The notes under the pieces: generated by a model
The model's database searches: none
Told to the model about the DNA's origin: nothing
What the model saw: only the letters and a program-made list of their open reading frames with translations
In this document: positions 1 to 64,000 of the stretch, one piece after another
Layout of the letters: each line of letters starts with the position of its first letter
Position numbering within the stretch: the first letter of the stretch is position 1
IMG/VR virus record: IMGVR_UViG_3300044612_000719
Coordinates: 1 to 64,000 of that record
Strand: one strand, 5' to 3'
DNA from: a virus
Length of the DNA stretch: 64,000 bases
Made by a program: the position numbers and the translations under genes

Positions 1-360
1 GCCAGCGTCAGCGGCATCAAAACAGATCTCTTCCATTTCAGGTACTAACGTCTCATCCCAAAGAAGTAAAAGAGTTCCGTTGGTCTTTGACAAGTACTTA
101 ACAATGTCTCGTGCTGGATTTGCGTCTAAGCGCTCAACGGAAGATTTCTCAATAAACTCCCCAGGGGCGGTCCCATTGTGGGTGAGCATAAAATCAACTT
201 CCATGTCAATCAACCAGTTGATTACTCGTGACTCTGATTCAGATGGCTTGGCACCACAGGTAACAACAAAGTTGTTGTCTACGCCCAGTTCGTTAAGAGC
301 ATCTTCAATGATGTTCTTGCTAGTTCTGCCTGTTCCTAAAACACCGTACTTCTTTAACAT
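1..360 (-). CDS. Partial hypothetical protein, Rossmann-like N-terminus
   Basis: The reading frame opens at an ATG at 360 and runs off the left window edge without a stop, so the C-terminus is missing. A GGAGGA ribosome binding site lies just upstream of the start (about 364-369). The first residues read MLKKYGVLGTGRTSKNIIED, a beta-strand followed by a Gly-rich turn and a helix, which suggests a nucleotide-binding Rossmann-like fold. That is inference only. It follows the holin-like gene at 370-624 and is transcribed with the tail block. I do not recognise the family. Confidence 0.75.
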   Translation of the reverse strand, partial: MLKKYGVLGTGRTSKNIIEDALNELGVDNNFVVTCGAKPSESESRVINWLIDMEVDFMLTHNGTAPGEFIEKSSVERLDANPARDIVKYLSKTNGTLLLLWDETLVPEMEEICFDAADAG

Positions 361-369
361 CTTGTCCTC

Positions 370-624
370 CTATTTCATTGATCTACGTTGTGCCATATCT
401 CCTGTAAGGGTCAGTAACCGTAGCAGGGTATGTGTGGCGCCAGCAAGTGTAGCGACAACCAACCCCGAAGTCCACAACTCATCAATCTGAACTACAAAAC
501 TTATTCCGTAACTAAGCGCTACGGCGACTACTACTTTTACCCAAGGCATAGCCTCACGTGGGGTAAGTAAGTCAAGAACTTGAATCAATTTATATACCGC
601 TAACCCAGCGATTATGTAGTTCAT
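370..624 (-). CDS. Small membrane protein, holin-like
   Basis: The 84-residue product has three hydrophobic stretches (about residues 2-19, 29-46 and 54-72) separated by short charged loops, and an Arg/Lys-rich C-terminus. An in-frame ATG exists 21 nt further upstream (645). I prefer the ATG at 624 because it overlaps the stop of the upstream baseplate gene as ATGA and has a GGAAAG ribosome binding site five bases before it. Size and topology fit phage holins, but five other small membrane proteins in this window are also candidates, so the role is unproven. Confidence 0.7.
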   Translation of the reverse strand: MNYIIAGLAVYKLIQVLDLLTPREAMPWVKVVVAVALSYGISFVVQIDELWTSGLVVATLAGATHTLLRLLTLTGDMAQRRSMK

Positions 625-2273
625 AAAGTCTTTCCAGGAATCCAATCAAATTGAGTTGCATACTTTTCAGTGCTACCACTTAAGCCCATTAATGTAACAG
701 GGAGGATCTGTGGGAGCAACTTGGTAATAGATGCCTGGGTTTTCTTACGGTTAGTTGTATAAATAGAATAAGAAGTGTATTTAGTCCCAGACCACTTAAA
801 GTCTGATGCAAAGCCTTGGTAAAGGAACCCACCAAATACAGAGTCCCCGTCAAAGTAAGACCCATACTTATTGGGTTCAACCATCCATCTTTTAAACGTA
901 ATTGATTGGTTGGCGTCAAGTTTAAATACAAATACTGGATATTGGGTACCCGTAGAACTTGGGGCAGTCATTTGGTAGTACTGCCGATCATCAATGTTGG
1001 CAGGAATCTCAGATGCATCAGCAGTTACTCCAGCCCAGTTATTCCATGATGCGCTGGTATGCCACAAGCCACCATACAGATTCATTGGGGCAGACGCACC
1101 TGTTATCTCAGCCGATGTGTAATAAGCAGTGGTTGAACTTACAGGAACTCCAACCGTGGATCGGATAGCAACTTTAGTTGCGGTTGCCCCAGCAGTAATT
1201 GTGATCCCACCTGAGGCGCTTGTCGTAGTAACTGAGTACTCAGAAGTTACGTTCCATGATGTGGAGCCAACAAACTGAGGGTTAGCAACAAGGTTTGCAC
1301 GTTGTGCGTGTACAGCAAAGGTGTAATACGGGGCAGACGCACCTGTAAATACTGTGACGTCACCACCACTAACTGCAGTTAGATACGCTTTGGTAGCGGC
1401 AAGTGTCCCTTTTTGCCTACGAATATAACCAATGTCGTGCAACAGTGCTCGTGTTCTAGAAACTCCAACGTCTGCAACATTGAGTTCCAAACCAAGCATG
1501 GTTGCGAGTTCTTCTATGGCATCCGCCTCCGCTAACAATGGGTCATATTGAACCATCATTGAATCCATTAGTGTTCGTGTTCGGTCAACTTCAAAACCAA
1601 AGACGTCAACAAAACGTTCTAATTGACCACGGTTTAAATCAAATGGGTCAAGGTATGCGGTAGCGGTGTCCGCTTCACGGTAGTACAGAGGTACTCGGTT
1701 CCACATAGCGTTACGGGAACCATAGTCAAAAGGAACAATAACTTCTAGTGATGCCAAACGTTCATAGAAGTAACTGCCGTCAACACCATCAGTATTATAA
1801 TAAGCAAATAATGTGTAATACGCCCATTTACCTGAAGTAGGTTCATCAATGTACGCAGTGCCTGAGTCAGTTGTAATCTCCAACCGTTCTTGGTGAAGGT
1901 ACTCATTAGTAGTTCCTGAAACAATTACTTTTCCATCAGCCACAGTTTCTGGGTAACCAGTATCTGAATAAACAACAGCAACACTGATTAAACCAGTCTG
2001 TCCAGTTGTCACGGTGGATGCTTCTACAAATTCAGAAGTTAATGACCAGTTTAAAATAACTGCGTTATACTCAACGGCACTTGCTGAAAATGTGGATGTT
2101 TCAGTTGTATTTGAAACAGTAATAATTCCAGTTGAACGAATTGCAGCATCTTGATCAACTATTGATGCTCCAGTTGCTCTTTGTAGATCAGAGGTACCAC
2201 GAACAAATGAACCTACACCAGTGGCATCTCCAGCACCCGATACACGGCGTAATCTAAATGATTGTCTTGCCAT
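621..2273 (-). CDS. Baseplate protein, phage tail protein I-like
   Basis: The 550-residue product contains a central region (about residues 190-300) with the layout of P2 gpI-type baseplate proteins. That layout is 'LYYREADTA', an Asp-Pro-Phe-rich helix pair, then RALLHDIGYIRRQKGTLAATK, close to the conserved end of the family where an Arg-Arg-Lys-Gly-Thr turn leads to a helix. A long Ser/Thr/Gly-rich beta segment follows (about residues 310-500), probably a jelly-roll or fibre-docking domain. The gene directly follows the gpJ-like gene, which is the usual J-I order in contractile tails. gpI-like proteins sit at the baseplate rim and link fibres to the wedges. Confidence 0.8.
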   Translation of the reverse strand: MARQSFRLRRVSGAGDATGVGSFVRGTSDLQRATGASIVDQDAAIRSTGIITVSNTTETSTFSASAVEYNAVILNWSLTSEFVEASTVTTGQTGLISVAVVYSDTGYPETVADGKVIVSGTTNEYLHQERLEITTDSGTAYIDEPTSGKWAYYTLFAYYNTDGVDGSYFYERLASLEVIVPFDYGSRNAMWNRVPLYYREADTATAYLDPFDLNRGQLERFVDVFGFEVDRTRTLMDSMMVQYDPLLAEADAIEELATMLGLELNVADVGVSRTRALLHDIGYIRRQKGTLAATKAYLTAVSGGDVTVFTGASAPYYTFAVHAQRANLVANPQFVGSTSWNVTSEYSVTTTSASGGITITAGATATKVAIRSTVGVPVSSTTAYYTSAEITGASAPMNLYGGLWHTSASWNNWAGVTADASEIPANIDDRQYYQMTAPSSTGTQYPVFVFKLDANQSITFKRWMVEPNKYGSYFDGDSVFGGFLYQGFASDFKWSGTKYTSYSIYTTNRKKTQASITKLLPQILPVTLMGLSGSTEKYATQFDWIPGKTL

Positions 2274-2275
2274 GA

Positions 2276-3847
2276 TCAGCCACCTGAAGCGGTTACACCA
2301 CCGCTAGGGGTCAATGTAAACGCTGAGGTAGCACCTAACACCAACATAGATGTTGCAGATGCTTGCACTCCAGTAAACCCACCACTACTGTCAATTACGT
2401 TATTAACAGTTGTAGTAAATCTACTAATCACTGCGTAGTCAACGCCATCAACGTCAAGTATTGCACGGTACACCTGCCCTAAAGAAACTCTGTTTCCAAA
2501 CAACGCATTGTCAAAACTAAACAGTTCATATATAGCATTAACTACGTTGGCATTTACTTTTTCTCTAATGTAGTTATCTTTAACTTGTATAGTTCCCGTA
2601 ATGTTAACAGGAGTTAGAGTTACTGATGCGCCAACACTTGATGTTACAAATGTAATTTCTCGTGGCTCTAAATAATCCTCAATACGAGTTACTTCATCGG
2701 CAGTTAATACCAGTGTGTTAGTAGAGCCATAGTCAGACGCTTCTGTAGTTGCCAGAATACGTACGGTACTACCGTCCACATAAGAAGTAGCACGAACAAT
2801 TCCAGGAACACGGAGCACGAGATCCTTGTAGTCCTGCAAAGACACTGCTCGGTCTTGTGATCTAAAAGCCGCTGGGATGTTTGACTTTAAAGAAGAAATT
2901 GATTCAATGTCAACACCACCGACTGCTCTGGAAGTATTAGGTATAACTACTAAACCATCTAGCGCTGGCTTACTAGGTACTTGGTAACTTTCAATTTCTT
3001 TAATTGCTCCAATAACTACGTTACCTGCGCTACCACGACTCTTGCGGTATGTAATGGTAATAGTGGAGTTAATAGTTGGAATAAATCCGTTAACGTTGTT
3101 ACCAAAACCAACTATGGAGTAATTGTCTGCCGTAATGTCTACGGAATATACTTTGTCACTACTTGTTCCCTGGATAATTCTATCTACAAATGAGTACGCA
3201 ACATCAGTTGCTCCCGCTCCTTCATTTACAGAAACTGTAATGCTATTAGTTACTACACCTGTTTGGCGTAGTGTTATACGTTGATTAAGCAATCCTGTTG
3301 AAGTGTATGTTTCAGTAACCCATTCGCCTTCAGTAACCGCAAGGGTAATTGCAGTTGTTTTTGGAAAAGTGTTATATGTGACCCCATCTGACACAATGTT
3401 TGCGCTTGCTCCAGCAGATGTACCAACAAATGCAATAGCCGTGTCACTTGTAAATACAACTTTGTTTGCCGTGTCAACTAATGGGGTTGCAAGAAACCTT
3501 GTTCGTTTAGGAATGAATACAGGGTTTGTATCTGTTGCCGAAGTGTTTGAAGCGTTTAATTGAATGGAGGCAGTTGCTGGTCGGCGTCCAGCAGGAACGT
3601 AGTCCAACAAGTTTGCTATTGCTAAAACGCTTTCACGTTGTGTAGCGGTACCAAGAAACGATTCTCCAGCAGCACGGTCTACATAGTAGTGAAGTACATC
3701 CCCCATGTATGCCCACAAATCAACCATTAACACACCAAAGTCGGACGCTTCACGGCTTGTCCATTCAGGTAGTTGGCGTGACGCACGAGCAAACAGGTCT
3801 GTTTGAATAGATGCGTAGTCTCTGCTGGTGTAGTCAAAGGTGGTCAT
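2276..3847 (-). CDS. Baseplate wedge protein, gpJ-like
   Basis: The 523-residue product starts with MTTFDYTSRDYASIQTDLFA and continues with a segment (about residues 25-75) on Trp, Asp-Phe-Gly and Tyr-Tyr-Val-Asp-Arg residues typical of the baseplate J-like family. That segment is followed by 'LLDYVPAGRRPATASI'. The middle is beta-rich, and a later segment (about residues 320-345, 'AFRSQDRAVSLQDYKDLV') is another hallmark of gpJ/gp6-like wedge proteins. It overlaps the gp25-like gene by 4 nt and precedes the gpI-like gene. Wedge proteins of this family form the ring that triggers sheath contraction. Confidence 0.9.
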   Translation of the reverse strand: MTTFDYTSRDYASIQTDLFARASRQLPEWTSREASDFGVLMVDLWAYMGDVLHYYVDRAAGESFLGTATQRESVLAIANLLDYVPAGRRPATASIQLNASNTSATDTNPVFIPKRTRFLATPLVDTANKVVFTSDTAIAFVGTSAGASANIVSDGVTYNTFPKTTAITLAVTEGEWVTETYTSTGLLNQRITLRQTGVVTNSITVSVNEGAGATDVAYSFVDRIIQGTSSDKVYSVDITADNYSIVGFGNNVNGFIPTINSTITITYRKSRGSAGNVVIGAIKEIESYQVPSKPALDGLVVIPNTSRAVGGVDIESISSLKSNIPAAFRSQDRAVSLQDYKDLVLRVPGIVRATSYVDGSTVRILATTEASDYGSTNTLVLTADEVTRIEDYLEPREITFVTSSVGASVTLTPVNITGTIQVKDNYIREKVNANVVNAIYELFSFDNALFGNRVSLGQVYRAILDVDGVDYAVISRFTTTVNNVIDSSGGFTGVQASATSMLVLGATSAFTLTPSGGVTASGG

Positions 3848-4254
3848 GGGAGGGTCTCCTCAGTAAGGTTATCCATAGAAGTAATATTGTAATTAAGAGA
3901 TTGCACCCCTGGTGATGCAGTGCGGTAGTGGACAGACACTTCTAAAGCCGTACCATCATCACCAAAATAAGGAGTTTCCATAGGGGCAACACGCACATCA
4001 AGAACCGTTGCAATACTAAGGTGCTTACTAAATTCAAGCATCGCATCAGTTTTAAATTCTGAAAATACTAAGTCATCTACAGGTTCAAACATAAGGTCGT
4101 TAGCGCCAGCACCATACCCAGGTCGCATTGTACGCTCATATTTAGAAGTCACTAAAACATCCATGACGTGTTGTCGGGCAATGCTGTTTTGGTCAAGCAC
4201 TTGATCAACACGACCAGAAGCCGCTATTTGAAATGGTGTTTTAATTGTTGACAT
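3844..4254 (-). CDS. Baseplate wedge protein, gpW/gp25-like
   Basis: This 136-residue protein matches the T4 gp25/P2 gpW family in length and in layout. An early helix ('DQNSIARQHVMDVLVTSK') is followed by an Arg-Pro-Gly-Tyr-Gly turn ('YERTMRPGYGAGANDL') and a helix, then a beta segment with 'TVLDVRVAPMETPYFGDDG'. gp25-like proteins join sheath to wedge and nucleate sheath polymerisation. It lies between the OB-fold gene and the gpJ-like gene, the expected baseplate order. Its stop overlaps the gpJ-like start, so translation is probably coupled. Confidence 0.88.
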   Translation of the reverse strand: MSTIKTPFQIAASGRVDQVLDQNSIARQHVMDVLVTSKYERTMRPGYGAGANDLMFEPVDDLVFSEFKTDAMLEFSKHLSIATVLDVRVAPMETPYFGDDGTALEVSVHYRTASPGVQSLNYNITSMDNLTEETLP

Positions 4255-4556
4255 TACCTAAAAACTCCTAAAAAGAGGGCGTCTATTTGAGGCTGTAAAT
4301 CAGTTGTTGCTTCTGGTGCCACCTGCACCCAAAACACATTAGTAAGGTTAGCGTCGTCAGCGGTGACTACTATTTGTGAGCCAATTGATGGAACAGACCA
4401 GACTCCATTGTACGCTGTTCTGCCCACGTACGAAATGTCTACAACACTGTCTGCCCCAGTCAAAGCAGGGATACGTACTTTAATAACCCCTGTTGAAGTA
4501 TCTGAGTAAACAACAACTGCTCGGTAAACAGGGTTTTTAAGCATAGACATCTCCAA
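4254..4556 (-). CDS. Baseplate OB-fold (gpV/gp5 N-terminal-like) protein
   Basis: The 100-residue product has the alternating beta pattern of the OB fold found in gpV, T4 gp5 and VgrG spikes: 'YRAVVVYSDTSTGVIKVRIP', then 'WSVPSIGSQIVVTADDANL' and 'NVFWVQVAP'. It lacks a long beta-helix needle, so it may act as a hub adaptor or a short spike base. It sits between the hub protein (gpD-like) gene, which it overlaps by 20 nt, and the gp25-like gene. The assignment rests on fold pattern plus synteny. Confidence 0.72.
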   Translation of the reverse strand: MEMSMLKNPVYRAVVVYSDTSTGVIKVRIPALTGADSVVDISYVGRTAYNGVWSVPSIGSQIVVTADDANLTNVFWVQVAPEATTDLQPQIDALFLGVFR

Positions 4557-5709
4557 AATCTAGTGAAGATACCCATACATTGTCTGCATTTAAAACAGGT
4601 GGTGGAGGTGGGGTAAAGGACGCTCCAGGCTTTGATTCCACGCTCTTACCCGTTGTGGAGTCAGTTGCAATTATAAGTTCGGTTACATAATTAGACCGAG
4701 TAACTGTATGGTGTGCTCCACGGACCAACCAATACCCGTCAAAGTTAGAATTGAAATTGTCAACTTTTACTACGGAACCAGGAACTGGATCAGGCACACC
4801 TGTTACTAGAGCGGTTGCGTTGTATGGGTAATTATGTTTAGTAGACGCATTAGATAACTTATTTAACATTTCTAATGATGTAACGTTTGTAGATACCTCA
4901 GCAACCCCTTTACGAGTTGCCAATTGTCCAAATCCTGTAAAGTCAGTGTCTTCAGTTGATGAGCGAACGATAGTTCCTGATGAATCAATGCCAACAAAGT
5001 TGTAGTTGTACACGGATCCTTCAAGAGTTGTGTCTCCAAATAGTCCATTAAACTCCATGATGCGGCCTGGTGCATACTTTAAGTCACCATAGGCTCCACG
5101 AACTGTTAGCAGTTCAACGTAGGGAAGTTGTCGTGATACTGCTTTATAAGGATCATATATGTGTATGTGAGTACCAGAAGCGGTTACGTTGTAACCAACA
5201 TCTTTACAAGCACGTGTCAATAATTCCCAATCCGATGATCCTGTTTGCGCCAAACGCTTCCATACAAAAGTGTCATTAGGAACAGCATATGAGTATCCAT
5301 AAGTATTAGCAATTTGAGAAACCAATTGAACAAGAGTTACATTTTCCCAAGTTTTGTATTTTGGAAAAGACATGTCGTAAGAAGAACCCATACAGGTTGC
5401 TACGGCAGTCTGTACGGGACTGTTGTTAATTAATCCTTTTCTTGTTTCCATTTTAGGTTCAATAAAAGAAACGTACCCATAAAAATCAACTGTTCGTTCA
5501 GCCCCAATTTTTATGGATATAAATACAGGTGAACCTACGTAGTCGGTAATACCTAAAGGCACTAATCCAGAAAACGTAATAGTAGCCATATCGTGCATGT
5601 TTTCATGTACGTCAATAGTTAACGATGTAATAGTCGTATAGTCAACAGTTGCCCCACTGATAACTACTGAGACATCGGGTGACCCTGGATGGCTACTTTT
5701 AAAGATCAT
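4537..5709 (-). CDS. Baseplate hub protein, gpD/gp27-like
   Basis: The 390-residue product shows the features of late-control gpD/T4 gp27 hubs. There is an N-terminal beta-barrel ('ITSLTIDVHENMHDMATITF', with a 'DFYGYVSFIEPK' strand) and a middle segment where 'TLVQLVSQIANTYGYSY' leads to 'DWELLTRACKDVGYNV', the conserved hub motif before a beta domain. A Pro-rich segment (FTPPPPPVL) lies near the C-terminus. Hubs of this type form a trimer that caps the tail tube and holds the spike. It lies between the LysM protein and the OB-fold protein genes, as in many contractile injection systems. Confidence 0.85.
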   Translation of the reverse strand: MIFKSSHPGSPDVSVVISGATVDYTTITSLTIDVHENMHDMATITFSGLVPLGITDYVGSPVFISIKIGAERTVDFYGYVSFIEPKMETRKGLINNSPVQTAVATCMGSSYDMSFPKYKTWENVTLVQLVSQIANTYGYSYAVPNDTFVWKRLAQTGSSDWELLTRACKDVGYNVTASGTHIHIYDPYKAVSRQLPYVELLTVRGAYGDLKYAPGRIMEFNGLFGDTTLEGSVYNYNFVGIDSSGTIVRSSTEDTDFTGFGQLATRKGVAEVSTNVTSLEMLNKLSNASTKHNYPYNATALVTGVPDPVPGSVVKVDNFNSNFDGYWLVRGAHHTVTRSNYVTELIIATDSTTGKSVESKPGASFTPPPPPVLNADNVWVSSLDFGDVYA

Positions 5710-5957
5710 GATGGAATACGGATTATTGTCCCTAGTGGTATTGAGTCTGGGAATTTAACGTGAGGGTTTATATCAGCAATTTTCCAATACAAACTTGGAT
5801 CTCGGTATATACGAGTAGCAATACTTTCAAAAGTCTCTGAACTTTTTACAACATAATTACTGTATGTTACTGATGATGTTTTTTTACGCATAGCAATAAC
5901 TGCTGAATCTACATCGTTAGTTTTTGTTGCGTACCTTGAGTTGGTGTTTAATGCCAT
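5706..5957 (-). CDS. LysM-domain baseplate/tail protein (gpX-like)
   Basis: This 83-residue protein is mostly one LysM domain: 'YVVKSSETFESIATRIY', then a Trp-Lys-Ile-Ala-Asp-Ile-Asn-Pro segment and 'IPLGTIIRIPS'. Small LysM proteins (P2 gpX, T4 gp53-like) connect tube and baseplate in contractile tails. It overlaps the hub gene by 4 nt and follows the 519-residue baseplate protein gene, an order seen in many contractile injection systems. LysM domains can bind peptidoglycan, but here an assembly role inside the baseplate is more likely. Confidence 0.88.
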   Translation of the reverse strand: MALNTNSRYATKTNDVDSAVIAMRKKTSSVTYSNYVVKSSETFESIATRIYRDPSLYWKIADINPHVKFPDSIPLGTIIRIPS

Positions 5958-5961
5958 GGGA

Positions 5962-7521
5962 TTAACTTCCTGTTGACATATTAAAATTTAGTGCAGTCAT
6001 AGCCTGTCCCCATTTAAATTCTTTATCTATTTTTGCTACTTGTTTACAAATAGTTGAAGTACTTGGACTGAATATTTCAAATGTTATTTCTCCAACAAAC
6101 TGATATAAAGCATCACTGTCGGTATCCCATGGTTTAGATATGTTTGGTGTGGCTCTTGTGATGTCAAATGTTGCTTTTCTGTTAGATTGCATATCTTGTG
6201 AATTTGTAAAACTATGGATTAAATCTCCAACGTTGTAACCTCCCCCAGTTCCACCGCCATCTCTTCCTTTGTACTTAATGTCTATATCAATAGTGGCGTT
6301 AATGCTTTGCACATACCCAGCCTTAATAGCGTCCTCAAGTTGTTTATCCATAATAGTAGAAAATATGAATTTAGTAGGTTCTGAACTTTTTGAAAGTATT
6401 TCTGAAGGGGTGACGTTTACAAAGTTAGCGCCGTCTGCTGGTTCTATAAATGGTCTTTTAAATAAAGTAATACCTTGTAACGCTTCATTTTCTGCATCAA
6501 CTGGGTCACTCCCGTTTGATCCTGGGTCACCTGGGTTACTGTTTGCATTTCTAAGAGTTGTTGTAAGGAATGTATCTTTTGAAGCAAACCCAATGTACAT
6601 TGCCTGCATGTTGATAGACACAGTGCATTGCGTAGGAACCATTGCGTAATTAAACTTGTTAAAAGTTACTGTAGATGAAGTGATAAATCCTTCAACCATG
6701 TACAAAGATGAAAACACAATACGCACTGGTTGTGAAATAAGAAACGCAGAGTTACCAACGCTTCCCCCTAAGAAATCTCCTACCTTTTTCTCACTCAGCG
6801 TTATTGGTGTTTTGTCATCTTCATCTGTAGTTGATTCGTTATTTTCTTCGGTTACACCAGCGTTGTATGTATTAACATTTTCTTTTAATTTTCCTAAAAT
6901 ACTGTTAATTAAATCAGAGTTAATACCTTGTCCAATAATAGAGTCAAAGACAAGAAGGTCTGCCAGTACACCAATGTCTGATACGGATGTAGGATCGTAT
7001 TGACCTAGTTTGGTTGGTATCGTTCCACCGTACGGTCCAACGTTTCCAACAGTTACTTGTGATGGGAAGGTTGTGGCTTCAGTGCGTGGTTTCCTATCAA
7101 TAGGTACTTGACTAGAACCATCGTCATATGAGCCAGTTGCAACTTCTGCTTCTCGGTTAAGGATGAACTCAAACGCAAAGTTGGCATCTCCAGGAATTGG
7201 TGAAACCAATTGACCAGGATCTTGGTTCATCCAAAACTGAACGTCGTTTCGTGCAGATACTGAACGTACTAAAACATCTGGATTGAATTGAAAATGGAAA
7301 CGACGGTTCTGTAGTTTCCTTGCAGTAGCATCCGTTCCATACGCTTCCGTAAGCATACGAATATAACCACGTTGTAATTTTAACTTTTTATTAGTTAATG
7401 AGTTACGGTAATCCTTACCAGGGAATAAAAACCGTGGGTTGTCATCTCCTCCAACTTGTTGAGGAGTACCTGTCTCATATGAGTTAAAGTTATAAAATTG
7501 ATCTGAAGCGTACCTAGCCAT
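5962..7521 (-). CDS. Tube/baseplate adaptor protein, CIS-tube-like N-terminus
   Basis: The 519-residue product has an early segment (about residues 72-130) with 'RRFHFQFNPDVLVRSVSARN', 'FWMNQDPGQLVSPIPGDANF' and a following 'FEFILNREAEV'. Similar FQFNP motifs occur in CIS-tube-type and LysM-partner proteins between tube and hub. The rest is long, with acidic and Ser-rich linkers near residue 230 and a further beta domain. It lies between the tape measure gene and the LysM gene, which supports a role at the tube-baseplate junction. The exact homolog is not certain. Confidence 0.7.
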   Translation of the reverse strand: MARYASDQFYNFNSYETGTPQQVGGDDNPRFLFPGKDYRNSLTNKKLKLQRGYIRMLTEAYGTDATARKLQNRRFHFQFNPDVLVRSVSARNDVQFWMNQDPGQLVSPIPGDANFAFEFILNREAEVATGSYDDGSSQVPIDRKPRTEATTFPSQVTVGNVGPYGGTIPTKLGQYDPTSVSDIGVLADLLVFDSIIGQGINSDLINSILGKLKENVNTYNAGVTEENNESTTDEDDKTPITLSEKKVGDFLGGSVGNSAFLISQPVRIVFSSLYMVEGFITSSTVTFNKFNYAMVPTQCTVSINMQAMYIGFASKDTFLTTTLRNANSNPGDPGSNGSDPVDAENEALQGITLFKRPFIEPADGANFVNVTPSEILSKSSEPTKFIFSTIMDKQLEDAIKAGYVQSINATIDIDIKYKGRDGGGTGGGYNVGDLIHSFTNSQDMQSNRKATFDITRATPNISKPWDTDSDALYQFVGEITFEIFSPSTSTICKQVAKIDKEFKWGQAMTALNFNMSTGS

Positions 7522-10202
7522 TACATTCCTCTCAATGCCGTTGTCTTAACACGGCGTGCAACGATGTCAGCAATTTCTTGAGCAACCCTATTAGCGTCTG
7601 CTGTGTTGTTACCTGACGATTGAATATAGATGTTTGGGGCGATTGTAATGCCACCTCCACCACCTTCTACGATTACTGTGTTCCCACCACCACGTGATGG
7701 TGCGTTAAGAGGGTCACCTGAAGGACCATGCGTAGTACTTCTGGCTGTTCCAGGAGGTAGGTCAACTGAATTAAGTTTCCCTACACCAGGCCATGTTATG
7801 TTTCCCCTTACAATGGATTCAAACCCATCGTGAGCATGGAATTGATCTAGTAGAACTTTGGCTACTTTCTTTTGATCTTCAGGAGTTGCCAGTGCAGGGT
7901 TCTTTGCGTACGCTAAACCGCCACCTCGGTTCCAGTTAAATTGATTCATGGCAAACCCACCCATAAGCGTGCCATCCCTATTTTTTACAGTTCTAGTCCA
8001 GTCTTTTTGTTCATGTAAATGTAAGGCTTCTAGATCAGCATCACTAAATGACTGTGGAACAAAATATCCCCAACCATCATAGTTTGGGGTTGTTCGGTAC
8101 TTGAACCCCGCAGGAATGTTTCCTGACCTAGGTGCTGTTGCAGGGCTTTTACTTGTTCCAACTCCTGCTGAGGATGCCGACCCAGTACGTAGGGTTACCA
8201 TACGCCCACCAGCGCCACCACCACCTAAACGCATTCGGTTTGATGCACGATCATAGGCAATAGAATCAGCAATACTCAATTGTGAGTTAACAGCGATACC
8301 ACTGCTTGTGTATGTACCGCTCTGAGACTCTCCTTCAAAAGTAGCGTCGTATGGGTAAGCCGCAGTTCCAGCAGGTCCACGACCCCATGGCGCACCCGAC
8401 TCTTCATACTTACGACGACTGTTTGGAAGTTCTGCAGGTTGTACGTGCCATGGCTCATCAATGCTTGCAATGGTCTTTAATCCAAAGCGTGAAGCATTTC
8501 GCATAAACCATTCTTCGTCAGCCTTTGTAGGGTAATGAAGGTCAACAGCCAAACCAAGTTCATGCATTGACATTCCTGGAGGAGCCGCATCTGGAACACC
8601 CGCATGCTTCTTCCAATAAGAACCATCCCAGAAGACACCAGTCTTTTCAGAAGTCTTTGAGTAACGGGACAAGAACATAGTTCTCTGGTCAGAAGATGAG
8701 CGATAACCTGTTCCAATAGTAATTCCTGGTCGTTCTGCCATCATCTGACGCAAACGGTCACCAAATGTTTTATTAATACTATTTGGAACGTTGGGTGCTC
8801 CACCACTACCACTAGCGCCATTAGTTGGTTTAGACCCACGTCCTTTTTCTACAGGGTCACCACCAAAGATACTAAGAGCATCATTGATAGGTCCCATGAT
8901 GGAACCAAAACCTTTACCAAGCATATTGGTAATTGGGTTACCACGAGTACTAATGCGTGCACCGATAATGGCAGACGTTAAGTCTTCAATCTTTGTGGTT
9001 AACGTTTCCATCTTCTGCGTGTTACGTTCCATAGACGCATAATTATCTTTTTGTTTGTTATAGAAACTCTCCGCACGTTGTTCTCTACGTACGTCAGTTA
9101 CTTCACGTTCAGTAGCAAAGTTTCCTTCAATACCCATTGTTTTAAGTTGATCACGGTTACCAGGGTTATACATACCCTGTTTTCCACCCGTCTTCTTTTG
9201 ATACTGGACATTCTGCATTGCGTATTGAATAACGATGTCATGCATATCCTCAGGAACACCCATGGCAGTAAGTCGTGCACGAGTCGTGGACCCAGGTTGC
9301 AAAGCGCCTTTAACAACACGCTCATTGGTCAGACCTGCACCACGAACAATAGATTGAATTACCTGCATTGGAGAACGTTGCTTACCACCAGGTCCATAGA
9401 TGCCTGTACCCAACGTCATGGTCATGCGGTTATTTACTTCTGGAGAAGCCATGGTTGTAATCATTTGGTTTACATCAGCGGTACTTAAACCAAAACCGCT
9501 GATGGTTCTAATAGCCTCAACGCTTCTAGACATCATCTGGGCATTAAGTCCAGTGTTTGCCTGTAGGCGAAGCATTTCATTAATACCGCCAGGTCCTAGG
9601 CGGAAGTTGTTAATTGGTTGCCTAAAGCGGTTGTAGTTAGTCTGTTGACTAATGCCATACATCTGTTGGTACATGACGCTCTGTCGGTCATTGACCAGTG
9701 ATGAACTATATCCAGTGTCAATTCTGGCATCTAGTTTTGCCATCGCTTGTTGCATTTTGTCAAGTTGAGACTTAACAACTTTAGAGGCGGCGGCAAAAGC
9801 GGCACCGTAAGGACCTCCAGCCGCCGCAGCCATAGCACCTGCTCCACTAGCGCCCCCTCCTGCACCAGCAATTCCAGCGGCTTGTGGTGCTCTAACCATA
9901 GACGCACTTTGTATGATGGCGTTGTTGGTGGCGCCTGCTGTGCTTGTAGCGGCGTTGGTACTGCCAGAAGACATGCCTTGAACAGAACGGGTTGTATTAC
10001 TTGCGGCTGTATTTAGTTTTGTAATCTCCTCACGAAGTTTTACAACCTTTTTAGTGAGGTCATCATACGTAGTCATCCACAGACGGGCTACAGATTTGTC
10101 TAAACGTAGTCCTACGCTTGCGTTGACGCTAGCGGTGTTGCCTGTTCCTGAACGTGAGCGACCGCCTAAAGCACCATCACCTAAGCCACGTTCTTCAACC
10201 AT
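7521..10202 (-). CDS. Tape measure protein with M15 peptidase and Rpf-like lytic domains
   Basis: The 893-residue protein combines a tape-measure-type N-terminal half (about residues 1-430: coiled coil, Ala/Gly-rich and Gln/Met-rich helices) with two apparent peptidoglycan hydrolase domains. Residues about 480-600 form a D-Ala-D-Ala carboxypeptidase (VanY/M15) domain with the zinc motif SMHELGLAVD and a later EPWH. Residues about 697-800 resemble a transglycosylase of the resuscitation-promoting-factor type ('LMGGFAMNQFNWNRGGGLAY', then 'ATPEDQKKVAKVLLDQF'). Gly-rich linkers separate the domains. It follows the tail chaperone genes, as tape measures do. The enzymes probably open the cell wall during DNA ejection. 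At 893 residues it predicts a moderate tail length. Confidence 0.85.
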   Translation of the reverse strand: MVEERGLGDGALGGRSRSGTGNTASVNASVGLRLDKSVARLWMTTYDDLTKKVVKLREEITKLNTAASNTTRSVQGMSSGSTNAATSTAGATNNAIIQSASMVRAPQAAGIAGAGGGASGAGAMAAAAGGPYGAAFAAASKVVKSQLDKMQQAMAKLDARIDTGYSSSLVNDRQSVMYQQMYGISQQTNYNRFRQPINNFRLGPGGINEMLRLQANTGLNAQMMSRSVEAIRTISGFGLSTADVNQMITTMASPEVNNRMTMTLGTGIYGPGGKQRSPMQVIQSIVRGAGLTNERVVKGALQPGSTTRARLTAMGVPEDMHDIVIQYAMQNVQYQKKTGGKQGMYNPGNRDQLKTMGIEGNFATEREVTDVRREQRAESFYNKQKDNYASMERNTQKMETLTTKIEDLTSAIIGARISTRGNPITNMLGKGFGSIMGPINDALSIFGGDPVEKGRGSKPTNGASGSGGAPNVPNSINKTFGDRLRQMMAERPGITIGTGYRSSSDQRTMFLSRYSKTSEKTGVFWDGSYWKKHAGVPDAAPPGMSMHELGLAVDLHYPTKADEEWFMRNASRFGLKTIASIDEPWHVQPAELPNSRRKYEESGAPWGRGPAGTAAYPYDATFEGESQSGTYTSSGIAVNSQLSIADSIAYDRASNRMRLGGGGAGGRMVTLRTGSASSAGVGTSKSPATAPRSGNIPAGFKYRTTPNYDGWGYFVPQSFSDADLEALHLHEQKDWTRTVKNRDGTLMGGFAMNQFNWNRGGGLAYAKNPALATPEDQKKVAKVLLDQFHAHDGFESIVRGNITWPGVGKLNSVDLPPGTARSTTHGPSGDPLNAPSRGGGNTVIVEGGGGGITIAPNIYIQSSGNNTADANRVAQEIADIVARRVKTTALRGM

Positions 10203-10208
10203 GCTTCA

Positions 10209-10385
10209 TCAGTCTCCAGAGTTACGCCATTTACCCATTGCCGACCAGTACGTTCTTTGACGTACCGTCATGTTTTGTATGTCGTTGAGCGTAAAGCCCT
10301 TGTAAACCGTAGCGATCAGATCGTATTCCCAGTATATATGAACCAGATTAACCAAATAAAAGGGATGCCCAATCAAGCACGATGT
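10209..10385 (-). CDS. Candidate frameshift-encoded extension of the tail assembly chaperone
   Basis: This open frame has 58 codons, no ATG near its beginning, and lies +1 (equivalently -2) to the upstream 260-residue chaperone gene, which stops at 10348. It runs through that stop and ends in TGA six bases before the tape measure ATG. The encoded residues include 'YWEYDLIATVYKGFTLNDIQ' and 'TVRQRTYWSAMGKW', which resemble the C-terminal T-type part of tail chaperones. The overlap contains TCC CTT TTA TTT GGT TAA in the zero frame, and a GGAGGAG sequence at 10392-10398. An independent gene would need a TTG start. I favour programmed frameshifting, as in lambda G/GT and Mu, but a small separate ORF remains possible. 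Confidence 0.6.
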   Translation of the reverse strand, partial: TSCLIGHPFYLVNLVHIYWEYDLIATVYKGFTLNDIQNMTVRQRTYWSAMGKWRNSGD

Positions 10386-11130
10386 TTAAGTCTCCTCCAC
10401 ACGTGGCGCACTGGGCATTCACCTCCCCAATTTCAGGGCCTGGCTGGTTGTCCAACAAGACTTTAACTAGGGCACTTCTATCTTTTAATCCAAGCCCTTT
10501 AGCCCATTCAACTGGGTTATGCATTGCTGGGTGTTCCACACAACGAGCCAACATTAAAGTGTTTTGCTCCGCCACAGTCTTAGACTTCTTTGCAACTATC
10601 TGGCTGTCTATACCATTAGGCAACCGCATTTTAACAACTGTTCCATCGCCAAGGGTGTACTCCAAAGGCAGTTTAGGGTCATGTGTTGTTTCTCGGTTTT
10701 TAAATGTGTCCATAGTGATAATCACATCATTGGATGCTTCACAAGACATGCATTGGATTTGGTACTCACGGTTATTACCGTAAGTGGCTTCAATGATCTT
10801 CAAGAAAAGAATGTCACGGTCACCAATAATTAGGTTTTCAATAACCGAAGGGTTTTCAGCAACGGTTATAGACCCTACGGATACAACAGCCCGTTTAAGC
10901 AGAAACGTCATGTACTCGGCGTACACGACGTTCCTACTATCCATAGATGCTAGGGACTCTTCATCAAAGCCATTAAGTTCACGAACCTTGGCTTCGGTTT
11001 CCCATGAATTAGTTTCTTTATTAAAAACTCCACGAATGAGTTCAACACTCGTTGTGGGGGCTTCTTTAATCTCAGGTACCTTCTCACTAAGAGCGGCATT
11101 GAGTGCGTCAGCCTGTTGCTTTTGATCCAT
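10348..11130 (-). CDS. Tail assembly chaperone / T4 gp26-like protein with zinc motifs
   Basis: The 260-residue product carries two Cys-x-x-Cys pairs: CMSC near residue 140 ('YQIQCMSCEASNDVIITMD') and CATC near residue 245 ('NAQCATCGGDLNIVLDW'). This pattern is known from the T4 baseplate gp26-like family, which occupies the tail chaperone position in several myoviruses. The gene lies between the tube and tape measure genes, the standard location for tail assembly chaperones. Its last 30 codons overlap the +1 frame described at 10209-10385. An AGGAG ribosome binding site precedes the start. Confidence 0.75.
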   Translation of the reverse strand: MDQKQQADALNAALSEKVPEIKEAPTTSVELIRGVFNKETNSWETEAKVRELNGFDEESLASMDSRNVVYAEYMTFLLKRAVVSVGSITVAENPSVIENLIIGDRDILFLKIIEATYGNNREYQIQCMSCEASNDVIITMDTFKNRETTHDPKLPLEYTLGDGTVVKMRLPNGIDSQIVAKKSKTVAEQNTLMLARCVEHPAMHNPVEWAKGLGLKDRSALVKVLLDNQPGPEIGEVNAQCATCGGDLNIVLDWASLLFG

Positions 11131-11159
11131 CTTATTGTGCTCCTAATTTAAGTTTTTAA

Positions 11160-11801
11160 TTACTTGCTGGCGAGGTCTTCTGATCCATTCCAGTCAATGT
11201 AGAAACCTTCGTGGTGTACAGTCATTGACTGAATCAGGATACCATTGTCTCCTGCGTTCAAGTCGGTGAGAGCGTACGCACCAGGCCATGCATTGTAAAG
11301 TTTGAATTGAAACTTAACACTACCAGGAACTACAGGCTTAAGATCACCAGTTGAACCGCCATCCCATTGGTAGTTAAGTCCTGATTGACCAGCGACTTCC
11401 GAAGCCGTATGTGGGTGGTCATAAACTTTAACTAAGATGTCACAGCGATAATCGCCAGCACCATTAGCAAGTCCTGGTTCACCAGCAACACCACCACCCA
11501 ACCAAGCATGGAGGAACTTTTGCCACTGGAACAGTTGTCCTTGACCACTGAAAGCACCACGTGCAAACGAGACAGGAGCAAAGTCTGACTGTGCCACCAT
11601 CTTGTGTGGGTGGGTGTTCATTCCACCTTCACGGTATGAGATGATTTCGTTGGTTACAGAGATGCCACTTACTTGGGCAAATCCAAGTTCACCAACTTGG
11701 CTGATGTAGTTGGCAAGGTTTCCACCACCTACTTTTGGAATGATTTGCACACGAAACTTAAAGTTTCTGAGTGGATCGGTGCGAAGTGTTGTTACGGTCA
11801 T
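11160..11801 (-). CDS. Tail tube protein (gp19-like)
   Basis: The 213-residue protein has the conserved plan of T4 gp19-like tube proteins. 'DPLRNFKFRVQIIP' at the N-terminus leads to 'LGFAQVSGISVTNEIISYRE', then a Gly-Gly-Met-Asn turn and 'LFQWQKFLHAW'. Several copies stack as hexamers to form the rigid inner tube that carries DNA. It sits directly downstream of the sheath gene, which is the typical order, and upstream of the chaperone and tape measure genes. A clear ribosome binding site (AAGGAG) lies upstream, though at a long spacing of about 11 bases. Confidence 0.92.
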   Translation of the reverse strand: MTVTTLRTDPLRNFKFRVQIIPKVGGGNLANYISQVGELGFAQVSGISVTNEIISYREGGMNTHPHKMVAQSDFAPVSFARGAFSGQGQLFQWQKFLHAWLGGGVAGEPGLANGAGDYRCDILVKVYDHPHTASEVAGQSGLNYQWDGGSTGDLKPVVPGSVKFQFKLYNAWPGAYALTDLNAGDNGILIQSMTVHHEGFYIDWNGSEDLASK

Positions 11802-11821
11802 GTCTTAAATAACTCCTTGAA

Positions 11822-13399
11822 TTAGAGGTTTCCAGCGGAGCCGTTGCCAGCCCACTGTGTGAGGTTGATTACAACGAATTCGGCTGGGTACTGCAATGCG
11901 ACACCAACCTCAATGTTTACGTAGCCGTCTTCAATACTTGATGCTGTGTTGTTTGACGAATCGCAAATGATGTAGAACGCACTGTTGGCGTTTGCACCCT
12001 TCAAGTTTCCTTTAGCCCAGAAGTCTGTAAGAGTGCTGGACAGCGAAACTTTGATGCGATCCCATAGACGTTCGTCGTTTGGCTCAAATACTGCAAACTG
12101 TGTTTGAGCATCTAAGACAACACGGAGGTACGAAAGGGTACGGCGAATCGTGATGTACTTGTCTGGACGGTTCTTAGCCAGTGTACGAGCACCGTTAATA
12201 ACGGTTCCGCCACCTGCTACCAACTTCAAACAGTTAACGTTGTTTGTAGTATACAAAGTTCCCTGATCCGCATCTGACAACGTTGCTACCAAACCAAATA
12301 CGTTTTGCAGGTCCAAGAAGTAACCAGCAGGTGCTTTAGCAACACCACGGAGGTTCTCCGAACGCACATACGCACCAGCAATCGCTCCACCTGAATAGGT
12401 GTCACGGATAGCGGTTGGACCGCTCTTTGATGGGTCGTACATCTTCAACGCTGGGAAGTACACAGCGCCAAAGCCACCGTTACTGGTGCTGTAACCAGAG
12501 ATAGCGGTCTGTACGTCAGCCTTAGTTGTTGCTGTGAGTGCTGAGTCAATGATGACAAAAGCATCTGCACGGGCTGCCGCATAAGCCAATGCTTGGTTTA
12601 CACGAACACTGGATGTTTGACCAACAAGGTTAATCAACAATGGACCTGATACGGAATCCAAGTTGGTAACTGCTGTTGCCCACTCGGTGTCTGCACTAAC
12701 AGCACCTGGGGTAACTGCATCCGAACCACCAGTCAGTGAGAATGAAGTCGTGTAGTCGTCAACACCAATTCCTGAAACAGTAATTGTGGCGTTGCTTGCA
12801 ATTGTTGCTGGAACACCTTGCAAAGATATATATGAAGAATAAAGTTCAAGAACGGTTTTGAAGTAACGGCTTGAAGAAGCATCAAATGACAATTCTTGCC
12901 AACGTTCTACTTCAACCGAAGAACTTCCACGAGTCTGGTTAACTGTCAGTGAGAAGAGTGTAGAAGCCTGAATCTTTGGTGCTGTTGAAACATCAGCCAA
13001 AGTATTTGGATCAAATGAAATAGAAATTGAAAGACTGTCTCCCCATGCGCCCTTTGAAGCGGCTTGCAAAGTGAACATGGTTGAAGGAGCCGAAGCACCA
13101 GTCAGTGTTCCTTGGAACGTGTATGCCGATGCTACAGCGGTTGTGTCAAGTACTCGTGACACATAAGCGTCCCGACCACCGTTAGCAAAGTAATGATAAA
13201 CGGCATAACCCGTATCATAAGTTTGCGACAACTCACCAAACTTGGACTTGTAATCATTCCAAGAAGTGATAAGTGTTGGGGTAGCAGGACCACGTTCTGC
13301 GTAGCCAACAAAAGCAGCGGCAGATGTAGCGGTTCGTGGTGCGATGTTACTGGTGAATGGAGTTTCACGTACGTAAACTCCTGGGCGATCGTATGCCAT
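11822..13399 (-). CDS. Contractile tail sheath protein
   Basis: The 525-residue product begins with MAYDRPGVYVRETPF and continues with 'AAFVGYAERGPATPTLITSW', 'KFGELSQTYDTGYAVYHYF' and 'GGRDAYVSRVL', the diagnostic N-terminal series of phage and R-pyocin sheath proteins. The C-terminal domain ('KYITIRRTLSYLRVVL', 'WDRIKVSLSSTLTDFWAKG') is also typical. Sheath subunits surround the tube and contract to drive it through the envelope. The length is normal for the family. An AGGAG ribosome binding site is present. This gene defines the phage as a myovirus. Confidence 0.96.
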   Translation of the reverse strand: MAYDRPGVYVRETPFTSNIAPRTATSAAAFVGYAERGPATPTLITSWNDYKSKFGELSQTYDTGYAVYHYFANGGRDAYVSRVLDTTAVASAYTFQGTLTGASAPSTMFTLQAASKGAWGDSLSISISFDPNTLADVSTAPKIQASTLFSLTVNQTRGSSSVEVERWQELSFDASSSRYFKTVLELYSSYISLQGVPATIASNATITVSGIGVDDYTTSFSLTGGSDAVTPGAVSADTEWATAVTNLDSVSGPLLINLVGQTSSVRVNQALAYAAARADAFVIIDSALTATTKADVQTAISGYSTSNGGFGAVYFPALKMYDPSKSGPTAIRDTYSGGAIAGAYVRSENLRGVAKAPAGYFLDLQNVFGLVATLSDADQGTLYTTNNVNCLKLVAGGGTVINGARTLAKNRPDKYITIRRTLSYLRVVLDAQTQFAVFEPNDERLWDRIKVSLSSTLTDFWAKGNLKGANANSAFYIICDSSNNTASSIEDGYVNIEVGVALQYPAEFVVINLTQWAGNGSAGNL

Positions 13400-13438
13400 T
13401 TTTACTCCTAAATCAGGGGTGACTTACAGGGATTCAAA

Positions 13439-14074
13439 TTAATTTGTCTGTTCAATTGTAGTTGAAACAGTACTTACTTTCTTGAGACCAATTAGTGCTG
13501 AGGTGGTAATTTCAGAGTTCATTTGTAAAGTGTATATTTTGCGGAAAATGCGCTTACGGTAGCCAGCCTCTGGGTCCAGAAGGTCGGCTGTTGACCAATC
13601 TAAAAGGTCCAATCTTCGGGACGTTCCGTCCGCCCCTATAACAATTGAACTGTATTTAAATGGCACAACGTCTGTAAGCATTTGTGCGGCTAGTTGTCGG
13701 TCGTGTAGAGCACTTCTGGTAAACGTGGAAACTTGGTATAAAAGATCTACAGGGGTAAACTCTGTAGTTCGGTAGAGGTCATTACCCGCTAGCGGAGGAG
13801 AACTAGCCGAAGAGGTACTAGGCCAGTAGTTAATATTGTTTGGGTGCCCCGCTCTATCGGTATACAAGAACGACTCAGAGTGTTGACGGTTCTTGGCGTG
13901 GATTATGTCAATTAGTTCAATAGTGATAAAAGGGTAATGCCTTTCGGTTTCCCCTTCTGGGTATCGGAAGAAGACTTGAACAGGGCGAGCGGCATCACGG
14001 TCATCTGAAACAGTCAGATTACTAAAATGAAGTTTGATGGCTTCATCTTCAGCAAGAATGAACCCTTGTTTCAT
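13439..14074 (-). CDS. Neck or tail terminator protein
   Basis: The 211-residue product lies between two neck proteins and the sheath gene, where tail terminators and tail completion proteins are normally encoded. It has 'IKLHFSNLTVSDDRDAARP' followed by a beta-rich 'RPVQVFFRYPEGETERHYPF' and 'ITIELIDI', which resembles the start of tail terminator folds. The second half is helical with 'YRKRIFRKIYTLQMNSEI'. The assignment is based on position and general fold pattern. I do not recognise a specific family. It overlaps the preceding gene by 4 nt. Confidence 0.6.
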   Translation of the reverse strand: MKQGFILAEDEAIKLHFSNLTVSDDRDAARPVQVFFRYPEGETERHYPFITIELIDIIHAKNRQHSESFLYTDRAGHPNNINYWPSTSSASSPPLAGNDLYRTTEFTPVDLLYQVSTFTRSALHDRQLAAQMLTDVVPFKYSSIVIGADGTSRRLDLLDWSTADLLDPEAGYRKRIFRKIYTLQMNSEITTSALIGLKKVSTVSTTIEQTN

Positions 14075-14454
14075 AACTTCTCCAAGCCCTTCTTGATTTG
14101 TCGCTCAAGGACTTTTTGGATGCGGTCTGCGCCACGAACTGCTGATTTACGCAAAGTGGCTTGAGGGTTAGATGTAGGACCACCATACTCGGTTTCAACA
14201 GCCTCTTCACCTTTAGCCGTATACATAAACTTTGAGTTATCTACGTCATAGGTAACTTTAGCGGTTGCTTCAATACCTTTGTCTGCATAAGTACGTTGTA
14301 AACGATCATCCTCTTCCAACATAGCGGCGGCGATAGCACTGGCAACAATTGAAGGAAGTTCAGTAGTCTGGCGCATCAAACGGTTTAGCACGTAAGGCTC
14401 ACCTGACAAAAACGGTCTAGAACTTGATGGCGTAGGCGTATTAAAGCCATTCAT
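14071..14454 (-). CDS. Neck protein, HK97 gp10-like
   Basis: The 127-residue protein has an early helical region ('SIVASAIAAAMLEEDDRLQR'), a beta hairpin with 'ATAKVTYDVDNSKFMYTAKG', and a C-terminal segment where 'VETEYGGPTSNPQATLRKS' leads into a basic helix ending in Leu. The EYG-x-Pro-x-Ala-Leu-Arg arrangement is typical of HK97 gp10-like tail completion proteins. It lies between the connector genes and the terminator-like gene. An AAGGA ribosome binding site precedes the ATG. The role is to join head and tail. Confidence 0.62.
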   Translation of the reverse strand: MNGFNTPTPSSSRPFLSGEPYVLNRLMRQTTELPSIVASAIAAAMLEEDDRLQRTYADKGIEATAKVTYDVDNSKFMYTAKGEEAVETEYGGPTSNPQATLRKSAVRGADRIQKVLERQIKKGLEKL

Positions 14455-14516
14455 AATGCATCCTTAAGTTCTAGGCGTTGGACCTCTTGGCGCTCACCAA
14501 GATTGATTTAAGTTTA

Positions 14517-15053
14517 TCAAATACTAGGCAACGCTGTAGGCCAAGGCAGGTTTTGGACACCCATTGCTTGTGGACCTGGATCAAATGGCATTTCTTGATT
14601 TATATATACTTCAATTCCTTCAACTACTACCATTACGTCATCACGTAAACGACCACGTACACGATATGTGGCAATAGAAAAGTAACGACCGTCGTATAAG
14701 AACATATCGTTTAAGTGTTTTTGGTACTCAAAGGGGTCTGATACCCCAGCAGTCCTAAAGTCTTCAATGGACGCCACAAAGTTAGTGAGTTCCACAGGTT
14801 GGCGACCTTCAGGAATTGCTCTCTTTTGGTCTTCAGTTTCAGTAATCATCAAGGTGGGGATGACTACACCAGACTTGTATTTACGACCACCTGTTCCTAC
14901 GATGCCTTCGTCATAGACATCATCGTAGATAGAACCTGCACTGGCTGGGGTGGTAAAAGGAAGGTACTCAAACCACACCACTGACTCGCCGTAGTTCCTC
15001 GTGTATTCACGATAGTGGCGACGGATTTGGCTTACTTCACGCCGAAGATCCAT
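14517..15053 (-). CDS. Head-tail connector/neck protein
   Basis: The 178-residue protein begins with a basic helix (MDLRREVSQIRRHYREYTRN), then 'VVWFEYLPF' and a long mixed segment. A later segment ('IEDFRTAGVSDPFEYQKHLN') and 'VMVVVEGIEVYIN' indicate an alpha-beta protein. It starts at a TAATG overlap with the upstream adaptor gene and precedes the HK97 gp10-like gene. Position between head and tail genes is the main evidence. No specific family is recognised. Confidence 0.6.
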   Translation of the reverse strand: MDLRREVSQIRRHYREYTRNYGESVVWFEYLPFTTPASAGSIYDDVYDEGIVGTGGRKYKSGVVIPTLMITETEDQKRAIPEGRQPVELTNFVASIEDFRTAGVSDPFEYQKHLNDMFLYDGRYFSIATYRVRGRLRDDVMVVVEGIEVYINQEMPFDPGPQAMGVQNLPWPTALPSI

Positions 15054-15865
15054 TAAAAATACGTATTGTTGACGTAGCCTTGTTGAGGCTCCATGTCCAC
15101 ATATACGTCCTCACGCAGGTTGTCAATTGGGGCTTCTTCCAACTGGATAACTTCTTTATCGGCATTTGGAAACACACGTTCGTGTGGACCGTAGTCGCCA
15201 AGTTCCCTAGACTTAAATATTGGGACGTAGCGGTTAGTTGTGCGGGAAACACGACGCAGATTAAATATTTCAATTCTGTCAACACCAATGTTGAGAGAAC
15301 GAGCCTGCGTCTCATATTGGTTGGTCCAGTACGCAAGAAGGCTTTGCACCATTCGGAAACGCTGGCTGGCTGGGATGTGAATAGATTCTGAGGTCATGAC
15401 GTCAATATCACGACTGAACTCAGACATCAAAGCACCAAGGGCTTCCACGATGGTTCCAATGCCAATAGTCTCAATAATTAATTTAGCCATGTTTTCAAGA
15501 GGTATCTCAAGACTAAATGTGTGCTGAGAGATAGCCTGCTTGGCGTAGAACTCAAGGTCTTGCGGGGAAACCCATTCGTAATGGTATCCCTCAATCATGA
15601 TCTTGGCGTTAGAGGCAGGGGTGCTAGCCAATCGTAAAATACCGTTACGGCTGTCTAGTGAGTACTGAGCAGTGGTCAGTTCACTTACTGAAGCACCTAC
15701 ATTACTAGCAATCCATAGTGTGTCAGGAGAAATGTTAGGGTGACCTAACTCATAGGTGCGACCTACAGCATCAAAAGAAACTTGAAAGAACTTAGGAAAG
15801 TCCCGCAGGTATGTCCGTGCTACTTCTGTAACTTCATCAAGGATCTGTTGGGAGTAGATAGACAT
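15053..15865 (-). CDS. Head-tail adaptor protein
   Basis: The 270-residue product is mostly alpha-helical, with 'YSQQILDEVTEVARTYLRDF' at the N-terminus followed by a beta patch and helices. Its C-terminal third is charged and ends in aromatic residues (YVNNTYF). It lies first in the neck gene group. The start is supported by a TAAACT -10 element ending exactly six bases before the ATG, with no ribosome binding site, so this transcript is probably leaderless. The gene may therefore head a tail transcription unit. Function follows from position only. Confidence 0.6.
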   Translation of the reverse strand: MSIYSQQILDEVTEVARTYLRDFPKFFQVSFDAVGRTYELGHPNISPDTLWIASNVGASVSELTTAQYSLDSRNGILRLASTPASNAKIMIEGYHYEWVSPQDLEFYAKQAISQHTFSLEIPLENMAKLIIETIGIGTIVEALGALMSEFSRDIDVMTSESIHIPASQRFRMVQSLLAYWTNQYETQARSLNIGVDRIEIFNLRRVSRTTNRYVPIFKSRELGDYGPHERVFPNADKEVIQLEEAPIDNLREDVYVDMEPQQGYVNNTYF

Positions 15866-15877
15866 GCTTACAGTTTA
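15866..15877 (-). promoter_or_regulatory. Leaderless promoter, -10 TAAACT
   Basis: TAAACT (15872-15877) is followed by six bases and then the ATG of the adaptor gene at 15865, so the predicted +1 is the A of ATG. No Shine-Dalgarno sequence is present. No convincing -35 box is visible 17 bases upstream. Confidence 0.6.
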
Positions 15878-15884
15878 CTTCAAA

Positions 15885-16040
15885 TTACTGATCTCCTGAG
15901 CCAGCCCCAGGAACAGTGTCACGTGTTGGCTGATTTACTTCTGGTTGGGTTTCTCTGTGACGGTGGGACATAGTCCCACGAATACGGGTTATGTCCGCTA
16001 CGGTTCCTGTTGGTTTAGGAATAGGACGTTCTGTGGTCAT
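15885..16040 (-). CDS. Small hypothetical protein (51 aa)
   Basis: This short gene encodes a basic, Pro/Arg/Thr-rich, probably disordered peptide starting MTTERPIPKPTGTVADITRI. Its ATG overlaps the stop of the 104-residue gene as ATGA, and AAGGTGG lies eight bases before it, so translation is well supported. A second segment contains Ser-His-Arg-His-Arg. It precedes the head-tail adaptor gene. It may be a small virion or assembly factor. I do not recognise it. Confidence 0.65.
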   Translation of the reverse strand: MTTERPIPKPTGTVADITRIRGTMSHRHRETQPEVNQPTRDTVPGAGSGDQ

Positions 16041-16351
16041 TGAAACCCACCTTCTGCTTTAGCCCTTTGGTAACTAGCCCAAGGACCATTAATAAAGTTA
16101 TTAAACATAAAAGCCGAATTCATGTAGGCATTAAGAGATGGGGACATGTGAGACATCCCGTCCTCAAAGGCTTCACACAAGTTTTCAATAGACAAACGTA
16201 AGTTTTCTGTAATGTGCTTTTTAACGGCTGGTATGAAATTTGGGTCAGACTCAGCAAGTTCAATTAATAAGTGAGGTTCTTGTACGGTGATGTATTGGGC
16301 ACCTCGTTTAATTAGAGGGCCATTTAACGTTGCAATTAATTCATATTCCAT
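16037..16351 (-). CDS. Hypothetical protein (104 aa), all-helical
   Basis: The protein starts MEYELIATLNGPLIKRG and then forms helices ('PHLLIELAESDPNFIPAVKK', 'SIENLCEAFEDGMSHMS') with a Phe/Tyr-rich C-terminus ('FINGPWASYQRAKAEGG'). It is encoded between a zinc ribbon protein and a 51-residue peptide, with 4-nt overlap to the latter. No family is recognised. Conservation of gene order with neck and virion genes suggests an assembly or virion role. Confidence 0.6.
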   Translation of the reverse strand: MEYELIATLNGPLIKRGAQYITVQEPHLLIELAESDPNFIPAVKKHITENLRLSIENLCEAFEDGMSHMSPSLNAYMNSAFMFNNFINGPWASYQRAKAEGGFQ

Positions 16352-16355
16352 GTTG

Positions 16356-16511
16356 TTACCATTTTCCTATCGGGCATTTTGACCCTCTTAGTTGTGCTTT
16401 TACTTTCATGAAACAACCACACTCTTTACATGTCATGGTTGGTGCGAATAAACGAGGGCACTCACGACAAATGTCCAGGCGCTGTTCTGGGGTAAGTTCT
16501 TGTGGACTCAT
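16356..16511 (-). CDS. Small zinc-ribbon protein, DUF6171-like
   Basis: The 51-residue product has the pattern C-x2-C-x9-C-x2-C-x-C-x12-C: 'DICRECPRLF', 'TCKECGCFMKVKAQLRG' and a C-terminal 'KCPIGKW'. This ending and the GCFM-x-x-K motif match a small zinc protein found in many tailed phages. Its ATG at 16511 overlaps the stop of the fibre-like gene as ATGA. It may bind nucleic acid or act in assembly, but its role is not known. I identified it by translating the interval between two larger genes. Confidence 0.75.
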   Translation of the reverse strand: MSPQELTPEQRLDICRECPRLFAPTMTCKECGCFMKVKAQLRGSKCPIGKW

Positions 16512-17440
16512 ACAGGAGAGTATATAAACCTTTCCACCCCTGTTGACGCCGTACCTGAAGTAATTGGCGCCAAGATAACCCCATGTCGTTTTCCTGTTAT
16601 AGGACTGGATGGAGTGTTAGTTAAAGTTTGAGGAGTAGCCCCACCATTCATTTGAGCAGTTGCTGTAATAGTCCCAGCCTTGGAAGCGGTTACTTGTACA
16701 TATCCAATAGTAGATGTAGCCGTTGTAGTGGTTTCAATAACCTTTGAATCCACCTGTGAAACTACTCCAGAAACTGATTTTATTAATCTAATAGAGTAAG
16801 AGTATTGTGCGGTTGCCGCATAGGTAGCACCTGTAATAGTACTGACAATAGGATAAGGAGTACAAGTAGACGAGGCTGATCCTAAATGATTCAGTGTTAA
16901 TGCTGTGCAATAAAAAGTCTCAAGACTATCACCACCAAAACAAGGTCCAGGAGATTGGCAAAAATCAGGGACATACGAAGTGCCAGAAGGGCAACCGTAT
17001 GCATAACACTCAGTTCCAGACAACGTAGTGCCAGCAGGACACGAATAAACACAAGAAAGACCATAATCCGTTTGTGTTGTGTCTGGTTTTTTACAGTTAG
17101 TACCAGTCAATGTGTCGTTAACTGAATCACAAATGTATCCAAAAGTTCTATCTGTCACCACAGCCCACCAGTTATCTGCATCCCTAACCCAAAAACCCAC
17201 GCCCCATCCATGGGTCCCTGCGGTTCCAAAATCAACACGAACATTTACACCGATAGTGTTGGCGTTAAATGTAGCAAGAGGGTACGAGGAAGCCGCTGTT
17301 GCTGTGTATGCTTTATCAGAAAGCACCGACCATGAACCACGTGTACTCGTCCAGCGTTGTGCTAACGAACCTGTTCCTGAGAACTCGTCTGTGAATGCAC
17401 GAGTTGCTGCAACTGCGGAATCTACAATTCCTGGAATCAT
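16508..17440 (-). CDS. Virion or adhesin protein with LamG-like and Cys-rich regions
   Basis: The 310-residue product begins with a segment typical of concanavalin/LamG-like folds ('FTDEFSGTGSLAQRWTS', then 'GWGVGFWVRDADNWWAVV'). Residues about 105-200 are rich in Cys with eukaryote-like spacing, including 'CPAGTTLSGTECYAYGC' and 'CQSPGPCFGG', which suggests disulfide-bonded small domains. The C-terminal part is Ser/Thr-rich beta. It follows the fibre-like gene at 17444. It could be a surface-exposed decoration or receptor-binding protein. The Cys-rich insert is unusual for a phage virion protein. Confidence 0.65.
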   Translation of the reverse strand: MIPGIVDSAVAATRAFTDEFSGTGSLAQRWTSTRGSWSVLSDKAYTATAASSYPLATFNANTIGVNVRVDFGTAGTHGWGVGFWVRDADNWWAVVTDRTFGYICDSVNDTLTGTNCKKPDTTQTDYGLSCVYSCPAGTTLSGTECYAYGCPSGTSYVPDFCQSPGPCFGGDSLETFYCTALTLNHLGSASSTCTPYPIVSTITGATYAATAQYSYSIRLIKSVSGVVSQVDSKVIETTTTATSTIGYVQVTASKAGTITATAQMNGGATPQTLTNTPSSPITGKRHGVILAPITSGTASTGVERFIYSPV

Positions 17441-17443
17441 AGA

Positions 17444-18610
17444 TTAATCCGTAAGGTTTCCGATAGCCACCCAACTATTAGGACCACGCTTAATCAAAGT
17501 GCATGCCGCCCATTGGCTAAGAAGTTTACGCTTACCACTATCTGTGTTTAAGGTAACTCCTGATGTTGGAACCAGTGTTACTTGTCCCGCACCTGTTTGG
17601 ATGATATCTATGCGATCTCCAGTAGTAAACGCTACTGAGTCGGTAGGAATGGTGAGGTTGCATGACGAACCACTAGACACTTCAACCAACTTGCCCAGGT
17701 CACTTAACACCAAAGTGTATGAACCAGCCACCGCATTAATAGTTGAGTTATAACCTGCACGAGGGGTTCCTGATCCTAGTTTGGCTTGCGTGATTGCACT
17801 GTCTGTAATTTGTGTAGTTCCAACAGTGCCAGCGTTAATATTTGCACCAGCAAGGCTTGTTAGTGCTGCACCAGAACCAGTAAATGAAGTTGCTGTAATA
17901 GCACCTGCGGTGAAGTTACCACTACCGTCACGTTGAACAATGGTGTTAGCCGTGTTGGCTGAAGCCATCGCTACATAAGTAGCAAGGTTGGTCCATGTTG
18001 ACGCACCAGTCTTTACATAGACCTGTGACTGCCCACTATTAGCGTTTGTGGTGCTTGTAACGTAAGTGTCACCTAAAACACCAGTTCCAGATGCTGGAAC
18101 ACCTGAAGCCAGACGGGCAAGCGTTGACGAGTTATACGTACGCTTGTCTACAACTAACGCCGTTGTGTATGTGCTGTTGAAGTTATTCTTTACATACACA
18201 GCGTATAACGGCATTTGACTTTCAGAGATAGTTGGGAAGATAGGGTTAGTTGAACTAGCCGTTCCTTGTACTACTGCATACTGAAAAGTACCTGAGTTGT
18301 TATAGGCAACAATAAGGTCAAAGCGTGAATCGGTGTTAGTTGGGGCAGACGGGATAATAACCGTGCTACCTGTAATAGAACCATAAACACCGTCAATACG
18401 CACTTCAGAAGTGGTGAGGACAACGTTTAGGTAAGCAGGCGTGGCGTTACCAGCCGCACTGGATACGGACGATACATCAGCACCACTGACTACGCCTGAG
18501 CGATGATCAGCAATACTTGAAAAGTCAAGCGAGTCTGGCTCGGCTTGATCTAATGAGGCGATTGTCCCAGATGCGTAATCAGTTGCGTTCGGGACTGTAA
18601 AGCCTGCCAT
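17444..18610 (-). CDS. Fibre-like virion protein
   Basis: The 388-residue product is Ser/Thr/Gly/Ala-rich with the repetitive pattern of phage fibres, for example 'QRDGSGNFTAGAITATSFTG' and 'TVGTTQITDSAITQAKL'. Its C-terminal 70 residues (ending 'WVAIGNLTD') match the end of the fibre gene at 35852-36634: both contain a Leu-Thr-Ile-Pro-Thr strand, a Gly-Asp-x-Ile turn and Gly-Ala-Gly-Gln-Val-Thr. It lies between the capsid region and the neck genes, so it could be a head fibre or a tail fibre. Its GAGG ribosome binding site is clear. Confidence 0.75.
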   Translation of the reverse strand: MAGFTVPNATDYASGTIASLDQAEPDSLDFSSIADHRSGVVSGADVSSVSSAAGNATPAYLNVVLTTSEVRIDGVYGSITGSTVIIPSAPTNTDSRFDLIVAYNNSGTFQYAVVQGTASSTNPIFPTISESQMPLYAVYVKNNFNSTYTTALVVDKRTYNSSTLARLASGVPASGTGVLGDTYVTSTTNANSGQSQVYVKTGASTWTNLATYVAMASANTANTIVQRDGSGNFTAGAITATSFTGSGAALTSLAGANINAGTVGTTQITDSAITQAKLGSGTPRAGYNSTINAVAGSYTLVLSDLGKLVEVSSGSSCNLTIPTDSVAFTTGDRIDIIQTGAGQVTLVPTSGVTLNTDSGKRKLLSQWAACTLIKRGPNSWVAIGNLTD

Positions 18611-18618
18611 TGGTTACC

Positions 18619-18861
18619 TCACAAAGTGTCGTAGATGTTTCCGCTGTTCTTTAAATAATTGTAGAGGTCACGAGGGATCGTGTAGCGGTTACCATCTTCA
18701 AAATTAAATACTTGCTGTCCCCAGAACATCGTCCAAGTTCCCTTCACACGGGCTTGAATAGTGTCACTGTTAACTACAAGTGGCTGTACTTCTACAGCGG
18801 GTGTTTCTTCTTCAGTTGTTTCCACAACTTCAGCAAATTGATTGGCTTTTTTGGTTGGCAT
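18619..18861 (-). CDS. Hypothetical small capsid-associated protein (80 aa)
   Basis: The protein has a charged, Glu/Thr-rich N-terminal half (residues 1-30) and a folded-looking C-terminal half with 'QARVKGTWTMFWGQQVFNFE' and 'RYTIPRDLYNYLKNSG'. It is the first gene after the major capsid protein. A GGAGACAG ribosome binding site precedes its ATG. Position suggests a head or head-completion function. I do not recognise a family. Confidence 0.6.
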   Translation of the reverse strand: MPTKKANQFAEVVETTEEETPAVEVQPLVVNSDTIQARVKGTWTMFWGQQVFNFEDGNRYTIPRDLYNYLKNSGNIYDTL

Positions 18862-18897
18862 AACTGTCTCCTAATTGTTTAAGTTACATACGAGATA

Positions 18898-18921
18898 AAG
18901 GGCGGGGTTTCCCCCGCCCTT
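18898..18921 (-). terminator. Hairpin after the major capsid gene
   Basis: A perfect 10-bp inverted repeat (AAGGGCGGGG and CCCCGCCCTT) with a 4-base loop lies 29 bases after the capsid stop codon. On the minus strand it is followed by TTTATC rather than a long T-run. It could be a terminator or an mRNA-stabilising 3' end that keeps capsid transcript levels high. Confidence 0.6.
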
Positions 18922-18949
18922 ACACTCTACTTCATTTTTCTTCTAAAGA

Positions 18950-20029
18950 TTAGAAGTTGGAGTCAATTGCTCCACCCTTGGTGTTGATAAGCACACGGGA
19001 TTCATGGGTGATAACACCAAAGCCCCAAATTGCGTACCAAGCCAAGCCGTGCTCACGACCGAAGTCAATTACGCCACCGTCACGGAGTTCAACTGGCAAG
19101 GCGATTGCCTGACCAAATGCGTTGTCACCGATCATCATTGCGCTGTACGAGGTTGACGTTGGGTCGTTGATTGAACCGCCTGGGGTTACGTCAACGATTC
19201 CAGTGCCACCCTGAAGTACTTGAGTGGTTTCAATGAAAACTACGTCGTAGATACGACCGATTTCACCGAGCATGAAGTTGCCAGGAGCGGCATACTTCGT
19301 GACTTCAATGAATTCAGGCCAGTCACGGAGCGCACGGCTCTGTGATGGGTGAACGAAGCACACGTAAGTGTCGCCAAGGCGTGGGATGTTCTGACCTGCG
19401 AGAATTTCAACAGCGTCCTTGATGGTTGCTGGTGAGAGGTAGCCAGGAGCCGAAGCCGAACCTGCTGCCGAGTACTCGTAAGGAGCGATTGAGCCACGGG
19501 TTGAGCCGTTGGTCTTACGACCGAAGACTACCGATGGAGCAACTGCTGAACCGCCACCGAAAGGAACGCCTGGGGCGTACAGCGTGTTGCGTGCCTGAAC
19601 GTCCATGGACTGTGCCATGTGACGACCGAGCAAGCGGCTGGACGATGCCATAACGTCATCAAACGATGCGTTCAAGAGAAGTTCGGTTACTGCAACCGAC
19701 TTACCTTGTTCTTTAACGGTGATTTGGATCTGCGATGCAGTCAAAGCGACTGGGTCCATGCGGGTACCTTCGGTCAATTCTGAACCGTTGGCGCCAACTG
19801 CGATGTTGTTGTAACGCATGAAGTTGACGGTGAGACCTGGCATAACGCCGAGTTCCGTCTTCTTTACTGCGAACTGTTCAAATCGCAATACTGGCATTGC
19901 TTGGAACAAGATTTCCTTGGACCAGATTTGCTGAATTGCAGGTGATAGTGCTGAAGAAGAGTTGTAGCCAGTTGCGCTAATGCTAGCGGTGCTGGTTACT
20001 GCTCCACTTGTTGGGGCTGGAAAAGCCAT
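18950..20029 (-). CDS. Major capsid protein (N4 gp56-like family)
   Basis: The 359-residue product has the layout of HK97-fold capsid proteins of the N4 gp56 type. A short Ser/Thr-rich N-terminus (no long delta domain) is followed by 'EILFQAMPVLRFEQFAVKK', the central 'SQIQITVKEQGKSVAVTELL', then 'LLGRHMAQSMDVQARNTLY'. A C-terminal segment has 'FGQAIALPVELRDGGVIDFG'. A strong AGGAGGATTAG ribosome binding site lies upstream, and a hairpin downstream. It follows the scaffold gene, as in most tailed phages. The absence of a long propeptide means the neighbouring Ntn hydrolase need not cleave it. Confidence 0.9.
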   Translation of the reverse strand: MAFPAPTSGAVTSTASISATGYNSSSALSPAIQQIWSKEILFQAMPVLRFEQFAVKKTELGVMPGLTVNFMRYNNIAVGANGSELTEGTRMDPVALTASQIQITVKEQGKSVAVTELLLNASFDDVMASSSRLLGRHMAQSMDVQARNTLYAPGVPFGGGSAVAPSVVFGRKTNGSTRGSIAPYEYSAAGSASAPGYLSPATIKDAVEILAGQNIPRLGDTYVCFVHPSQSRALRDWPEFIEVTKYAAPGNFMLGEIGRIYDVVFIETTQVLQGGTGIVDVTPGGSINDPTSTSYSAMMIGDNAFGQAIALPVELRDGGVIDFGREHGLAWYAIWGFGVITHESRVLINTKGGAIDSNF

Positions 20030-20067
20030 GTTCTAATCCTCCTAGGATTAAGTGTTGATTTTAGGTT

Positions 20068-20868
20068 TTAGAACCGACCCCTATTGGGGCGGGCATTAAG
20101 TAGCCGATCACGCATTTTCGCATACTGATCCATTGTCATATTACGGATGTCATCCGCATTTAACGTTTGGTATTCCGTTTGAGTTTCCATTGGCCCTACA
20201 GGAGGCGCCGTTACTGGTGCCCCCCTCAAGCGACCTTGCTGTTGCGCAGTCGCTTGTTGGATTGATTCAAGAATAGCAGAACTTCGGTCACGAAGTACAC
20301 TAATTGATGTTTCAATCTCATCTTCCGAATTACCCGATACGAGATCAATGAGTTCAGGGATGATTTCTTCCTGTGACTCTTGAAGTCGGCGGTTACGGTA
20401 AGAACTAAGTTCCTGAAGGCGGCGCTCTTTTTCAATGATTGCCTCTTGGGCTAGGCGCTGTGCCTCAATCTCGTCAAAACGGCGCTTGTAGTCACCGTCA
20501 ATTTCTTGAAGTTTCAGGTTAAATTCCTCTTCACGCTTCAGGAGAAGTTCCTTGGCGCTCAGTTCGTCAATCTCACGTTGACGCAGAATATCTGCCTCTT
20601 TAGCGGCACGTGCTTCAGCCTCTTTTTTAGCGGCTTCACGTTCAGCAGTGATTTGGCTCATTTGCTCTTCCATGCTCTTCACACGGGTATCCGCTTCTTC
20701 AAGACGCTTGTACATCTTGTCTTTTTCTTGCTTGCGGATACTTTCAACTTCATCTTCGGTGAATACCTTAGAAGTTGTTTTCATTGCCGACTCTACGAAC
20801 TGTTCCACCATAGGGGCGTCCGCAGGTACGCTGATAATGTCCCCTTCGGGACTGGTATTTCTTGCCAT
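20068..20868 (-). CDS. Capsid scaffolding protein
   Basis: The 266-residue product is highly charged and mostly one long coiled coil (about residues 35-165), rich in Glu, Lys, Arg and Gln ('LKREEEFNLKLQEIDGDYKR'). It ends with a Pro-rich hinge near residue 215 and a small basic C-terminal helix ('MTMDQYAKMRDRLLNA'), which could bind the capsid protein as in other scaffolds. It lies between portal and major capsid genes, the standard scaffold position. The sequence shows no protease domain. Confidence 0.85.
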   Translation of the reverse strand: MARNTSPEGDIISVPADAPMVEQFVESAMKTTSKVFTEDEVESIRKQEKDKMYKRLEEADTRVKSMEEQMSQITAEREAAKKEAEARAAKEADILRQREIDELSAKELLLKREEEFNLKLQEIDGDYKRRFDEIEAQRLAQEAIIEKERRLQELSSYRNRRLQESQEEIIPELIDLVSGNSEDEIETSISVLRDRSSAILESIQQATAQQQGRLRGAPVTAPPVGPMETQTEYQTLNADDIRNMTMDQYAKMRDRLLNARPNRGRF

Positions 20869-20917
20869 GTCTATTCCTTATGTGTTGTTTGGCGATTAAT
20901 AACTGTTATTAAGTAAC

Positions 20918-22606
20918 TTAATTGTCTTCGTCTGGGTTACGGCGTTGGGCGAACCTTGCTCCGTATGCCCGTGAAACTAACTTGTTAACTATCTCTTCTT
21001 CAATTGGTGGAACCCCTGGTAAAGGAGCATTACCACCATTTGATGAAGTGACATTACCATCTCCAGATGGGGTAGGTGCGGGAGCCGCCCCACCGTCTGG
21101 TGTCGCAACCATTCCAGTAGCCAACATAATGGCTTGCTGAATTTGGGCACGCATCATGTCAAGAGCGCCTTGATCCAGGGCGTCGTCTTGAAGTTCTTCA
21201 AAGATTTCAAGCATCTTTTCGTTCGGGAATTCCTCACCCAATGTGGCAAGAGCACCACGCTTGGACTCAAGACCAAGAGCCATCTTGGCTTGTACTTCAT
21301 TGAGTTTGATAAGCACATCAACAGGAAGCGGTTCAGGCCAGTGAACGGTTGTCCTGTAAGTAACAGGGTCAGCAGGATCCAACTGTGGGAGTTGGTCTGG
21401 TTCTGGTTCAGCCGCAATAGATGGGTTGTACGTCAACCATTCAGGCTGGAAAATAGCAACAGTACGAATGATGATTTCGTTTACTTTTTCAAGACCCTTT
21501 GTGAAGTGGATCTTTTTCATCATGAAACGGTTCATCATTGGCTGGTACTGAATAGCCAAAGCAACACCTGAGGTGTTTGATACTGGTTGGAATTGACCAA
21601 GAGCGGTCTCAGGGACACCAGTGATTTCGTGCATAGTGCGCTTTAAGAAAGTGATGTATTCCAAAGCGCCAGCCATCTCACCACGTGATTCAAGGTTGAA
21701 TACGTTTGCGTCTTTAGGAAGACCAGCCCAAACTTTCTTAGGTCCACGCTCTAGTTGCGAAGCCTTAGCACCAGTGATGATGGTTACAGGAGCGGCGTGG
21801 TAGTTGATGATGTCTGAGACTTCAACCATCTTCTCATTGAGTTCACGGTTGAGAGGAATAATATCCCAAATGTCTGACTGACCCCAAGGTGAAGAAGAGA
21901 TGGTGGAGTTCGGGATGTGAACGATAGGAATCATTCCCAACACGTTCTCGTACTGGTCAATGAGTTCATCGTTAATAAACTGTTGAACAGTTTCATCAGT
22001 AAGAATCTCAGTGAATGTGTAAACCTGACGAGTGCCTTCTGGAGATGTCCCCCAGAATCGGTATTTAAGTTTGAAGCGAATCAAACGGTCACGGTCATGC
22101 GGGTGATACTCAGGGAAGCAGTGCGCTGGGTTCAAAGGAATAATGCGCACACGTCCTTCGTGTGGAACGCCAGCAGGGTCTACGTAAGGCTCCTCATAGG
22201 CAACCTTGACAAACACGTCACCCGTTACTGAGGCTAGTTGTCCCATTTCCCAAAGCACATAATGTTTGTTGTTATCTTGATCCCAAACTTTATGGAGCAG
22301 GTGTGGAGTGATAGCACCATTTTGCTCAGGCACTTTAAATTGCACACCCTTACCAAAACAAAAGTTGGTAATGTAGTCCGACATAGTACGGACATAGTTC
22401 ATGTAGAACTGAGACTCGCCCATCTCACGGCGGTACGACCAGTGATGTCCTAGGTACCACGCCCAAGCCGCAGAATAACGGTTTAAACGTGGTCCATGAA
22501 CTTCAAACTCTTCGTCTGCGAGTTCAACCAATCCAAGCGGAGAGATAGCAACTGTGAGGTCACTTGAAGATGCACGATAAGAAGGTGACCAAAAATCAAC
22601 AGCCAT
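20918..22606 (-). CDS. Portal protein
   Basis: The 562-residue product matches the SPP1 gp6-like portal plan. An N-terminal segment has 'RLNRYSAAWAWYLGHHWSYR', a middle has 'VTGDVFVKVAYEEPYVDPAG' and 'NRELNEKMVEVSDIINYHAA', and a later clip/stem region has 'LKRTMHEITGVPETALGQF' and 'ALAIQYQPMMNRFMMKKIHF'. The C-terminus has an Asp/Gln-rich helix and a Pro/Gly-rich tail. It precedes scaffold and capsid genes. The dodecameric portal is the channel for DNA entry and exit. Confidence 0.92.
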   Translation of the reverse strand: MAVDFWSPSYRASSSDLTVAISPLGLVELADEEFEVHGPRLNRYSAAWAWYLGHHWSYRREMGESQFYMNYVRTMSDYITNFCFGKGVQFKVPEQNGAITPHLLHKVWDQDNNKHYVLWEMGQLASVTGDVFVKVAYEEPYVDPAGVPHEGRVRIIPLNPAHCFPEYHPHDRDRLIRFKLKYRFWGTSPEGTRQVYTFTEILTDETVQQFINDELIDQYENVLGMIPIVHIPNSTISSSPWGQSDIWDIIPLNRELNEKMVEVSDIINYHAAPVTIITGAKASQLERGPKKVWAGLPKDANVFNLESRGEMAGALEYITFLKRTMHEITGVPETALGQFQPVSNTSGVALAIQYQPMMNRFMMKKIHFTKGLEKVNEIIIRTVAIFQPEWLTYNPSIAAEPEPDQLPQLDPADPVTYRTTVHWPEPLPVDVLIKLNEVQAKMALGLESKRGALATLGEEFPNEKMLEIFEELQDDALDQGALDMMRAQIQQAIMLATGMVATPDGGAAPAPTPSGDGNVTSSNGGNAPLPGVPPIEEEIVNKLVSRAYGARFAQRRNPDEDN

Positions 22607-22645
22607 TAGTTATATCTTTCCACAAAAAAGGAGGATATGAATATC

Positions 22646-22930
22646 TTACTTCTTTTTTGGAGCGGCTTTCTTAGCGGCGGCTTTTACAGGAGCAGGTGCT
22701 TCTGCTTTAGCAGGAGCGGCGGCAATTGCCTGTTCAGCGACTTTCAAAAGAAGTGTAGTGTTTGCAGGACCAATCTTGGTGGAAACCACCGAGATAGCGG
22801 CGGCAACAAATGGCAATGCCAAAGCAACAAGTTCAGTTGAAATGTTGTACTTAGCGGCGGCAAATGTCAGGATACCGAGAGCGGCACCTTTGATAGCGGC
22901 GTCTGCGTGGGCTGTCTTTAATTGACTCAT
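22646..22930 (-). CDS. Small membrane protein with basic Ala/Lys tail
   Basis: The 94-residue protein has two hydrophobic helices (about residues 12-30 and 33-52) and then a helix leading to an Ala/Pro/Lys tail (ending 'AAKKAAPKKK') like histone H1 tails. It could be a holin, with the basic tail on the cytoplasmic side. The gene has an AAGGAG ribosome binding site. It lies between the Ntn hydrolase and portal genes, an unusual place for a holin, so a head-related role cannot be excluded. Confidence 0.65.
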   Translation of the reverse strand: MSQLKTAHADAAIKGAALGILTFAAAKYNISTELVALALPFVAAAISVVSTKIGPANTTLLLKVAEQAIAAAPAKAEAPAPVKAAAKKAAPKKK

Positions 22931-22955
22931 TATTTCTCCTTGGTAGGTGTATTGA

Positions 22956-23588
22956 TTATACCGTTTTACGGGTTCTTAGGTTTTCTTGACCTTGTACGTA
23001 GGTTTGGTACGGAGGTCCAGTGTAGGGGTCAAACCGAGCCGAAATGTTAAGAGCCTTAAGGGCACTCGTTTTAGCCTGCTGGGCTGTCCACTTCTTTTTG
23101 TTCATCATGACCTGTAGGGCACCTAAAGCGTATTGAGCACCAGATCCAATGGCATATATACCACTGGCTTCAGAGGACCACGCATAGTCTCCGTCCACCA
23201 TGTAAATAACACCGTTAATGACCACAAGAATGCTTGACCCTTGTTCAGCAATATGTTGTTTGTTTTCGTTGAGGTCTGGGATTGAGTAACCCTGAGCGTC
23301 AAAACATTCACGCAATGCAGGGATGAACTTGGCAGTAAAGAACTGGTCAAGTTTCTTTCCCTTTAAATTTGGAGGTACTGCTGGGGGCTGGAAAACATGG
23401 TGCAAGATATTGATTGCACGCACATCCCCAGCCGCACCTAACAGATACTTACCGTTTGTGGCAACTTTGCTAGAGCCTTCACGAAGCGTTCCAGTTTGAG
23501 CAAGCCCATCGGAATACATGGTGGAGATACGTGAGTCAACACATACCACGGCAAAACCGTCACCTTGGATTCCGACAATGGTTGTCAT
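22956..23588 (-). CDS. Proteasome beta/HslV-like Ntn hydrolase, candidate head protease
   Basis: After the initiator Met, the 210-residue product reads TTIVGIQGDGFAVVCVDSR, so a processed protein would begin with the catalytic Thr1 of HslV and proteasome beta subunits. Asp17 is present at the expected position. A Lys follows in 'SSKVATNGKYLLGAAGD' (position 40, equivalent to Lys33 after a short insertion), and a Gly-Ser-Gly stands in 'YAIGSGAQYALGAL'. All active-site residues are therefore intact. No ClpX/HslU-like partner gene is visible in the window. The gene lies between the metallophosphoesterase gene and the membrane protein and portal genes, where phages often encode the prohead protease, so it may process scaffold or other head proteins. 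Host-protein turnover is an alternative. Confidence 0.82.
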   Translation of the reverse strand: MTTIVGIQGDGFAVVCVDSRISTMYSDGLAQTGTLREGSSKVATNGKYLLGAAGDVRAINILHHVFQPPAVPPNLKGKKLDQFFTAKFIPALRECFDAQGYSIPDLNENKQHIAEQGSSILVVINGVIYMVDGDYAWSSEASGIYAIGSGAQYALGALQVMMNKKKWTAQQAKTSALKALNISARFDPYTGPPYQTYVQGQENLRTRKTV

Positions 23589-24742
23589 TAGTCTGCTTGG
23601 TATTCCTTACCTTGGTACATTCCCCAACCGTTGTAGATTGGAATTACATCGTAAGAGAAACGATGCTGACCATCGTCTTCATAACGAACAATACCCAATC
23701 CTTGTTGCCAATTCTCATGGCGAGTAAGCGGGCGTCCGTCAAGGTCTACACCGCCCTTTGTGCTGGGAATAGCGCCGTCAATGCGAGCAAGGCAACCAGG
23801 AGAAGCAGCCATGATGGTGCGTGGACCATCAAAGTCTTCACGTGTTTTAAACGCTGTTTCAATGCGGTGAATGTGCCCATAGATAACGCTCGTCTTTTCA
23901 TTGTTGAGATAGATGTGTGCAGTTGATCCTGAGGACTTAACACGATCGCCGTGGATGATTCGCAGTTTTTCATTGACCCAATAGTCTGATGCTGGATAAC
24001 CTGGCTTGTAAATTACATTGAAGTCATCCATACGACAGAGGTATGGAACACTCAAAACAGGCCATGATTCTGGGGTATTTCCCTTACGCAAACCATAAGC
24101 GGCTGATGCGTTAACCAAAACATATTTAGGCATACGCTCTTCGTGGTTACCAGCAAGCCATACGATTTCTGCACTAGGAGCCGCCGCACGCATCTGTGCA
24201 CAGAACACTGTTGCACGATCAATTGATGCTTGCGTTGTTTGTGCATACGCAGGGTACGTCAAGTACTTACCCATCTCAGGGAAGTCAAGGTTGTCACCAA
24301 CACAAATGACTGTGTCAGGATTCATCTCTTCAATGATCTTGAGTGCAACGTCAAGTGCTTTCTCATCATGAGTTGGTTCTAGTGTTCCATCACGACCACG
24401 GTAGTAACCAATCTGAATGTCAGGAACAACAACGCATGTTTTAAATGTTGTTGGCTTCTTTACCTTTGCTTTAGGTACTGGCATCTTGATTGCAGGACCT
24501 TGTGTAACAACAGGCCATTCAGGACCAGTTTCCCACTTAGGTGAAAACTGAATTGCGGCAAGGTCATGAATATGTGCTTCACCGTCTGAGTCTTTTGACA
24601 TTGCTTGATACAACTTGACACGCTTGATGTCACCGATTTCGTTGATGTCAATGTTCTTGCTCTCAAGCATTTCAACTAATTTGCCAAGCAACTTAGTCTT
24701 ATCTTGTGGTGCTGTTGTTAACGCTTTTGCTAATTCACTCAT
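23588..24742 (-). CDS. Calcineurin-like metallophosphoesterase
   Basis: The 384-residue product has a short helical N-terminal region (about residues 1-85) and then a metallophosphatase domain with the motif series D-x-Q ('VVPDIQIGYYRG'), GDNLD, GNHEER, IHGD and GHIH. These bind two metal ions in this superfamily. I chose the ATG at 24742 rather than one at 24769 because it overlaps the upstream stop as ATGA and has AAGGAG seven bases upstream. The substrate is unknown; such phage enzymes may act on nucleotides, nucleic acids or phosphoproteins. It lies between the HTH gene and the Ntn hydrolase gene, overlapping both. Confidence 0.88.
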   Translation of the reverse strand: MSELAKALTTAPQDKTKLLGKLVEMLESKNIDINEIGDIKRVKLYQAMSKDSDGEAHIHDLAAIQFSPKWETGPEWPVVTQGPAIKMPVPKAKVKKPTTFKTCVVVPDIQIGYYRGRDGTLEPTHDEKALDVALKIIEEMNPDTVICVGDNLDFPEMGKYLTYPAYAQTTQASIDRATVFCAQMRAAAPSAEIVWLAGNHEERMPKYVLVNASAAYGLRKGNTPESWPVLSVPYLCRMDDFNVIYKPGYPASDYWVNEKLRIIHGDRVKSSGSTAHIYLNNEKTSVIYGHIHRIETAFKTREDFDGPRTIMAASPGCLARIDGAIPSTKGGVDLDGRPLTRHENWQQGLGIVRYEDDGQHRFSYDVIPIYNGWGMYQGKEYQAD

Positions 24743-25038
24743 TGTGCATCTCCTTGGTAACAGCAACACTCTTTATTGACGTGGCGCTGGATCGTACTTA
24801 TACTCACGTTGTAACCATGTTGGCGCATAACTTTTGTAAGCCATGATGCGCTGTATGTTTTGCTTTTACCTAAACCGTTGTCCTCACGAATGAGTTCAAT
24901 TGCACGGTTAATTGCTTCTTGTTCTTCAGCAGACATTTTGGCTACTGTTCTGGTGAACTTACATGTGTCTGCCGAAAGGTTAGTTCGGGGTGACAATAGG
25001 GCGTCCAGCAGACTTGTTTTCTGCTCTTCTTGTTTCAC
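24739..25038 (-). CDS. HTH DNA-binding protein, possible small terminase or regulator
   Basis: The 99-residue product contains a clear helix-turn-helix near the C-terminus ('YSASWLTKVMRQHGYNVSIS' with 'TIQRHVNKE') preceded by acidic helices. The start codon is GTG. It ends with a cluster of three Cys. A small DNA-binding protein upstream of the head genes could be the terminase small subunit, but it lies downstream of the large terminase gene, so a transcriptional regulator is equally possible. It is coupled to the metallophosphoesterase gene by ATGA overlap. Confidence 0.6.
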   Translation of the reverse strand: MKQEEQKTSLLDALLSPRTNLSADTCKFTRTVAKMSAEEQEAINRAIELIREDNGLGKSKTYSASWLTKVMRQHGYNVSISTIQRHVNKECCCYQGDAQ

Positions 25039-25112
25039 AAATACCTAACCTTTTTCAATTCAGAATTACGGTCAGGAATATCCTAGCACCCTATTCACGG
25101 GTGTGCCAAGTA

Positions 25113-25349
25113 TCACTTTGTCTTATCTAGGTGCCAATCAATGTGGTTGTCAAGACGCTCAGAAACAGATTGGACTTTGTCGCCCACATTCTCAACACTG
25201 CGTCTTACAGTTTTTAAATGAAGCATGACCATCCCGTGGTCATTACGATTCTCTTTACGGAGGTCTTTTAGTTGTTTAATTCCTGCGCCAACCGCTCCAG
25301 CAAGCGTTGTAATAAGCGTGGCAATGATGAGCGCCCATGCATCTGTCAT
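25113..25349 (-). CDS. Membrane-anchored coiled-coil protein (DUF2746-like)
   Basis: The 78-residue protein has one N-terminal transmembrane helix (about residues 4-24), a basic stretch (IKQLKDLRKENRN) and a C-terminal coiled coil ending 'RLDNHIDWHLDKTK'. This plan resembles small DUF2746-type proteins of actinobacteriophages and some holins. Its start overlaps the GP88-like gene by 4 nt. It may be involved in lysis or in membrane attachment during entry. Confidence 0.6.
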   Translation of the reverse strand: MTDAWALIIATLITTLAGAVGAGIKQLKDLRKENRNDHGMVMLHLKTVRRSVENVGDKVQSVSERLDNHIDWHLDKTK

Positions 25350-26380
25350 GCGTTATGCGGCCGTCTACGGGAGATCTGAACAGGTGACTCTGCTGATCCA
25401 CTTTGCATCTGGCGAATAAAACCAGTCTCATCAAAAACGCCACGGCGTCCTTCAACTGTGATTTCCTTGGCTCGTAGGGCTACTGCTCCACCAATCCTTT
25501 CGTCAAGGTGGCGCATGTCGTGGGCGTCTCCAGCGGATTCCCCACGTGACGTACGAACTGTTGGAAGTTCAATACTGCGTCCTTGCTTGTCATTGATGGT
25601 CAATGAGTCAGGTATCTTGTCACCCTTTTTAATATTGAGAGGAACTGCAACGTTTCTACCAGACTTAGTAATCTGCTCAATACGTGGAACAGTGGTGTTC
25701 TCAGTAAGGCTGTGGATCCAGTGGTAGTTGCTGTATGGGTTTGGATCCTCATGTTCAACAACGTCATGGGTATTAAACTTTGTATATTCGTTGAACTGTG
25801 TTCCTGGACGGGAGCCAATCAAAAGGTCAGAAGTCTGACCAAGGCGGTGCCAACCAACGTCTGAAGTACCGTTCAAGCGCACCACAGGAGTCCTGCGCAT
25901 GGCACGTGACGTCCGTTCGTGGTTACGGATCTCGGAATGGACAAGACCCAAATACATGTCTGGCTGTTCCCATGCCATTTTGGTTCGTGCTTGTTTAGCA
26001 ATTTCACCGCCAGTCAAACCAAGTTGACCAGACCCGCTCAAGCATGCACCTTTACAACCCTTAGTTTCAGAACCGCAGGTGTTGCAACCCTTAATACCGC
26101 TTTGGTTAGATGGTTGCAGGTATTGAACCAACTGCTTTGAACCCAATACGCCATGTTCACCAGAGGTTTCGTTGTGCTCTAGTTTTGTGGAACTTCCCAG
26201 CAAATGGGGTTTAATACCGCCACGAAGGATGTCTCCACCCTTAGTTGTCCCTGTAGTTGACCGTGACATAGCACTAAAGGTTTCTTTTGCTTCCTTGAGA
26301 CCAGCACCTGTTGAGTACTTAAGGACGTCATCAACGCTTGCTTCGGCAAGGCGTTTTTCTAAACTAGACCTAGTTCCCAT
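25346..26380 (-). CDS. GP88-like phage protein with Cys cluster
   Basis: The 344-residue product has the Cys motif GCNTCGSETKGCKGACL (about residues 98-114), a following basic helix ('IAKQARTKMAWEQPDMYLGL'), and then 'RTPVVRLNGTSDVGWHRL' and 'QFNEYTKFNTHD'. This series (Cys-rich loop, VRLNGTSD, YTK) is the signature of the Gene product 88 family of actinobacteriophages. The family has no established function. The Cys cluster could bind a metal or Fe-S centre. The remaining C-terminal third is basic. Confidence 0.65.
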   Translation of the reverse strand: MGTRSSLEKRLAEASVDDVLKYSTGAGLKEAKETFSAMSRSTTGTTKGGDILRGGIKPHLLGSSTKLEHNETSGEHGVLGSKQLVQYLQPSNQSGIKGCNTCGSETKGCKGACLSGSGQLGLTGGEIAKQARTKMAWEQPDMYLGLVHSEIRNHERTSRAMRRTPVVRLNGTSDVGWHRLGQTSDLLIGSRPGTQFNEYTKFNTHDVVEHEDPNPYSNYHWIHSLTENTTVPRIEQITKSGRNVAVPLNIKKGDKIPDSLTINDKQGRSIELPTVRTSRGESAGDAHDMRHLDERIGGAVALRAKEITVEGRRGVFDETGFIRQMQSGSAESPVQISRRRPHNA

Positions 26381-26382
26381 AC

Positions 26383-26841
26383 CTACGCTCCATCTTTATT
26401 CTGAGGATTTGCTTTTATATAAGACGAAATGCCCTGCGCACGGCGTCGCATTGGGTCTTGTGGGCGGTGGTTCATCCGAACACCTGTAGAAGTTTTGTTT
26501 AAATTAGATCGCACTGGTTTAAACAAATCAAGCGCATCTTGGTAACCAACGCCAAGACCTGACATATTGCGCTTCATATCAATCCCACCTTTAGGACCAT
26601 ATGACTTTCCTATTTGTGGGTTGCGGTCATCTGTACCATAGTCAGGACGACGGTACTGCTGATGTGATTCGTGGAAGTGTTGTTTGCGAGACCTTACAGC
26701 CCCTGCAAAGAATCCAGCCCCAGCGTAAACCTGACCAATGCCGATCCCAGACTGGGTATTAGTAGGGGGAGTCGGTTGACTCCCCCCACCATTAACAGCG
26801 CTGTCAGTTGTGCTGGCGCCTGCGTCGGCGCCGCCTTCCAT
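26383..26841 (-). CDS. Hypothetical protein (152 aa), Gly/Arg-rich
   Basis: The protein has a Gly/Ser/Pro-rich N-terminal half with a glycine-zipper-like stretch ('GIGQVYAGAGFFAGAVRSR') and a basic, His/Gln/Arg-rich C-terminal half ('HFHESHQQYRRPD', 'RRRAQGISSYIKANP'). It looks disordered or membrane-interacting. It sits between a disordered 133-residue protein gene and the GP88-like gene. No family is recognised. It might be an internal virion protein. Confidence 0.6.
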   Translation of the reverse strand: MEGGADAGASTTDSAVNGGGSQPTPPTNTQSGIGIGQVYAGAGFFAGAVRSRKQHFHESHQQYRRPDYGTDDRNPQIGKSYGPKGGIDMKRNMSGLGVGYQDALDLFKPVRSNLNKTSTGVRMNHRPQDPMRRRAQGISSYIKANPQNKDGA

Positions 26842-26843
26842 AA

Positions 26844-27245
26844 CTAGTCGTTAACGACTGTTGGGTTCATGCGGTTCATGTGACCGCCGCTGTTGTACTC
26901 GTACTCAAACTGTGGCATTCCGTCGCCTGACATTGAGCCTTGTACAAACTCTGAGAGCACCGATGGTGCCTCAATCCACGAAGCCGAGCCAACATGAGCA
27001 CGCTCACGCATCGTCTCTTCTGGATACTTGTAAAACATCTCAGGGTTGTTGTGGTTCTGACGACCAGGAGCCGACGAGGTGTCAGCGTATGCACCACGAC
27101 CGAAATCGTTTGGTACGTCTGTGTCAGTTGCTACGCCTTCTTCAAAGCGAAGCGGTCCACGGTTGCCTGGGATGCTTGGCGCCATTGAACGCTCAAAAAC
27201 GTTCGGTGAGCGCTCTGGGAATTGTGGTGCTGGTGCTACGTTCAC
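26844..27245 (-). CDS. Hypothetical disordered protein (133 aa)
   Basis: The start codon is GTG with a GGAGG ribosome binding site six bases upstream. The sequence is rich in Pro, Asn, Gly and acidic residues without long hydrophobic segments, for example 'PAPQFPERSPNVFERSMAPS' and 'YADTSSAPGRQNHNNPEMFY'. It follows the terminase large subunit gene. Such proteins are common in virions as flexible linkers or internal proteins. I cannot assign a function. Confidence 0.6.
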   Translation of the reverse strand: MNVAPAPQFPERSPNVFERSMAPSIPGNRGPLRFEEGVATDTDVPNDFGRGAYADTSSAPGRQNHNNPEMFYKYPEETMRERAHVGSASWIEAPSVLSEFVQGSMSGDGMPQFEYEYNSGGHMNRMNPTVVND

Positions 27246-27290
27246 GTAAGCCTCCGTAATAGGGGTTTTTAACTTGTAACTAGATTACCA

Positions 27291-28850
27291 TCAATTAAAG
27301 AATGGATTTTCTGCCACCTGTATTTGAGGCAGGGTATCATGCATGGTCATAAAACAGGCGATTGCTAGGGAGTCTGGGTAGTCGTCAAAGGCACCTTTTT
27401 CATCAGGGGCTTCAGCCAACATATATGGACCACGGTAGGTCTTCTCTAGGTCGCTCATCTGTTGATTGAACCGCTTCCAACCACGGGTACGGCGAGCCTT
27501 GGAGTGACCTGGAATTATTAATTGCTCTCTCTGAATGAGTTCTGTTAGGTGCACCCAACGCTCGTGCTGGGCTTTAGAGTCCGAAGATATCGCAAGCACC
27601 TCAATATCAGGAAGCAGGATCTGCATACGTTCGGCTACAGCACCACCAACACCCTGAGAGTCAATACCAATTCTAAGGGGGTCGTAGTTGCGTAGGAAGT
27701 CAATAATCTGGAAGTACTGGGATTCCCATTCTTCGTTATTAATCTCTAGCCAGTTAAGGACACGGTGCTCATGGAACCCAAACGGATCTGGATGGTCCCA
27801 GTCAACCCAACAGACCGTCACTACGGTTGAGTCATTAGAACGGGCAACGTCAATACCGACCACCACAGGAGTACGCCACCATTGTTTTACTATTGGCATA
27901 GACGGGTCATACAAGCGATCTAATCGCTCTTCAGTAACAAACATACCTCGGTCAAGTACCCATTTATTGCAGTACGACATTTGGAATTCGTCTGAGTCTT
28001 CACCAATGCGCAGTTTTTCTTTAGCAATAAACTTTGCATAGTTAGCGTTGTATTTAGAAGCGACCTTCCAGTCGTACTCAAAGTGACATGGTCGTGTCTT
28101 TTTACCGTTGACCATACGTCGCTTGTTGTACTGGATCATCTTGTAAAAGTACGACTTGTTACGGGTAGCCGTACCTGTAAGGCAAATACTTCCGTTATTA
28201 AACGCCAACATCGGCTTAATTGATTTGGCGATCATGTACTCGTCGGCTTCCTGAGCCTCATCAATCATGACGAAGTGGTACGTTTTTGATTCAATCTTTG
28301 CTTTTGGGTTACAGGTTTGCATACGGCAAAGCGATCCAGAATGCTTCAAGGTAATAATGCGACCCTTACCACGGGCGCCACCTGATGTTGCTTTGTCGTC
28401 AATCTCTGGGTCTAACAGGAAGTCCATTGCATGGTCGCTAGTGAGTTTGCCAACGATACGACTAAATACTGTGTCTGCTTGGTCTTCTACTGGTGCAAAC
28501 ACTCCACACCAAAAGCCTTTTTCAAACTTATCAAGCCATGTCGGATATATCTTTGACAACTTAGGCAAGATGACCATGAGCGAAGCCATGACGTTAGACA
28601 GCACTTCAGACTTACCTGACTGACGTGTAGCAACCACTGTCATTTCCTCACCGTCACCAAGAATGACCGATTCAATTAATCGGTAAGCAATTGGGATCTG
28701 GTATGGGAACAACTCCACGTCACAGAACTCTTCGGTAAATACAATAATGCGTTTTACCAGTTCGTCTATGAATTCGGCGGACGTTTCGTCCAGTTCCTCG
28801 GCTATGTCCTCCGCTAAGAGGTTTTCGTCTAATTCGTCGTCTGTGAGCAC
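27291..28850 (-). CDS. terL: Terminase large subunit
   Basis: The 519-residue product has a Walker A variant ATRQSGKS at about residues 74-81, a Walker B segment near residue 195 (YHFVMIDEAQ), a coupling motif near residue 223 (LTGTATRNKS), and a C-terminal nuclease with 'VVVGIDVARSNDSTVV' near residue 330 and IGIDSQGVGG near residue 393. These are the ATPase and RNase H-like nuclease of DNA packaging motors. The start codon is GTG (28848-28850), 18 bases after the stop of the preceding gene and in the same frame. No good ribosome binding site is visible. Confidence 0.93.
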   Translation of the reverse strand: MLTDDELDENLLAEDIAEELDETSAEFIDELVKRIIVFTEEFCDVELFPYQIPIAYRLIESVILGDGEEMTVVATRQSGKSEVLSNVMASLMVILPKLSKIYPTWLDKFEKGFWCGVFAPVEDQADTVFSRIVGKLTSDHAMDFLLDPEIDDKATSGGARGKGRIITLKHSGSLCRMQTCNPKAKIESKTYHFVMIDEAQEADEYMIAKSIKPMLAFNNGSICLTGTATRNKSYFYKMIQYNKRRMVNGKKTRPCHFEYDWKVASKYNANYAKFIAKEKLRIGEDSDEFQMSYCNKWVLDRGMFVTEERLDRLYDPSMPIVKQWWRTPVVVGIDVARSNDSTVVTVCWVDWDHPDPFGFHEHRVLNWLEINNEEWESQYFQIIDFLRNYDPLRIGIDSQGVGGAVAERMQILLPDIEVLAISSDSKAQHERWVHLTELIQREQLIIPGHSKARRTRGWKRFNQQMSDLEKTYRGPYMLAEAPDEKGAFDDYPDSLAIACFMTMHDTLPQIQVAENPFFN

Positions 28851-28868
28851 AGACCAATCATAGACTAA

Positions 28869-29168
28869 TTAGTAGTCGCTGTTATCAAACTTCATTTGGA
28901 GTTGCGAATCGTCGTTATAGATTGGGCGACGTGGGCGCAATTCCGAAATCAAAGCGGCTGAATCCTCAATAATCATAATGAGGGTTTTGATGTCAATAAG
29001 GACGTTTTCAGGATCTTCTTCTGACTGTTGGAACACCTTTGGAGAATACGACTCAGTGACCAAAAAGAGATCATGAACGGCATTAATGAGGCGACGCTTT
29101 TCCCCTGCTTCAATGTTTGATAGTACGGGCTTTGTTGATGTATTTGGCATAGGTTCTGATAGTACCAT
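28869..29168 (-). CDS. Hypothetical protein upstream of terminase (99 aa)
   Basis: This acidic helical protein contains 'EAGEKRRLINAVHDLFLVTE' and a hydrophobic helix 'DIKTLIMIIEDSAALISEL'. Its stop lies in frame with the GTG start of the large terminase gene, 18 bases upstream. Gene order suggests a possible terminase partner, but the sequence has no obvious helix-turn-helix. A second Met at residue 7 is an alternative start. Confidence 0.6.
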   Translation of the reverse strand: MVLSEPMPNTSTKPVLSNIEAGEKRRLINAVHDLFLVTESYSPKVFQQSEEDPENVLIDIKTLIMIIEDSAALISELRPRRPIYNDDSQLQMKFDNSDY

Positions 29169-29170
29169 TG

Positions 29171-29407
29171 CTATTTCGTAGCGTCAACCCGACTCTGTAA
29201 CTCTTGCCACAAATCTGACAATGCTTCAATAGCGTCACTTACTTCACCATCTGGTCCATCGTGGTAACGCCAACGATCAAAGGAAGATCCAAGCATCATG
29301 ACGCTGGTATCAAACCACTGCAATAAGGATGCTCGGTCTAAGTTTTGTAAACGCTTTGGTACTTCTCTTTTAGGAGGTTCTTCTTTTTTAAAAAATCCCA
29401 TCACCAT
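29171..29407 (-). CDS. Hypothetical protein (78 aa)
   Basis: The protein has a basic N-terminus (FFKKEEPPKREVPKRLQN) and then helices ('SLLQWFDTSVMMLGSSFDRW', 'SDAIEALSDLWQELQSR'). Two starts are possible: the ATG at 29407, or an ATG at 29401 that overlaps the upstream stop as TGATG. It precedes the terminase-linked gene in a run of small overlapping genes. No family is recognised. Confidence 0.6.
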   Translation of the reverse strand: MVMGFFKKEEPPKREVPKRLQNLDRASLLQWFDTSVMMLGSSFDRWRYHDGPDGEVSDAIEALSDLWQELQSRVDATK

Positions 29408-29706
29408 AATCCAATCTCTTGTGCGGGTACGTCCATTTCACGACCACCTACTGCTTGTAAAATACCATCTGTTTCATCAGTGATGTTGGCACGTTTACAT
29501 ACCCCAATTTGTAATGTGCGAGTACGGGTGCGCAACTGCACGCCTTTACCATGACGCCATGGTTGCCCTAATTCTTTCATAATACCTATACACATCAAAG
29601 GTGTATTGGTGTTTGCAAAGTCCCTAGCAATCCAATAGATCGGGCCAATACCGTGAACTTCGTTATAACTACATTTGAGACTGAACGAAAAACGTGCTCT
29701 CTTCAT
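29401..29706 (-). CDS. Hypothetical protein (about 101 aa)
   Basis: The frame is open from 29781, but that would overlap the KTSC-domain gene by 113 nt. I prefer the ATG at 29706, with AGGG nine bases upstream, which gives a 38-nt overlap. The protein starts MKRARFSFSLKCSYNEVHGI and continues with 'GPIYWIARDFANTNTPLMC', a beta-rich fold with basic strands ('KGVQLRTRTRTLQIGVCKR'). No family is recognised. Confidence 0.55.
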   Translation of the reverse strand: MKRARFSFSLKCSYNEVHGIGPIYWIARDFANTNTPLMCIGIMKELGQPWRHGKGVQLRTRTRTLQIGVCKRANITDETDGILQAVGGREMDVPAQEIGLW

Positions 29707-30124
29707 CGCCTGATGCCCTACTGTTTGGAAAGTTATTGAGTACCGAGTTAATATAGCGTCCTTTTGATTGAGCAGACGCAAACGCTTGGTAAATATGTTC
29801 TGGAACGTTTAAGTATTTCCACGGAGTACCGTGTTTAATAAAGCGAACAAAAAGTGTGCCGTTAAAACCAATAGCGCCAGAGGTGCCTTCCATAGCAACA
29901 TAACGAAAGGCTTCTACACGACTACTTTCATCTGCGGCGTGGTAGTAAGTGGTATTAGGATCCCAATGAATTGGGATCATTTCTGTTGGCGTAAACTTTG
30001 TCTCGTTCGCACGAGTACGAGCACGCTCTTCTTGGATAGCGTACTGACCTGAGTAGTAGTTTAATCCTTCAGCAATACGGTCTCTTGCTGATCTGTTTAA
30101 GCCTGGTTTAGGTCGTGGTGCCAT
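29669..30124 (-). CDS. KTSC-domain protein
   Basis: The 151-residue product has a basic N-terminal region (about residues 1-60) and a C-terminal KTSC domain (about residues 67-130). The domain shows 'SRVEAFRYVAMEG', a 'LFVRFIKHGTPWKYLNVP' strand pair and a helix 'HIYQAFASAQSKGRYINSVL' with the typical Ala-x-Ser-x-Gly. KTSC domains are found in phages and in lysyl-tRNA synthetase-related contexts, and their function is unclear. A possible -10 element (TAATAT) ends eight bases before the start. It follows the endolysin gene. Confidence 0.75.
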   Translation of the reverse strand: MAPRPKPGLNRSARDRIAEGLNYYSGQYAIQEERARTRANETKFTPTEMIPIHWDPNTTYYHAADESSRVEAFRYVAMEGTSGAIGFNGTLFVRFIKHGTPWKYLNVPEHIYQAFASAQSKGRYINSVLNNFPNSRASGDEESTFFVQSQM

Positions 30125-30135
30125 ACGGCTCTATA

Positions 30136-30711
30136 TTACGCTTGTGGAGGAAGTGTTGCCTCGTAGTCAAGAACTGCCTGTGGCATTACCTTGCCTTCGG
30201 TAAAACGGATGTGCCAACTTTCAGCACCTGGCATGTCCACTACTTCATGGCTAAAACCAAACTTCTGTTCGTTAGCCAATAGCCAGTCCATGATCTTCTT
30301 GTTGCCAGTGTTGGCAATGTCAATGGCGATACCGAGCATGTGACGTGAGCAGGTCTTAGCGTCATCGTTAGGAGCCGCTAGAGGAGCGTTGCCCTTCTTC
30401 AAGTACCACTTCACACCATTCCATGTGCGGGTTGAGGCTCCTGGAATTAACTCTTTCTGGTAGCGGGTGAGAAATCCTTGGGTCTGGGTTTGGATACTGC
30501 GGAATGTGTCCCCTGCTGAAGTCGGAGCCAACTTGACTCCATCTGCTGCGGCGGCTGCCTTCATTGCCTCAAAGGCACGAGCGGCACAATGGTGCATCTG
30601 ACCACCCACAGATAACTTGCGAAGCATCGCAGGCGTGATCTGAGAAGGCTTCTTACCTTCTAGGTGCTCACAGAATTTGATAGGGACTACGGGCCAAGGC
30701 ATCTTTGTCAT
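30136..30711 (-). CDS. Endolysin, M15-type peptidase (VanY-like)
   Basis: The 191-residue protein has the zinc-binding motif of M15 peptidases, SRHMLGIAID (S-x-H-x-x-G-x-A-x-D), and the second His in 'ESWHIRF' near residue 168. It would cleave the peptide part of peptidoglycan. It is a stand-alone protein without signal peptide, as usual for endolysins that need a holin. The gene is preceded by a TAAAAT -10 element with exactly six bases before ATG and no ribosome binding site, so it appears to have its own leaderless promoter. It opens the KTSC-terminase gene group. Confidence 0.85.
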   Translation of the reverse strand: MTKMPWPVVPIKFCEHLEGKKPSQITPAMLRKLSVGGQMHHCAARAFEAMKAAAAADGVKLAPTSAGDTFRSIQTQTQGFLTRYQKELIPGASTRTWNGVKWYLKKGNAPLAAPNDDAKTCSRHMLGIAIDIANTGNKKIMDWLLANEQKFGFSHEVVDMPGAESWHIRFTEGKVMPQAVLDYEATLPPQA

Positions 30712-30723
30712 GGCACCATTTTA
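30712..30723 (-). promoter_or_regulatory. Leaderless promoter of the endolysin gene, -10 TAAAAT
   Basis: TAAAAT at 30718-30723 is followed by six bases (GGTGCC) and the ATG of the endolysin gene. A 100-bp gap upstream has no gene, so this is probably the start of a transcription unit. Confidence 0.65.
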
Positions 30724-30811
30724 CACCAACACTAGGCAACGGGAACGTAAAGTTCCTCAGATAGTGCCAGAGCCTTGTGTTAATTAGGGGATTTAGCCAT
30801 TTCGCTAACAA

Positions 30812-31396
30812 TTACTTCATAGTTAGGTTTATATTCAAAACTCTTCTATATGGGTGAACCATAGGATTTGTAGCAGAATGCCATGTCTTCGCTGGGAAGA
30901 TTACCAATGAATTAGCGGATGGGGTTTGACGGTGGATTATTTCTTCTCTATCTTCTGCGTAAAAAACTGTGTCACCGTCAACTGAATCAAAATAAAAGAC
31001 CCCAGTAAACATTTTGTCAATGTTGTCCAAGTGCCTTTCCCTATCAACATGTGGTCTTGGTGGGGGTATCTTGTTGTAGTTTTCCATAAGGTTTAAGTGC
31101 ATTGAATAAACATTACTTATTTCCGAATTTAACTTATCTGCCATAATCCATGCAATTGGTAAAAATAAATGCACCCAATCTGAATTACTTTCTCCATCCT
31201 TTATCAAACTATGTCTAAAGCCATGGTTGATAGAGTCTGTATTATTCTTTGAGCCATATGTTGTGTCTGGTTGAAAGAACCATGGAAAGTTTGGCGATGA
31301 AATTGCATCTAGGCCATTTTTAAAATGCGTTGGACTTAAAAGATTACTAAAGAATCTAATATTCTCCGACAATGATCCATTCCAATTTTGATTCAT
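30812..31396 (-). CDS. 2OG-Fe(II) oxygenase (prolyl hydroxylase-like)
   Basis: The 194-residue product has the HxD...H iron-binding facial triad: His-Val-Asp in 'PPPRPHVDRERHLDN' and the distal His in 'FPAKTWHSATNP'. An Arg that would bind 2-oxoglutarate follows in 'YRRVLNINL'. Between them, 'MFTGVFYFDSVDGDTVFYAE' matches the double-stranded beta-helix core. Substrates are unknown, but it ends the block of Gly/Pro-rich fibre genes, so hydroxylation of fibre residues is a possible role. It overlaps the preceding gene by 41 nt. Confidence 0.82.
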   Translation of the reverse strand: MNQNWNGSLSENIRFFSNLLSPTHFKNGLDAISSPNFPWFFQPDTTYGSKNNTDSINHGFRHSLIKDGESNSDWVHLFLPIAWIMADKLNSEISNVYSMHLNLMENYNKIPPPRPHVDRERHLDNIDKMFTGVFYFDSVDGDTVFYAEDREEIIHRQTPSANSLVIFPAKTWHSATNPMVHPYRRVLNINLTMK

Positions 31397-31721
31397 CCCA
31401 GTTATAGATTACCCCCTCAATAGGGTTTTCATTCGCTTTAGGTGGTACCCAGTCATTATTTTCATTAAGAGTCCAGGATGGGTATGGTTGAAATCTAACG
31501 AATTCATCCCTAATCTCATCATAGGAAAACCCAATACTTGGATATTCCTTACGAATTCTGTTATTGAAAGAACATTGTACCCAGCGGCCTTGTTTTATTG
31601 TATTGCAAAAATCAATACCCTTCTGTTCGTTTTCAACACCATCAAGCAATAATTCGTTATTGTGAACAGCAATAATATTTATTACAATATTGTTTTCGTC
31701 TAGTTCTGCAAAATAAGCCAT
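31356..31721 (-). CDS. Fibre companion protein, copy 1 (121 aa)
   Basis: This is one of three paralogs (with 34141-34485 and 43046-43414) that begin MA(Y/H)FA-x-L-(D/G)-E-(D/N)-N-I-V and share a central 'YPSIGFSYDEIRDEFVRFQPYPSWTL' -like part with conserved Pro-x-Pro-Ser-Trp, then a C-terminal Trp-Asp-Glu motif. Each copy lies directly downstream of a Gly-rich fibre gene. Tail fibre assembly chaperones often have such a position and length, so that role is likely but unproven. The start overlaps the upstream stop as TAATG. Confidence 0.65.
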   Translation of the reverse strand: MAYFAELDENNIVINIIAVHNNELLLDGVENEQKGIDFCNTIKQGRWVQCSFNNRIRKEYPSIGFSYDEIRDEFVRFQPYPSWTLNENNDWVPPKANENPIEGVIYNWDESKLEWIIVGEY

Positions 31722-33313
31722 TAGAATGTAATACTCCCTGAACCAGTCCAAACATAAACATGAAAACCAGGACGAGATGTGGTGCTGTATGAAGGACTCC
31801 CAGTCGTTGCTACAGCAGGGGCAAATGTAGTTGAATAAGCAATAACACATTCGCCACCACCGCCAGCGCCCGTGCCACCACCGCCCCAAACGTTAGCATC
31901 GGCAGAACCTCCGCCTCCGCCTCCACCTACACCATTACCGCCAGATGTAAGACCATTGTTTACTCCTGCGGCTCCTCCTGCTCCATAACTTGCACCGTAT
32001 CCAGCACCATATCTAACTGCACCACCACCGCCACCGCCCCATCCAACAGTTGTGCCTCTTATGGTTGGAGCAGCAGAGGTACCACCAGTACCAACACCGC
32101 CGTTGTAACCTCCACCGTTTCCGTTTCCTGTAATGGAATAACCCAAACCAGTTGCTGTAACTGTTGCGCCAAGAGCCGCACTAGATGTAGCACCTTGTCC
32201 TCCAACGGTTATTGTGTATGCAATACCTGACGACACTGGGGTATTAAGGTTTGCAACAGAAGCACCACCGCCACCGCCTCTATATCCAACAGGTGTGAAT
32301 TGCCAATATTCGCCCTGGCTGCCACCTGCTCCAACAAGAACCTGAACAGAAGTTGGGGCTGGCCTATTAGTGGTTGCGTTAACTCCAGCAGACTGCGGTC
32401 CTACGCCATAAGCGTTTTTGGCCCGAACATAGAAAGTGTAAGTCGTACTTGCCGTTAATCCAGTGACGGTTATTGGGCTTGCCGTTGTGTTGTTCCAAGA
32501 GTTTGTTTGCCCTGCAACATACAAATCCCAACCAGTCACCGTACCGCAACCAGTAGCCGTAAATGAAACTACTACTGATGTGGCGGTAATAGTTCCAATG
32601 GTAATAACTGGTGTACATGTAGGAACACCCTCGGTTGTAAAGGAAACACCAGTAGATCCAGGACCAACACCATAAGAGTTAACTCCACGAAGGTACACGG
32701 TGTACGCAGTATTTTGCGTAAGCCCAGAAACAGTTACAGGACTTACAGCGTCTGCTGGTGAAAGCGCAGCCCATGTTGAGTTATTAAACGAATACTCATA
32801 GTTGGTTAGAGCAGTACTGCTTGCGGCGGCAGTAAAGGATATCGCCGCAGATGTGTTTACTGGAATTGCCGAAAGAGTAGTAGGGGCAGATGTTGGGATA
32901 CCTTGTGATGTAAAGGAAACTGGTGATGACTCAACATCACTAACGCCGACATCGTTTACAGCCTTTAATTTAATTAAGTAAGCAGTGTTTTGTGTAAGAC
33001 CAGTTACCGTGATTGGAGAAACACCGTCTGCTGGTGACAATGCAGCGTATGCACTATAAGTAGACCCACCATTTGAAGAAATTGCGTATTGGTAGTTGGT
33101 AATACTTGCGCCACCAGTATCCGTTGGTGCCGTAAACGAAATTGCTACGGATGTGTTAGCAGGGGTTGCTGATAGAGAAGTTGGAGCATTTTGGGGTGCG
33201 CTTACACCAACCCAGACCGAATGCACTTGCCCAGAATTAGTACGAATCCCACGTGGACTTAAATGGGTGGAAACCTGCTTCCCACCTTCAGTCTTTTTAT
33301 TAAACGCCACCAT
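31721..33313 (-). CDS. Tail fibre with FN3 repeats and Gly-rich tip
   Basis: The 530-residue product has an N-terminal segment, then at least three fibronectin type III domains (about residues 40-130, 135-225 and 228-315). Each has the repeated 'LSPAD' and 'VTGLTQNTAY' elements. A Gly-rich domain follows (about residues 325-490), resembling the polyglycine tips of phage adhesins, and the protein ends in 'FHVYVWTGSGSITF'. Gly-rich adhesin tips are known to bind receptors in T4-like phages. A companion protein gene follows immediately. Confidence 0.8.
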   Translation of the reverse strand: MVAFNKKTEGGKQVSTHLSPRGIRTNSGQVHSVWVGVSAPQNAPTSLSATPANTSVAISFTAPTDTGGASITNYQYAISSNGGSTYSAYAALSPADGVSPITVTGLTQNTAYLIKLKAVNDVGVSDVESSPVSFTSQGIPTSAPTTLSAIPVNTSAAISFTAAASSTALTNYEYSFNNSTWAALSPADAVSPVTVSGLTQNTAYTVYLRGVNSYGVGPGSTGVSFTTEGVPTCTPVITIGTITATSVVVSFTATGCGTVTGWDLYVAGQTNSWNNTTASPITVTGLTASTTYTFYVRAKNAYGVGPQSAGVNATTNRPAPTSVQVLVGAGGSQGEYWQFTPVGYRGGGGGASVANLNTPVSSGIAYTITVGGQGATSSAALGATVTATGLGYSITGNGNGGGYNGGVGTGGTSAAPTIRGTTVGWGGGGGGAVRYGAGYGASYGAGGAAGVNNGLTSGGNGVGGGGGGGSADANVWGGGGTGAGGGGECVIAYSTTFAPAVATTGSPSYSTTSRPGFHVYVWTGSGSITF

Positions 33314-33322
33314 GACAGCGCC

Positions 33323-33670
33323 TTAAGCGATTCGGTTAACGTATCCGCTTATCTGAATTGCGTTAGCGGCGGCGGCACAGAAAGCACGAACAACTGTTCC
33401 ACCAGTCAAAATAAGACCTGGAACAATCAGGTATAGACCATTTTGTGCCTTAACGGTGAATTCAATGTCATCATCTGTTGCCGTTGTTCCACCCCACTGG
33501 ATGGTCAGCAAGCGGTCTGTTGCGGTGTCATTAACGGCATACAACCAAATCTCATCCAATGCCGTTGCATGGGCTGTGTGGATAAGCGTTCCAGCGGAGG
33601 CTGTCGCCACAACCTTGATCTGCCTACCATTTGTTGAACCACTAAGGGTTGTTTTGCTATATGTTGCCAT
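33323..33670 (-). CDS. Virion protein (115 aa), beta-rich
   Basis: The protein is beta-rich with 'KVVATASAGTLIHTAHATAL', 'DEIWLYAVNDTATDRLLTIQ' and a hydrophobic C-terminal part 'LYLIVPGLILTGGTVVRAF'. Similar layouts recur in this cluster (39819-40157 and 44408-44761), so these may be small structural or collar-like proteins of the fibre network. The family is not recognised. Confidence 0.65.
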   Translation of the reverse strand: MATYSKTTLSGSTNGRQIKVVATASAGTLIHTAHATALDEIWLYAVNDTATDRLLTIQWGGTTATDDDIEFTVKAQNGLYLIVPGLILTGGTVVRAFCAAAANAIQISGYVNRIA

Positions 33671-33678
33671 AATTACGC

Positions 33679-34068
33679 CTAACTAAATATTCTTTGTGAT
33701 AATACAATTTGGTCGTCTTCCCAGCCAGTAATCTTTGTTGTTGCAATAGCCGCCGACGCATTAATATCTGCGTTCACAATCGTACCATCAGCAAGCATAG
33801 TGGATGTGATAGTTCCTGTTGGGGCGCTAAAAGTACCTGTAAAAGAAGCATTGTTCGTTGTGGCAAGGCCCGTCACTATGCCTGTACTGCCGTTTACTGA
33901 GATAACACCTGCTTGGTAGGAAAGGCTATTCCAGGCGGTTGAGCCATCACCAATTTTAAGTTTACCTGTGTCGGTTTCACCGCCCAGTTCACCAGCACCA
34001 AGAGTGGGGTTAGACGCCGTCCAGTTAGCCGCTGTATCTCTACGAATCAGTATTCGTCTAAATGCCAT
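33679..34068 (-). CDS. Short fibre protein with Mtd-like N-terminal module
   Basis: The 129-residue product begins with the module RRILIRRDTAANWTASNP, then 'GELGGETDTGKLKIGDGSTA' and 'WNSL', which is a common phage fibre N-terminal motif also seen in major tropism determinant-type proteins. The rest is Thr/Ala-rich with 'FTGTFSAPTGTITSTMLADG'. The module is shared with 35852-36634, including at the DNA level. It may be a truncated or short accessory fibre. A GGAG ribosome binding site is visible. Confidence 0.7.
   Translation of the reverse strand: MAFRRILIRRDTAANWTASNPTLGAGELGGETDTGKLKIGDGSTAWNSLSYQAGVISVNGSTGIVTGLATTNNASFTGTFSAPTGTITSTMLADGTIVNADINASAAIATTKITGWEDDQIVLSQRIFS
33918..34068 (-). 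repeat. Duplicated 5' fibre module, copy A
   Basis: These 151 bases encode the first 50 residues of the short fibre protein and are closely similar in DNA and protein to 36484-36634, with mostly third-position changes. This is a recent duplication or recombination between fibre genes. Confidence 0.65.
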
Positions 34069-34140
34069 TAGTCATCTCCAGAAGGGTTTTTATCTACCCA
34101 AGTATACAAGTTCTTTATCCTGCAATCGCTGTAATTACTA

Positions 34141-34485
34141 TCAGCCAGCGGGAATTGCGACCCATGCCAGAGTTTCTTCGTCCCAATAGAACTCCCCCTC
34201 TGGTCTAGGGTTTGGTGCTTGCCAGTCATGGTTGTCATCTAAAGACCAAGAAGGAAATGGTTGTGGCGCAACAAACACATCAGCGTCAGCATCATAAGTG
34301 AAACCAATACCTGCGTACTGTTTACGAATGTTGTTGTTGTATGAAGTGCGTTTACAGGTTTGTCCACGTATGTTTCCATAATGTGTTTCCCAATCGGAAA
34401 TACCATTTACAACTTCGGTTTCATTGCGACCAGTTATTACTTCTGTAACAATGTTGTTTTCATCTAAAAATGCGTAATGTGCCAT
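34141..34485 (-). CDS. Fibre companion protein, copy 2 (114 aa)
   Basis: This paralog of 31356-31721 and 43046-43414 starts MAHYAFLDENNIVTEVITGR and includes 'KRTSYNNNIRKQYAGIGFTY' and 'PFPSWSLDDNHDWQAPNPRP' before a Trp-Asp-Glu-Glu end. It is encoded directly after an FN3/Gly-rich fibre gene with a 1-nt overlap (TAATG). The likely role is a fibre assembly chaperone or adaptor, inferred from position and three-fold recurrence. Confidence 0.65.
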   Translation of the reverse strand: MAHYAFLDENNIVTEVITGRNETEVVNGISDWETHYGNIRGQTCKRTSYNNNIRKQYAGIGFTYDADADVFVAPQPFPSWSLDDNHDWQAPNPRPEGEFYWDEETLAWVAIPAG

Positions 34486-35849
34486 TAGAAAGAAACCGTT
34501 CCTGTTCCAGCCGTAAATGTGTAAACTCTGTACCCAGCACGGCTTACTGTGCTAACAGAGTATGTTAATCCTGCACCAATAGTGTTAATTTGAGGGAATG
34601 TACTTGGATATGCAATAATCACTATTCCAGAACCACCAGCACCTCCAATACGAGCCGCACCGCCAGAGCCTCCAGAACCACCACCACCTCCACCAGTGTT
34701 TGCGGACCCAGGATTACCAGCGTTAGCACCAACTCCATTACCACCACCGCCAGCACCACCTGAGCCGCCTGAAGTAAAACCACCAGCGCCTCCACCACCT
34801 GCACGAGTTACCGCAGAACCTGTTATTGATGAAGAGATTCCTGATCCACCGTTGCCGCCTTGGTTCGTTGAAACAGCGTTGGCACCGCTTCCACCAGCAC
34901 CTCCTCCGCCGCCTCCTGAACCATAACCACCATTACCACCACCTGTACCGTTGCCTCCAGCATTACCTTGACCAGCAGTACCAGCACCACCGACCATGCC
35001 TTGATAACCTTCACCGCCTCCGCCAGAGCCTCCAGAACCACCATTTCCAATTTCACTACCACCAAATCCACCACCAGTAGATGAAACACTGCTCAAAACA
35101 GAAGAAGAACCCTGTGATTGGGCTGCGCCACCCGCACCTACGGTAATGGTGAATCCACTAGTTGGTATTGCAAAACTAGCAGATGTTAAATACCCACCTG
35201 CACCACCACCACCGCTAGCATGTCCATTGCCAGCACCACCGCCACCAGCAACCACAAGATATTCAACATTGAATACTGTAGTGAATCCAACTCCTGCGGA
35301 TTGCGAACCAACACCGTAAGCGTTTTTGGGTCGCACGTACACCGTATAACTTGTTCCAGAAGTCAATCCAGTTAGGTTTTTTGGACTAGACGAAACACCT
35401 GCATCAACCCAACTTGTTAAGTAGTAGTCATACCCCGTTATTGCACTACCACCAGCGGTAGTTGAGAAGTTAACGGTTGCTGTTGTTGCTGTAATACTGC
35501 TTACTGACGAAATAGTTGTAGTTCCAGTAGGTGGTCCAAATGTTGTAAATGAAACAGCAGTTGAAGCAGGGCCAGACCCAACAATGTTTACAGCCCTCAA
35601 GTAGACGCTGTACGCAGTGTTTTGTGCCAAACCGCTAACCGTTACGGGAGAAGTAGCGTCCGCTGGGGATAGGGCAGTCCATGAAGAGTTGTTAAATGAA
35701 TACTCATAGTTGGTAATTGCAGCGCCACCGTCGTTTGTTGGTGCAGTAAACGAAATCGCTACGGATGTATCCGTAGGAATAGCACTTAATGAGGTTGGAG
35801 CATTGACTGGTTCTGAAGCGTATGAGTTGGCTACGCCAAGTATTTGCAT
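34485..35849 (-). CDS. Tail fibre with FN3 domains and Gly-rich tip
   Basis: The 454-residue product has two FN3 domains (about residues 17-200) and a Gly-rich domain (about residues 205-420) opened by 'VEYLVVAGGGGAGNGHASGG' and closed by 'AARIGGAGGSGIVIIAY'. Its FN3 segment is close to that of 31721-33313, including 'NYEYSFNNSSWTALSPADA'. I prefer the ATG at 35849, two bases after the upstream stop, over an ATG at 35882 that would overlap the upstream gene. The Gly-rich fold is typical of receptor-binding tips. Confidence 0.78.
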   Translation of the reverse strand: MQILGVANSYASEPVNAPTSLSAIPTDTSVAISFTAPTNDGGAAITNYEYSFNNSSWTALSPADATSPVTVSGLAQNTAYSVYLRAVNIVGSGPASTAVSFTTFGPPTGTTTISSVSSITATTATVNFSTTAGGSAITGYDYYLTSWVDAGVSSSPKNLTGLTSGTSYTVYVRPKNAYGVGSQSAGVGFTTVFNVEYLVVAGGGGAGNGHASGGGGAGGYLTSASFAIPTSGFTITVGAGGAAQSQGSSSVLSSVSSTGGGFGGSEIGNGGSGGSGGGGEGYQGMVGGAGTAGQGNAGGNGTGGGNGGYGSGGGGGGAGGSGANAVSTNQGGNGGSGISSSITGSAVTRAGGGGAGGFTSGGSGGAGGGGNGVGANAGNPGSANTGGGGGGSGGSGGAARIGGAGGSGIVIIAYPSTFPQINTIGAGLTYSVSTVSRAGYRVYTFTAGTGTVSF

Positions 35850-35851
35850 AA

Positions 35852-36634
35852 CTATGCCGCCGTATTGCCGACTAAAACCCACTCATCAGTACCAATTTTT
35901 ATCAACGTAGCCGCTGAGTATTGTCCGTTAAGTTTTAACTTAGAACCCTGAGAACGAATGGTTACACCTGCACCTCCAACAGTTACCTGACCAGCGCCAA
36001 GTTGCAGAATGTTCACTTGGTCGCCAATAGTAAAACCAACAACTGCATTAGTGGGTATAGTCAACGTGATTGCCGAAGCGTTGCTCAATGTAACCAAGTC
36101 ATGTGCGTCAGTAAGCGCAAGCGTGTACGTAGTTCCAGTTTGAGCATTTAAAGTTAAGCCAGTTAGTTCGGCAGAACCAACAGCCCTATCAGCGATCTTT
36201 GCTTGAGTGACAGCGTCTGATGCGAGCATTGCATTCGTTACTGTGGAGTTAGGCAATACAACAGTGCCCGTAAACGTGGGTGAAGCAAGTGGTGCTTTAG
36301 CATCAATCTGTGTTTGGATAGCAGAAGTAACACCATCCACATAACCAATCTCCGTGGATGTGACTGTTCCGATGGATGTAGTTGATGGTAAAACTACGGT
36401 TCCTGTAAATGTAGGACCAGCGGTTGTGGCAAGACCCGTTACTACACCTGTATTACCGTTCACCGAAGTAACGCCGCCTTGATAGGCGAGACTGTTCCAT
36501 GCGGTTGAACCGTTACCAAGTTTAAGTTTGCCTGTGTCGGTTTCCCCACCTAATTCACCAGACGCAAGAGTTGGGTTAGCCGCAGTCCAAGCCGCTGCCG
36601 TGTCCCTACGAATCAATATTCGTCTAACTGTCAT
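35852..36634 (-). CDS. Fibre protein with shared C-terminal domain
   Basis: The 260-residue product has the N-terminal module RRILIRRDTAAAWTAANP and GETDTGKLKLGNGSTAWN, central Thr/Ala-rich repeats ('PTFTGTVVLPSTTSIGTVTS', 'PTFTGTVVLPNSTVTNAMLA') and a C-terminal domain that ends 'TDEWVLVGNTAA' and resembles the end of 17444-18610. It overlaps the stop of the upstream 59-residue gene as TAATG. The combination of shared N- and C-terminal modules shows extensive recombination among fibres. Confidence 0.75.
   Translation of the reverse strand: MTVRRILIRRDTAAAWTAANPTLASGELGGETDTGKLKLGNGSTAWNSLAYQGGVTSVNGNTGVVTGLATTAGPTFTGTVVLPSTTSIGTVTSTEIGYVDGVTSAIQTQIDAKAPLASPTFTGTVVLPNSTVTNAMLASDAVTQAKIADRAVGSAELTGLTLNAQTGTTYTLALTDAHDLVTLSNASAITLTIPTNAVVGFTIGDQVNILQLGAGQVTVGGAGVTIRSQGSKLKLNGQYSAATLIKIGTDEWVLVGNTAA
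36484..36634 (-). repeat. Duplicated 5' fibre module, copy B
   Basis: This segment encodes residues 1-50 of the fibre protein and mirrors 33918-34068 with high DNA similarity. It marks an N-terminal module exchanged between fibre genes. Confidence 0.65.
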
Positions 36635-36813
36635 TACGCACCACCACCATCGTCTACAAAGGAAAAATTAAGACTTGAATCGGAAAATCCTCCATCAGAC
36701 ACAGTCTCTGCAAGAACTTTCCATACCCCATCATAATATAGCCAAACCCTTCCACCTGATACGTATTCATCTCCAGAAGATGGGGAGTTAGGGAAATCAA
36801 GTGGTGTAGCCAT
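36634..36813 (-). CDS. Small fibre-region protein (59 aa)
   Basis: The product starts MATPLDFPNSPSSGDEYVSG and continues 'GRVWLYYDGVWKVLAETV'. The pattern Phe-Pro-x-Ser-Pro, Gly-Asp-x-Tyr/Phe, and two Trp residues is the N-terminal module also found in 40159, 40533 and 41741. It seems to be that module alone, with a short Gly tail. Its stop overlaps the start of the next fibre gene as TAATG, so the gene is intact and translated. It may be a fibre adaptor. Confidence 0.68.
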   Translation of the reverse strand: MATPLDFPNSPSSGDEYVSGGRVWLYYDGVWKVLAETVSDGGFSDSSLNFSFVDDGGGA

Positions 36814-36860
36814 TATGATTCCATTGTATCTTGGTTATAGATGGTAGTCATTAACTACCT

Positions 36861-37622
36861 TTAGAAATACGCCGTTATATAAATTGCGCCAGAACCACCA
36901 GCACCACCTGCTTGACCACTTGTTCCAGCAGCACCGCCTGCACCACCAGCACCGACTGAATACGAGTAACTAGCGGATGGTGCTGAAATTATTGCTTCTA
37001 CATATCCAGCCGCACTACCAGTTCCACCCATGCAAACTCTTGTTGCCCCTGCGCCAGCATTTGTTCCACCAGCACCAAATGCTCCTAGAGGAGTTCCTGG
37101 TCCAAACGAACCACCAGTGTAAACTTGCCGAGCAGTGTTGTATTGTGCAACGTTGATTCCGCCCGCACCGCCGAAAACAAAACCAGTTGCAGGCGAGTTA
37201 ACTGTTCCACTCCCAGGATTACCACAACCCTGCCCAGATGCCAAACCGATTCCACCACCAGTTGCGGTTAACAATGATGTGCCAAAGGTTGAAGTACCAC
37301 CAATGCTTCCAGCGCCTGCGTTTCCTGCACCGTCACCACCGCCAGAACCAGCACCGCCACCACCGCCACCTACCATTTGAATCTTCAAATACCTAGCGTT
37401 AGATGGGGTTGTATATGTTCCGCTTCCACTTGTGTAAACAGTTAATTGTGGGGTTGGCTCAGGAAAAACAACAGCCCAAATAGAACTGTTCCAAGCCATG
37501 ATTCTGTTTGTGTCAGTTTCATAAATAACTTGACCAACAAACGGTGAAGCAGGACGAGTAGACGACGTACACACACCAGGCTTAACAATGGACTGTGCGC
37601 CAACAACACTACTCAGAGGCAT
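36861..37622 (-). CDS. Gly-rich fibre tip protein with PGVCTS module
   Basis: The 253-residue product begins with a Pro-Gly-Val-Cys-Thr-Ser module ('IVKPGVCTSSTRPASPFVGQ', 'VIYETDTNRIMAWNSSIW') followed by a Gly-rich domain (about residues 80-245) that ends 'GSGAIYITAYF'. The module recurs at 37791, 39187 and 41741. I prefer the ATG at 37622, with TGGAG five bases upstream, over an ATG at 37658. Gly-rich domains like this are found at adhesin tips. Confidence 0.72.
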   Translation of the reverse strand: MPLSSVVGAQSIVKPGVCTSSTRPASPFVGQVIYETDTNRIMAWNSSIWAVVFPEPTPQLTVYTSGSGTYTTPSNARYLKIQMVGGGGGGAGSGGGDGAGNAGAGSIGGTSTFGTSLLTATGGGIGLASGQGCGNPGSGTVNSPATGFVFGGAGGINVAQYNTARQVYTGGSFGPGTPLGAFGAGGTNAGAGATRVCMGGTGSAAGYVEAIISAPSASYSYSVGAGGAGGAAGTSGQAGGAGGSGAIYITAYF

Positions 37623-37794
37623 TAGGACTCCATTCTTCGGCGGTGTTACCTTCAGCAACCCACGCTAGATACTGCTGGTAGTCAGAGTTAGCAGGGTCGG
37701 TAGGGACATGGCTCATAACACCGCCACAAACCATGACTATTGCGTCAGGGTATCCAGCATTAGTGCGCTTAAACCATTCAACAATGTTTGTCAT
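37609..37794 (-). CDS. Small fibre-region protein (61 aa)
   Basis: The ATG at 37794 overlaps the upstream stop as ATGA. The peptide includes 'YPDAIVMVCGGVMSHVPTDP' and 'NSDYQQYLAWVAEGNTAEEW'. The end resembles short C-terminal motifs (DYQ-x-YLAW-x-x-EGN) found in many phage tail fibre-associated proteins. It overlaps the next gene by 14 nt. The function is unknown. Confidence 0.65.
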   Translation of the reverse strand: MTNIVEWFKRTNAGYPDAIVMVCGGVMSHVPTDPANSDYQQYLAWVAEGNTAEEWSPNASE

Positions 37795-38879
37795 AACTCT
37801 ATGCTCGCCGTGTATCTGCTCAAAATCATCATTCCATTTACGCCAGTAGTCCCACCAATACCACCAGCGACATATTGCCAACCGTCTGTGTTGACATCAA
37901 TAGATACTGGAGGGGTGATGTTATTTTGTCCAGTTCCGCCAGCATTTGCAATACTTATTTTGCCAGAATTTCCTGCCGAGTCAAAAACTGTAATTGTTGG
38001 TGCGGCTCGCATACTTACTGGGAACTTTGCAAAACTACAGTGAAAGTTTCCGCTGTTGAAAATGTTGTAATAAAGGGTAGTTGTGTTTTGTTCATAGTAG
38101 TACCGTTCGCATTTAGCAAGCGTTGTGCCGTAGTCTTCAAACTCAAATGGTGTAGCAACAGCACCAGCCTCAAGTTGAATACCAGTAATGTCAAAGGTTC
38201 CAGTAGCGTTTGCGGGAAAAGTAACAATAAAAGAAACTGAACTATTAGACGTAATTGTTTTACCCGATACAGAAGGCATAGTAAAACTCACGGAAAAGCG
38301 TTGCCAAGTTGAAGTAAAACTAAAGTTAGTTGAGTTTACCGCAACTGCACTAGAGCCACCTGTCCCAAACTCTTGATATGTTTGCCAGTTAACAGTCCTT
38401 GATGCGTCTGCTTTCCCGTAAAAACTTAACGTAACCGTTTGACCATTAAGTTTTCGTACATCTTCAATTCTGGAAAACATACCGTTCGTTGTTGAACCAG
38501 AACCAGCAACAGTAAAAGCAACACGCATATAGTTTGAAACATTCAAACCAGTAGGTTGGTCACCAGTAAAAGTCTGTTGGCTGATTGTTCGTGTTGCACC
38601 AGTGCCGTCGTAGTACATGAACCATCTGTCTGCGATAAAGGCTGCGTTAGCAGGGTTGCTGAACGAAGTCCCTCGTTGCCAAATCTTAAAGTCCCCGTTT
38701 ACAACCATGTTCCTGCCACCAGCGATAGGAGCCAACACAGTCCACTGTGTACCATCCCACACCGCAGTCTGGTCAACATCAGTCATATAAATAACCTGAC
38801 CATCAAACGGGGCAGACGGGCGGTTGCCTGAAGTACAGACTCCAGGCTTCAAGCCTTGTGTCGTAGCAGAAATCGTCAT
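37791..38879 (-). CDS. Fibre protein with jelly-roll (CBM-like) domain
   Basis: The 362-residue product has an N-terminal PGVCTS module (residues 10-50) and then a 'NMVVNGDFKIWQRGTSFSNP' segment leading into a jelly-roll region typical of carbohydrate-binding modules on fibres: 'WQRFSVSFTMPSVSGKT', then 'TGIQLEAGAVATPFEFEDYG' and 'LAKCERYYYEQN'. The C-terminal domain (about residues 275-362) is a beta-rich tip. It likely binds cell-surface glycans. The following small gene overlaps it by 4 nt. Confidence 0.75.
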   Translation of the reverse strand: MTISATTQGLKPGVCTSGNRPSAPFDGQVIYMTDVDQTAVWDGTQWTVLAPIAGGRNMVVNGDFKIWQRGTSFSNPANAAFIADRWFMYYDGTGATRTISQQTFTGDQPTGLNVSNYMRVAFTVAGSGSTTNGMFSRIEDVRKLNGQTVTLSFYGKADASRTVNWQTYQEFGTGGSSAVAVNSTNFSFTSTWQRFSVSFTMPSVSGKTITSNSSVSFIVTFPANATGTFDITGIQLEAGAVATPFEFEDYGTTLAKCERYYYEQNTTTLYYNIFNSGNFHCSFAKFPVSMRAAPTITVFDSAGNSGKISIANAGGTGQNNITPPVSIDVNTDGWQYVAGGIGGTTGVNGMMILSRYTASIEL

Positions 38880-39130
38880 TGCTCTAAAAGACTCTCTTGT
38901 CTTTCTGCGGCAGATTGGATGTTGGCAGCAAGTACTACAGCGTCACGGTCAGCAGGAATTTCTGTAATAGTAGGGTCAGCCAACATACGTTGTACCTCTA
39001 TTTGGAAGATTTCCTCTATCGCTACACGGCAACGCTCTTTTACTGCGTTGTTAATCCAATCCTGTTGGTCAACAGCAACATATCCAAGCGCTTTATTTTC
39101 TGCTTCCGTAAGTGTGATTGTATATTCCAT
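38876..39130 (-). CDS. Conserved small fibre-region protein (84 aa)
   Basis: The helical protein starts MEYTITLTEAENKALGYVAV and continues 'DQQDWINNAVKERCRVAIEE'. Similar helical proteins occur next to tail fibre genes in many phages. It has an AAAGGAAAC ribosome binding site and couples to the next gene by overlap. A chaperone or adaptor role is possible. Confidence 0.65.
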   Translation of the reverse strand: MEYTITLTEAENKALGYVAVDQQDWINNAVKERCRVAIEEIFQIEVQRMLADPTITEIPADRDAVVLAANIQSAAERQESLLEQ

Positions 39131-39186
39131 AAGTTTCCTTTATCCGAGTAAAAAAGTAATTACAGGGGTATGCCTAGTGTAAATCG

Positions 39187-39819
39187 TCATGAAATTAGCG
39201 CTCCTCTAAAAAATGTATGCTCATATTGCTGGAAAATTGTTCTTGCTTGACCATCAGACCAAGAAGCAACACCAAGTGTGTCACCAACATTTAAATAGAT
39301 ATTACTGGCACCAGCAAGAATGTTCCAGGTGTTCCCACCATCAAAAGCAAAAGTACGTTCTCTGCCTCCGTTGTATCTAAACCACACCTGAGAAACAAAT
39401 GCGTTTTGATAAATGCTTGCAGAAAATACGTAGTTTCCAGCCACGGGAGCAGTAAACAAACCAGTGGAAGTATTGAAATGAGAACCCACGTTGTATGAAG
39501 TTGCATTAAATACAACCGTGTTTCCGCCCGTATAACTTAAGTTTCCATTTCTAGTAGCAAGAAATGATGGTTGTGCGGTAGCAGTCAATACACCAGAAGC
39601 AACAGTAGTTGGAAGCGTTACCGTTCCAGTAAAAGTTGGCGATGCTGTGTTTGCCTTGCTTGGTGGGTACTCAACCCAAGCAGAACCAGTCCACACCTTT
39701 GCCAAAGTGGTATCGGTTTCGTAGATAATCTGACCGACATAAGGTGAACCAGGGCGTGTAGTACTAGTGCATACTCCTGGCTTTACTGAGCCAATACCGT
39801 AGCCTTCAGAAAAAGCCAT
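39187..39819 (-). CDS. Fibre protein with C1q-like head domain
   Basis: The 210-residue product has a PGVCTS module (about residues 13-55) and then a C-terminal C1q/TNF-like domain (about residues 85-210). The domain shows 'VVFNATSYNVGSHFNTSTGL', 'FTAPVAGNYVFSASIYQNAF' and 'LNVGDTLGVASW'. These match the conserved Tyr-Phe pattern of C1q folds, which form trimers at fibre ends and bind ligands. It overlaps the preceding gene stop as TAATG. Confidence 0.8.
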   Translation of the reverse strand: MAFSEGYGIGSVKPGVCTSTTRPGSPYVGQIIYETDTTLAKVWTGSAWVEYPPSKANTASPTFTGTVTLPTTVASGVLTATAQPSFLATRNGNLSYTGGNTVVFNATSYNVGSHFNTSTGLFTAPVAGNYVFSASIYQNAFVSQVWFRYNGGRERTFAFDGGNTWNILAGASNIYLNVGDTLGVASWSDGQARTIFQQYEHTFFRGALIS

Positions 39820-40157
39820 TAGGCAGTCTGCTTCTCCCAGCCAACGGCTGTAACTGTTACTTTGGCGGCTGTATCTGATAAACCTTGTAATGTCTCACCA
39901 GCCGCTAGAACAATGGCTGTATCCCAGACCATAAGATCGTTTGCGCCAATAGGAAGCGCCGACATGATGCGGTTGGCGGCTGTAGCCGCTGAACCAATAG
40001 CCAATGTCACCGTACGGTCAACGGTATCCGTATTTGCAATGATTATTTGCTTAATGATGTCGGCATAGCCAGTTGCGGCTGTCACAATTGTGGTCGTAGA
40101 TGTGCCTAACTGGACTGGACCACCAAGCCGTGCTTCGTTTCTGTCTCCAATTGCCAC
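39819..40157 (-). CDS. Virion protein (112 aa), beta-rich
   Basis: The start codon is GTG with a GGAG ribosome binding site. The protein contains 'TTTIVTAATGYADIIKQIII' and 'TVTLAIGSAATAANRIMSAL' and ends 'KVTVTAVGWEKQTA'. Its layout is similar to 33323-33670 and 44408-44761, three members of one small beta-protein class within the fibre cluster. The role is unknown. Confidence 0.65.
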   Translation of the reverse strand: MAIGDRNEARLGGPVQLGTSTTTIVTAATGYADIIKQIIIANTDTVDRTVTLAIGSAATAANRIMSALPIGANDLMVWDTAIVLAAGETLQGLSDTAAKVTVTAVGWEKQTA

Positions 40158-40158
40158 G

Positions 40159-40533
40159 TCACGCTCCTATAGTCATAGTCATAATTGCACCTTCTGTAGT
40201 CGTTGAAAGACCACCAGAAGGAGGGATGATCGCCCATTTTACACCCGAAGTGGTAGACGAGTCAGCGGTCAACACATAGGAGTTAGATGCTCCAGCCGCT
40301 AGTTTTTCCGCCGTAATAGCATTTGTAGCAATTTTTGCTGTGGTAACAGAGTCACTAGCAAGTTTGGCATCAGTAACGGCAAGTGCGGCTATTTTTGCAG
40401 TAGTGACTGCATCAGTGGCAATTGCGGATTCGCCCAAGACGATAACCCATGCTGTGCCGTTATACATCCACGTTGTTGTTCCAACGGTGTATTGGTCGTT
40501 GTTTGACGGGGAGTTAGGGAAATCTATAGCCAT
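40159..40533 (-). CDS. Short fibre protein (124 aa)
   Basis: The product has the Phe-Pro-x-Ser-Pro module (MAIDFPNSPSNNDQYTVG, 'TTWMYNGTAWVIV'), a heptad-like Ala/Thr series ('DAVTTAKIAALAVTDAKLAS'), and a short C-terminal part that ends 'GAIMTMTIGA'. The Ala/Lys repeats form fibre shafts. It overlaps the upstream fibre gene by 1 nt (TAATG). It might be a truncated fibre. Confidence 0.68.
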   Translation of the reverse strand: MAIDFPNSPSNNDQYTVGTTTWMYNGTAWVIVLGESAIATDAVTTAKIAALAVTDAKLASDSVTTAKIATNAITAEKLAAGASNSYVLTADSSTTSGVKWAIIPPSGGLSTTTEGAIMTMTIGA

Positions 40534-41741
40534 TATGCCTCCAACGCTTCAATACGGGCAGTTAATTGTTCAATCACTGCTTGTTGTTCTTGAACAGTTT
40601 TAACTAGCAACCAGGTAATTTCCGTTGCATTAACAGACTTGATGTCTGTAGTTTCTTCATCTTCTGGATTAAGTTTACCTTCATAGGTGTGAACCGTATC
40701 TGGAAGCACCAACTCAATTTCGTTAGCAACAACACCAAGACCTTTGGAACCAGCCTGTAAACCGCCTTTGCCGTTGTGTTCCCACTCACGAACACGGACC
40801 TGCATAAGTTCTGCTGTGCCTTTGTCGTAGTCACGTACATTGTCTTTGAGGCGAATGTCTGATAGTGCTGACCATGAACCACCACCAGGTTTACTTGCTG
40901 AACCACCAGTATCAAACAAAAAACCGTTTTCTCCACCAGCGGAGTTTGTGCAAGTAAAAGATATGTTCCCACCTTCGTCAAAACGAATCATCTGTGCTGA
41001 AAGACCCGTGTTGGGGCGTGGAAAACTACCTGCTGAATTTATTCTGTTTCTTGATATTCCACACCCAGTCCAAGTTGCACCTGGTTCACTAACCCACATA
41101 TGGAAACTTACTTCTCCAGTTGAGTTACCGTTATGCACTGCAGGCAATCTGAGTCTATGTACAATTCCGTGAACAAAATCTTCTGTTACGTTACCAGAAA
41201 ATGTTGGTGACTCCAAATTCGCTTTTAAGTTAAGGGCAGTTTGCTGTGCAGTGGAAACTGGTTTTGCTGTATCTGCCGTGTTGTCCACAGAACCCAAGCC
41301 AACCATTGACTTGGTTATTCCAGAAACAGTTCCTGTAAAAGTAGGGTTTGCTACTGGCGCTTTGGCGTTTAACTGTGTTTGCACCATTGAAGAAACACCA
41401 GCAAGATAACTAATTTCTGTTCCAGTCACAGCACCAACGGAAGTTGTAGATGGCAATACTACGTTTCCAGTAAAAGTTGGCGATGCTGTGTTTGCTGGGG
41501 TATACCCAATGTTGGCTACAGCGGCACCAGAAGCAAGTTTGGCGGCTGTCACAGCACCAGAAGCAAGTTTGACTTCGTGAACTGCGCCAGTAGCAATTTT
41601 ATCTGTGGTTACTTCACCTGTAGGAATAGTATAAGAGTTAGCCGTAATGAGGTTCCAAGTGGAGCCATTAAAGATCCACTTCTTTCCTCCTGATGTGAAG
41701 GAGTCGTTTTCGGCTGGTGAGTCGGGAAAGTTAATAGGCAT
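40533..41741 (-). CDS. Tail fibre with S74 intramolecular chaperone domain
   Basis: The 402-residue product has the Phe-Pro-x-Ser-Pro module, shaft repeats ('ATGAVHEVKLASGAVTAAKL') and a C-terminal S74 chaperone (about residues 290-402). The chaperone has the autocleavage motif 'WSALSDIRLKDNVRDY', the segment 'SKGLGVVANEIELVLP' and a coiled coil 'TVQEQQAVIEQLTARIEAL'. The Ser before Asp-Ile-Arg-Leu-Lys is the expected nucleophile. S74 domains fold the fibre and then release themselves. The upstream start overlaps the preceding stop. Confidence 0.85.
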   Translation of the reverse strand: MPINFPDSPAENDSFTSGGKKWIFNGSTWNLITANSYTIPTGEVTTDKIATGAVHEVKLASGAVTAAKLASGAAVANIGYTPANTASPTFTGNVVLPSTTSVGAVTGTEISYLAGVSSMVQTQLNAKAPVANPTFTGTVSGITKSMVGLGSVDNTADTAKPVSTAQQTALNLKANLESPTFSGNVTEDFVHGIVHRLRLPAVHNGNSTGEVSFHMWVSEPGATWTGCGISRNRINSAGSFPRPNTGLSAQMIRFDEGGNISFTCTNSAGGENGFLFDTGGSASKPGGGSWSALSDIRLKDNVRDYDKGTAELMQVRVREWEHNGKGGLQAGSKGLGVVANEIELVLPDTVHTYEGKLNPEDEETTDIKSVNATEITWLLVKTVQEQQAVIEQLTARIEALEA

Positions 41742-43042
41742 TATGCGATAACCAAACTTCCTGATGCTGTAAATGTATGGATTGTGTATATTCCTGCTGT
41801 GGTTTTTGTTCCACCAGTAATAGTCAGACCTGATGCCGTTGCAGTGTTATAGCGAAGAATAACAACTCCAGAACCACCAGCACCTCCTATGCCTGCTACA
41901 CCGCCAGCGCCAGCGCCACCGCCACCGCCAGTATTTGCTCCGCCTGCACCACCTAATGCTCCATTACCTGAAGCACCATTACCGCCGTTTGCAGTTCCAC
42001 CTGTTCCACCTGTTCCACCTGTGGATGCAGCAGAACCACCACCACCTCCACCACCAGAACCCCCAAAACCACCTGGAACGGCATTGTAAGTACCTGAACC
42101 GCCGCCTCCAGCATAAAAGAAACTTGTTCCAGATACATCATTTCGTAGTCCTACACCGCCATCAATGCGAGTTGCGTCATACGAGTTGGTTCTAGTTTGT
42201 CCTACACCGCCTGCACCACCGCCACCTGCTCCAGATGTGTTTGTTTGACCTGCTCGTGCGCCAACGCTTCCCCCAGCAAAACCCTGTCCAGATGTTCCTG
42301 CACCACCTGCGCCACTGCCAGCGGTGTTATCTCCACCTGCGCCACCACCTGAACCACCAGCAATACCTGTAATGGTTCCAATGCCTTGCCAAGTTCCACC
42401 TCCACCACCACCTAAAGATGTAATAGTGTTAAATACAGAGTTAGCCCCGTTAGTTCCTCTTGCGTCTGATGCCCCACCAGCACCACCGCCACCAACAGTT
42501 ACTGTGTATGTTCCAGCAGAAAGGGATGCAACTGTTTCAATAACACTGCTTCCTCCAGAACCTTCTCCAGACACACTAGTTCGTAAGCCACCGCCACCAC
42601 CGCCACCACCAACGTGTGAACCGCCGCCTCCACCGCCAGCAACGACAAGGTATTCAATAGGGAGCGCAGTAGTGTGGTTTATACCATTTGACCAAGCAGA
42701 ACCCAACCAGATTTTCTGTAAGTTAGTGTCAGTTTCAAAAACTGTTTGTCCTGTAAAAGGCGAAGATGGTCTTGTAGAACTAGTACAAATCGTGACACCA
42801 CTTAAAGTTGTATGAAGTTTGGCTTGCGTTACAGCGTTAGCGGCAATGTCTGCCTCTACAACGGCTCCAGCCGCAATCTTGGCTGTGGTTACTGCATTAT
42901 TGGCTAATTCAGTTGTGCCAATAGAACCAGCCGCCGCAATAGTACCTGTGATTTCCCAAATCGTTCCTGACCATGTCCAAGTACGTGCACCTACCGTGTA
43001 GGTATCACCAACGCTTGGAGAGGCAGGAAAAGTAAGGGGCAT
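41741..43042 (-). CDS. Gly-rich fibre with PGVCTS-type and Phe-Pro modules
   Basis: The 433-residue product combines the Phe-Pro-x-Ser-Pro module (residues 1-30), Ala-rich shaft repeats, a Cys-Thr-Ser module (about residues 83-120) and a large Gly-rich domain (about residues 130-400) opened by 'IEYLVVAGGGGGGSHVGGGG'. It is the longest Gly-rich fibre here. Such tips present glycine loops that contact receptors. Frequent near-repeats make it a recombination hot spot. It ends before the S74 fibre gene. Confidence 0.78.
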   Translation of the reverse strand: MPLTFPASPSVGDTYTVGARTWTWSGTIWEITGTIAAAGSIGTTELANNAVTTAKIAAGAVVEADIAANAVTQAKLHTTLSGVTICTSSTRPSSPFTGQTVFETDTNLQKIWLGSAWSNGINHTTALPIEYLVVAGGGGGGSHVGGGGGGGGLRTSVSGEGSGGSSVIETVASLSAGTYTVTVGGGGAGGASDARGTNGANSVFNTITSLGGGGGGTWQGIGTITGIAGGSGGGAGGDNTAGSGAGGAGTSGQGFAGGSVGARAGQTNTSGAGGGGAGGVGQTRTNSYDATRIDGGVGLRNDVSGTSFFYAGGGGSGTYNAVPGGFGGSGGGGGGGSAASTGGTGGTGGTANGGNGASGNGALGGAGGANTGGGGGAGAGGVAGIGGAGGSGVVILRYNTATASGLTITGGTKTTAGIYTIHTFTASGSLVIA

Positions 43043-43045
43043 TTA

Positions 43046-43414
43046 CTATTCCGTTGTAATTTCGGCTTCTACCCACTCTTGCTCTTCTTCGTCCCATGTG
43101 TAGAAACCTTCTGCTGGGCGAGCAATTGGGGCTTCCCATTCAGTGGTTTCTTCATCAAGAGTCCATGATGGGTAAGGCTTTGGGGCGATGTATGCGTCTA
43201 GGGCGGAGTTGTAGGTATACCCAATTCCTGCATAACGGTCACGCATGTTGCCGTTGTAGGAGGTCTGCTTCCATGTTCCACCGAGCAGATTACGACAGAA
43301 TTCAGCGCCCACAGCCTCTGACTCGTTGCCCTCTGAGTCTTTGCAATCATCGTTAGATACCACGATTACTCGCAATACGATGTTGTCTTCGCCAAGTTCT
43401 GCAAAATGTGCCAT
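43046..43414 (-). CDS. Fibre companion protein, copy 3 (122 aa)
   Basis: This paralog of 31356-31721 and 34141-34485 starts MAHFAELGEDNIVLRVIVVS and has 'WKQTSYNGNMRDRYAGIGYT', 'AYIAPKPYPSWTLDEETTEW' and an acidic end 'YTWDEEEQEWVEAE'. It lies after the Gly-rich fibre gene at 43426. A GAGAAAC ribosome binding site precedes the ATG. The conserved Trp-containing segments and the repeated pairing suggest a dedicated assembly partner for Gly-rich fibres. Confidence 0.68.
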   Translation of the reverse strand: MAHFAELGEDNIVLRVIVVSNDDCKDSEGNESEAVGAEFCRNLLGGTWKQTSYNGNMRDRYAGIGYTYNSALDAYIAPKPYPSWTLDEETTEWEAPIARPAEGFYTWDEEEQEWVEAEITTE

Positions 43415-43425
43415 TTAAGTTTCTC

Positions 43426-44406
43426 CTAGAAAGTAATACTGCCAGACGCAGTAAAAGTATATATCCGATAACCACCTGTTGTTGTTAACGTAGGTGAACC
43501 AGTAGTTGCGGATGCTGGGGGAGAAGCATCGGGATAGCGAATAATAACTACACCTGAGCCACCGTTTGCACCATTTCCCCAACCGTTACCGCCACCTCCA
43601 CCACCACCTGAACCAGTATTTACTGCTCCTGTTGTTGCGGCAACAGTTTCGGTTACCGTGTTGTTTGTTGCGCCAGTTCCTCCGCCACCACTACCGCCAG
43701 CCGCACCAGCACTGGCATAAGAACCACCACCGCCACCGCCTGCACGAGTTACTGAAGTTCCAGTAATACTGGAAGCAACTCCACTACCACCTGCTGTTGG
43801 AGTGTTGGCACTTGTTCCGTCTACTCCTTGACTCCCTGCACCACCACCACCCGTACCACCATGAGGTGATTGATAAGTGCCACCAAAGTTACCACCACGG
43901 AAACCTTGACCAGTCGCACCAGTTCCTCCGAGATTTCCTGTACCACTACCATTATTTCCAACTCCACCGCCTGAACCACCGTTTGCATAAGCGGGTCGTG
44001 CAGATTCAAAAGATGCGTAAGCCGCACCACCACCAGTAGAAGTAATAGATGAAAATGAAGAACTTGAACCAGGAGTTCTGGTTACGGCAGTGCCGCCAGC
44101 ACCAACTACAACAGTGTAAGTTCCCACAGTGGTATTAAATGTTGCTTCTGCACTAGCACCACCGCCAGATGTAGCACCAACCACGTTAGTTCTGTATCCG
44201 CCTGCTCCACCACCACCACCAGCAAATCCTGCTGCACCACCACCACCGCCTGCGATAACTAGGTATTCAAGAGTTGGTGGAATTAAACTAGGCCAGTTAT
44301 TTGCTCCCTTTTCACGTTGCAGATCGGATGTGGACCAAAAACCAGACGCAGCAGAAGTACTAATAACCTTCTTTGCCCCAATCAACCCACCATTACCTCT
44401 AGCCAT
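43426..44406 (-). CDS. Gly-rich fibre tip protein
   Basis: The 326-residue product has a short N-terminus ('GLIGAKKVISTSAASGFWST') and then a Gly-rich domain (about residues 48-300) with 'LEYLVIAGGGGGAAGFAGGG' and 'YTVVVGAGGTAVTRTPGSSS'. It ends 'YRIYTFTASGSITF', an ending shared with the fibre at 31721-33313. A companion protein gene follows. Its ATG is directly preceded by the stop of the next upstream gene. Confidence 0.78.
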   Translation of the reverse strand: MARGNGGLIGAKKVISTSAASGFWSTSDLQREKGANNWPSLIPPTLEYLVIAGGGGGAAGFAGGGGGAGGYRTNVVGATSGGGASAEATFNTTVGTYTVVVGAGGTAVTRTPGSSSSFSSITSTGGGAAYASFESARPAYANGGSGGGVGNNGSGTGNLGGTGATGQGFRGGNFGGTYQSPHGGTGGGGAGSQGVDGTSANTPTAGGSGVASSITGTSVTRAGGGGGGSYASAGAAGGSGGGGTGATNNTVTETVAATTGAVNTGSGGGGGGGNGWGNGANGGSGVVIIRYPDASPPASATTGSPTLTTTGGYRIYTFTASGSITF

Positions 44407-44407
44407 A

Positions 44408-44761
44408 TTATGAAATCTGTTCGTATGAACAAGTGGCTTCTAGTTTAAGAGTTGTGCTACCAAGCGCTCTAATTGAATCCCCTTCTTCAAGGTAAATTGC
44501 TTTAGATAAAACATCTAGGGTTGCGCCTGGGGGTACGGATACTTGGTAAGCAAGACGATAGGCCGTAGACGAACGAAATAGGTCAATAGTTACGGTGTAC
44601 GCAGTAGCGCCATCTACGTTAGCAACATATAAAGCGTTGACCTTGTAGACCATTCCACTGGCTGCTGAGTTTGTAACAATTGCGGCTGCTGAAGCCGTGA
44701 GTGCAAGAACTGCTGTTTTACCAGTAATCGTTGCTACGTTAACAATATTAGGTGCCGCCAT
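44408..44761 (-). CDS. Virion protein (117 aa), beta-rich
   Basis: The product begins MAAPNIVNVATITGKTAVLA and has 'MVYKVNALYVANVDGATAYT', 'VTIDLFRSSTAYRLAYQVSV' and 'GDSIRALGSTTLKLEATC'. It is the third member of a small beta-protein class (with 33323 and 39819). A GGAGGTTAAT ribosome binding site is clear. It may decorate the fibre base. Confidence 0.65.
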   Translation of the reverse strand: MAAPNIVNVATITGKTAVLALTASAAAIVTNSAASGMVYKVNALYVANVDGATAYTVTIDLFRSSTAYRLAYQVSVPPGATLDVLSKAIYLEEGDSIRALGSTTLKLEATCSYEQIS

Positions 44762-44762
44762 A

Positions 44763-46682
44763 TTAACCTCCGAAGACTATAGCCATGGCAATGGCTTTAC
44801 CTGTTGAAACTGGGGTGTCCCATTTTAGACCAGTTGCTGTAGATGAATCTACTGTGAGAACTTGTCCAGCCGAGCCAGCCGTTAGTCCCCCAATTGTGTT
44901 ATCAGCGGTTCCTACAAGAAGGTCACCTTTAGCGTTAATAGTATTTACAAGAGCGCTAAAAGGTGATGCACCAACTTCAATCCAGTTTGTTCCGTAATAA
45001 ACGTAGGTACCACCCGTGAGGGAGTTAAACCAGATTTGTCCAGAAACAGGGGCGGCTGGGGCAGAATCTTGCACACTGGCAGTTACGCCTGATGCACCGA
45101 TTTCAATCCACTGCGAATCGTAATAAACAAATGTTTGGGCAGTATCGGTGTCAAACCACATACTTCCTTCAAGTGGTGACGCTGGGGCAGAAGAACTGGA
45201 CACCATTCGTGCGCCCGTACCAACACCACCGACTTCAATCCAAGATGAGTCATAGTAAACAAAGGTTTTGCCGTTGGTTGATTGGAACCAAAGTTGACCT
45301 GCCAAAGGTGATGCAGGGGCTGTATCAGAAATGGTTGCGCCACCAATAATCGTTTCTGGAACCCATGCTGTGCCATTCCACTTCAAGAACTGTCCAGACG
45401 ATGGTGATGCGGCGCTTACGTCGCCAATATCGTCAAGTGCGTTAATTGTTGGAATTGAATCTGGAACCCAAGCGGTACCATTCCACTTCAAGAACTGTCC
45501 GTTTGATGGGGACGGTACAGAAACATCACCAATATCATCCAATGTGTTGATGGTTGGGATAGTTCCGTTAACCCAGCGGGTTCCGTCAAACTTTAAGAAT
45601 TGACCGTTAACTGGGGTAGTAAGAGTGACATCAGAGAGGTCAGTTAAATCCTCTACAAGATCTGGTTCTCCACTTGCTTGTAGCCAATGGTTATCGTAAT
45701 AGATGTATGTTTCTAATGTTGCCGAGTTAAACCAAAGGTCGCCCACTTCAGGGGATGCAGGGGCAGTTGCTGAAACTTCAAGGCTGGCTCCACCACCTGC
45801 TGACGCAGCAGTCCATAGTGAGCCGTTGTATGTAAGAACATCTCCAACATTTGGTGATGGGATGCTTACGTCATGTAATTCGTCTAGTTCGTATCCGTTT
45901 TGTGTAGCAACATAAACAATACCGTTGTTGGTTGCACGGACAACTACACCTATGAATACAAGATGGTCTGGGGCGGTTGGTTTGGTTTTAGTAAACGCAC
46001 CGTTTTCTCCAAGCCACAAAATGTCACCAGCGGTATAACCAACAGACAAGTTAATGCCATCAACATAACCACGAGTAACAACTGGACCATTATTACTTGC
46101 TGTAATGTTCGCACCAACAAGACCAATCGTTTTTGACGAGGTGGCATCAGAGTTATTATCTGCTCTTTTTACTGTGGCATGGTCACCCGTAGCACCAAAC
46201 AAATAAACAGCGGTGCCTGTAGTAAGCGTTGTCGCTTCAGCGTTACGAACATATGAAACAACAGAAGAATAAGTGTTTACCCAATTAGTTCCATTATATT
46301 CAAGGGTTTGAAACTCTTCTGGGGAAGTAATTACAACATCAGAAAGGTCATCAATAGATCCAACAGTGCTGGCGGTTCCTGGAACAAACTTGGTTCCGTC
46401 AAACTTAAGAACTTGATCGGTTGTTGCACCTGTTGGGTCAATCTCAATGCTGTCTACAAACAGAACAGGTGTTTTAAAAGTGTCGTCTGTTTGTAGTACA
46501 TCAGCAGATGCACGATAGAGGTTTACGTCACCAGCAGATGCGCCACCACCCCAAGTAAGACGACCACCCGCTTCAACTTTTAAGCGAGAAAATGTATCTT
46601 GGTCAACATAGACGGTGACAGCATCAGAACCAGCAGAAGCAAGTTGCTTAACAGTAATAGGTACTGTAAATTTCTGTGCCAC
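44763..46682 (-). CDS. Long tail fibre with repeated W-rich modules
   Basis: The 639-residue product uses a GTG start. It contains at least three copies of a 'DDIGDVSVPSPSNGQFLKWN' and 'GTAWVPDSIPTI' module and three to four copies of an Ala-Pro-Ala-Ser-Pro, Gly-x-x-Trp-Phe, Tyr-Tyr-x-x-x-Trp-Ile-Glu module ('APASPLEGSMWFDTDTAQTF', 'VYYDSQWIEIG'). Such tandem modules make rod-like fibres. It is the second-longest gene in the fibre cluster after the Thr-rich protein and is a candidate long fibre. Confidence 0.75.
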   Translation of the reverse strand: MAQKFTVPITVKQLASAGSDAVTVYVDQDTFSRLKVEAGGRLTWGGGASAGDVNLYRASADVLQTDDTFKTPVLFVDSIEIDPTGATTDQVLKFDGTKFVPGTASTVGSIDDLSDVVITSPEEFQTLEYNGTNWVNTYSSVVSYVRNAEATTLTTGTAVYLFGATGDHATVKRADNNSDATSSKTIGLVGANITASNNGPVVTRGYVDGINLSVGYTAGDILWLGENGAFTKTKPTAPDHLVFIGVVVRATNNGIVYVATQNGYELDELHDVSIPSPNVGDVLTYNGSLWTAASAGGGASLEVSATAPASPEVGDLWFNSATLETYIYYDNHWLQASGEPDLVEDLTDLSDVTLTTPVNGQFLKFDGTRWVNGTIPTINTLDDIGDVSVPSPSNGQFLKWNGTAWVPDSIPTINALDDIGDVSAASPSSGQFLKWNGTAWVPETIIGGATISDTAPASPLAGQLWFQSTNGKTFVYYDSSWIEVGGVGTGARMVSSSSAPASPLEGSMWFDTDTAQTFVYYDSQWIEIGASGVTASVQDSAPAAPVSGQIWFNSLTGGTYVYYGTNWIEVGASPFSALVNTINAKGDLLVGTADNTIGGLTAGSAGQVLTVDSSTATGLKWDTPVSTGKAIAMAIVFGG

Positions 46683-46730
46683 GACCTCAATCGCTTCCTA
46701 TGTTGTGACCCCTCAAGGTCTATTTAATGA

Positions 46731-48032
46731 TTAACCTACGACAACGATGGTGTAATCGTTAGCGGCAATCGTTCCATAGAGTACTACGGAAAGAGTGTTT
46801 CCGTTTGAACGGGTCACATCACCAATTACCGTTGCACCAGTTGCTACTTCGTAAATCTGTACGTTTACATCAGTTGTACCAAAGTTGTGGGTAACTGTGG
46901 TGGTTGAAACACCTGTGCTACTTGCGGCACATCCTTGCTTTGCAGTACGAGCCAAAGCAGGGGTACTTGTTGTACGTCCAGTTGCTTCAGCGGCTGCTGA
47001 GGCGAGGTTTGTGCGGGCACCAGACTCCGTGGATGAACCAGTACCACCGTCTGTAACAGCGACATCTGTACCGTTCCAAACACCCGTGGTAATCGTACCC
47101 AAGGTGGTGATGCTTGCTTGACCAACATAAGTGCTTGCAATGTCTACAGCATCTGCACTAACCGAGATACGATCAGTAGTACCAATAACATTAAGGGTGT
47201 TACCAGTCTTGGTGAGACCGTCACCAGCAAAGATAGAACCAGCAACTGAGAACAAAGCCCATGTGAGACCCGTTACACCTACGTTGATGGTTCCGTTAGT
47301 TGTGAGAACCCAACCGCTGTCTGCGTTAAGTGTTCCTTCTTCTACGAAGGTAAACGCTCCAGGAGTTACTTCTGCGTTGGAGTCAAAATCAGTTGCACGA
47401 ACTGCGGCACCTGAAGCCTGAACAACGTAGATACCGTTCTCTGATGCGGTGCTCTGGTCTTTAACAAGAACACGGTCACCAGCAACAAGTGTTACGTTGG
47501 TGTCAAGGGTGTCACCAGCCTCAAGGTCTGATGCAAGGTTGATTGGCGCAGTTGTTGCGGCACGTACCGAAGCCTTAACGTCAAGACCTGAACGAGCAGC
47601 GTCTACGTAAGACTTAGTTGCGGCATGGTCAGGGTCAGTTGGCGTACCAAACTTTGCTTGACCGTTAGCGTCACGGAGAACAAGTTTGTTTGCAGTTGCT
47701 TCAGAAGTGGCGTCTGCCAACTTTGAGAAGTCTGAGGCTGAGAGGAGACCAGCACTTGCTGAGGTAGCAAGGTTTGGCGTAATGGTAATGGCACCATTAG
47801 ATTCGTTGATAGTAAGGGCTGTTGACTGGGAACCAGCGGCGGTTACGCCAGTAATCATCTTGCGCCATGCGGCGGCAGTTAGGTCATAAACTTTAATTAC
47901 ACCTTCAGTGCTATTAAAGATCATACGACCATCAAATAGACCAGTGTTAGGGTCGGTGCCTACTACTTCAAACGAACCGTTAAGCAGTTGGTTCTGATTG
48001 AGGTCAATATTAGTTAGAAACTTTTGAGCCAT
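46731..48032 (-). CDS. Tail fibre with KSYVDAA module
   Basis: The 433-residue product starts 'KFLTNIDLNQNQLLNGSFEV' and contains 'AATKSYVDAARSGLDVKASV' and 'GDTLDTNVTLVAGDRVLVKD', elements typical of prophage tail fibres near the attachment end. Its C-terminal part has 'TTTVTHNFGTTDVNVQIYEV' and ends in a hydrophobic strand. An AAGGAATT ribosome binding site is present. Likely role: proximal fibre or shaft. Confidence 0.78.
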   Translation of the reverse strand: MAQKFLTNIDLNQNQLLNGSFEVVGTDPNTGLFDGRMIFNSTEGVIKVYDLTAAAWRKMITGVTAAGSQSTALTINESNGAITITPNLATSASAGLLSASDFSKLADATSEATANKLVLRDANGQAKFGTPTDPDHAATKSYVDAARSGLDVKASVRAATTAPINLASDLEAGDTLDTNVTLVAGDRVLVKDQSTASENGIYVVQASGAAVRATDFDSNAEVTPGAFTFVEEGTLNADSGWVLTTNGTINVGVTGLTWALFSVAGSIFAGDGLTKTGNTLNVIGTTDRISVSADAVDIASTYVGQASITTLGTITTGVWNGTDVAVTDGGTGSSTESGARTNLASAAAEATGRTTSTPALARTAKQGCAASSTGVSTTTVTHNFGTTDVNVQIYEVATGATVIGDVTRSNGNTLSVVLYGTIAANDYTIVVVG

Positions 48033-48041
48033 TAAAATTCC

Positions 48042-48473
48042 TTACGTGAGATAGGCAAAGCCTGAGAACGCTGATGTAAAGTTTACTACAACTTGTGTGG
48101 TACTTAGATAGGTAACTTCTCCAATAACCACTGTTTTAGCGCTATCTACAATGGATACGGAAGGATAACCACCTAGAGCATGGGTAATAGACCATGAAGT
48201 AGAAGCGGTCCCTTGCGTGTGTACATGGCGAACTGACGCTGGATAAACAAGGTTTAGTACTTGGTTTGGGGCAATCCCAGTAATACTGGCACTTGCTTCA
48301 GAGGCAACAGTTACTGTGCCAATACTGAGGACGTTTGGAGGACCAGCAACACCTGGATCATGAACTTCAATTGTCTGATCGGCAGGATCCGTGACAGTAG
48401 AAACTACCTTCTTCTGTGTTACCGTAACATACTTGTTCGGTTGCTTGGTTACCTCAACGGTTTTGGTGGTCAT
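48042..48473 (-). CDS. Virion protein (143 aa), fibre-base candidate
   Basis: I use the ATG at 48473, which overlaps the upstream stop as ATGA, rather than an ATG at 48533 whose extension has a Cys-rich sequence that belongs to the upstream gene's overlap. The product has 'TKTVEVTKQPNKYVTVTQKK' and then a C-terminal domain with 'NVLSIGTVTVASEASASITG' and 'TSWSITHALGGYPSVSIVDS', a beta-rich fibre-like fold. It precedes the fibre gene at 46731. Confidence 0.68.
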   Translation of the reverse strand: MTTKTVEVTKQPNKYVTVTQKKVVSTVTDPADQTIEVHDPGVAGPPNVLSIGTVTVASEASASITGIAPNQVLNLVYPASVRHVHTQGTASTSWSITHALGGYPSVSIVDSAKTVVIGEVTYLSTTQVVVNFTSAFSGFAYLT

Positions 48474-49186
48474 GCGGGCGGTGCGGAGATAGCGGCTTCT
48501 ACAACAACAGTTCCAGATGCCAAACAATCCCAATCACCAGCCGAGTCCTGAACAAACAAATCAAAGTTGTAACTGCCCGAAGACACTGTGTTTTTGTCTG
48601 AAACATGCATTTCTAGTGTGGCACCCGATGCAGGAGCAAGATAACCACGGCGTTCTGCTGGGAGAGCAATGACAGTTGATTCCGACGGGGTAGACGAGTA
48701 CCAACGCAAGTCCAGCACGGTAGTGCCTGCGGTGTCTTTTGCCTGCATGTAGGCGTTCTGAACCGTGAGAATGTCCCCATCGGCATCTTTCCATGTGAAG
48801 GTGCGACGGAAGTCCACACGTTGCTTGAAGCGGATTTCCATTGCCTGTGAGTCCTCCAGTGGTGTGATGTTGTCAAGAGCCGTTACAACGATTGTACCCC
48901 GTGCAACAGGGCGCTGAATGTCGTTAATAGTTGCAAGGACATCGTATTCAAGGTCACCTAAAGGAAGGTCTTGGGTTTCTTCGGCGCTCAATGAGAGCAT
49001 TATGCCATTTTCCCTTGTCAAGTCAACAGTAATTTCCTTCTTAGCCAGTCCAGTCGTTTGGATAAATGACCGTGCTTCAGTAGGTTTTACTTGTCTGTGG
49101 GTACGGCGATCCTTGACAATGATCAAGCGCTCCCATGGAAGCCCACGAGTAATGGAGTAATTGACGGTGTGGGCGCTATTGGTCAT
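48470..49186 (-). CDS. Virion protein with two related beta domains
   Basis: The 238-residue protein seems to contain two similar beta domains of about 110 residues, with 'ENGIMLSLSAEETQDLPLGD' in the first and 'TLEMHVSDKNTVSSGSYNFD' in the second. Each ends in a Gly-Thr-x-Val-Val strand. This layout is known from phage baseplate or decoration proteins. Its start has a TAAACT -10 element six bases upstream and no ribosome binding site. The upstream stop codon lies inside that element. Confidence 0.68.
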   Translation of the reverse strand: MTNSAHTVNYSITRGLPWERLIIVKDRRTHRQVKPTEARSFIQTTGLAKKEITVDLTRENGIMLSLSAEETQDLPLGDLEYDVLATINDIQRPVARGTIVVTALDNITPLEDSQAMEIRFKQRVDFRRTFTWKDADGDILTVQNAYMQAKDTAGTTVLDLRWYSSTPSESTVIALPAERRGYLAPASGATLEMHVSDKNTVSSGSYNFDLFVQDSAGDWDCLASGTVVVEAAISAPPA

Positions 49187-49198
49187 GTTCTAAGTTTA
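49187..49198 (-). promoter_or_regulatory. Leaderless promoter, -10 TAAACT
   Basis: TAAACT at 49193-49198 precedes the ATG at 49186 by exactly six bases. Its first three bases are the stop codon of the small gene at 49196-49369. Confidence 0.65.
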
Positions 49199-49369
49199 CT
49201 CTACGGAATCGTCACCTTTTAGAAGGGCGCCAACAAGGTGGACGACCAGTGAGGCAACTGTAATCCAGATACCCCACTTCAACGTCTGACCGCTCAAGGT
49301 AATCAGGACCATGCCCGTACCACCCAGAGTCCACGCCAAGGCATGCAGTTCATCAATAAGTTTCTTCAC
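49196..49369 (-). CDS. Small membrane protein (57 aa), holin-like
   Basis: The product starts with a GTG codon and AGGAGACTT before it. It has two hydrophobic segments ('LAWTLGGTGMVLITLSG' and 'WGIWITVASLVVHLVGALL') joined by a short loop, and a charged C-terminus (KGDDSVE). Two-TM proteins of this size are typical holins, but the location between the surface protein gene and virion genes is unusual. It could also be a small envelope protein. Confidence 0.65.
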   Translation of the reverse strand: MKKLIDELHALAWTLGGTGMVLITLSGQTLKWGIWITVASLVVHLVGALLKGDDSVE

Positions 49370-49390
49370 AAGTCTCCTAGAGAATTAGAT

Positions 49391-51304
49391 TTAAACTATT
49401 GATTGACGTCTAGAGACGACTGGTGCAGGCAATATAAATGATACCGTAGTGGCGGCTACCACGACACGACGAGCACCCACGGAAATCGTAGAGTCTGTCG
49501 GCACGTACTCGTCAAACCCTCCCTCAAAGACGTTAATTTCTTCTTCAAAGGCTTCTTTTACTTCGGTTGGTGCTTCCAAAAGTGCTTCAACAATGGCGGC
49601 GGCTTCTTCTCCCGAGAGTTCCCCAGTATCAATAGAAGCAAACACTTCAGTTGCTTGGTCTCCAGTAATGCTTTCCAAAACTGCGGCGCTAGTAGCAAGT
49701 TGGGTTGCTTGGTCACTAGTTACGTCAGTAGCCAAGATGGTGTCCACAACCTCTTGTACCTGTTCCTCAGTAATATTGTCGGATTCCAAAATGTTCAAAA
49801 CCTCATCTAGAACTTCTGCGGTTATTTCAGTAAGTGTGTCTAGGTTCTCAACCACAGCGTCCACAATCTCTTGAACTTGTTCTTCAGAGATATTGTCTGA
49901 GTTCAGAGCGTCCACAACTTCGGACAAAACCTCTGTGGTTAACTCTTCAATGTTGGTCAATTCCTCAACTACAGCCGCTACTTCTTCTTCAGTCAATGGC
50001 TCTAAATTTGGCTCTAAATTTGGCTCTGGCTCAGTTGTGATTGTGGGTTCTTCCACGGTAATCTCTGGGGGTGCTTCAGTTGTTATGGTCTCTGGCTCAG
50101 TGGTCTCTGGTTCTGGTTCAGTTGTTGTGGTTGTTTCTTCGGGAAGCGTCTCCTCTGGCATGGGTTCCTCTACTACTGTCGTTGTGGTGCCTGTCGGTAC
50201 TTCTACGATCGGTTCAGGTTCGGGTTCAGGCTCAGGAGCGGGAGGAACTGTAGATGTTGTGGTGGTGCTTGTTGGGGTCACCGTTGTCGTGGTACTTGTT
50301 TCTGGGACTGTTGTGGAAGTTGAAGAAGTAGATGTTGTCGTCGTCTGAGGTACGGTACTTGTTGTGGTCGTGGATTCCGTGGTCGGCGTCTGCGGCACTG
50401 TTGTTGTGGATGTTGTCGTCGTCGTTGTGGAAGTGGTGGAAGAAGTAGTCGTAGTTGGAGTTGGTTCAACTACGGTTGCGTCAACACTTGCATAAGGCCC
50501 ATATATACATGAACCGTTGCCTTCTCCAACACAAGGTGCGTTACCAGCAGAAACTTTAAACCTAACTAAACCATACCCAGAAGTGTTTGGAAATTGGTAG
50601 GCACCAATCGTGTATGAAGTGTTTTCTGCACGAGTCCATACACCCCAGCCACCAGATTCAACACCTTCAGTCACGTCAAACCATGTAATTGTGTAAATGT
50701 ACGGCTCAAGATTGCCTGCGTCAGGTGCATCCCAATCAAGGGTTACACTTCCGTTCTCGTTTGCAACAGCAGTAAGGTTTTCCACAGCGTTGTAGTACGG
50801 CTCAACTGTTGTCGTTGTGGTTGGTGGAATTGTTGTAGTTGTTGTAGTTGTGGTACTTGTCGTTGTAGATGTTGTAGTGCTGGAAGTAGTCGTAGTGCTA
50901 GATGTTGTAGTGGTAGAAGGTGCATTTGATGGGGCAATGTTTACGTCAATCACATAGGAAGTTCCATACCATCGGTTTGGGTCACCACAACAAACACCTG
51001 TTCGCAAACGGTAAGTACCAGAATTTAGATTTATTGAGATGTATGAATCAAGCCCGTATTGCGAGTCGTCATTTTCAGCAAGAACTTGGTTGTTGGAGTC
51101 ATAGAGCCAAAGCATTGAGTCAATGCCATACTGTTGTGCGTAGGTACGAACCGTGAATGTCTGAGCCTGACTAAGAGTAAAGAAGTAATCTTCAGCGCCA
51201 GTAGTTGTAAAAGAATCCGCATTTGCGGTAGAAACGCCTACTGGAGAAATCCAAGCAAAGAGCGCTACAGGGAAGTAGATCCAAAAACCTTTACGAAGCC
51301 TCAT
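49391..51304 (-). CDS. Secreted Thr-rich surface protein with PPC-like and FN3-like domains
   Basis: I use the ATG at 51304 (AAGGAGG ribosome binding site); an ATG at 51373 would lie upstream of it. The 637-residue product has a Sec signal peptide ('LRKGFWIYFPVALFAWIS' ending near ANADS), a domain like bacterial pre-peptidase C-terminal modules ('FTVRTYAQQYGIDSMLWLYD'), a Thr-Ser linker of about 40 residues, an FN3-like domain, a second long Thr/Pro linker, and then acidic helical repeats ('SEEQVQEIVDAVVENLDTLT'). The C-terminus is hydrophobic followed by Arg-Arg (ILPAPVVSRRQSIV). It looks like a host-type exported protein. Possible roles are surface modification, receptor masking or adhesion. 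Confidence 0.75.
   Translation of the reverse strand: MRLRKGFWIYFPVALFAWISPVGVSTANADSFTTTGAEDYFFTLSQAQTFTVRTYAQQYGIDSMLWLYDSNNQVLAENDDSQYGLDSYISINLNSGTYRLRTGVCCGDPNRWYGTSYVIDVNIAPSNAPSTTTTSSTTTTSSTTTSTTTSTTTTTTTTIPPTTTTTVEPYYNAVENLTAVANENGSVTLDWDAPDAGNLEPYIYTITWFDVTEGVESGGWGVWTRAENTSYTIGAYQFPNTSGYGLVRFKVSAGNAPCVGEGNGSCIYGPYASVDATVVEPTPTTTTSSTTSTTTTTTSTTTVPQTPTTESTTTTSTVPQTTTTSTSSTSTTVPETSTTTTVTPTSTTTTSTVPPAPEPEPEPEPIVEVPTGTTTTVVEEPMPEETLPEETTTTTEPEPETTEPETITTEAPPEITVEEPTITTEPEPNLEPNLEPLTEEEVAAVVEELTNIEELTTEVLSEVVDALNSDNISEEQVQEIVDAVVENLDTLTEITAEVLDEVLNILESDNITEEQVQEVVDTILATDVTSDQATQLATSAAVLESITGDQATEVFASIDTGELSGEEAAAIVEALLEAPTEVKEAFEEEINVFEGGFDEYVPTDSTISVGARRVVVAATTVSFILPAPVVSRRQSIV
50235..50470 (-). 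repeat. Low-complexity Thr/Pro-encoding repeat tract
   Basis: This stretch encodes a Thr/Ser/Val/Pro-rich linker with dense repeats of ACC/ACA/ACT codons (CAAC and GTTGT motifs on the plus strand). It separates the FN3-like part from the acidic helical part of the surface protein. Such tracts are recombination-prone and may vary in length between phages. Confidence 0.7.
50795..50925 (-). repeat. Low-complexity Thr-encoding repeat tract
   Basis: This tract encodes the first Thr/Ser-rich linker of the surface protein, between the PPC-like domain and the FN3-like domain. Codons are nearly all threonine. O-glycosylation of such linkers is common in Actinobacteria but is not visible here. Confidence 0.7.
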
Positions 51305-51318
51305 GCCCCTCCTTAGAC

Positions 51319-51355
51319 ACGAAAGACGGGCCGCCCGCAGGCAACCCGCCTTCGT
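51319..51355 (-). promoter_or_regulatory. GC-rich 5' leader hairpin of the surface-protein gene
   Basis: The sequence ACGAAAGACGGG can pair with CCCGCCTTCGT across a GC-rich loop that can itself pair (GCC with GGC). It lies just upstream of the AAGGAGG ribosome binding site at about 51307-51313. It could act as an attenuator or stabiliser of this mRNA. A weaker inverted repeat (TACATTGT and ACAATGTA, 51369-51396) lies further upstream. Confidence 0.45.
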
Positions 51356-51420
51356 TGAGTCTCGGTAATACATTGTACTACATTTTTAACAATGTACTCG
51401 TAGAATAGAATAGAAAACAC

Positions 51421-51564
51421 TTAATATACCCCTTCACAGCAGGCGTCTCTGGACCCGCACTCAGGGCAACGGTAGTGGGCATGTTCTGGGCGCATACGAG
51501 CGCCACACCGAACACACTGCTCGCTACAGTCGGTTACTTGAGGACTTGGAGTTTGACTTCCCAT
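51421..51564 (-). CDS. Small zinc-ribbon protein (47 aa)
   Basis: The product has the Cys pattern of a small zinc ribbon: a first pair in 'CSEQCVRCGARMRPEHAH' and a second in 'YRCPECGSRDACC'. It starts with ATG and a GTAGGTG sequence upstream. It overlaps the GTG-initiated gene at 51534-51692 by 31 nt. It lies between that gene and the surface protein gene. Function unknown, perhaps nucleic-acid or protein binding. Confidence 0.65.
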   Translation of the reverse strand: MGSQTPSPQVTDCSEQCVRCGARMRPEHAHYRCPECGSRDACCEGVY

Positions 51565-51692
51565 GCACCTACCCCTACAGACCGAATGTTTAATAAAACA
51601 GACGACTTGTAGCCATGTGCCTTTGCAAGACGCATTGCTTGATCAATGGCATCCTGCATTCCAGGCGTATGAATCGGATAGGTCACAATCAC
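51534..51692 (-). CDS. Small hypothetical protein (52 aa), GTG start
   Basis: The start at GTG 51692 is supported by a TAAACT -10 element exactly six bases upstream, as at other leaderless genes here. The peptide begins MIVTYPIHTPGMQDAIDQAM (in place of Val1) and continues 'RLAKAHGYKSSVLLNIRSVG', a compact alpha-beta pattern. It is divergent from the methyltransferase gene, which shares the promoter region. No family is recognised. Confidence 0.5.
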   Translation of the reverse strand: MIVTYPIHTPGMQDAIDQAMRLAKAHGYKSSVLLNIRSVGVGAWEVKLQVLK

Positions 51693-51704
51693 ATGTATAG
51701 TTTA
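51693..51704 (-). promoter_or_regulatory. Leaderless promoter, -10 TAAACT (minus strand)
   Basis: TAAACT at 51699-51704 (minus) lies six bases before GTG 51692. It overlaps the plus-strand element for the methyltransferase gene, so the two start sites are back to back. Confidence 0.5.
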
Positions 51705-51709
51705 CATCA
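51698..51709 (+). promoter_or_regulatory. Leaderless promoter of the methyltransferase gene
   Basis: TAGTTT at 51698-51703 (or TATAGT at 51696-51701) precedes the ATG at 51710 by six (or eight) bases. No Shine-Dalgarno sequence is present. It overlaps the minus-strand -10 element for the gene at 51534. Confidence 0.5.
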
Positions 51710-52285
51710 ATGAAACTCCTTAACGCAGGGTGCGGAACCCATTACGCAGACGGTTGGGTAAACACTGACGTTTGGCAGAACCATGAAACACGACCTGATG
51801 TACTTCTTAAACCAAATGAGCCTTACCCATTTGAGGACAACACATTTGACGCTGTATTAATGAGTCACGTGTTGGAACACATTGCATGGGCAGAAGTGCC
51901 TGCGTTCCTTAAAGACATGTCACGTGTGGCTAAACCAGGCGCTCCAATGTTAATTGTGTGTCCTGACGCTTACAAATCCATCAAGATGTGGCATGAAGGA
52001 AGATTACCGTGGTGGCTAGTTGAGGCGGTGTTGGAGCACCAACATATGAAGCCAGAAGATATCGGTGATAACCCATGGTGGGATAACGCACCACATCATT
52101 GGAATGCTCATGAGAAGCGTGTAGAAACTTTACTTAGAGATCTTAAATTTGTAGATATAGAAAACATCATCAACGAAATGCCTAAAGGTGATTCATGGGT
52201 GGATAAGTACATACCTGAGTTGACTTGGCATACTATCGGTGTTGACGAATGGCAATTGGCTTTTAGGTTTAAAAACATTATTTAA
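51710..52285 (+). CDS. SAM-dependent methyltransferase (class I)
   Basis: The 191-residue product has the class I SAM-binding motif 'LLNAGCGTHYADGWVNTD' and post-motif 'FDAVLMSHVLEHI'. Then 'KPGAPMLIVCP' and a Trp-rich C-terminal part follow. It is the only plus-strand gene within the minus-strand block and it overlaps the opposite-strand gene at 52278 by 8 nt tail to tail. The substrate is not evident; similar phage proteins modify glycans or small molecules. Its isolated orientation suggests a separately acquired gene. Confidence 0.8.
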   Translation: MKLLNAGCGTHYADGWVNTDVWQNHETRPDVLLKPNEPYPFEDNTFDAVLMSHVLEHIAWAEVPAFLKDMSRVAKPGAPMLIVCPDAYKSIKMWHEGRLPWWLVEAVLEHQHMKPEDIGDNPWWDNAPHHWNAHEKRVETLLRDLKFVDIENIINEMPKGDSWVDKYIPELTWHTIGVDEWQLAFRFKNII

Positions 52286-52886
52286 TCCAAATACCTATAC
52301 GTTCTGCCTCTGCACCGTCGTCACTGACAAAAGTGTAACCCTCTGGCATTGGATCTGCTTCGTCAAACCATACGGGAATCATACAAGTGTTCCCGTAAAC
52401 AAAATCAGGGTTACCTCTTAAATGCACTTCTATGAGGTTGCCGTCAATAAACTCACAATTTATAGTTTTGTATCTATTAACTAAGTGTTTTAAGAAACTA
52501 GGTAGCGGGTAAGTCTTATCAACCTTCTCCCAATAAACAAATCTGCTGTATGGATGTTCTGCATGTTTGACACCAACTACAGATAACACTGGTTTGCCTA
52601 ACTCGTAATCAATGCTTAGATGCTCGCCTGTAAAGATCTCACACCAAAACTCACCTGGATGTAGGTGGTTTGTGTTGTGAATAAGATGCTCAACACGTGC
52701 TTTAGTCCCCATGCCATTGATATTCATGACTGGTTTAACGAAATAATCGTTAGGAGTTGGGACTGTTACGCCCGTGGGACCACACAGGTGTCCAGCACGT
52801 CTTGCAACGATTAATTTATCAAAGACCCATAAGTCTTCGTCAGATGTATTCCCAACCCACGCAATAGCGTCTGGGGATGGGCGCAT
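52278..52886 (-). CDS. Conserved hypothetical protein, ATP-grasp-like
   Basis: The 202-residue product has a distinct N-terminal motif set, 'DEDLWVFDKLIVARRAGHLC' and 'FVKPVMNINGMGTKARV', then 'PGEFWCEIFTGEHLSIDYEL' and a C-terminal beta-rich part. The pattern of a Lys-Leu helix, a Val-Lys-Pro strand and a later Trp-Cys-Glu is reminiscent of ATP-grasp folds, but the assignment is tentative. I use the ATG at 52886, one base after the upstream stop. Related proteins are common in environmental phages. Confidence 0.65.
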   Translation of the reverse strand: MRPSPDAIAWVGNTSDEDLWVFDKLIVARRAGHLCGPTGVTVPTPNDYFVKPVMNINGMGTKARVEHLIHNTNHLHPGEFWCEIFTGEHLSIDYELGKPVLSVVGVKHAEHPYSRFVYWEKVDKTYPLPSFLKHLVNRYKTINCEFIDGNLIEVHLRGNPDFVYGNTCMIPVWFDEADPMPEGYTFVSDDGAEAERIGIWIK

Positions 52887-52887
52887 A

Positions 52888-53169
52888 CTATTCTTCGTCG
52901 TCAGGGATTCCGTTGCCGTCTTTGTCCTCACCGTTACGTCCTGTGGAGATCATAAGACCTGCCAACGTACCAGTGATAAAAGTTGCAACAGAAGAAAGCA
53001 CACCAAAGAACATCTTGTCGTTTTCGGCTTGAGCACCAATCGGCTGTGTCACGAATACGAGTGCGTAGAGAATGAAGCAGGTGGTGATCAACAAAACTGC
53101 ACCGAGCATGCAACCAATGACAAACTTAAGACGGGCGTCTAGTTCTGCTGGGGTAAGGCGCTTTTTCAT
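52888..53169 (-). CDS. Two-TM membrane protein with Asp-rich C-terminus
   Basis: The 93-residue product has a basic N-terminus (MKKRLTPAELDARLK), two hydrophobic helices (about residues 16-40 and 56-75) and a C-terminal acidic 'EDKDGNGIPDDEE' resembling a calcium-binding EF-hand-like or thrombospondin type 3 loop. It could be a holin or an envelope protein regulated by divalent cations. It is encoded right after the lipoprotein gene. Confidence 0.65.
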   Translation of the reverse strand: MKKRLTPAELDARLKFVIGCMLGAVLLITTCFILYALVFVTQPIGAQAENDKMFFGVLSSVATFITGTLAGLMISTGRNGEDKDGNGIPDDEE

Positions 53170-53390
53170 GGGGCAACTGTCTCCTCGGTAGGAACGGTGT
53201 CAATAAATAAAGATCCTGTGAGTGGATCAAATCCGAGCAATACGTCTGGGCATGCTCCGTCTACTTCACATGCTGGTCTTTGGCATTGTGGGGCTTCCCA
53301 GTTTGCAGGATCTTGGCATTCGTAGCGGTAACCGCCGTCGTAACCACAACCCGCAAGCAAAACAGCAGAGATGAAAAGTAGTTTCTTCAT
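53166..53390 (-). CDS. Lipoprotein, Cys-rich (74 aa)
   Basis: The product starts MKKLLFISAVLLAGCGYDGG, a classic lipobox LAGC, so Cys would be lipid-modified after export. The rest has five further Cys in short spacings ('YECQDPANWEAPQCQRPAC'). The ATG is preceded by a perfect TATAAT six bases upstream (53397-53402), with no ribosome binding site, so it is a likely leaderless gene. Role might be spanin-like or superinfection related, but this is not established. Confidence 0.75.
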   Translation of the reverse strand: MKKLLFISAVLLAGCGYDGGYRYECQDPANWEAPQCQRPACEVDGACPDVLLGFDPLTGSLFIDTVPTEETVAP

Positions 53391-53402
53391 CTACCGATTA
53401 TA
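53391..53402 (-). promoter_or_regulatory. Leaderless promoter, consensus -10 TATAAT
   Basis: TATAAT (53397-53402) is followed by six bases (CGGTAG) and the ATG of the lipoprotein gene. This is the strongest -10 match in the window. Confidence 0.7.
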
Positions 53403-53407
53403 GATGA

Positions 53408-53605
53408 TTAGACCTTAGAGCGCCTTTTGAAGTCTTGGTGCATGAGGTAACCACGGTGGTCACGGTACTTTTCTTCATAGGTAGGAGCAACGTGCTCGTC
53501 TACAGTGCGCATCAGATGGCGGTGGAAAGAGCGGATAGCAAGAAGAATGGCGGTGGCGATAATAAAAGTAGTCATAAGGGGTTTAAGTATAACCGATTTA
53601 GTCAT
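53408..53605 (-). CDS. Small single-TM protein (65 aa)
   Basis: The product has one hydrophobic segment (about residues 8-25: 'KPLMTTFIIATAILLAIRSF') and a basic, His-rich cytoplasmic tail. A strong GGAGGATGAATT ribosome binding site lies within the end of the upstream zinc-ribbon gene. An internal ATG (residue 11) is an alternative start. It sits with a lipoprotein gene and a two-TM protein gene, so this group may be envelope-active. Confidence 0.62.
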   Translation of the reverse strand: MTKSVILKPLMTTFIIATAILLAIRSFHRHLMRTVDEHVAPTYEEKYRDHRGYLMHQDFKRRSKV

Positions 53606-53608
53606 AAT

Positions 53609-53782
53609 TCATCCTCCATTGGAATAAAAGCCACGACCGACCAGATTAACTGCTGGGGAGAAGTAGACAGGGCGTAACTGCTCACCGCAGTCTGGACAGT
53701 TGATTACTTTTTGTTCGTCATAGATACTGCGGGTTTCTTCATGACGGTGGTCATTCCCGCACTTGTAAGCATATGTTGGCAT
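53609..53782 (-). CDS. FmdB-like zinc-ribbon protein (57 aa)
   Basis: The product starts MPTYAYKCGNDHRHEETRSI, then 'CPDCGEQLRPVYFSPAVNLV', the pattern of FmdB-type regulators (Tyr-x-Tyr, then a Cys pair near the start and a Cys-x-x-Cys). It contains a Gly-Arg-Gly-Phe-Tyr end. It is a small transcription factor-like or assembly protein in many phages. It has a TAGACT -10 element with six-base spacing to its ATG. Confidence 0.72.
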   Translation of the reverse strand: MPTYAYKCGNDHRHEETRSIYDEQKVINCPDCGEQLRPVYFSPAVNLVGRGFYSNGG

Positions 53783-53794
53783 GACAGTAGTCTA
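53783..53794 (-). promoter_or_regulatory. Leaderless promoter, -10 TAGACT
   Basis: TAGACT (53789-53794) precedes the ATG at 53782 by six bases. Its first three bases are the TAG stop codon of the upstream gene. Confidence 0.5.
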
Positions 53795-54247
53795 GCGCTT
53801 GTAGCGGGCGCCTTGCTTACCAAGGTTTACACGTCCTAAATTTTCAGATACATCTTCACCAGTATCAAGATCAGTCATAGATCCTGGGCGAATCTTTAGA
53901 GGGTTACCACCACGAAGGTTAGGACCAACAGTTCCTCTAACAAAAGTGTTACGTGTCTTTGCTTTTGTTGGATTTTCTAGATGTTTTTTAAGTTCCCTAG
54001 CGTCTACTGCCATACTGGCGTTTTCTAATGAAATGTTTTTACTGTGCCCAATAAGGAGTCGGGAGTTATCAAGAACGCTGTAGATAGGTTCACCTAAGGC
54101 TTTAGTAGCAGGGGTGTGCATATGGACGTTGACAGGTGTGCCCCTTAGACCAACCATGGATTCAGGACTGATAATGCGAACAGGTGTTCCACGAACAATG
54201 TGCTCTTCAGAAAACTGAATGCCATTAAGGTCACGTCTACTAGCCAT
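53792..54247 (-). CDS. Hypothetical protein with N-terminal L-x(3)-QF tag
   Basis: The 151-residue product starts MASRRDLNGIQFSEEHIVRG. The Leu-x-x-x-Gln-Phe element near residues 7-12 recurs at the start of five other proteins at 57.4-59.9 kb. The remainder is basic with 'PESMVGLRGTPVNVHMHTPA' and 'AMAVDARELKKHLENPTKAK'-like segments. No enzyme domain is recognised. It lies after the paralogous gene at 54247. Confidence 0.68.
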   Translation of the reverse strand: MASRRDLNGIQFSEEHIVRGTPVRIISPESMVGLRGTPVNVHMHTPATKALGEPIYSVLDNSRLLIGHSKNISLENASMAVDARELKKHLENPTKAKTRNTFVRGTVGPNLRGGNPLKIRPGSMTDLDTGEDVSENLGRVNLGKQGARYKR

Positions 54248-55089
54248 TAGTCAATCCCTGGAAGTTTCATTTGCTCGCCTTGCATGGCAGGGCGCTTTTC
54301 ACGTTTATTTAATCCAGCAAGTCTATAGGCTGTTTGCCTACCTTCAGCAATTGTTTGAGGTGACAAACGTTCAGCGTTACTAAAGTCAAGGTGTTCTGGA
54401 CGATGAGCCATACTCCATTTAGTGTCGTCAGGGCGCATTAGTGTTTGCCTACCTGACTCATTATTTACGGCTCCCTTAATAACTCCCTTTTCTATTCCTT
54501 TACGAGCCAACCTACTGCTGTATTGCGTCATACTTCCAGGGCTGTGAAACTCTGCATCAGGGTGGTCATTCATAGCGATACCTATAAGGGTAGGTAAAGA
54601 ACCACGCAATGTAGGGTGCATAAAAGCATTTTCAAATTGAACTTTACGTGGTTTGCTGGTAAACAACTCTGTAGGTACAGGTATGTCTTTGCGAGTTTCC
54701 GCAGGGGCATTGTGGTCTAATGCCGCACGTAGTTTCTTTGTACGCTCAGGATCACGTGTTGCGATCATGTCACTTGTTGCTTTTTGATTTTTGTCCCACA
54801 TGTAATGCTGGCTAATGCCAGTGTCTAAAGTCTGTTGGGCGTGTGGGTAACGAGGGTCGTGCGTGTTTGCTTTTAATCTTTCCATGTTTTCTGGATCAAA
54901 ATCAAAGTTAACAATAGTTTCAGCAGGTTCTATTGTTTCCACTGCAATGTGTCCATAAGGTACGTGTGTTGGAGGTTTTTGACTCAGTTCATCAAACTGG
55001 TTACCGTGAACCAACTTATCCCCGACAATAGAATACTTAGTGTTTCTACCACCGTACCAGTGACTATCTTTCTTATAAAACTTAGCCAT
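54247..55089 (-). CDS. Hypothetical protein, paralog A (280 aa), LPG tail
   Basis: Its C-terminal half resembles that of 58275-58934: 'PTELFTSKPRKVQFENAF' matches 'ATELFTHRPEELHVNLMY', and 'DHPDAEFHSPGSMTQYSSRL' matches 'DHPNAQVVAPDSLSNFSSKL'. Both end with a Leu-Pro-Gly motif (here 'EQMKLPGID'). Basic, mostly helical. No enzyme motif is seen. It is coupled to the peptidase gene by a TAATG overlap. Confidence 0.72.
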   Translation of the reverse strand: MAKFYKKDSHWYGGRNTKYSIVGDKLVHGNQFDELSQKPPTHVPYGHIAVETIEPAETIVNFDFDPENMERLKANTHDPRYPHAQQTLDTGISQHYMWDKNQKATSDMIATRDPERTKKLRAALDHNAPAETRKDIPVPTELFTSKPRKVQFENAFMHPTLRGSLPTLIGIAMNDHPDAEFHSPGSMTQYSSRLARKGIEKGVIKGAVNNESGRQTLMRPDDTKWSMAHRPEHLDFSNAERLSPQTIAEGRQTAYRLAGLNKREKRPAMQGEQMKLPGID

Positions 55090-56780
55090 TAAACTTCAAA
55101 ACCTGGTAACTGTAGTTGTTCACTTTTAGAAGCAGTTTTAGCATTAACACGGTCTTGGTAGAATTGACGTGCTTCCCTACCTGCTGTTCTTAAACTCTTA
55201 TTTGGGTTGCTATCAATAGCATTACGAACGTGCTCATGGGCGTCGTATAAGTGACCCAACATTAGTTTATTAGCAAGGTCTCGGGTTGGTCGGGTTTCAT
55301 CTGCTGTGGAATGACGCATAACTAATTGCTTGCGTGTAGGTGTTTCTCTAAACACTTTAGGATCAGCAACAGCGCTTGCGTGGGCACGCACTGCCGAGTA
55401 CACAGCCCTTTCAGTATTAGTAGTCCAACGACGGTGTCCTGTAGTGTATCCAGAACTGGCGTGTAGATCACCTACATCACCAGTTTCAAACATTCTTTGT
55501 GAATACTTGTTGTTATCATCTGCACTACCCCATAGATCCCTATGAGCATCAGCAATACCTTCTGATACAGGGTCTGCCCCACCTTTGTCGTAAATGTCAA
55601 AACGATGCTTATTATCCATTTTGTGACCCATCTCATGGATGATGGTAGAGCGAGACACACTTGGATTTGTTTTTGTCACAATGGTTTTACCACGAACTGT
55701 TTTTTCAACAGGGGTTCCCCCAGTTACTTCACTTCGTGTATGCCATGTTTTTTCTGACCACCTGTTTGCACCATACCCATATACACCAGCGTATGGTTCT
55801 ACAGCAACATTTGGGTTTTTCTTTTTAATGTCAGAACCTGTTCCAGAAAATGCATTTATTTGATAACCCTTTTCAACAAAGTCTTCTGCTTTAATATTTT
55901 GAGCATTTACTTGTTTGTTTCCACCAATCATGTTTGGTGCTTTAGGAATCTTCTTTTCAATTTCTCCGACTGTGTTGTATCTTGAATAAGAGCGAGTGCC
56001 TGGTTTGTCTTTTTGCGTCCATTGACGACCTTCAGGGGTAGTGACAACTGCACCAGCCCTTAATGCATCGTTAATTGGCAGGCCCATGCGGTGAGATTGT
56101 TCATCACCTAAATCTTTACTTAATTGTTGAATAAACTTAGGATTGTTTATCGGTGTCTTGTCGCCACCTGTTATCACTGTACGGGTAGTGTCAGGTTCTT
56201 TGGAATAGGTTTTTTCGTAGTTTAATGGTTGACGAATAACATCAATTCTTCCAGAAGTAACCCCTTCAAGACTCGCTCCTGGGAATGTATTGTCAATGTG
56301 CCCTGCATGTCTTACGTCCTCAACAGCCACTGCTAACGCTGGCTGTTTGTTTGCAAACTCTGAATTAATCATGTGGGTAGACATTTGAGAGGTATCTACG
56401 GCGTGGGTGTAGGCATTACGTGAATCTTCGGCAGTTTTCTTGCTCAAAGGTTTTCCAGTCAAATTCCTAGTACGAGCCACACCAGCATTTTTACGGTAGG
56501 TCTCAAGATCAGACATTCCTAGACCTTTTTGAATTGCTTCAATGCGCTTTTCATGAGGGATCAACGGGTCATTGCGTCTACCCGTACCTGTTTCAGGACT
56601 GAACAACATTCCTTGTGCGTTAACAGTTCTTGCTTGAGCACGTGCCGCAATACCTGAAGTTTGTTCTATTTCGTACTTATGTTTACCTTCAGCAAAACCA
56701 TGAGGGTTAAGCAAAGACGCATGAGTCTCACCTTGGTCATCATGCCAGTAGGTGTTTTCAAACTGTCGTCCAAGAGCCAT
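55089..56780 (-). CDS. Zincin-like metallopeptidase, LPG tail
   Basis: The 563-residue product has a HExxH zinc motif in 'STIIHEMGHKMDNKHRFD' (about residue 380), with a third His six residues after the second, and also a downstream Glu in 'SEGIADAHRDLW' that could be the third ligand in a gluzincin-type arrangement. The protein starts MALGRQFENTYWHDDQG and ends 'SEQLQLPGFEV'. The C-terminal Leu-Pro-Gly motif is shared with two neighbours. It has a TAAACT -10 element six bases upstream and no ribosome binding site. It may be an ejected effector or a virion peptidase. Confidence 0.72.
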   Translation of the reverse strand: MALGRQFENTYWHDDQGETHASLLNPHGFAEGKHKYEIEQTSGIAARAQARTVNAQGMLFSPETGTGRRNDPLIPHEKRIEAIQKGLGMSDLETYRKNAGVARTRNLTGKPLSKKTAEDSRNAYTHAVDTSQMSTHMINSEFANKQPALAVAVEDVRHAGHIDNTFPGASLEGVTSGRIDVIRQPLNYEKTYSKEPDTTRTVITGGDKTPINNPKFIQQLSKDLGDEQSHRMGLPINDALRAGAVVTTPEGRQWTQKDKPGTRSYSRYNTVGEIEKKIPKAPNMIGGNKQVNAQNIKAEDFVEKGYQINAFSGTGSDIKKKNPNVAVEPYAGVYGYGANRWSEKTWHTRSEVTGGTPVEKTVRGKTIVTKTNPSVSRSTIIHEMGHKMDNKHRFDIYDKGGADPVSEGIADAHRDLWGSADDNNKYSQRMFETGDVGDLHASSGYTTGHRRWTTNTERAVYSAVRAHASAVADPKVFRETPTRKQLVMRHSTADETRPTRDLANKLMLGHLYDAHEHVRNAIDSNPNKSLRTAGREARQFYQDRVNAKTASKSEQLQLPGFEV

Positions 56781-56792
56781 ACACTTAGTTTA
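56781..56792 (-). promoter_or_regulatory. Leaderless promoter, -10 TAAACT
   Basis: TAAACT (56787-56792) precedes the ATG of the metallopeptidase gene at 56780 by six bases. The first three bases are the upstream gene's stop codon. Confidence 0.6.
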
Positions 56793-57431
56793 GTTGATAT
56801 GAACGCTTCCCGAGAACGACACACCTTCTAAATTAAAATTCACAAAAGGGTTTAGAGAGTACACAGTGCAACCAAACTTTTCTGCTAACCATCGCTTTAG
56901 CATGATTAATTGAGTGTTGTACAACTCCCAAGGGTTATCACCAGGGACATAAGCGCCAAAACGATCTCTACCGTTCAACTTGCCACAGTCGGCACCAACC
57001 AACACAATGTGTTTAGCGCCCATGTAGGCGGCTAAGTGCATCGCACCATGAATACTGGAGGCACCAATGACCAACCCATCTGTTGGAGCGTCCTTACCAT
57101 AGGGGTCAAAACTCGCTCCAGGCTGTCCTGTCTCCGTTTCAAACAGCACAACGTTATCGGGAACGTCTCCGACCCACTCTTCAGCGTTCCCATGCTGTTT
57201 TTTAGGCGTAAAAACGTAATTTGAACACTCTGACATCTCTAATGAGTCGGCGTGATAGTGCGAAAACGTGTAGTAGTTCAATAAATTAAACGTTTTGCCA
57301 ACAAAATTGACCCCAACACACACTTTGTCATCAAAAAATGACGGTGTTAAGAAATCTAAAGAGCCACCAGAGCCTAAAACCCAGACAGTTTCACCTTTGT
57401 ACAGGTCTTTGAAGGTTTCTAACGCTGGCAT
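56790..57431 (-). CDS. DUF115/MptE-like protein
   Basis: The 213-residue product has a Rossmann-like N-terminus (VWVLGSGGSLDFLTPSF) and a later 'GLVIGASSIHGAMHLAAYMG' and 'KHIVLVGADCGKLNGRDR'. This pattern resembles DUF115/MptE-like proteins (6-hydroxymethylpterin diphosphokinase family and related glycan-modifying proteins). The family has members that act on surface glycans or pterins, so the substrate is uncertain. A TAATCT -10 element lies six bases before the ATG. Confidence 0.7.
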   Translation of the reverse strand: MPALETFKDLYKGETVWVLGSGGSLDFLTPSFFDDKVCVGVNFVGKTFNLLNYYTFSHYHADSLEMSECSNYVFTPKKQHGNAEEWVGDVPDNVVLFETETGQPGASFDPYGKDAPTDGLVIGASSIHGAMHLAAYMGAKHIVLVGADCGKLNGRDRFGAYVPGDNPWELYNTQLIMLKRWLAEKFGCTVYSLNPFVNFNLEGVSFSGSVHIN

Positions 57432-57443
57432 GGCTAGAGATTA
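57432..57443 (-). promoter_or_regulatory. Leaderless promoter, -10 TAATCT
   Basis: TAATCT at 57438-57443 is followed by six bases (CTAGCC) and the ATG of the DUF115-like gene. No -35 consensus is obvious. Confidence 0.55.
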
Positions 57444-57472
57444 GCCCCTTTCACCGAAAAATTGTACAAAAG

Positions 57473-57853
57473 TTAGTCTAAATCTTCTTCTGGTTGATAG
57501 GAAGTACGGGAATAATATTTGTCTTCAAACTTTGAAGCAATATGTGTGGATGCTGGGTTGATAGTCAAGCCCCAATCAACATGTGATTTTGGGTAACGGT
57601 TGTACAAGTGCTCCATAAGGCGTTGAGCATGTCCTTGTCCTTCAACATGGCTCTTTAAATAATCTACTTCTATTCTTGAGGATGGGTCAGAGTGTGGGTC
57701 GTTATAATGCTCAAAAGACACACGTGCAAGGTCTAAGCCTTTTTTAGGGTCTGTCAACGTAAGGGAATGCCATCCTCTTCCACCAGACACGCCCTGTCCT
57801 AGTTTTTGATGGACTATTTTAAATTGTCCACCTAAATTCTCGTGTGCCGCCAT
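57473..57853 (-). CDS. GNAT-like acetyltransferase, tagged (126 aa)
   Basis: The protein starts MAAHENLGGQFKIVHQKLGQ, with the Leu-x-x-Gln-Phe tag, followed by a GNAT-like core: 'LDLARVSFEHYNDPHSDPSS', 'IEVDYLKSHVEGQGHAQRLM' (the Gln/Arg-x-x-Gly-x-Ala acetyl-CoA loop) and 'HLYNRYP'. The C-terminal part has 'LTINPASTHIASKFEDKYY'. Substrate unknown. It overlaps the ParB-like gene upstream. Confidence 0.68.
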   Translation of the reverse strand: MAAHENLGGQFKIVHQKLGQGVSGGRGWHSLTLTDPKKGLDLARVSFEHYNDPHSDPSSRIEVDYLKSHVEGQGHAQRLMEHLYNRYPKSHVDWGLTINPASTHIASKFEDKYYSRTSYQPEEDLD

Positions 57854-58275
57854 TATCTTTTCCTTGTAGGTGGGGTAAATACATATGCGTCAATGGATGG
57901 GCGTTTATCAATTAAAGCAGCAGCAATACGGTGATGTCCATCTAGAATTTCAGCAGTACCTTTATGCATATATACCTGTGGATACTCCAAATGCTCGTAT
58001 TCTGGGTCTTCTTCCTCACCGTATATGTCTGATTTTCGCTCAGAACCTGCTTTCCTGTAAGCATCTACTGTTCTGGGATTTAAGTCAGTTTGTTTGTTGC
58101 TAAAAAACTTGGTGTTTTGAAGGTCTAGTTGTGTAGTTCCACGTTCTACTGCTTCAGAATAATCTTCTTTAAACAGTGGTCTACCTTTCATGGGCCAATT
58201 TTTGGGAGTAGATGTACCAATACCTACTTTTTTAAGGCTGTCAAACTGACCGCTTAAGTTCTCGTGTGCACCCAT
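57853..58275 (-). CDS. ParB/sulfiredoxin-like protein, tagged (140 aa)
   Basis: The 140-residue product starts MGAHENLSGQFDSLKKVGIG and ends with a ParB/Srx-type segment 'TAEILDGHHRIAAALIDKRP'. The Gly-His-His-Arg motif is the nucleotide-binding element of ParB-like enzymes. Upstream, 'YPQVYMHKG' and 'YRKAGSERKSDIYGEEED' form the rest of the domain. It is one of two such proteins in the tagged cluster. Function unknown; DNA binding or an enzyme role is possible. Confidence 0.7.
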   Translation of the reverse strand: MGAHENLSGQFDSLKKVGIGTSTPKNWPMKGRPLFKEDYSEAVERGTTQLDLQNTKFFSNKQTDLNPRTVDAYRKAGSERKSDIYGEEEDPEYEHLEYPQVYMHKGTAEILDGHHRIAAALIDKRPSIDAYVFTPPTRKR

Positions 58276-58934
58276 TACTTGTCTTCCATACCTGGGAGTT
58301 GGGGTTGATCAAACTTAGGTGCAGGCGCCGTTTGTTCTTTTCTAGGACGCAACGTCTCTTTAAGGAACTGTTTACCTTTCATGACCTCTGACCGTGTGAG
58401 TTCAAACGCATTTACACCTAGTCGGTCAGTTGTGATCCTGTGTACGCTTCCCACCTGACGGGCATACACATCGCCTTCATTGGGGTCCTCATCGGTTTCC
58501 ATTTTAGGGTTCTCATAACTAGGCTTCAATAAACCACGTTCATGTGCATTCTTAGCCAGTTTGCTACTAAAGTTACTTAAACTGTCTGGTGCCACAACCT
58601 GAGCGTTCGGATGGTCTAGTTTGGCTAGTGCCATCACTGTCATCATGTGGGGACGGACACGCTTGTCGGCGTACATGAGGTTGACGTGCAGTTCCTCAGG
58701 TCGGTGCGTGAACAACTCGGTAGCGTTTTTCCTCATCGGGTGACCATCACTATCAAAGTTAGGGTCTTCTCGGGATGGCGTGTGGTACATGCTGGCGTAC
58801 CCGTAAGGATACTGAGGCTTACCCCCTGCTCTAGCGGTCGCCGCCGCATCGGGGGTGTCATGAATAACACCATACGTGGGGTAACTTACGCCGTCACCAT
58901 AACCTTTGTTCGGGTTTTTGAAGTAGCGAGCCAT
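58275..58934 (-). CDS. Hypothetical protein, paralog B (219 aa), LPG tail
   Basis: It is the paralog of 54247-55089, with the shared 'ATELFTHRPEELHVNLMYAD' and 'SNFSSKLAKNAHERGLLKPS' segments, and it ends 'KFDQPQLPGMEDK'. The N-terminus is Tyr/Gly-rich. It precedes the first ParB-like gene. The pairing with the same neighbours twice suggests duplication of a gene module. Confidence 0.7.
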   Translation of the reverse strand: MARYFKNPNKGYGDGVSYPTYGVIHDTPDAAATARAGGKPQYPYGYASMYHTPSREDPNFDSDGHPMRKNATELFTHRPEELHVNLMYADKRVRPHMMTVMALAKLDHPNAQVVAPDSLSNFSSKLAKNAHERGLLKPSYENPKMETDEDPNEGDVYARQVGSVHRITTDRLGVNAFELTRSEVMKGKQFLKETLRPRKEQTAPAPKFDQPQLPGMEDK

Positions 58935-59311
58935 TAGTCTTTATCCCATATTTTACTTACACGGTGCTGTACAGGGATTTCCATGTTTGGATCAATATCG
59001 TGTGCTGTGGCAATACGGTGGTGCCCGTCACTAATCATTTTATGTGGAAACTGTCCGATGTGGGTGATGCTTATAGGCTCTTCTACACCCGTAGTTTGAA
59101 TACTTTCACGATCTGCACCTTTTTTCCATACTTTGTATTTGTATGTACTTTTGTCCTCAGACATGGGTTTTAGGTGCTTCAAGCCCTCAGGGTCAGGGGT
59201 TCTGTCCAGATTCAATATAGGCCATGAGTCACCAGCGTGTACATTCATCAGTTCACGGGCAGGCATGAACATTTGCAATTGTTCGTGGTTGAGGCTCTCG
59301 TGTGCCGCCAT
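58934..59311 (-). CDS. ParB-like protein, tagged (125 aa)
   Basis: The product starts MAAHESLNHEQLQMFMPARE, a variant of the tag with Gln-Leu, and ends with 'HKMISDGHHRIATAHDIDPN', the same Asp-Gly-His-His-Arg element as in 57853-58275. It has 'PILNLDRTPDPEGLKHLK' in between. This start is similar to a known actinobacteriophage protein class. Function unknown. The start overlaps the upstream stop as TAATG. Confidence 0.7.
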   Translation of the reverse strand: MAAHESLNHEQLQMFMPARELMNVHAGDSWPILNLDRTPDPEGLKHLKPMSEDKSTYKYKVWKKGADRESIQTTGVEEPISITHIGQFPHKMISDGHHRIATAHDIDPNMEIPVQHRVSKIWDKD

Positions 59312-59469
59312 TACTTCTTCTTCCGTTCCTGTTTTTGCTTATTCTTCTCTAGCAGGTACTCAGGGTCACGCTTAGTAAAGCCTGCGGCTTGATGGATCTC
59401 GGAGCGGGGCACAGGCTCACCATCTACCCATACGTAGTCATTGAACTGTTGTCCGTCTAGGCGTGGCAT
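59311..59469 (-). CDS. Small tagged protein (52 aa)
   Basis: The peptide begins MPRLDGQQFNDYVWVDGEPV and ends in a basic coiled coil (LEKNKQKQERKKK). It contains the shared Leu-x-x-x-Gln-Phe element close to its N-terminus and has no other domain. It has its own TATACT -10 element with six-base spacing. As an almost bare tag plus basic tail it is a useful test case for the tag's function. Confidence 0.68.
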   Translation of the reverse strand: MPRLDGQQFNDYVWVDGEPVPRSEIHQAAGFTKRDPEYLLEKNKQKQERKKK

Positions 59470-59481
59470 TTACCTAGTATA
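59470..59481 (-). promoter_or_regulatory. Leaderless promoter, -10 TATACT
   Basis: TATACT at 59476-59481 precedes the ATG at 59469 by six bases. AGGT lies just before the ATG but is too close to act as a normal ribosome binding site. Confidence 0.65.
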
Positions 59482-59486
59482 GATGG

Positions 59487-59885
59487 TTACTTACGTGGGG
59501 GAAGAGTGTCACCTGTAGATTTAGCCCAAGCGTCGCCTTCTGGGGTGCGCTGGGGGGAATGGCTTGGGATAGGTATAACGCCTTTAGAAGCCCTGGCAAC
59601 GGTTTGAGAATGCTTCAGTGCCGCTGTAGCCAAACCTTTTCTACGATGTTCTGGTGACACTTCAATTTCTAAGATTTCAGTAGCAGAATCAGGTCTTTCG
59701 GATTTTTCCCACTCCATGAATCCCACACGTCGTCCACCTTGAGGAAGCCCCAAAGCATCAATACTTCGTGATGTGTCCACGATGTCCGTTCTCCATGTAT
59801 CTGGAGTGGACTCTGGGAGGTCAGGATTAGAGCCAATAGGGTGCGTTCTGAACTGATAGTTGTTCAGGTTGTTCCTAGCAGGCAT
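59487..59885 (-). CDS. GNAT-like acetyltransferase, tagged (132 aa)
   Basis: The protein starts MPARNNLNNYQFRTHPIGSN with the Leu-x-x-x-Gln-Phe tag, and has a GNAT core with 'ATEILEIEVSPEHRRKGLAT' and 'AALKHSQTVARASKGV', where Arg-Arg-x-Gly-Leu-Ala-Thr is the acetyl-CoA binding loop. It is the first gene of the minus-strand block after the intergenic origin-like region. TATACT is six bases upstream, no ribosome binding site. Confidence 0.72.
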   Translation of the reverse strand: MPARNNLNNYQFRTHPIGSNPDLPESTPDTWRTDIVDTSRSIDALGLPQGGRRVGFMEWEKSERPDSATEILEIEVSPEHRRKGLATAALKHSQTVARASKGVIPIPSHSPQRTPEGDAWAKSTGDTLPPRK

Positions 59886-59897
59886 GTTTCAAGTATA
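59886..59897 (-). promoter_or_regulatory. Leaderless promoter at the head of the minus-strand block
   Basis: TATACT at 59892-59897 is six bases upstream of the ATG at 59885. It is the first promoter to the left of the intergenic region. Confidence 0.65.
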
Positions 59898-60022
59898 GGG
59901 CTATTTGGGCGAGGTGGGTGGTCCGTCGGATTTTTGAATGGGGCTATTGGGCAGTTGAGCGTTGGGTGGGGCCTCTGTCCTACCCCCAGCCCCGCCACCA
60001 CGGCTCGCTTAACCATGGGGGG

Positions 60023-60176
60023 TTATCCACAGCCCGCACCCATACTGGGCATGGCTTTGCTGAGTTATCCACAGGTACTCCTGTGTACATCCTGTGGATA
60101 CCGTGGAACATCGCTGTGGAACATTGAGGGCGAACCCACGTTCGTATGACGTTCGTCACGTGTGACGTTCGTCACG
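60023..60176. other. Candidate replication origin: DnaA-type boxes and 14-bp direct repeat
   Basis: Two exact TTATCCACA boxes lie at 60023-60031 and 60065-60073 on the plus strand. A third box occurs in reverse at 60093-60101 (GTATCCACA), and a near match in reverse at 60115-60123. A 14-bp direct repeat TGACGTTCGTCACG occurs at 60147-60160 and 60163-60176. Each copy holds an internal inverted repeat (TGACG and CGTCA). The cluster lies in the non-coding gap between oppositely oriented gene blocks, a common origin location. No phage replication initiator is visible in this window. Confidence 0.55.
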
Positions 60177-60995
60177 CCATTGTTACAACTTCATGACAAT
60201 GTGCCCGAAATGCTTGACAAATGGAAAATGCCCTCAGACGCATCAGGAGCCATTCTCAGAGGAGGAGAGGCGGGTGCAAGGGGTCAAGGCGGACACAGGT
60301 ACAAAGTACCCTCAGAGAGCGCCTCGTATGCCTAGGAATGGGGCTATGAGCCTTACGGTGCATGGGTTTGCGGGGTATGGGTAGGTTGTACACATGCCCC
60401 ACAAGCCCCCGTATTGCTATCCACTGCACCATCGCTCCATTCCACGTATTGCACGCAACACAGCGCATCCTGAAGCGTCTCAGAGCATTCTGCAGTGTTC
60501 ATTGATCAATTGAATTCTCTGCCCATTCCATGCCTTCTCCTGCTTCTCCTGTATCTCCTCCTCCATCCGATGGATGGCTGGTCGTTGGGGGCGCCCAATT
60601 CCAGCCCTAGATCCGCTCCAGCCCTTACGGGGCTTGGCTCGGAAGATTCTCAGGAATTGTTTGAATTTGGTCGTTGCTATTCGTACACCCATCCACTAGC
60701 CTCCAGTCAGGAGTTGCGTTGCGGTACGGGGCGCAGTCTCCTGAGGTTCCTTGAAAATTGAAGAGCGCCCGAATTGCTTCGGCAAAAATGCACGCATGCA
60801 TGTGGCACGTCCCCGAGTCCGCTCGGTCGGCTCGTGCCTTGCAGAGATGGCTTCAACGGATCCATGCATGCCCGCCACGGGGGAATTGAACAACAGTCCC
60901 TCACGGCGCATTACTCAACGGCTCAAACCGTTCGCTGACTTCGGGCACATGGTTCAAATTCCTCAGCGTCACGGGTCATCTTCGGATGGCTCGTG
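60177..60995. other. Non-coding region rich in inverted repeats
   Basis: I find no convincing gene here. Open frames up to about 90 codons exist on both strands but lack ribosome binding sites and family features. A nested inverted repeat (GGCACG/CGTGCC around CCGAG/CTCGG) spans 60804-60838, and a 5-bp stem lies at 60917-60932. A TTGACA at 60214-60219 has no matching -10. The region is visibly more GC-rich than the minus-strand block. Confidence 0.5.
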
Positions 60996-61047
60996 GCGCT
61001 CATAGAGCACTGGGGTTCATCCCCTGACTCCAGTGCTGTATGAGCGC
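60996..61047 (+). promoter_or_regulatory. Long leader hairpin upstream of the first plus-strand gene
   Basis: GCGCTCATA (60996-61004) pairs with TATGAGCGC (61039-61047), and AGCACTGG (61006-61013) pairs with CCAGTGCT (61030-61037), with a small internal GG-TTCAT-CC loop. A second hairpin (GCTGG-CAA-CCAGC, 61058-61070) lies between this and the ribosome binding site. Together they form the 5' leader of the gene at 61099. Confidence 0.6.
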
Positions 61048-61098
61048 AGAGCGCTCCGCTGGCAACCAGCCAGCGCAGTCCTGAGGAGGACACACACC

Positions 61099-61617
61099 AT
61101 GAAAGCAACACGACAGCAACTACTCAATCTCGGAGCCAGCATCCTGAGCACTGCCTATGAAGGCGGGTCTTGCGGAATGGCTTCATGGGCAGTTGCCAAT
61201 GGCACCTACAAGTGGGGCACGGAGAAGGGCGAAGGCGAATTGCACGGCAACGAGCACTACGCATCAGTCACCGTGTACGACACCGAAGCGTGCGAGTTGG
61301 TGGAAGACGAAGCCGAATTGGCGAAGTTGACCGATGACGATGGCTTCAATGGCTGGGGCGGGTTCTACCGCTTCGGCAAGCCACTCGTGATCAATGAGTC
61401 CATCATTGCTGACTTCATTGAGAAGATCGGCACAGGTGAGTTCAATCAGGACAATGTGCCTGACTACGGTCAACTGTCAATCAAGCGGGTGAGTGCCCTT
61501 GCAGGGTGCTACCTGTTCGGTGAAGACGCCATTGACGAATTTGAGTCCGACAATGACTGCATCGTGTCTGACACCATCGTGCAGTTCATCCTGCTCGGTG
61601 AGGTCACATACGGCTGA
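61099..61617 (+). CDS. Hypothetical protein, plus-strand block gene 1 (172 aa)
   Basis: I use the ATG at 61099 with GAGGAGG eight bases upstream; an upstream ATG at 61033 lacks one and would lie inside the leader hairpin. The protein is acidic with 'QQLLNLGASILSTAYEGGSC', 'GFNGWGGFYRFGKPLVINES' and a C-terminal 'SDTIVQFILLGEVTYG'. No family is recognised. As the first gene of the block it could be an early-expressed regulatory protein. Confidence 0.68.
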   Translation: MKATRQQLLNLGASILSTAYEGGSCGMASWAVANGTYKWGTEKGEGELHGNEHYASVTVYDTEACELVEDEAELAKLTDDDGFNGWGGFYRFGKPLVINESIIADFIEKIGTGEFNQDNVPDYGQLSIKRVSALAGCYLFGEDAIDEFESDNDCIVSDTIVQFILLGEVTYG

Positions 61618-61623
61618 TCAATC

Positions 61624-61663
61624 CCCCAGCGCCTAGGGCGTGGCTCTTCAATGAGCACTGGGG
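61624..61663 (+). promoter_or_regulatory. Three-way-junction leader element, copy 1
   Basis: The 40-nt element has an outer stem CCCCAG/CTGGGG (6 bp), an inner stem CGCC-TAG-GGCG (4 bp) and a second stem GCTC-TTCAAT-GAGC (4 bp), separated by TG and A. It ends 45 nt before the ATG of the next gene. The same architecture occurs at 62142-62181 with compensatory changes. Confidence 0.7.
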
Positions 61664-61708
61664 ACTGTGAGCAACCGCTCACTACAACGACCTGAGGAGG
61701 TCAACACC

Positions 61709-62116
61709 ATGAACACACTCACCAAACTGTACGAGATTCGTTTCTCGGGAACGGTTGAATGCGATATGGAGCCGATCATGCACGACATTGCAGTCGCAAT
61801 TGATAAGGGCACGCTGGAAGAGAGCGACAAGGCGTTTGCCGAGTTCGTAATGGCTCCACAGCGGATCGTGGTCAAGCGTCAAGGTAACAACACCTACGCA
61901 GTGGATCTGTCCATTGAGGGCGTGATCGCATTCGCCAAAGAGGTTGCCTATCGCAAAGAAAATGCGATTGACATCCGTACCGAGGAGGGCAGTTATGACC
62001 GAAACGGTTACAACTACCACACCAAAGTGATCCGTCAACTTGACACCGCATTGAAGGGCGCCAACAAGGTGCTCGCCAGTGTCGGTATCGCTCCAGTGAC
62101 TTCATACTGGAATTGA
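61709..62116 (+). CDS. Hypothetical protein, plus-strand block gene 2 (135 aa)
   Basis: The ATG at 61709 has GAGGAGG seven to eight bases upstream. The protein has a beta-alpha layout with 'LYEIRFSGTVECDMEPIMHD', 'QRIVVKRQGNNTYAVDLSIE' and a Tyr-rich segment near residue 100. No family is recognised. It follows the three-way-junction leader. Confidence 0.68.
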   Translation: MNTLTKLYEIRFSGTVECDMEPIMHDIAVAIDKGTLEESDKAFAEFVMAPQRIVVKRQGNNTYAVDLSIEGVIAFAKEVAYRKENAIDIRTEEGSYDRNGYNYHTKVIRQLDTALKGANKVLASVGIAPVTSYWN

Positions 62117-62141
62117 GTGATTGAGTGACCTAGTCACTCAC

Positions 62142-62181
62142 CCCTAGCGCCTCGGGCGTGCCGATTCAATTCGGACTAGGG
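62142..62181 (+). promoter_or_regulatory. Three-way-junction leader element, copy 2
   Basis: The element has outer stem CCCTAG/CTAGGG, inner stem CGCC-TCG-GGCG, second stem CCGA-TTCAAT-TCGG, with the same TG and A junction bases as at 61624-61663. Four base pairs differ between copies while pairing is kept. It ends 40 nt before the ATG at 62222. Confidence 0.7.
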
Positions 62182-62221
62182 ACTGGGCAAATAGCCCTCG
62201 GAGCAGAGGAGGCTCCATACC

Positions 62222-62758
62222 ATGAAAACATCAGAGATAAAGCAGATAATTGCAAAGGATCCGAACGCTGTGTTTCGCATTGGCGGACGTGGTCGGTACA
62301 CGCACTACGGCTCAATCACCAAGATTGAGGAGAAGGTCGTGGACACCTACAGCGCATGGGGTCGTAAGTCAGGCACCCGTGTTGATGTGCGATTCACAGT
62401 GCGTTACGAGTACTTCACTCGTGGCGTTGAGGCTCAGTTTGGTTACCCCGAGAAGTTGCCTTCAGTGATACTGGACGGAAACTCGTGGACTAAGCCACGT
62501 GACATTGAATGGCACGTAGCGGACTTCGGTATGACCATTGAGGAGTACGTAGCAAAGACTGATGCTGAAGTGAAGGCGGATTGGCAAGCCAAGAAGGACG
62601 ACCAATACGCAAAGCAACAGCAGGTCAATGCGATCATCCGACACATCAGTAGCCCAACGGTTACCGATGCCGAGTGGAACGAACTCAACGATGATCTAGA
62701 GCGACTCAGTGTTCAGACATTGCAATTAATCAATCAGAAGATCGCATCACTTGTGTGA
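62222..62758 (+). CDS. Hypothetical protein, plus-strand block gene 3 (178 aa)
   Basis: The ATG at 62222 has AGAGGAGGC upstream. The protein starts MKTSEIKQIIAKDPNAVFRI and has 'SGTRVDVRFTVRYEYFTRGV' and a C-terminal helical part 'SPTVTDAEWNELNDDLERLS'. It could be a small nucleic-acid binding protein, but no domain is recognised. The strand of the gene and its leader fits the block. Confidence 0.68.
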   Translation: MKTSEIKQIIAKDPNAVFRIGGRGRYTHYGSITKIEEKVVDTYSAWGRKSGTRVDVRFTVRYEYFTRGVEAQFGYPEKLPSVILDGNSWTKPRDIEWHVADFGMTIEEYVAKTDAEVKADWQAKKDDQYAKQQQVNAIIRHISSPTVTDAEWNELNDDLERLSVQTLQLINQKIASLV

Positions 62759-62769
62759 TGTGGTCGGGA

Positions 62770-62793
62770 GCATCACGGGTTCGCCCGTGGTGC
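62770..62793 (+). promoter_or_regulatory. Leader hairpin with TTCG loop before gene 4
   Basis: A 10-bp stem GCATCACGGG/CCCGTGGTGC (one wobble pair) encloses a TTCG tetraloop. It directly abuts the next hairpin at 62793-62833. Confidence 0.55.
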
Positions 62794-62833
62794 CCTCACA
62801 GTGCATCGGCGTTGTGTCGGTGCATTGTGAGGG
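62793..62833 (+). promoter_or_regulatory. Leader long hairpin, class 2, copy 1
   Basis: CCCTCACA at 62793-62800 pairs with TGTGAGGG at 62826-62833, and the stem continues inward through GTGCATCGG and TCGGTGCAT (two wobble pairs). It ends 43 nt before the ATG at 62877. The core is conserved at 63172-63208. Confidence 0.65.
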
Positions 62834-62876
62834 CATACAATTGCCCGTTCAACTAACAGACCCGAGGAGGTCAACC

Positions 62877-63131
62877 ATGGATGCAAGTATTCACAAAGTA
62901 ACTGGGTTTCGGATTGAGAAGTCCGATGACCCACGACTCAAGACAATTGATCTCGTGATTCAATACGAGGATTTGTCGTTTGTTCGTTCCCAATATGAGA
63001 ACGGCAGTGAGTCATTCGGTTACGCAAAATTGGAGTCCACGATCACGCTGTTCATCAGTGACACCGTTGACATGGACGTGGTGGTGTGGCAAGCAATTGC
63101 AAACCTCACTTCCGATCTTGCCAATAGGTGA
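62877..63131 (+). CDS. Hypothetical protein, plus-strand block gene 4 (84 aa)
   Basis: I use the ATG at 62877 with CGAGGAGG about six bases upstream; an upstream ATG at 62751 has no such site and would include the leader hairpins. The product has 'KVTGFRIEKSDDPRLKTIDL' and 'VIQYEDLSFVRSQYENGSES' and a Val-rich end. It is a small beta protein of unknown function. Confidence 0.68.
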   Translation: MDASIHKVTGFRIEKSDDPRLKTIDLVIQYEDLSFVRSQYENGSESFGYAKLESTITLFISDTVDMDVVVWQAIANLTSDLANR

Positions 63132-63150
63132 GTAATCCGCAGTGGGCAGT

Positions 63151-63166
63151 CATGGCGCAAGCCATG
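63151..63166 (+). promoter_or_regulatory. Leader hairpin with GCAA tetraloop
   Basis: CATGGC-GCAA-GCCATG forms a 6-bp hairpin closed by a GNRA tetraloop. It precedes the long hairpin at 63172-63208. Confidence 0.55.
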
Positions 63167-63171
63167 GCGTG

Positions 63172-63208
63172 CTCGGAGTGCACTGATCCCCCATCGGTGC
63201 ATTCCGAG
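63172..63208 (+). promoter_or_regulatory. Leader long hairpin, class 2, copy 2
   Basis: CTCGGAGTGCACTGAT (63172-63187) pairs with ATCGGTGCATTCCGAG (63193-63208) with a CCCCC loop and two wobble pairs. The 16-bp stem ends 46 nt before the ATG at 63255. The inner GTGCA core is shared with 62793-62833, and two outer pairs covary. Confidence 0.7.
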
Positions 63209-63254
63209 GACGCAAGTCCATTCACATTCCCTAACTGAAACTTGAGGAGGTTTT

Positions 63255-63971
63255 ATGGGAGCAATAACACCAAAGCAACAGGCATTCATTCGCACGATGC
63301 TCTTAGAGCGTGCTGTCACACTCGGTCTTGATGAGGCTGGTGTTGACCAGTACCTCGTAGATCAGAACGTGAATGCATTGTCAACTAAGGATGCTTCGCT
63401 CGTCATTGATGCGATCAAGAAGATTGAGATCAAGCGAGTGGGCACCGAGCACCTGCCGAAGGGTGATCGCACCATCGTCAACAAGATCGCCAAGCCATGC
63501 CAACTGTGCGGACACACCGTGCAGATCGGTCATGGCTGGAGCGTTCAAGTTGCCAGTGGCTGGCAGACATTCCACAAGGCTGGTGAGTGTTCAGCCGAGG
63601 TCATCGCCAAGCCAGTAGATGAGCAATCGCTCTTCGCTGATGTCAAGGATGGCTTCTATGCGTTGCAGTCAACGGGCACCAATGATCTCGTGTTCTATGC
63701 GATCAAGACCAACAAGGGCTACCACAATGCGAGCCTGAAGGGTCAACGTGGCATGTACATCGTGGTCGGCGGTCACGCTGACGAGAAGTTGCGTGGCGAG
63801 CGCTTGGTCAATTCAATCAAGCGCATCACGTCACTCAGTGAGGATGAACGCAAGCAAGCAATGACGCTGTACGGTCAGGAGATCGGGCGCTGTTGTGTGT
63901 GCGGTCGTCATCTCACTGATGAAGCAACACGCAAGGCTGGTATCGGCAACGACTGCGCAAGCAGGTTCTAG
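63255..63971 (+). CDS. Zinc-finger protein, DUF6011-like C-terminus (238 aa)
   Basis: The protein has an N-terminal helical part ('KQQAFIRTMLLERAVTLGLD'), a Cys-x-x-Cys-Gly-His motif in 'KPCQLCGHTVQIGHGWSVQV' (about residue 80), and a C-terminal zinc motif 'GRCCVCGRHLTDEATRKAGI' with GNDCASRF at the end. That end is characteristic of DUF6011-type phage proteins. It is the last complete gene of the block, with GAGGAGG upstream. A DNA-binding role is likely but unproven. Confidence 0.75.
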   Translation: MGAITPKQQAFIRTMLLERAVTLGLDEAGVDQYLVDQNVNALSTKDASLVIDAIKKIEIKRVGTEHLPKGDRTIVNKIAKPCQLCGHTVQIGHGWSVQVASGWQTFHKAGECSAEVIAKPVDEQSLFADVKDGFYALQSTGTNDLVFYAIKTNKGYHNASLKGQRGMYIVVGGHADEKLRGERLVNSIKRITSLSEDERKQAMTLYGQEIGRCCVCGRHLTDEATRKAGIGNDCASRF

Positions 63972-64000
63972 GTAGTCACGTCACGGGCACACGCTCGTGG

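Follow-up and report, generated by a model that had tools for sequence, protein, structure and literature searches.

The production of G and GT proteins by frameshifting upstream of the tape measure gene is well established, and the shift is -1, -2 or +1 depending on the phage (PMC5009743). The locus described here raises the question whether a gp26-like gene is extended in this way, and in which direction the ribosome would slip. It lies in a stretch of 64,000 nucleotides (positions 1 to 64,000 of IMG/VR virus record IMGVR_UViG_3300044612_000719), referred to below as the window. The source record is a virus contig of 97,275 nt, in which a profile search found one PF12322 gene. From the comparisons set out below, it is very probable that the locus encodes a G/GT tail assembly chaperone pair made by +1 programmed frameshifting at CTT_TTA (10362-10357).

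Tail module and overlapping reading frames

Profile matches revealed a contractile-tail module on the minus strand of the window, comprising the genes for the sheath, the tube, a gp26-like G and the tape measure protein. The overlapping G and T ORFs sit between the tail tube and tape measure genes, as expected of G/GT chaperones. The features are as follows.

13399-11822, minus strand, tail sheath protein (phrog_23, E 5.5e-45)
11801-11160, minus strand, tail tube protein, gp19-like (PF06841, E 3.2e-20)
11130-10348, minus strand, G, putative gp26-like tail assembly chaperone, 260 aa, zero frame (PF12322 T4_baseplate, E 1.7e-10; phrog_150 baseplate hub, E 5.5e-13)
11130-10209, minus strand, predicted GT fusion, 306 aa (P0001), a putative product translated with one base skipped at CTT_TTA
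10752-10741, minus strand, CxxC zinc knuckle 1 of G (C127, C130), invariant in 37 diverse sequences
10410-10399, minus strand, CxxC zinc knuckle 2 of G (C241, C244), with C244 invariant and C241 conserved in at least 90% of 37 sequences
10362-10357, minus strand, candidate +1 shift site CTT_TTA (P-site CTT 10362-10360, A-site TTA 10359-10357)
10361-10209, minus strand, T domain in the +1 frame (first +1 codon TAT 10358-10356, stop codon TGA 10211-10209)
10350-10348, minus strand, zero-frame stop codon TAA of G, 4 codons past the shift codon
10202-7521, minus strand, tape measure protein, with its ATG at 10202 (phrog_16823 tape measure, E 3.3e-14)

The original prediction described a frame in the +1/-2 register without a usable ATG, overlapping the end of the gp26-like gene and extending up to the tape measure gene, and frame translation confirmed this. 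The +1 (equal to -2) frame is open from 10385, after a TAA at 10388-10386, to the TGA at 10211-10209, a length of 58 codons; it shares 35 nt with the end of the gp26-like gene and then reaches almost to the tape measure ATG. Its in-frame ATGs (10271 and 10238) fall only within the conserved core, and a TTG at 10376 is not conserved in relatives. The sequence CCCTTTTATTT, said to adjoin the zero-frame stop, was found at 10364-10354, and the CTT_TTA site lies inside it.

The tape measure protein (7521-10202) also carried a VanY-like domain (PF02557) and a transglycosylase-like domain (PF06737, below the Pfam cut-off). Because of these domains and of relatives from Streptomyces, Saccharothrix, Actinomadura and Nonomuraea, an actinobacterial host is suggested. 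A further ORF in the tail gene region of the window (16508-17440) encodes a Cys-rich stretch in the middle of the protein. Rfam and tRNA scans of the window gave no matches.

The G protein

G matched PF12322 with 41.4 bits against a curated cut-off of 24.5 and was assigned to this family. Its AlphaFold model (pLDDT 88.6) was compared with predicted viral proteins by Foldseek, and matches were obtained to T4-like hub assembly proteins, e.g. A0A6J5QW39 (TM 0.95), to a hub subunit of SP-15 (TM 0.63, E 3.8e-12) and to gp26 of Aeromonas phage 25 (TM 0.49). Sequence and fold searches of the PDB with G yielded nothing significant, the only match being a weak one to YqbN. In the model, the first CxxC pair lies between strands 120-126 and 133-139 and the second between strands 236-240 and 247-251; the position of both pairs in beta hairpins is consistent with a predicted zinc ribbon.

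Conservation of the +1-frame extension

The ends of G genes were inspected in loci collected from close relatives, from Streptomyces phages by tblastn and from increasingly distant IMG/VR sequences. The resulting 139 loci comprised IMG/VR contigs, the Streptomyces phages BRock, LuckySocke, GiJojo and pSt2308, Bacillus phage SP-15 and Streptococcus phage GXN1. The T extension lay in the +1 frame relative to G in all 139 distinct loci (the window counted), a tally that includes mutually related sequences and corresponds to 61 clusters at 70% amino acid identity. A +1 shift with a zinc-containing G had been regarded as an uncommon variant; within the gp26-type family it is the rule (139/139). Conservation of the shift site in relatives, proposed originally as a check, was also observed: near the zero-frame end every locus carried one motif, either CTT_YTA (71 loci, the window's clade) or TTT_C (68 loci), without exception.

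An HMM built from the window's clade alone gave its best match in the +1 frame in all 66 loci that it detected among the 68 of the other group, and with the reverse HMM, from the other group to the window's clade, the +1 frame was best in 71/71. Because 138 other loci share the +1 frame and the HMMs match best in this frame across clades, the extension is, as judged by sequence comparison, far beyond chance. Comparative evidence strongly supports the predicted frameshift, by which a T-like domain would be appended to a zinc-containing G-type chaperone. The usual T pattern among the loci was Y.EY.....YPGW.L.DI..L.VRER..W. A T-domain profile of 38 rows, the window's own T among them, matched the 97-kb record once only, at exactly 10209-10361 (E 1.8e-21), while comparison of the window's T with Pfam and PHROGs found no family. 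The T of SP-15, searched as a single sequence, did not match the T profile significantly; the frame, the position and the TTT_C of SP-15 do fit.

Three bacterial-genome loci fetched afterwards, two from Streptomyces (L360 and L361) and one from Nonomuraea (L362), likewise had TTT_C and T in the +1 frame. In Listeria phage LIS04, G ends with GAG TTT TTT AGT and T is in the +1 frame, which represents a TTT_T variant of the site.

Selection on the two frames was compared within the window's clade. Upstream of the site, pN/pS was 0.51 in the zero frame versus 1.06 in the +1 frame, and 0.45 versus 1.02 over the 30 nt directly preceding the site. Past the zero-frame stop the relation was reversed, with 1.35 for the zero frame and 0.32 for the +1 frame. 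The selected frame switches from zero to +1 around the shift site. Since constraint changes frame there, a T ORF starting further upstream is argued against.

It is very unlikely that T is made independently as a small protein whose translation begins within G or directly behind it, by re-initiation or a coupled start, at TTG 10376, at TTG 10355 or at a non-standard codon. TTG codons are available for such a start in the window, and separate T ORFs occur in distant relatives, i.e. the huge phage LR756511 (TAATG) and KVP40-type T4-likes with an ATG. The candidate starts are, however, not conserved, and 61 of the 139 loci have no ATG, GTG or TTG in the +1 frame before a point ten codons past the site. 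The +1 frame upstream of the site is not under selection, and no Shine-Dalgarno sequence precedes the site in any of the 71 CTT-type loci. In GenBank, T is annotated from a TTG in BRock (gp135) and from an internal ATG in LuckySocke (91), both of which fall within the conserved domain; in pSt2308 it is not annotated.

The shift site

The shift site was first picked out by searching the final part of G for a pattern. Among the CTT_YTA loci, 49 had CTT_TTA, as in the window, and 22 had CTT_CTA; CTT was followed by YTA in 71/71 loci of the clade and in 49/49 after clustering at 90%. The distance from site to stop was 4 codons in 71/71 CTT-type loci and 2-9 codons in the 68 TTT-type loci. The site was always TTT in the 29 loci with at least 57% GC, though their other Phe codons were 170 TTC versus 10 TTT (about 95% TTC). 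Where a TTT-type locus had only one Phe among the final ten codons, this Phe was encoded by TTT (all 54 loci). Under the clusters' own codon usage, and with phylogeny ignored, the rough chance of such constancy was 1e-25 for TTT (39 clusters) and 1e-14 for CTT (22 clusters). Dual coding, as Leu-Leu in the zero frame and Phe-Tyr in the +1 frame, could explain part of the constancy of CTTYTAT in the CTT clade.

In several loci the +1 frame is closed by a stop 2-3 codons before the site; in another case (L260) the zero-frame stop follows two codons past the site codon. Because of these nearby stops the slip, if one site is common to all loci, would fall within a few codons of YTT_Y. A P-site tRNA on CTT_Y or TTT_C can re-pair on UUY after a +1 slip. 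The direction had originally been given as +1 or -2, and it is the +1 option that stands as the most likely. A -2 shift at the same place, as used by Mu and others, leads to the same frame (PMC5009743) and would make the fusion one residue longer. It would, however, move tRNA-Leu from CUU onto CCC/CAC, and tRNA-Phe from UUU onto UGU or a similar triplet, so that neither could re-pair at the invariant site, whereas the +1 slip always leads to UUY; a -2 shift is therefore regarded as extremely unlikely.

There is only a negligible chance that the G and T frames are joined by transcriptional slippage or by a sequencing or assembly indel. Although CCCTTTTATTT contains a short T run, this run amounts to only 4 T in the window and to just 3 in most TTT_C relatives, and the same arrangement of G and T was found in 139 separate loci, isolate genomes among them.

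The surroundings of the site gave no sign of a stimulator. Shine-Dalgarno-like words were absent from the 20 nt upstream in all CTT-type loci (0/71), and downstream RNA structure was not conserved (mean folding z +0.44 for the CTT type and -0.12 for the TTT type; +1.2 to +2.4 for the window). The GGAGGAG reported upstream of the site is present at 10392-10398, but it is a coincidental part of the Cys-Gly-Gly coding sequence, and close relatives have GGAGAAG, GGTTTAG, AATGCAG or GGAACAG at this position. As a Shine-Dalgarno stimulator it was rejected, being not conserved and too distant, at some 30 nt before the shift codon. Exceptional rarity of the A-site codon was also rejected as driver of the shift, the usage of TTA and CTA in the phage (13.6 and 6.9 per 1000) being not strikingly low. 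Shifting at the stop codon was rejected too, since the preceding codon varies (GGT, GGC, AGT, GGA, CTC), as does the distance in the TTT group.

Comparison with known systems

The frameshifts of lambda gpG/gpGT and of other TACs were reportedly described by Xu, Hendrix and Duda in 2004 and are reviewed in PMC5009743. The lambda frameshift is -1 at GGGAAAG. Like lambda, the window has a short G and a predicted longer GT, extended by frameshifting, ahead of the tape measure gene, with T off-frame and without its own start. It differs in the putative +1 shift at CUU_UUA, in a G that belongs to PF12322 and has two CxxC knuckles, and in the contractile tail. A site permitting -2 tRNA re-pairing, as for a Mu-type -2 shift, was not found in the window.

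At the shift site of release factor 2 (RF2, prfB) the A site is occupied by a stop codon and a Shine-Dalgarno sequence lies upstream, whereas the A site of the window holds a sense Leu codon and the Shine-Dalgarno sequence is absent (0/71). Common to both would be the slip of P-site CUU to UUU, at a CUU with a pyrimidine as the next base (U in RF2, CTT_TTA in the window). In RF2 genes CUU_U is the highly conserved shift site, and UUU_U is found in a minority of species (PMC5009743).

Earlier work inferred a +1 shift in myoviruses of haloarchaea (PMC8211752) and proposed TTT-CGC as the +1 site of the tail chaperones in the HF1 group (PMC7230728). Sequences of HF2 and HSTV-2 were checked, and both carry TTT_CGC. 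As in the window, the HF1 group and HSTV-2 have +1-related chaperone ORFs between the tube and tape measure genes (PMC7230728; GenBank join in NC_020159), but their G proteins are without CxxC and the site of the window is CTT_TTA. The T of HF2 did not match the T profile significantly, and homology with the haloarchaeal T is not claimed.

T4-like TACs were identified by Vladimirov, Gautam and Davidson (Virology 2022), as cited in PMC12846349. The G of T4 is of the same Pfam family, PF12322, as that of the window, but the pair is split, as others had already reported, into two genes: gp26 is G only (PF12322, E 8.8e-64), and gp51 is G with a T-like tail in frame (PF12322, E 3.9e-52; phrog_634, E 1.2e-23). 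Because gp51 holds a T-like C terminus in frame, duplication would replace frameshifting in T4. As a naturally occurring fusion of G and T, gp51 also speaks for the GT reading of the window. The two T4 genes (7803-8429 and 8480-9229 in L277) are paralogues of one Pfam family. In cyanophages and other T4-likes (L269-L275, L278-L357), G ends with T_TTT_TTC, and for 84 of 85 loci T (small gp51) was placed in the -1 frame. The T (gp51) of ACG-2014d (L273) and S-SSM6b (L274) is without a start codon, pointing to probable -1 frameshifting in these phages. The T profiles of the +1 group and of the T4-like -1 group were alignable by hhalign (E 1.2e-5, probability 81%). In LR756511 (a 595-kb phage), a T-like ORF in the -1 frame starts at a TAATG where G ends, and some relatives, such as this phage, seem to have a separate T start. 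One family thus seems, from its sequences, to make the same chaperone pair by a +1 shift, by an apparent -1 shift or from two genes.

Proposed mechanism

For the slip, its efficiency and the chaperone role of the products we infer the following course, +1 slippage appearing to be the most economical mechanism. Most ribosomes would translate G in the zero frame and end at the TAA at 10350-10348, giving 260 aa. In a minority, peptidyl-tRNA-Leu would sit on CTT with TTA in the A site and slip forward by one base, its anticodon re-pairing with UUU. TAT (Tyr) would then be read in the +1 frame and a T domain of 49 residues added, resulting in a GT of 306 aa. In TTT_C relatives, the peptidyl-tRNA would slip from UUU to UUC. 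If lambda serves as a model, the tape measure protein would be covered by many copies of G and a few of GT, with T bringing in tube subunits, and neither G nor GT would remain in the virion.

Significance

A literature search with limited cover of subscription papers found no +1 shift described for BRock-like Streptomyces phages, SP-15 or the freshwater clade, nor any description of a CUU_YUA shift site. The family-wide +1 rule and the CUU_YUA site appear to be new, G/GT frameshifting itself being classical. We lean towards the view that gp26-type chaperones of actinobacterial, Firmicute and freshwater myophages share an ancient +1 signal, YUU_Y at the G/T junction, which acts without a stimulator, and that CUU_YUA represents a class of efficient +1 sites not described before.

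According to the PRFect paper, a general forward motif has yet to be identified, and the program covers forward shifts only by three or four identical bases (PMC10885494). Because these motifs exclude the CTT_Y codon pair, general tools are likely to miss the site. The predicted GT would be a gene product that lacks annotation in many contractile phages, and it can be looked for by a simple rule, namely a +1 shift at TTT_C or CTT_YTA close to where a PF12322 gene ends. A natural +1 site with no obvious stimulators would be useful for mechanistic work, and with the same chaperone pair apparently made by a +1 shift, by an apparent -1 shift or from separate genes, the evolution of recoding becomes testable within this family.
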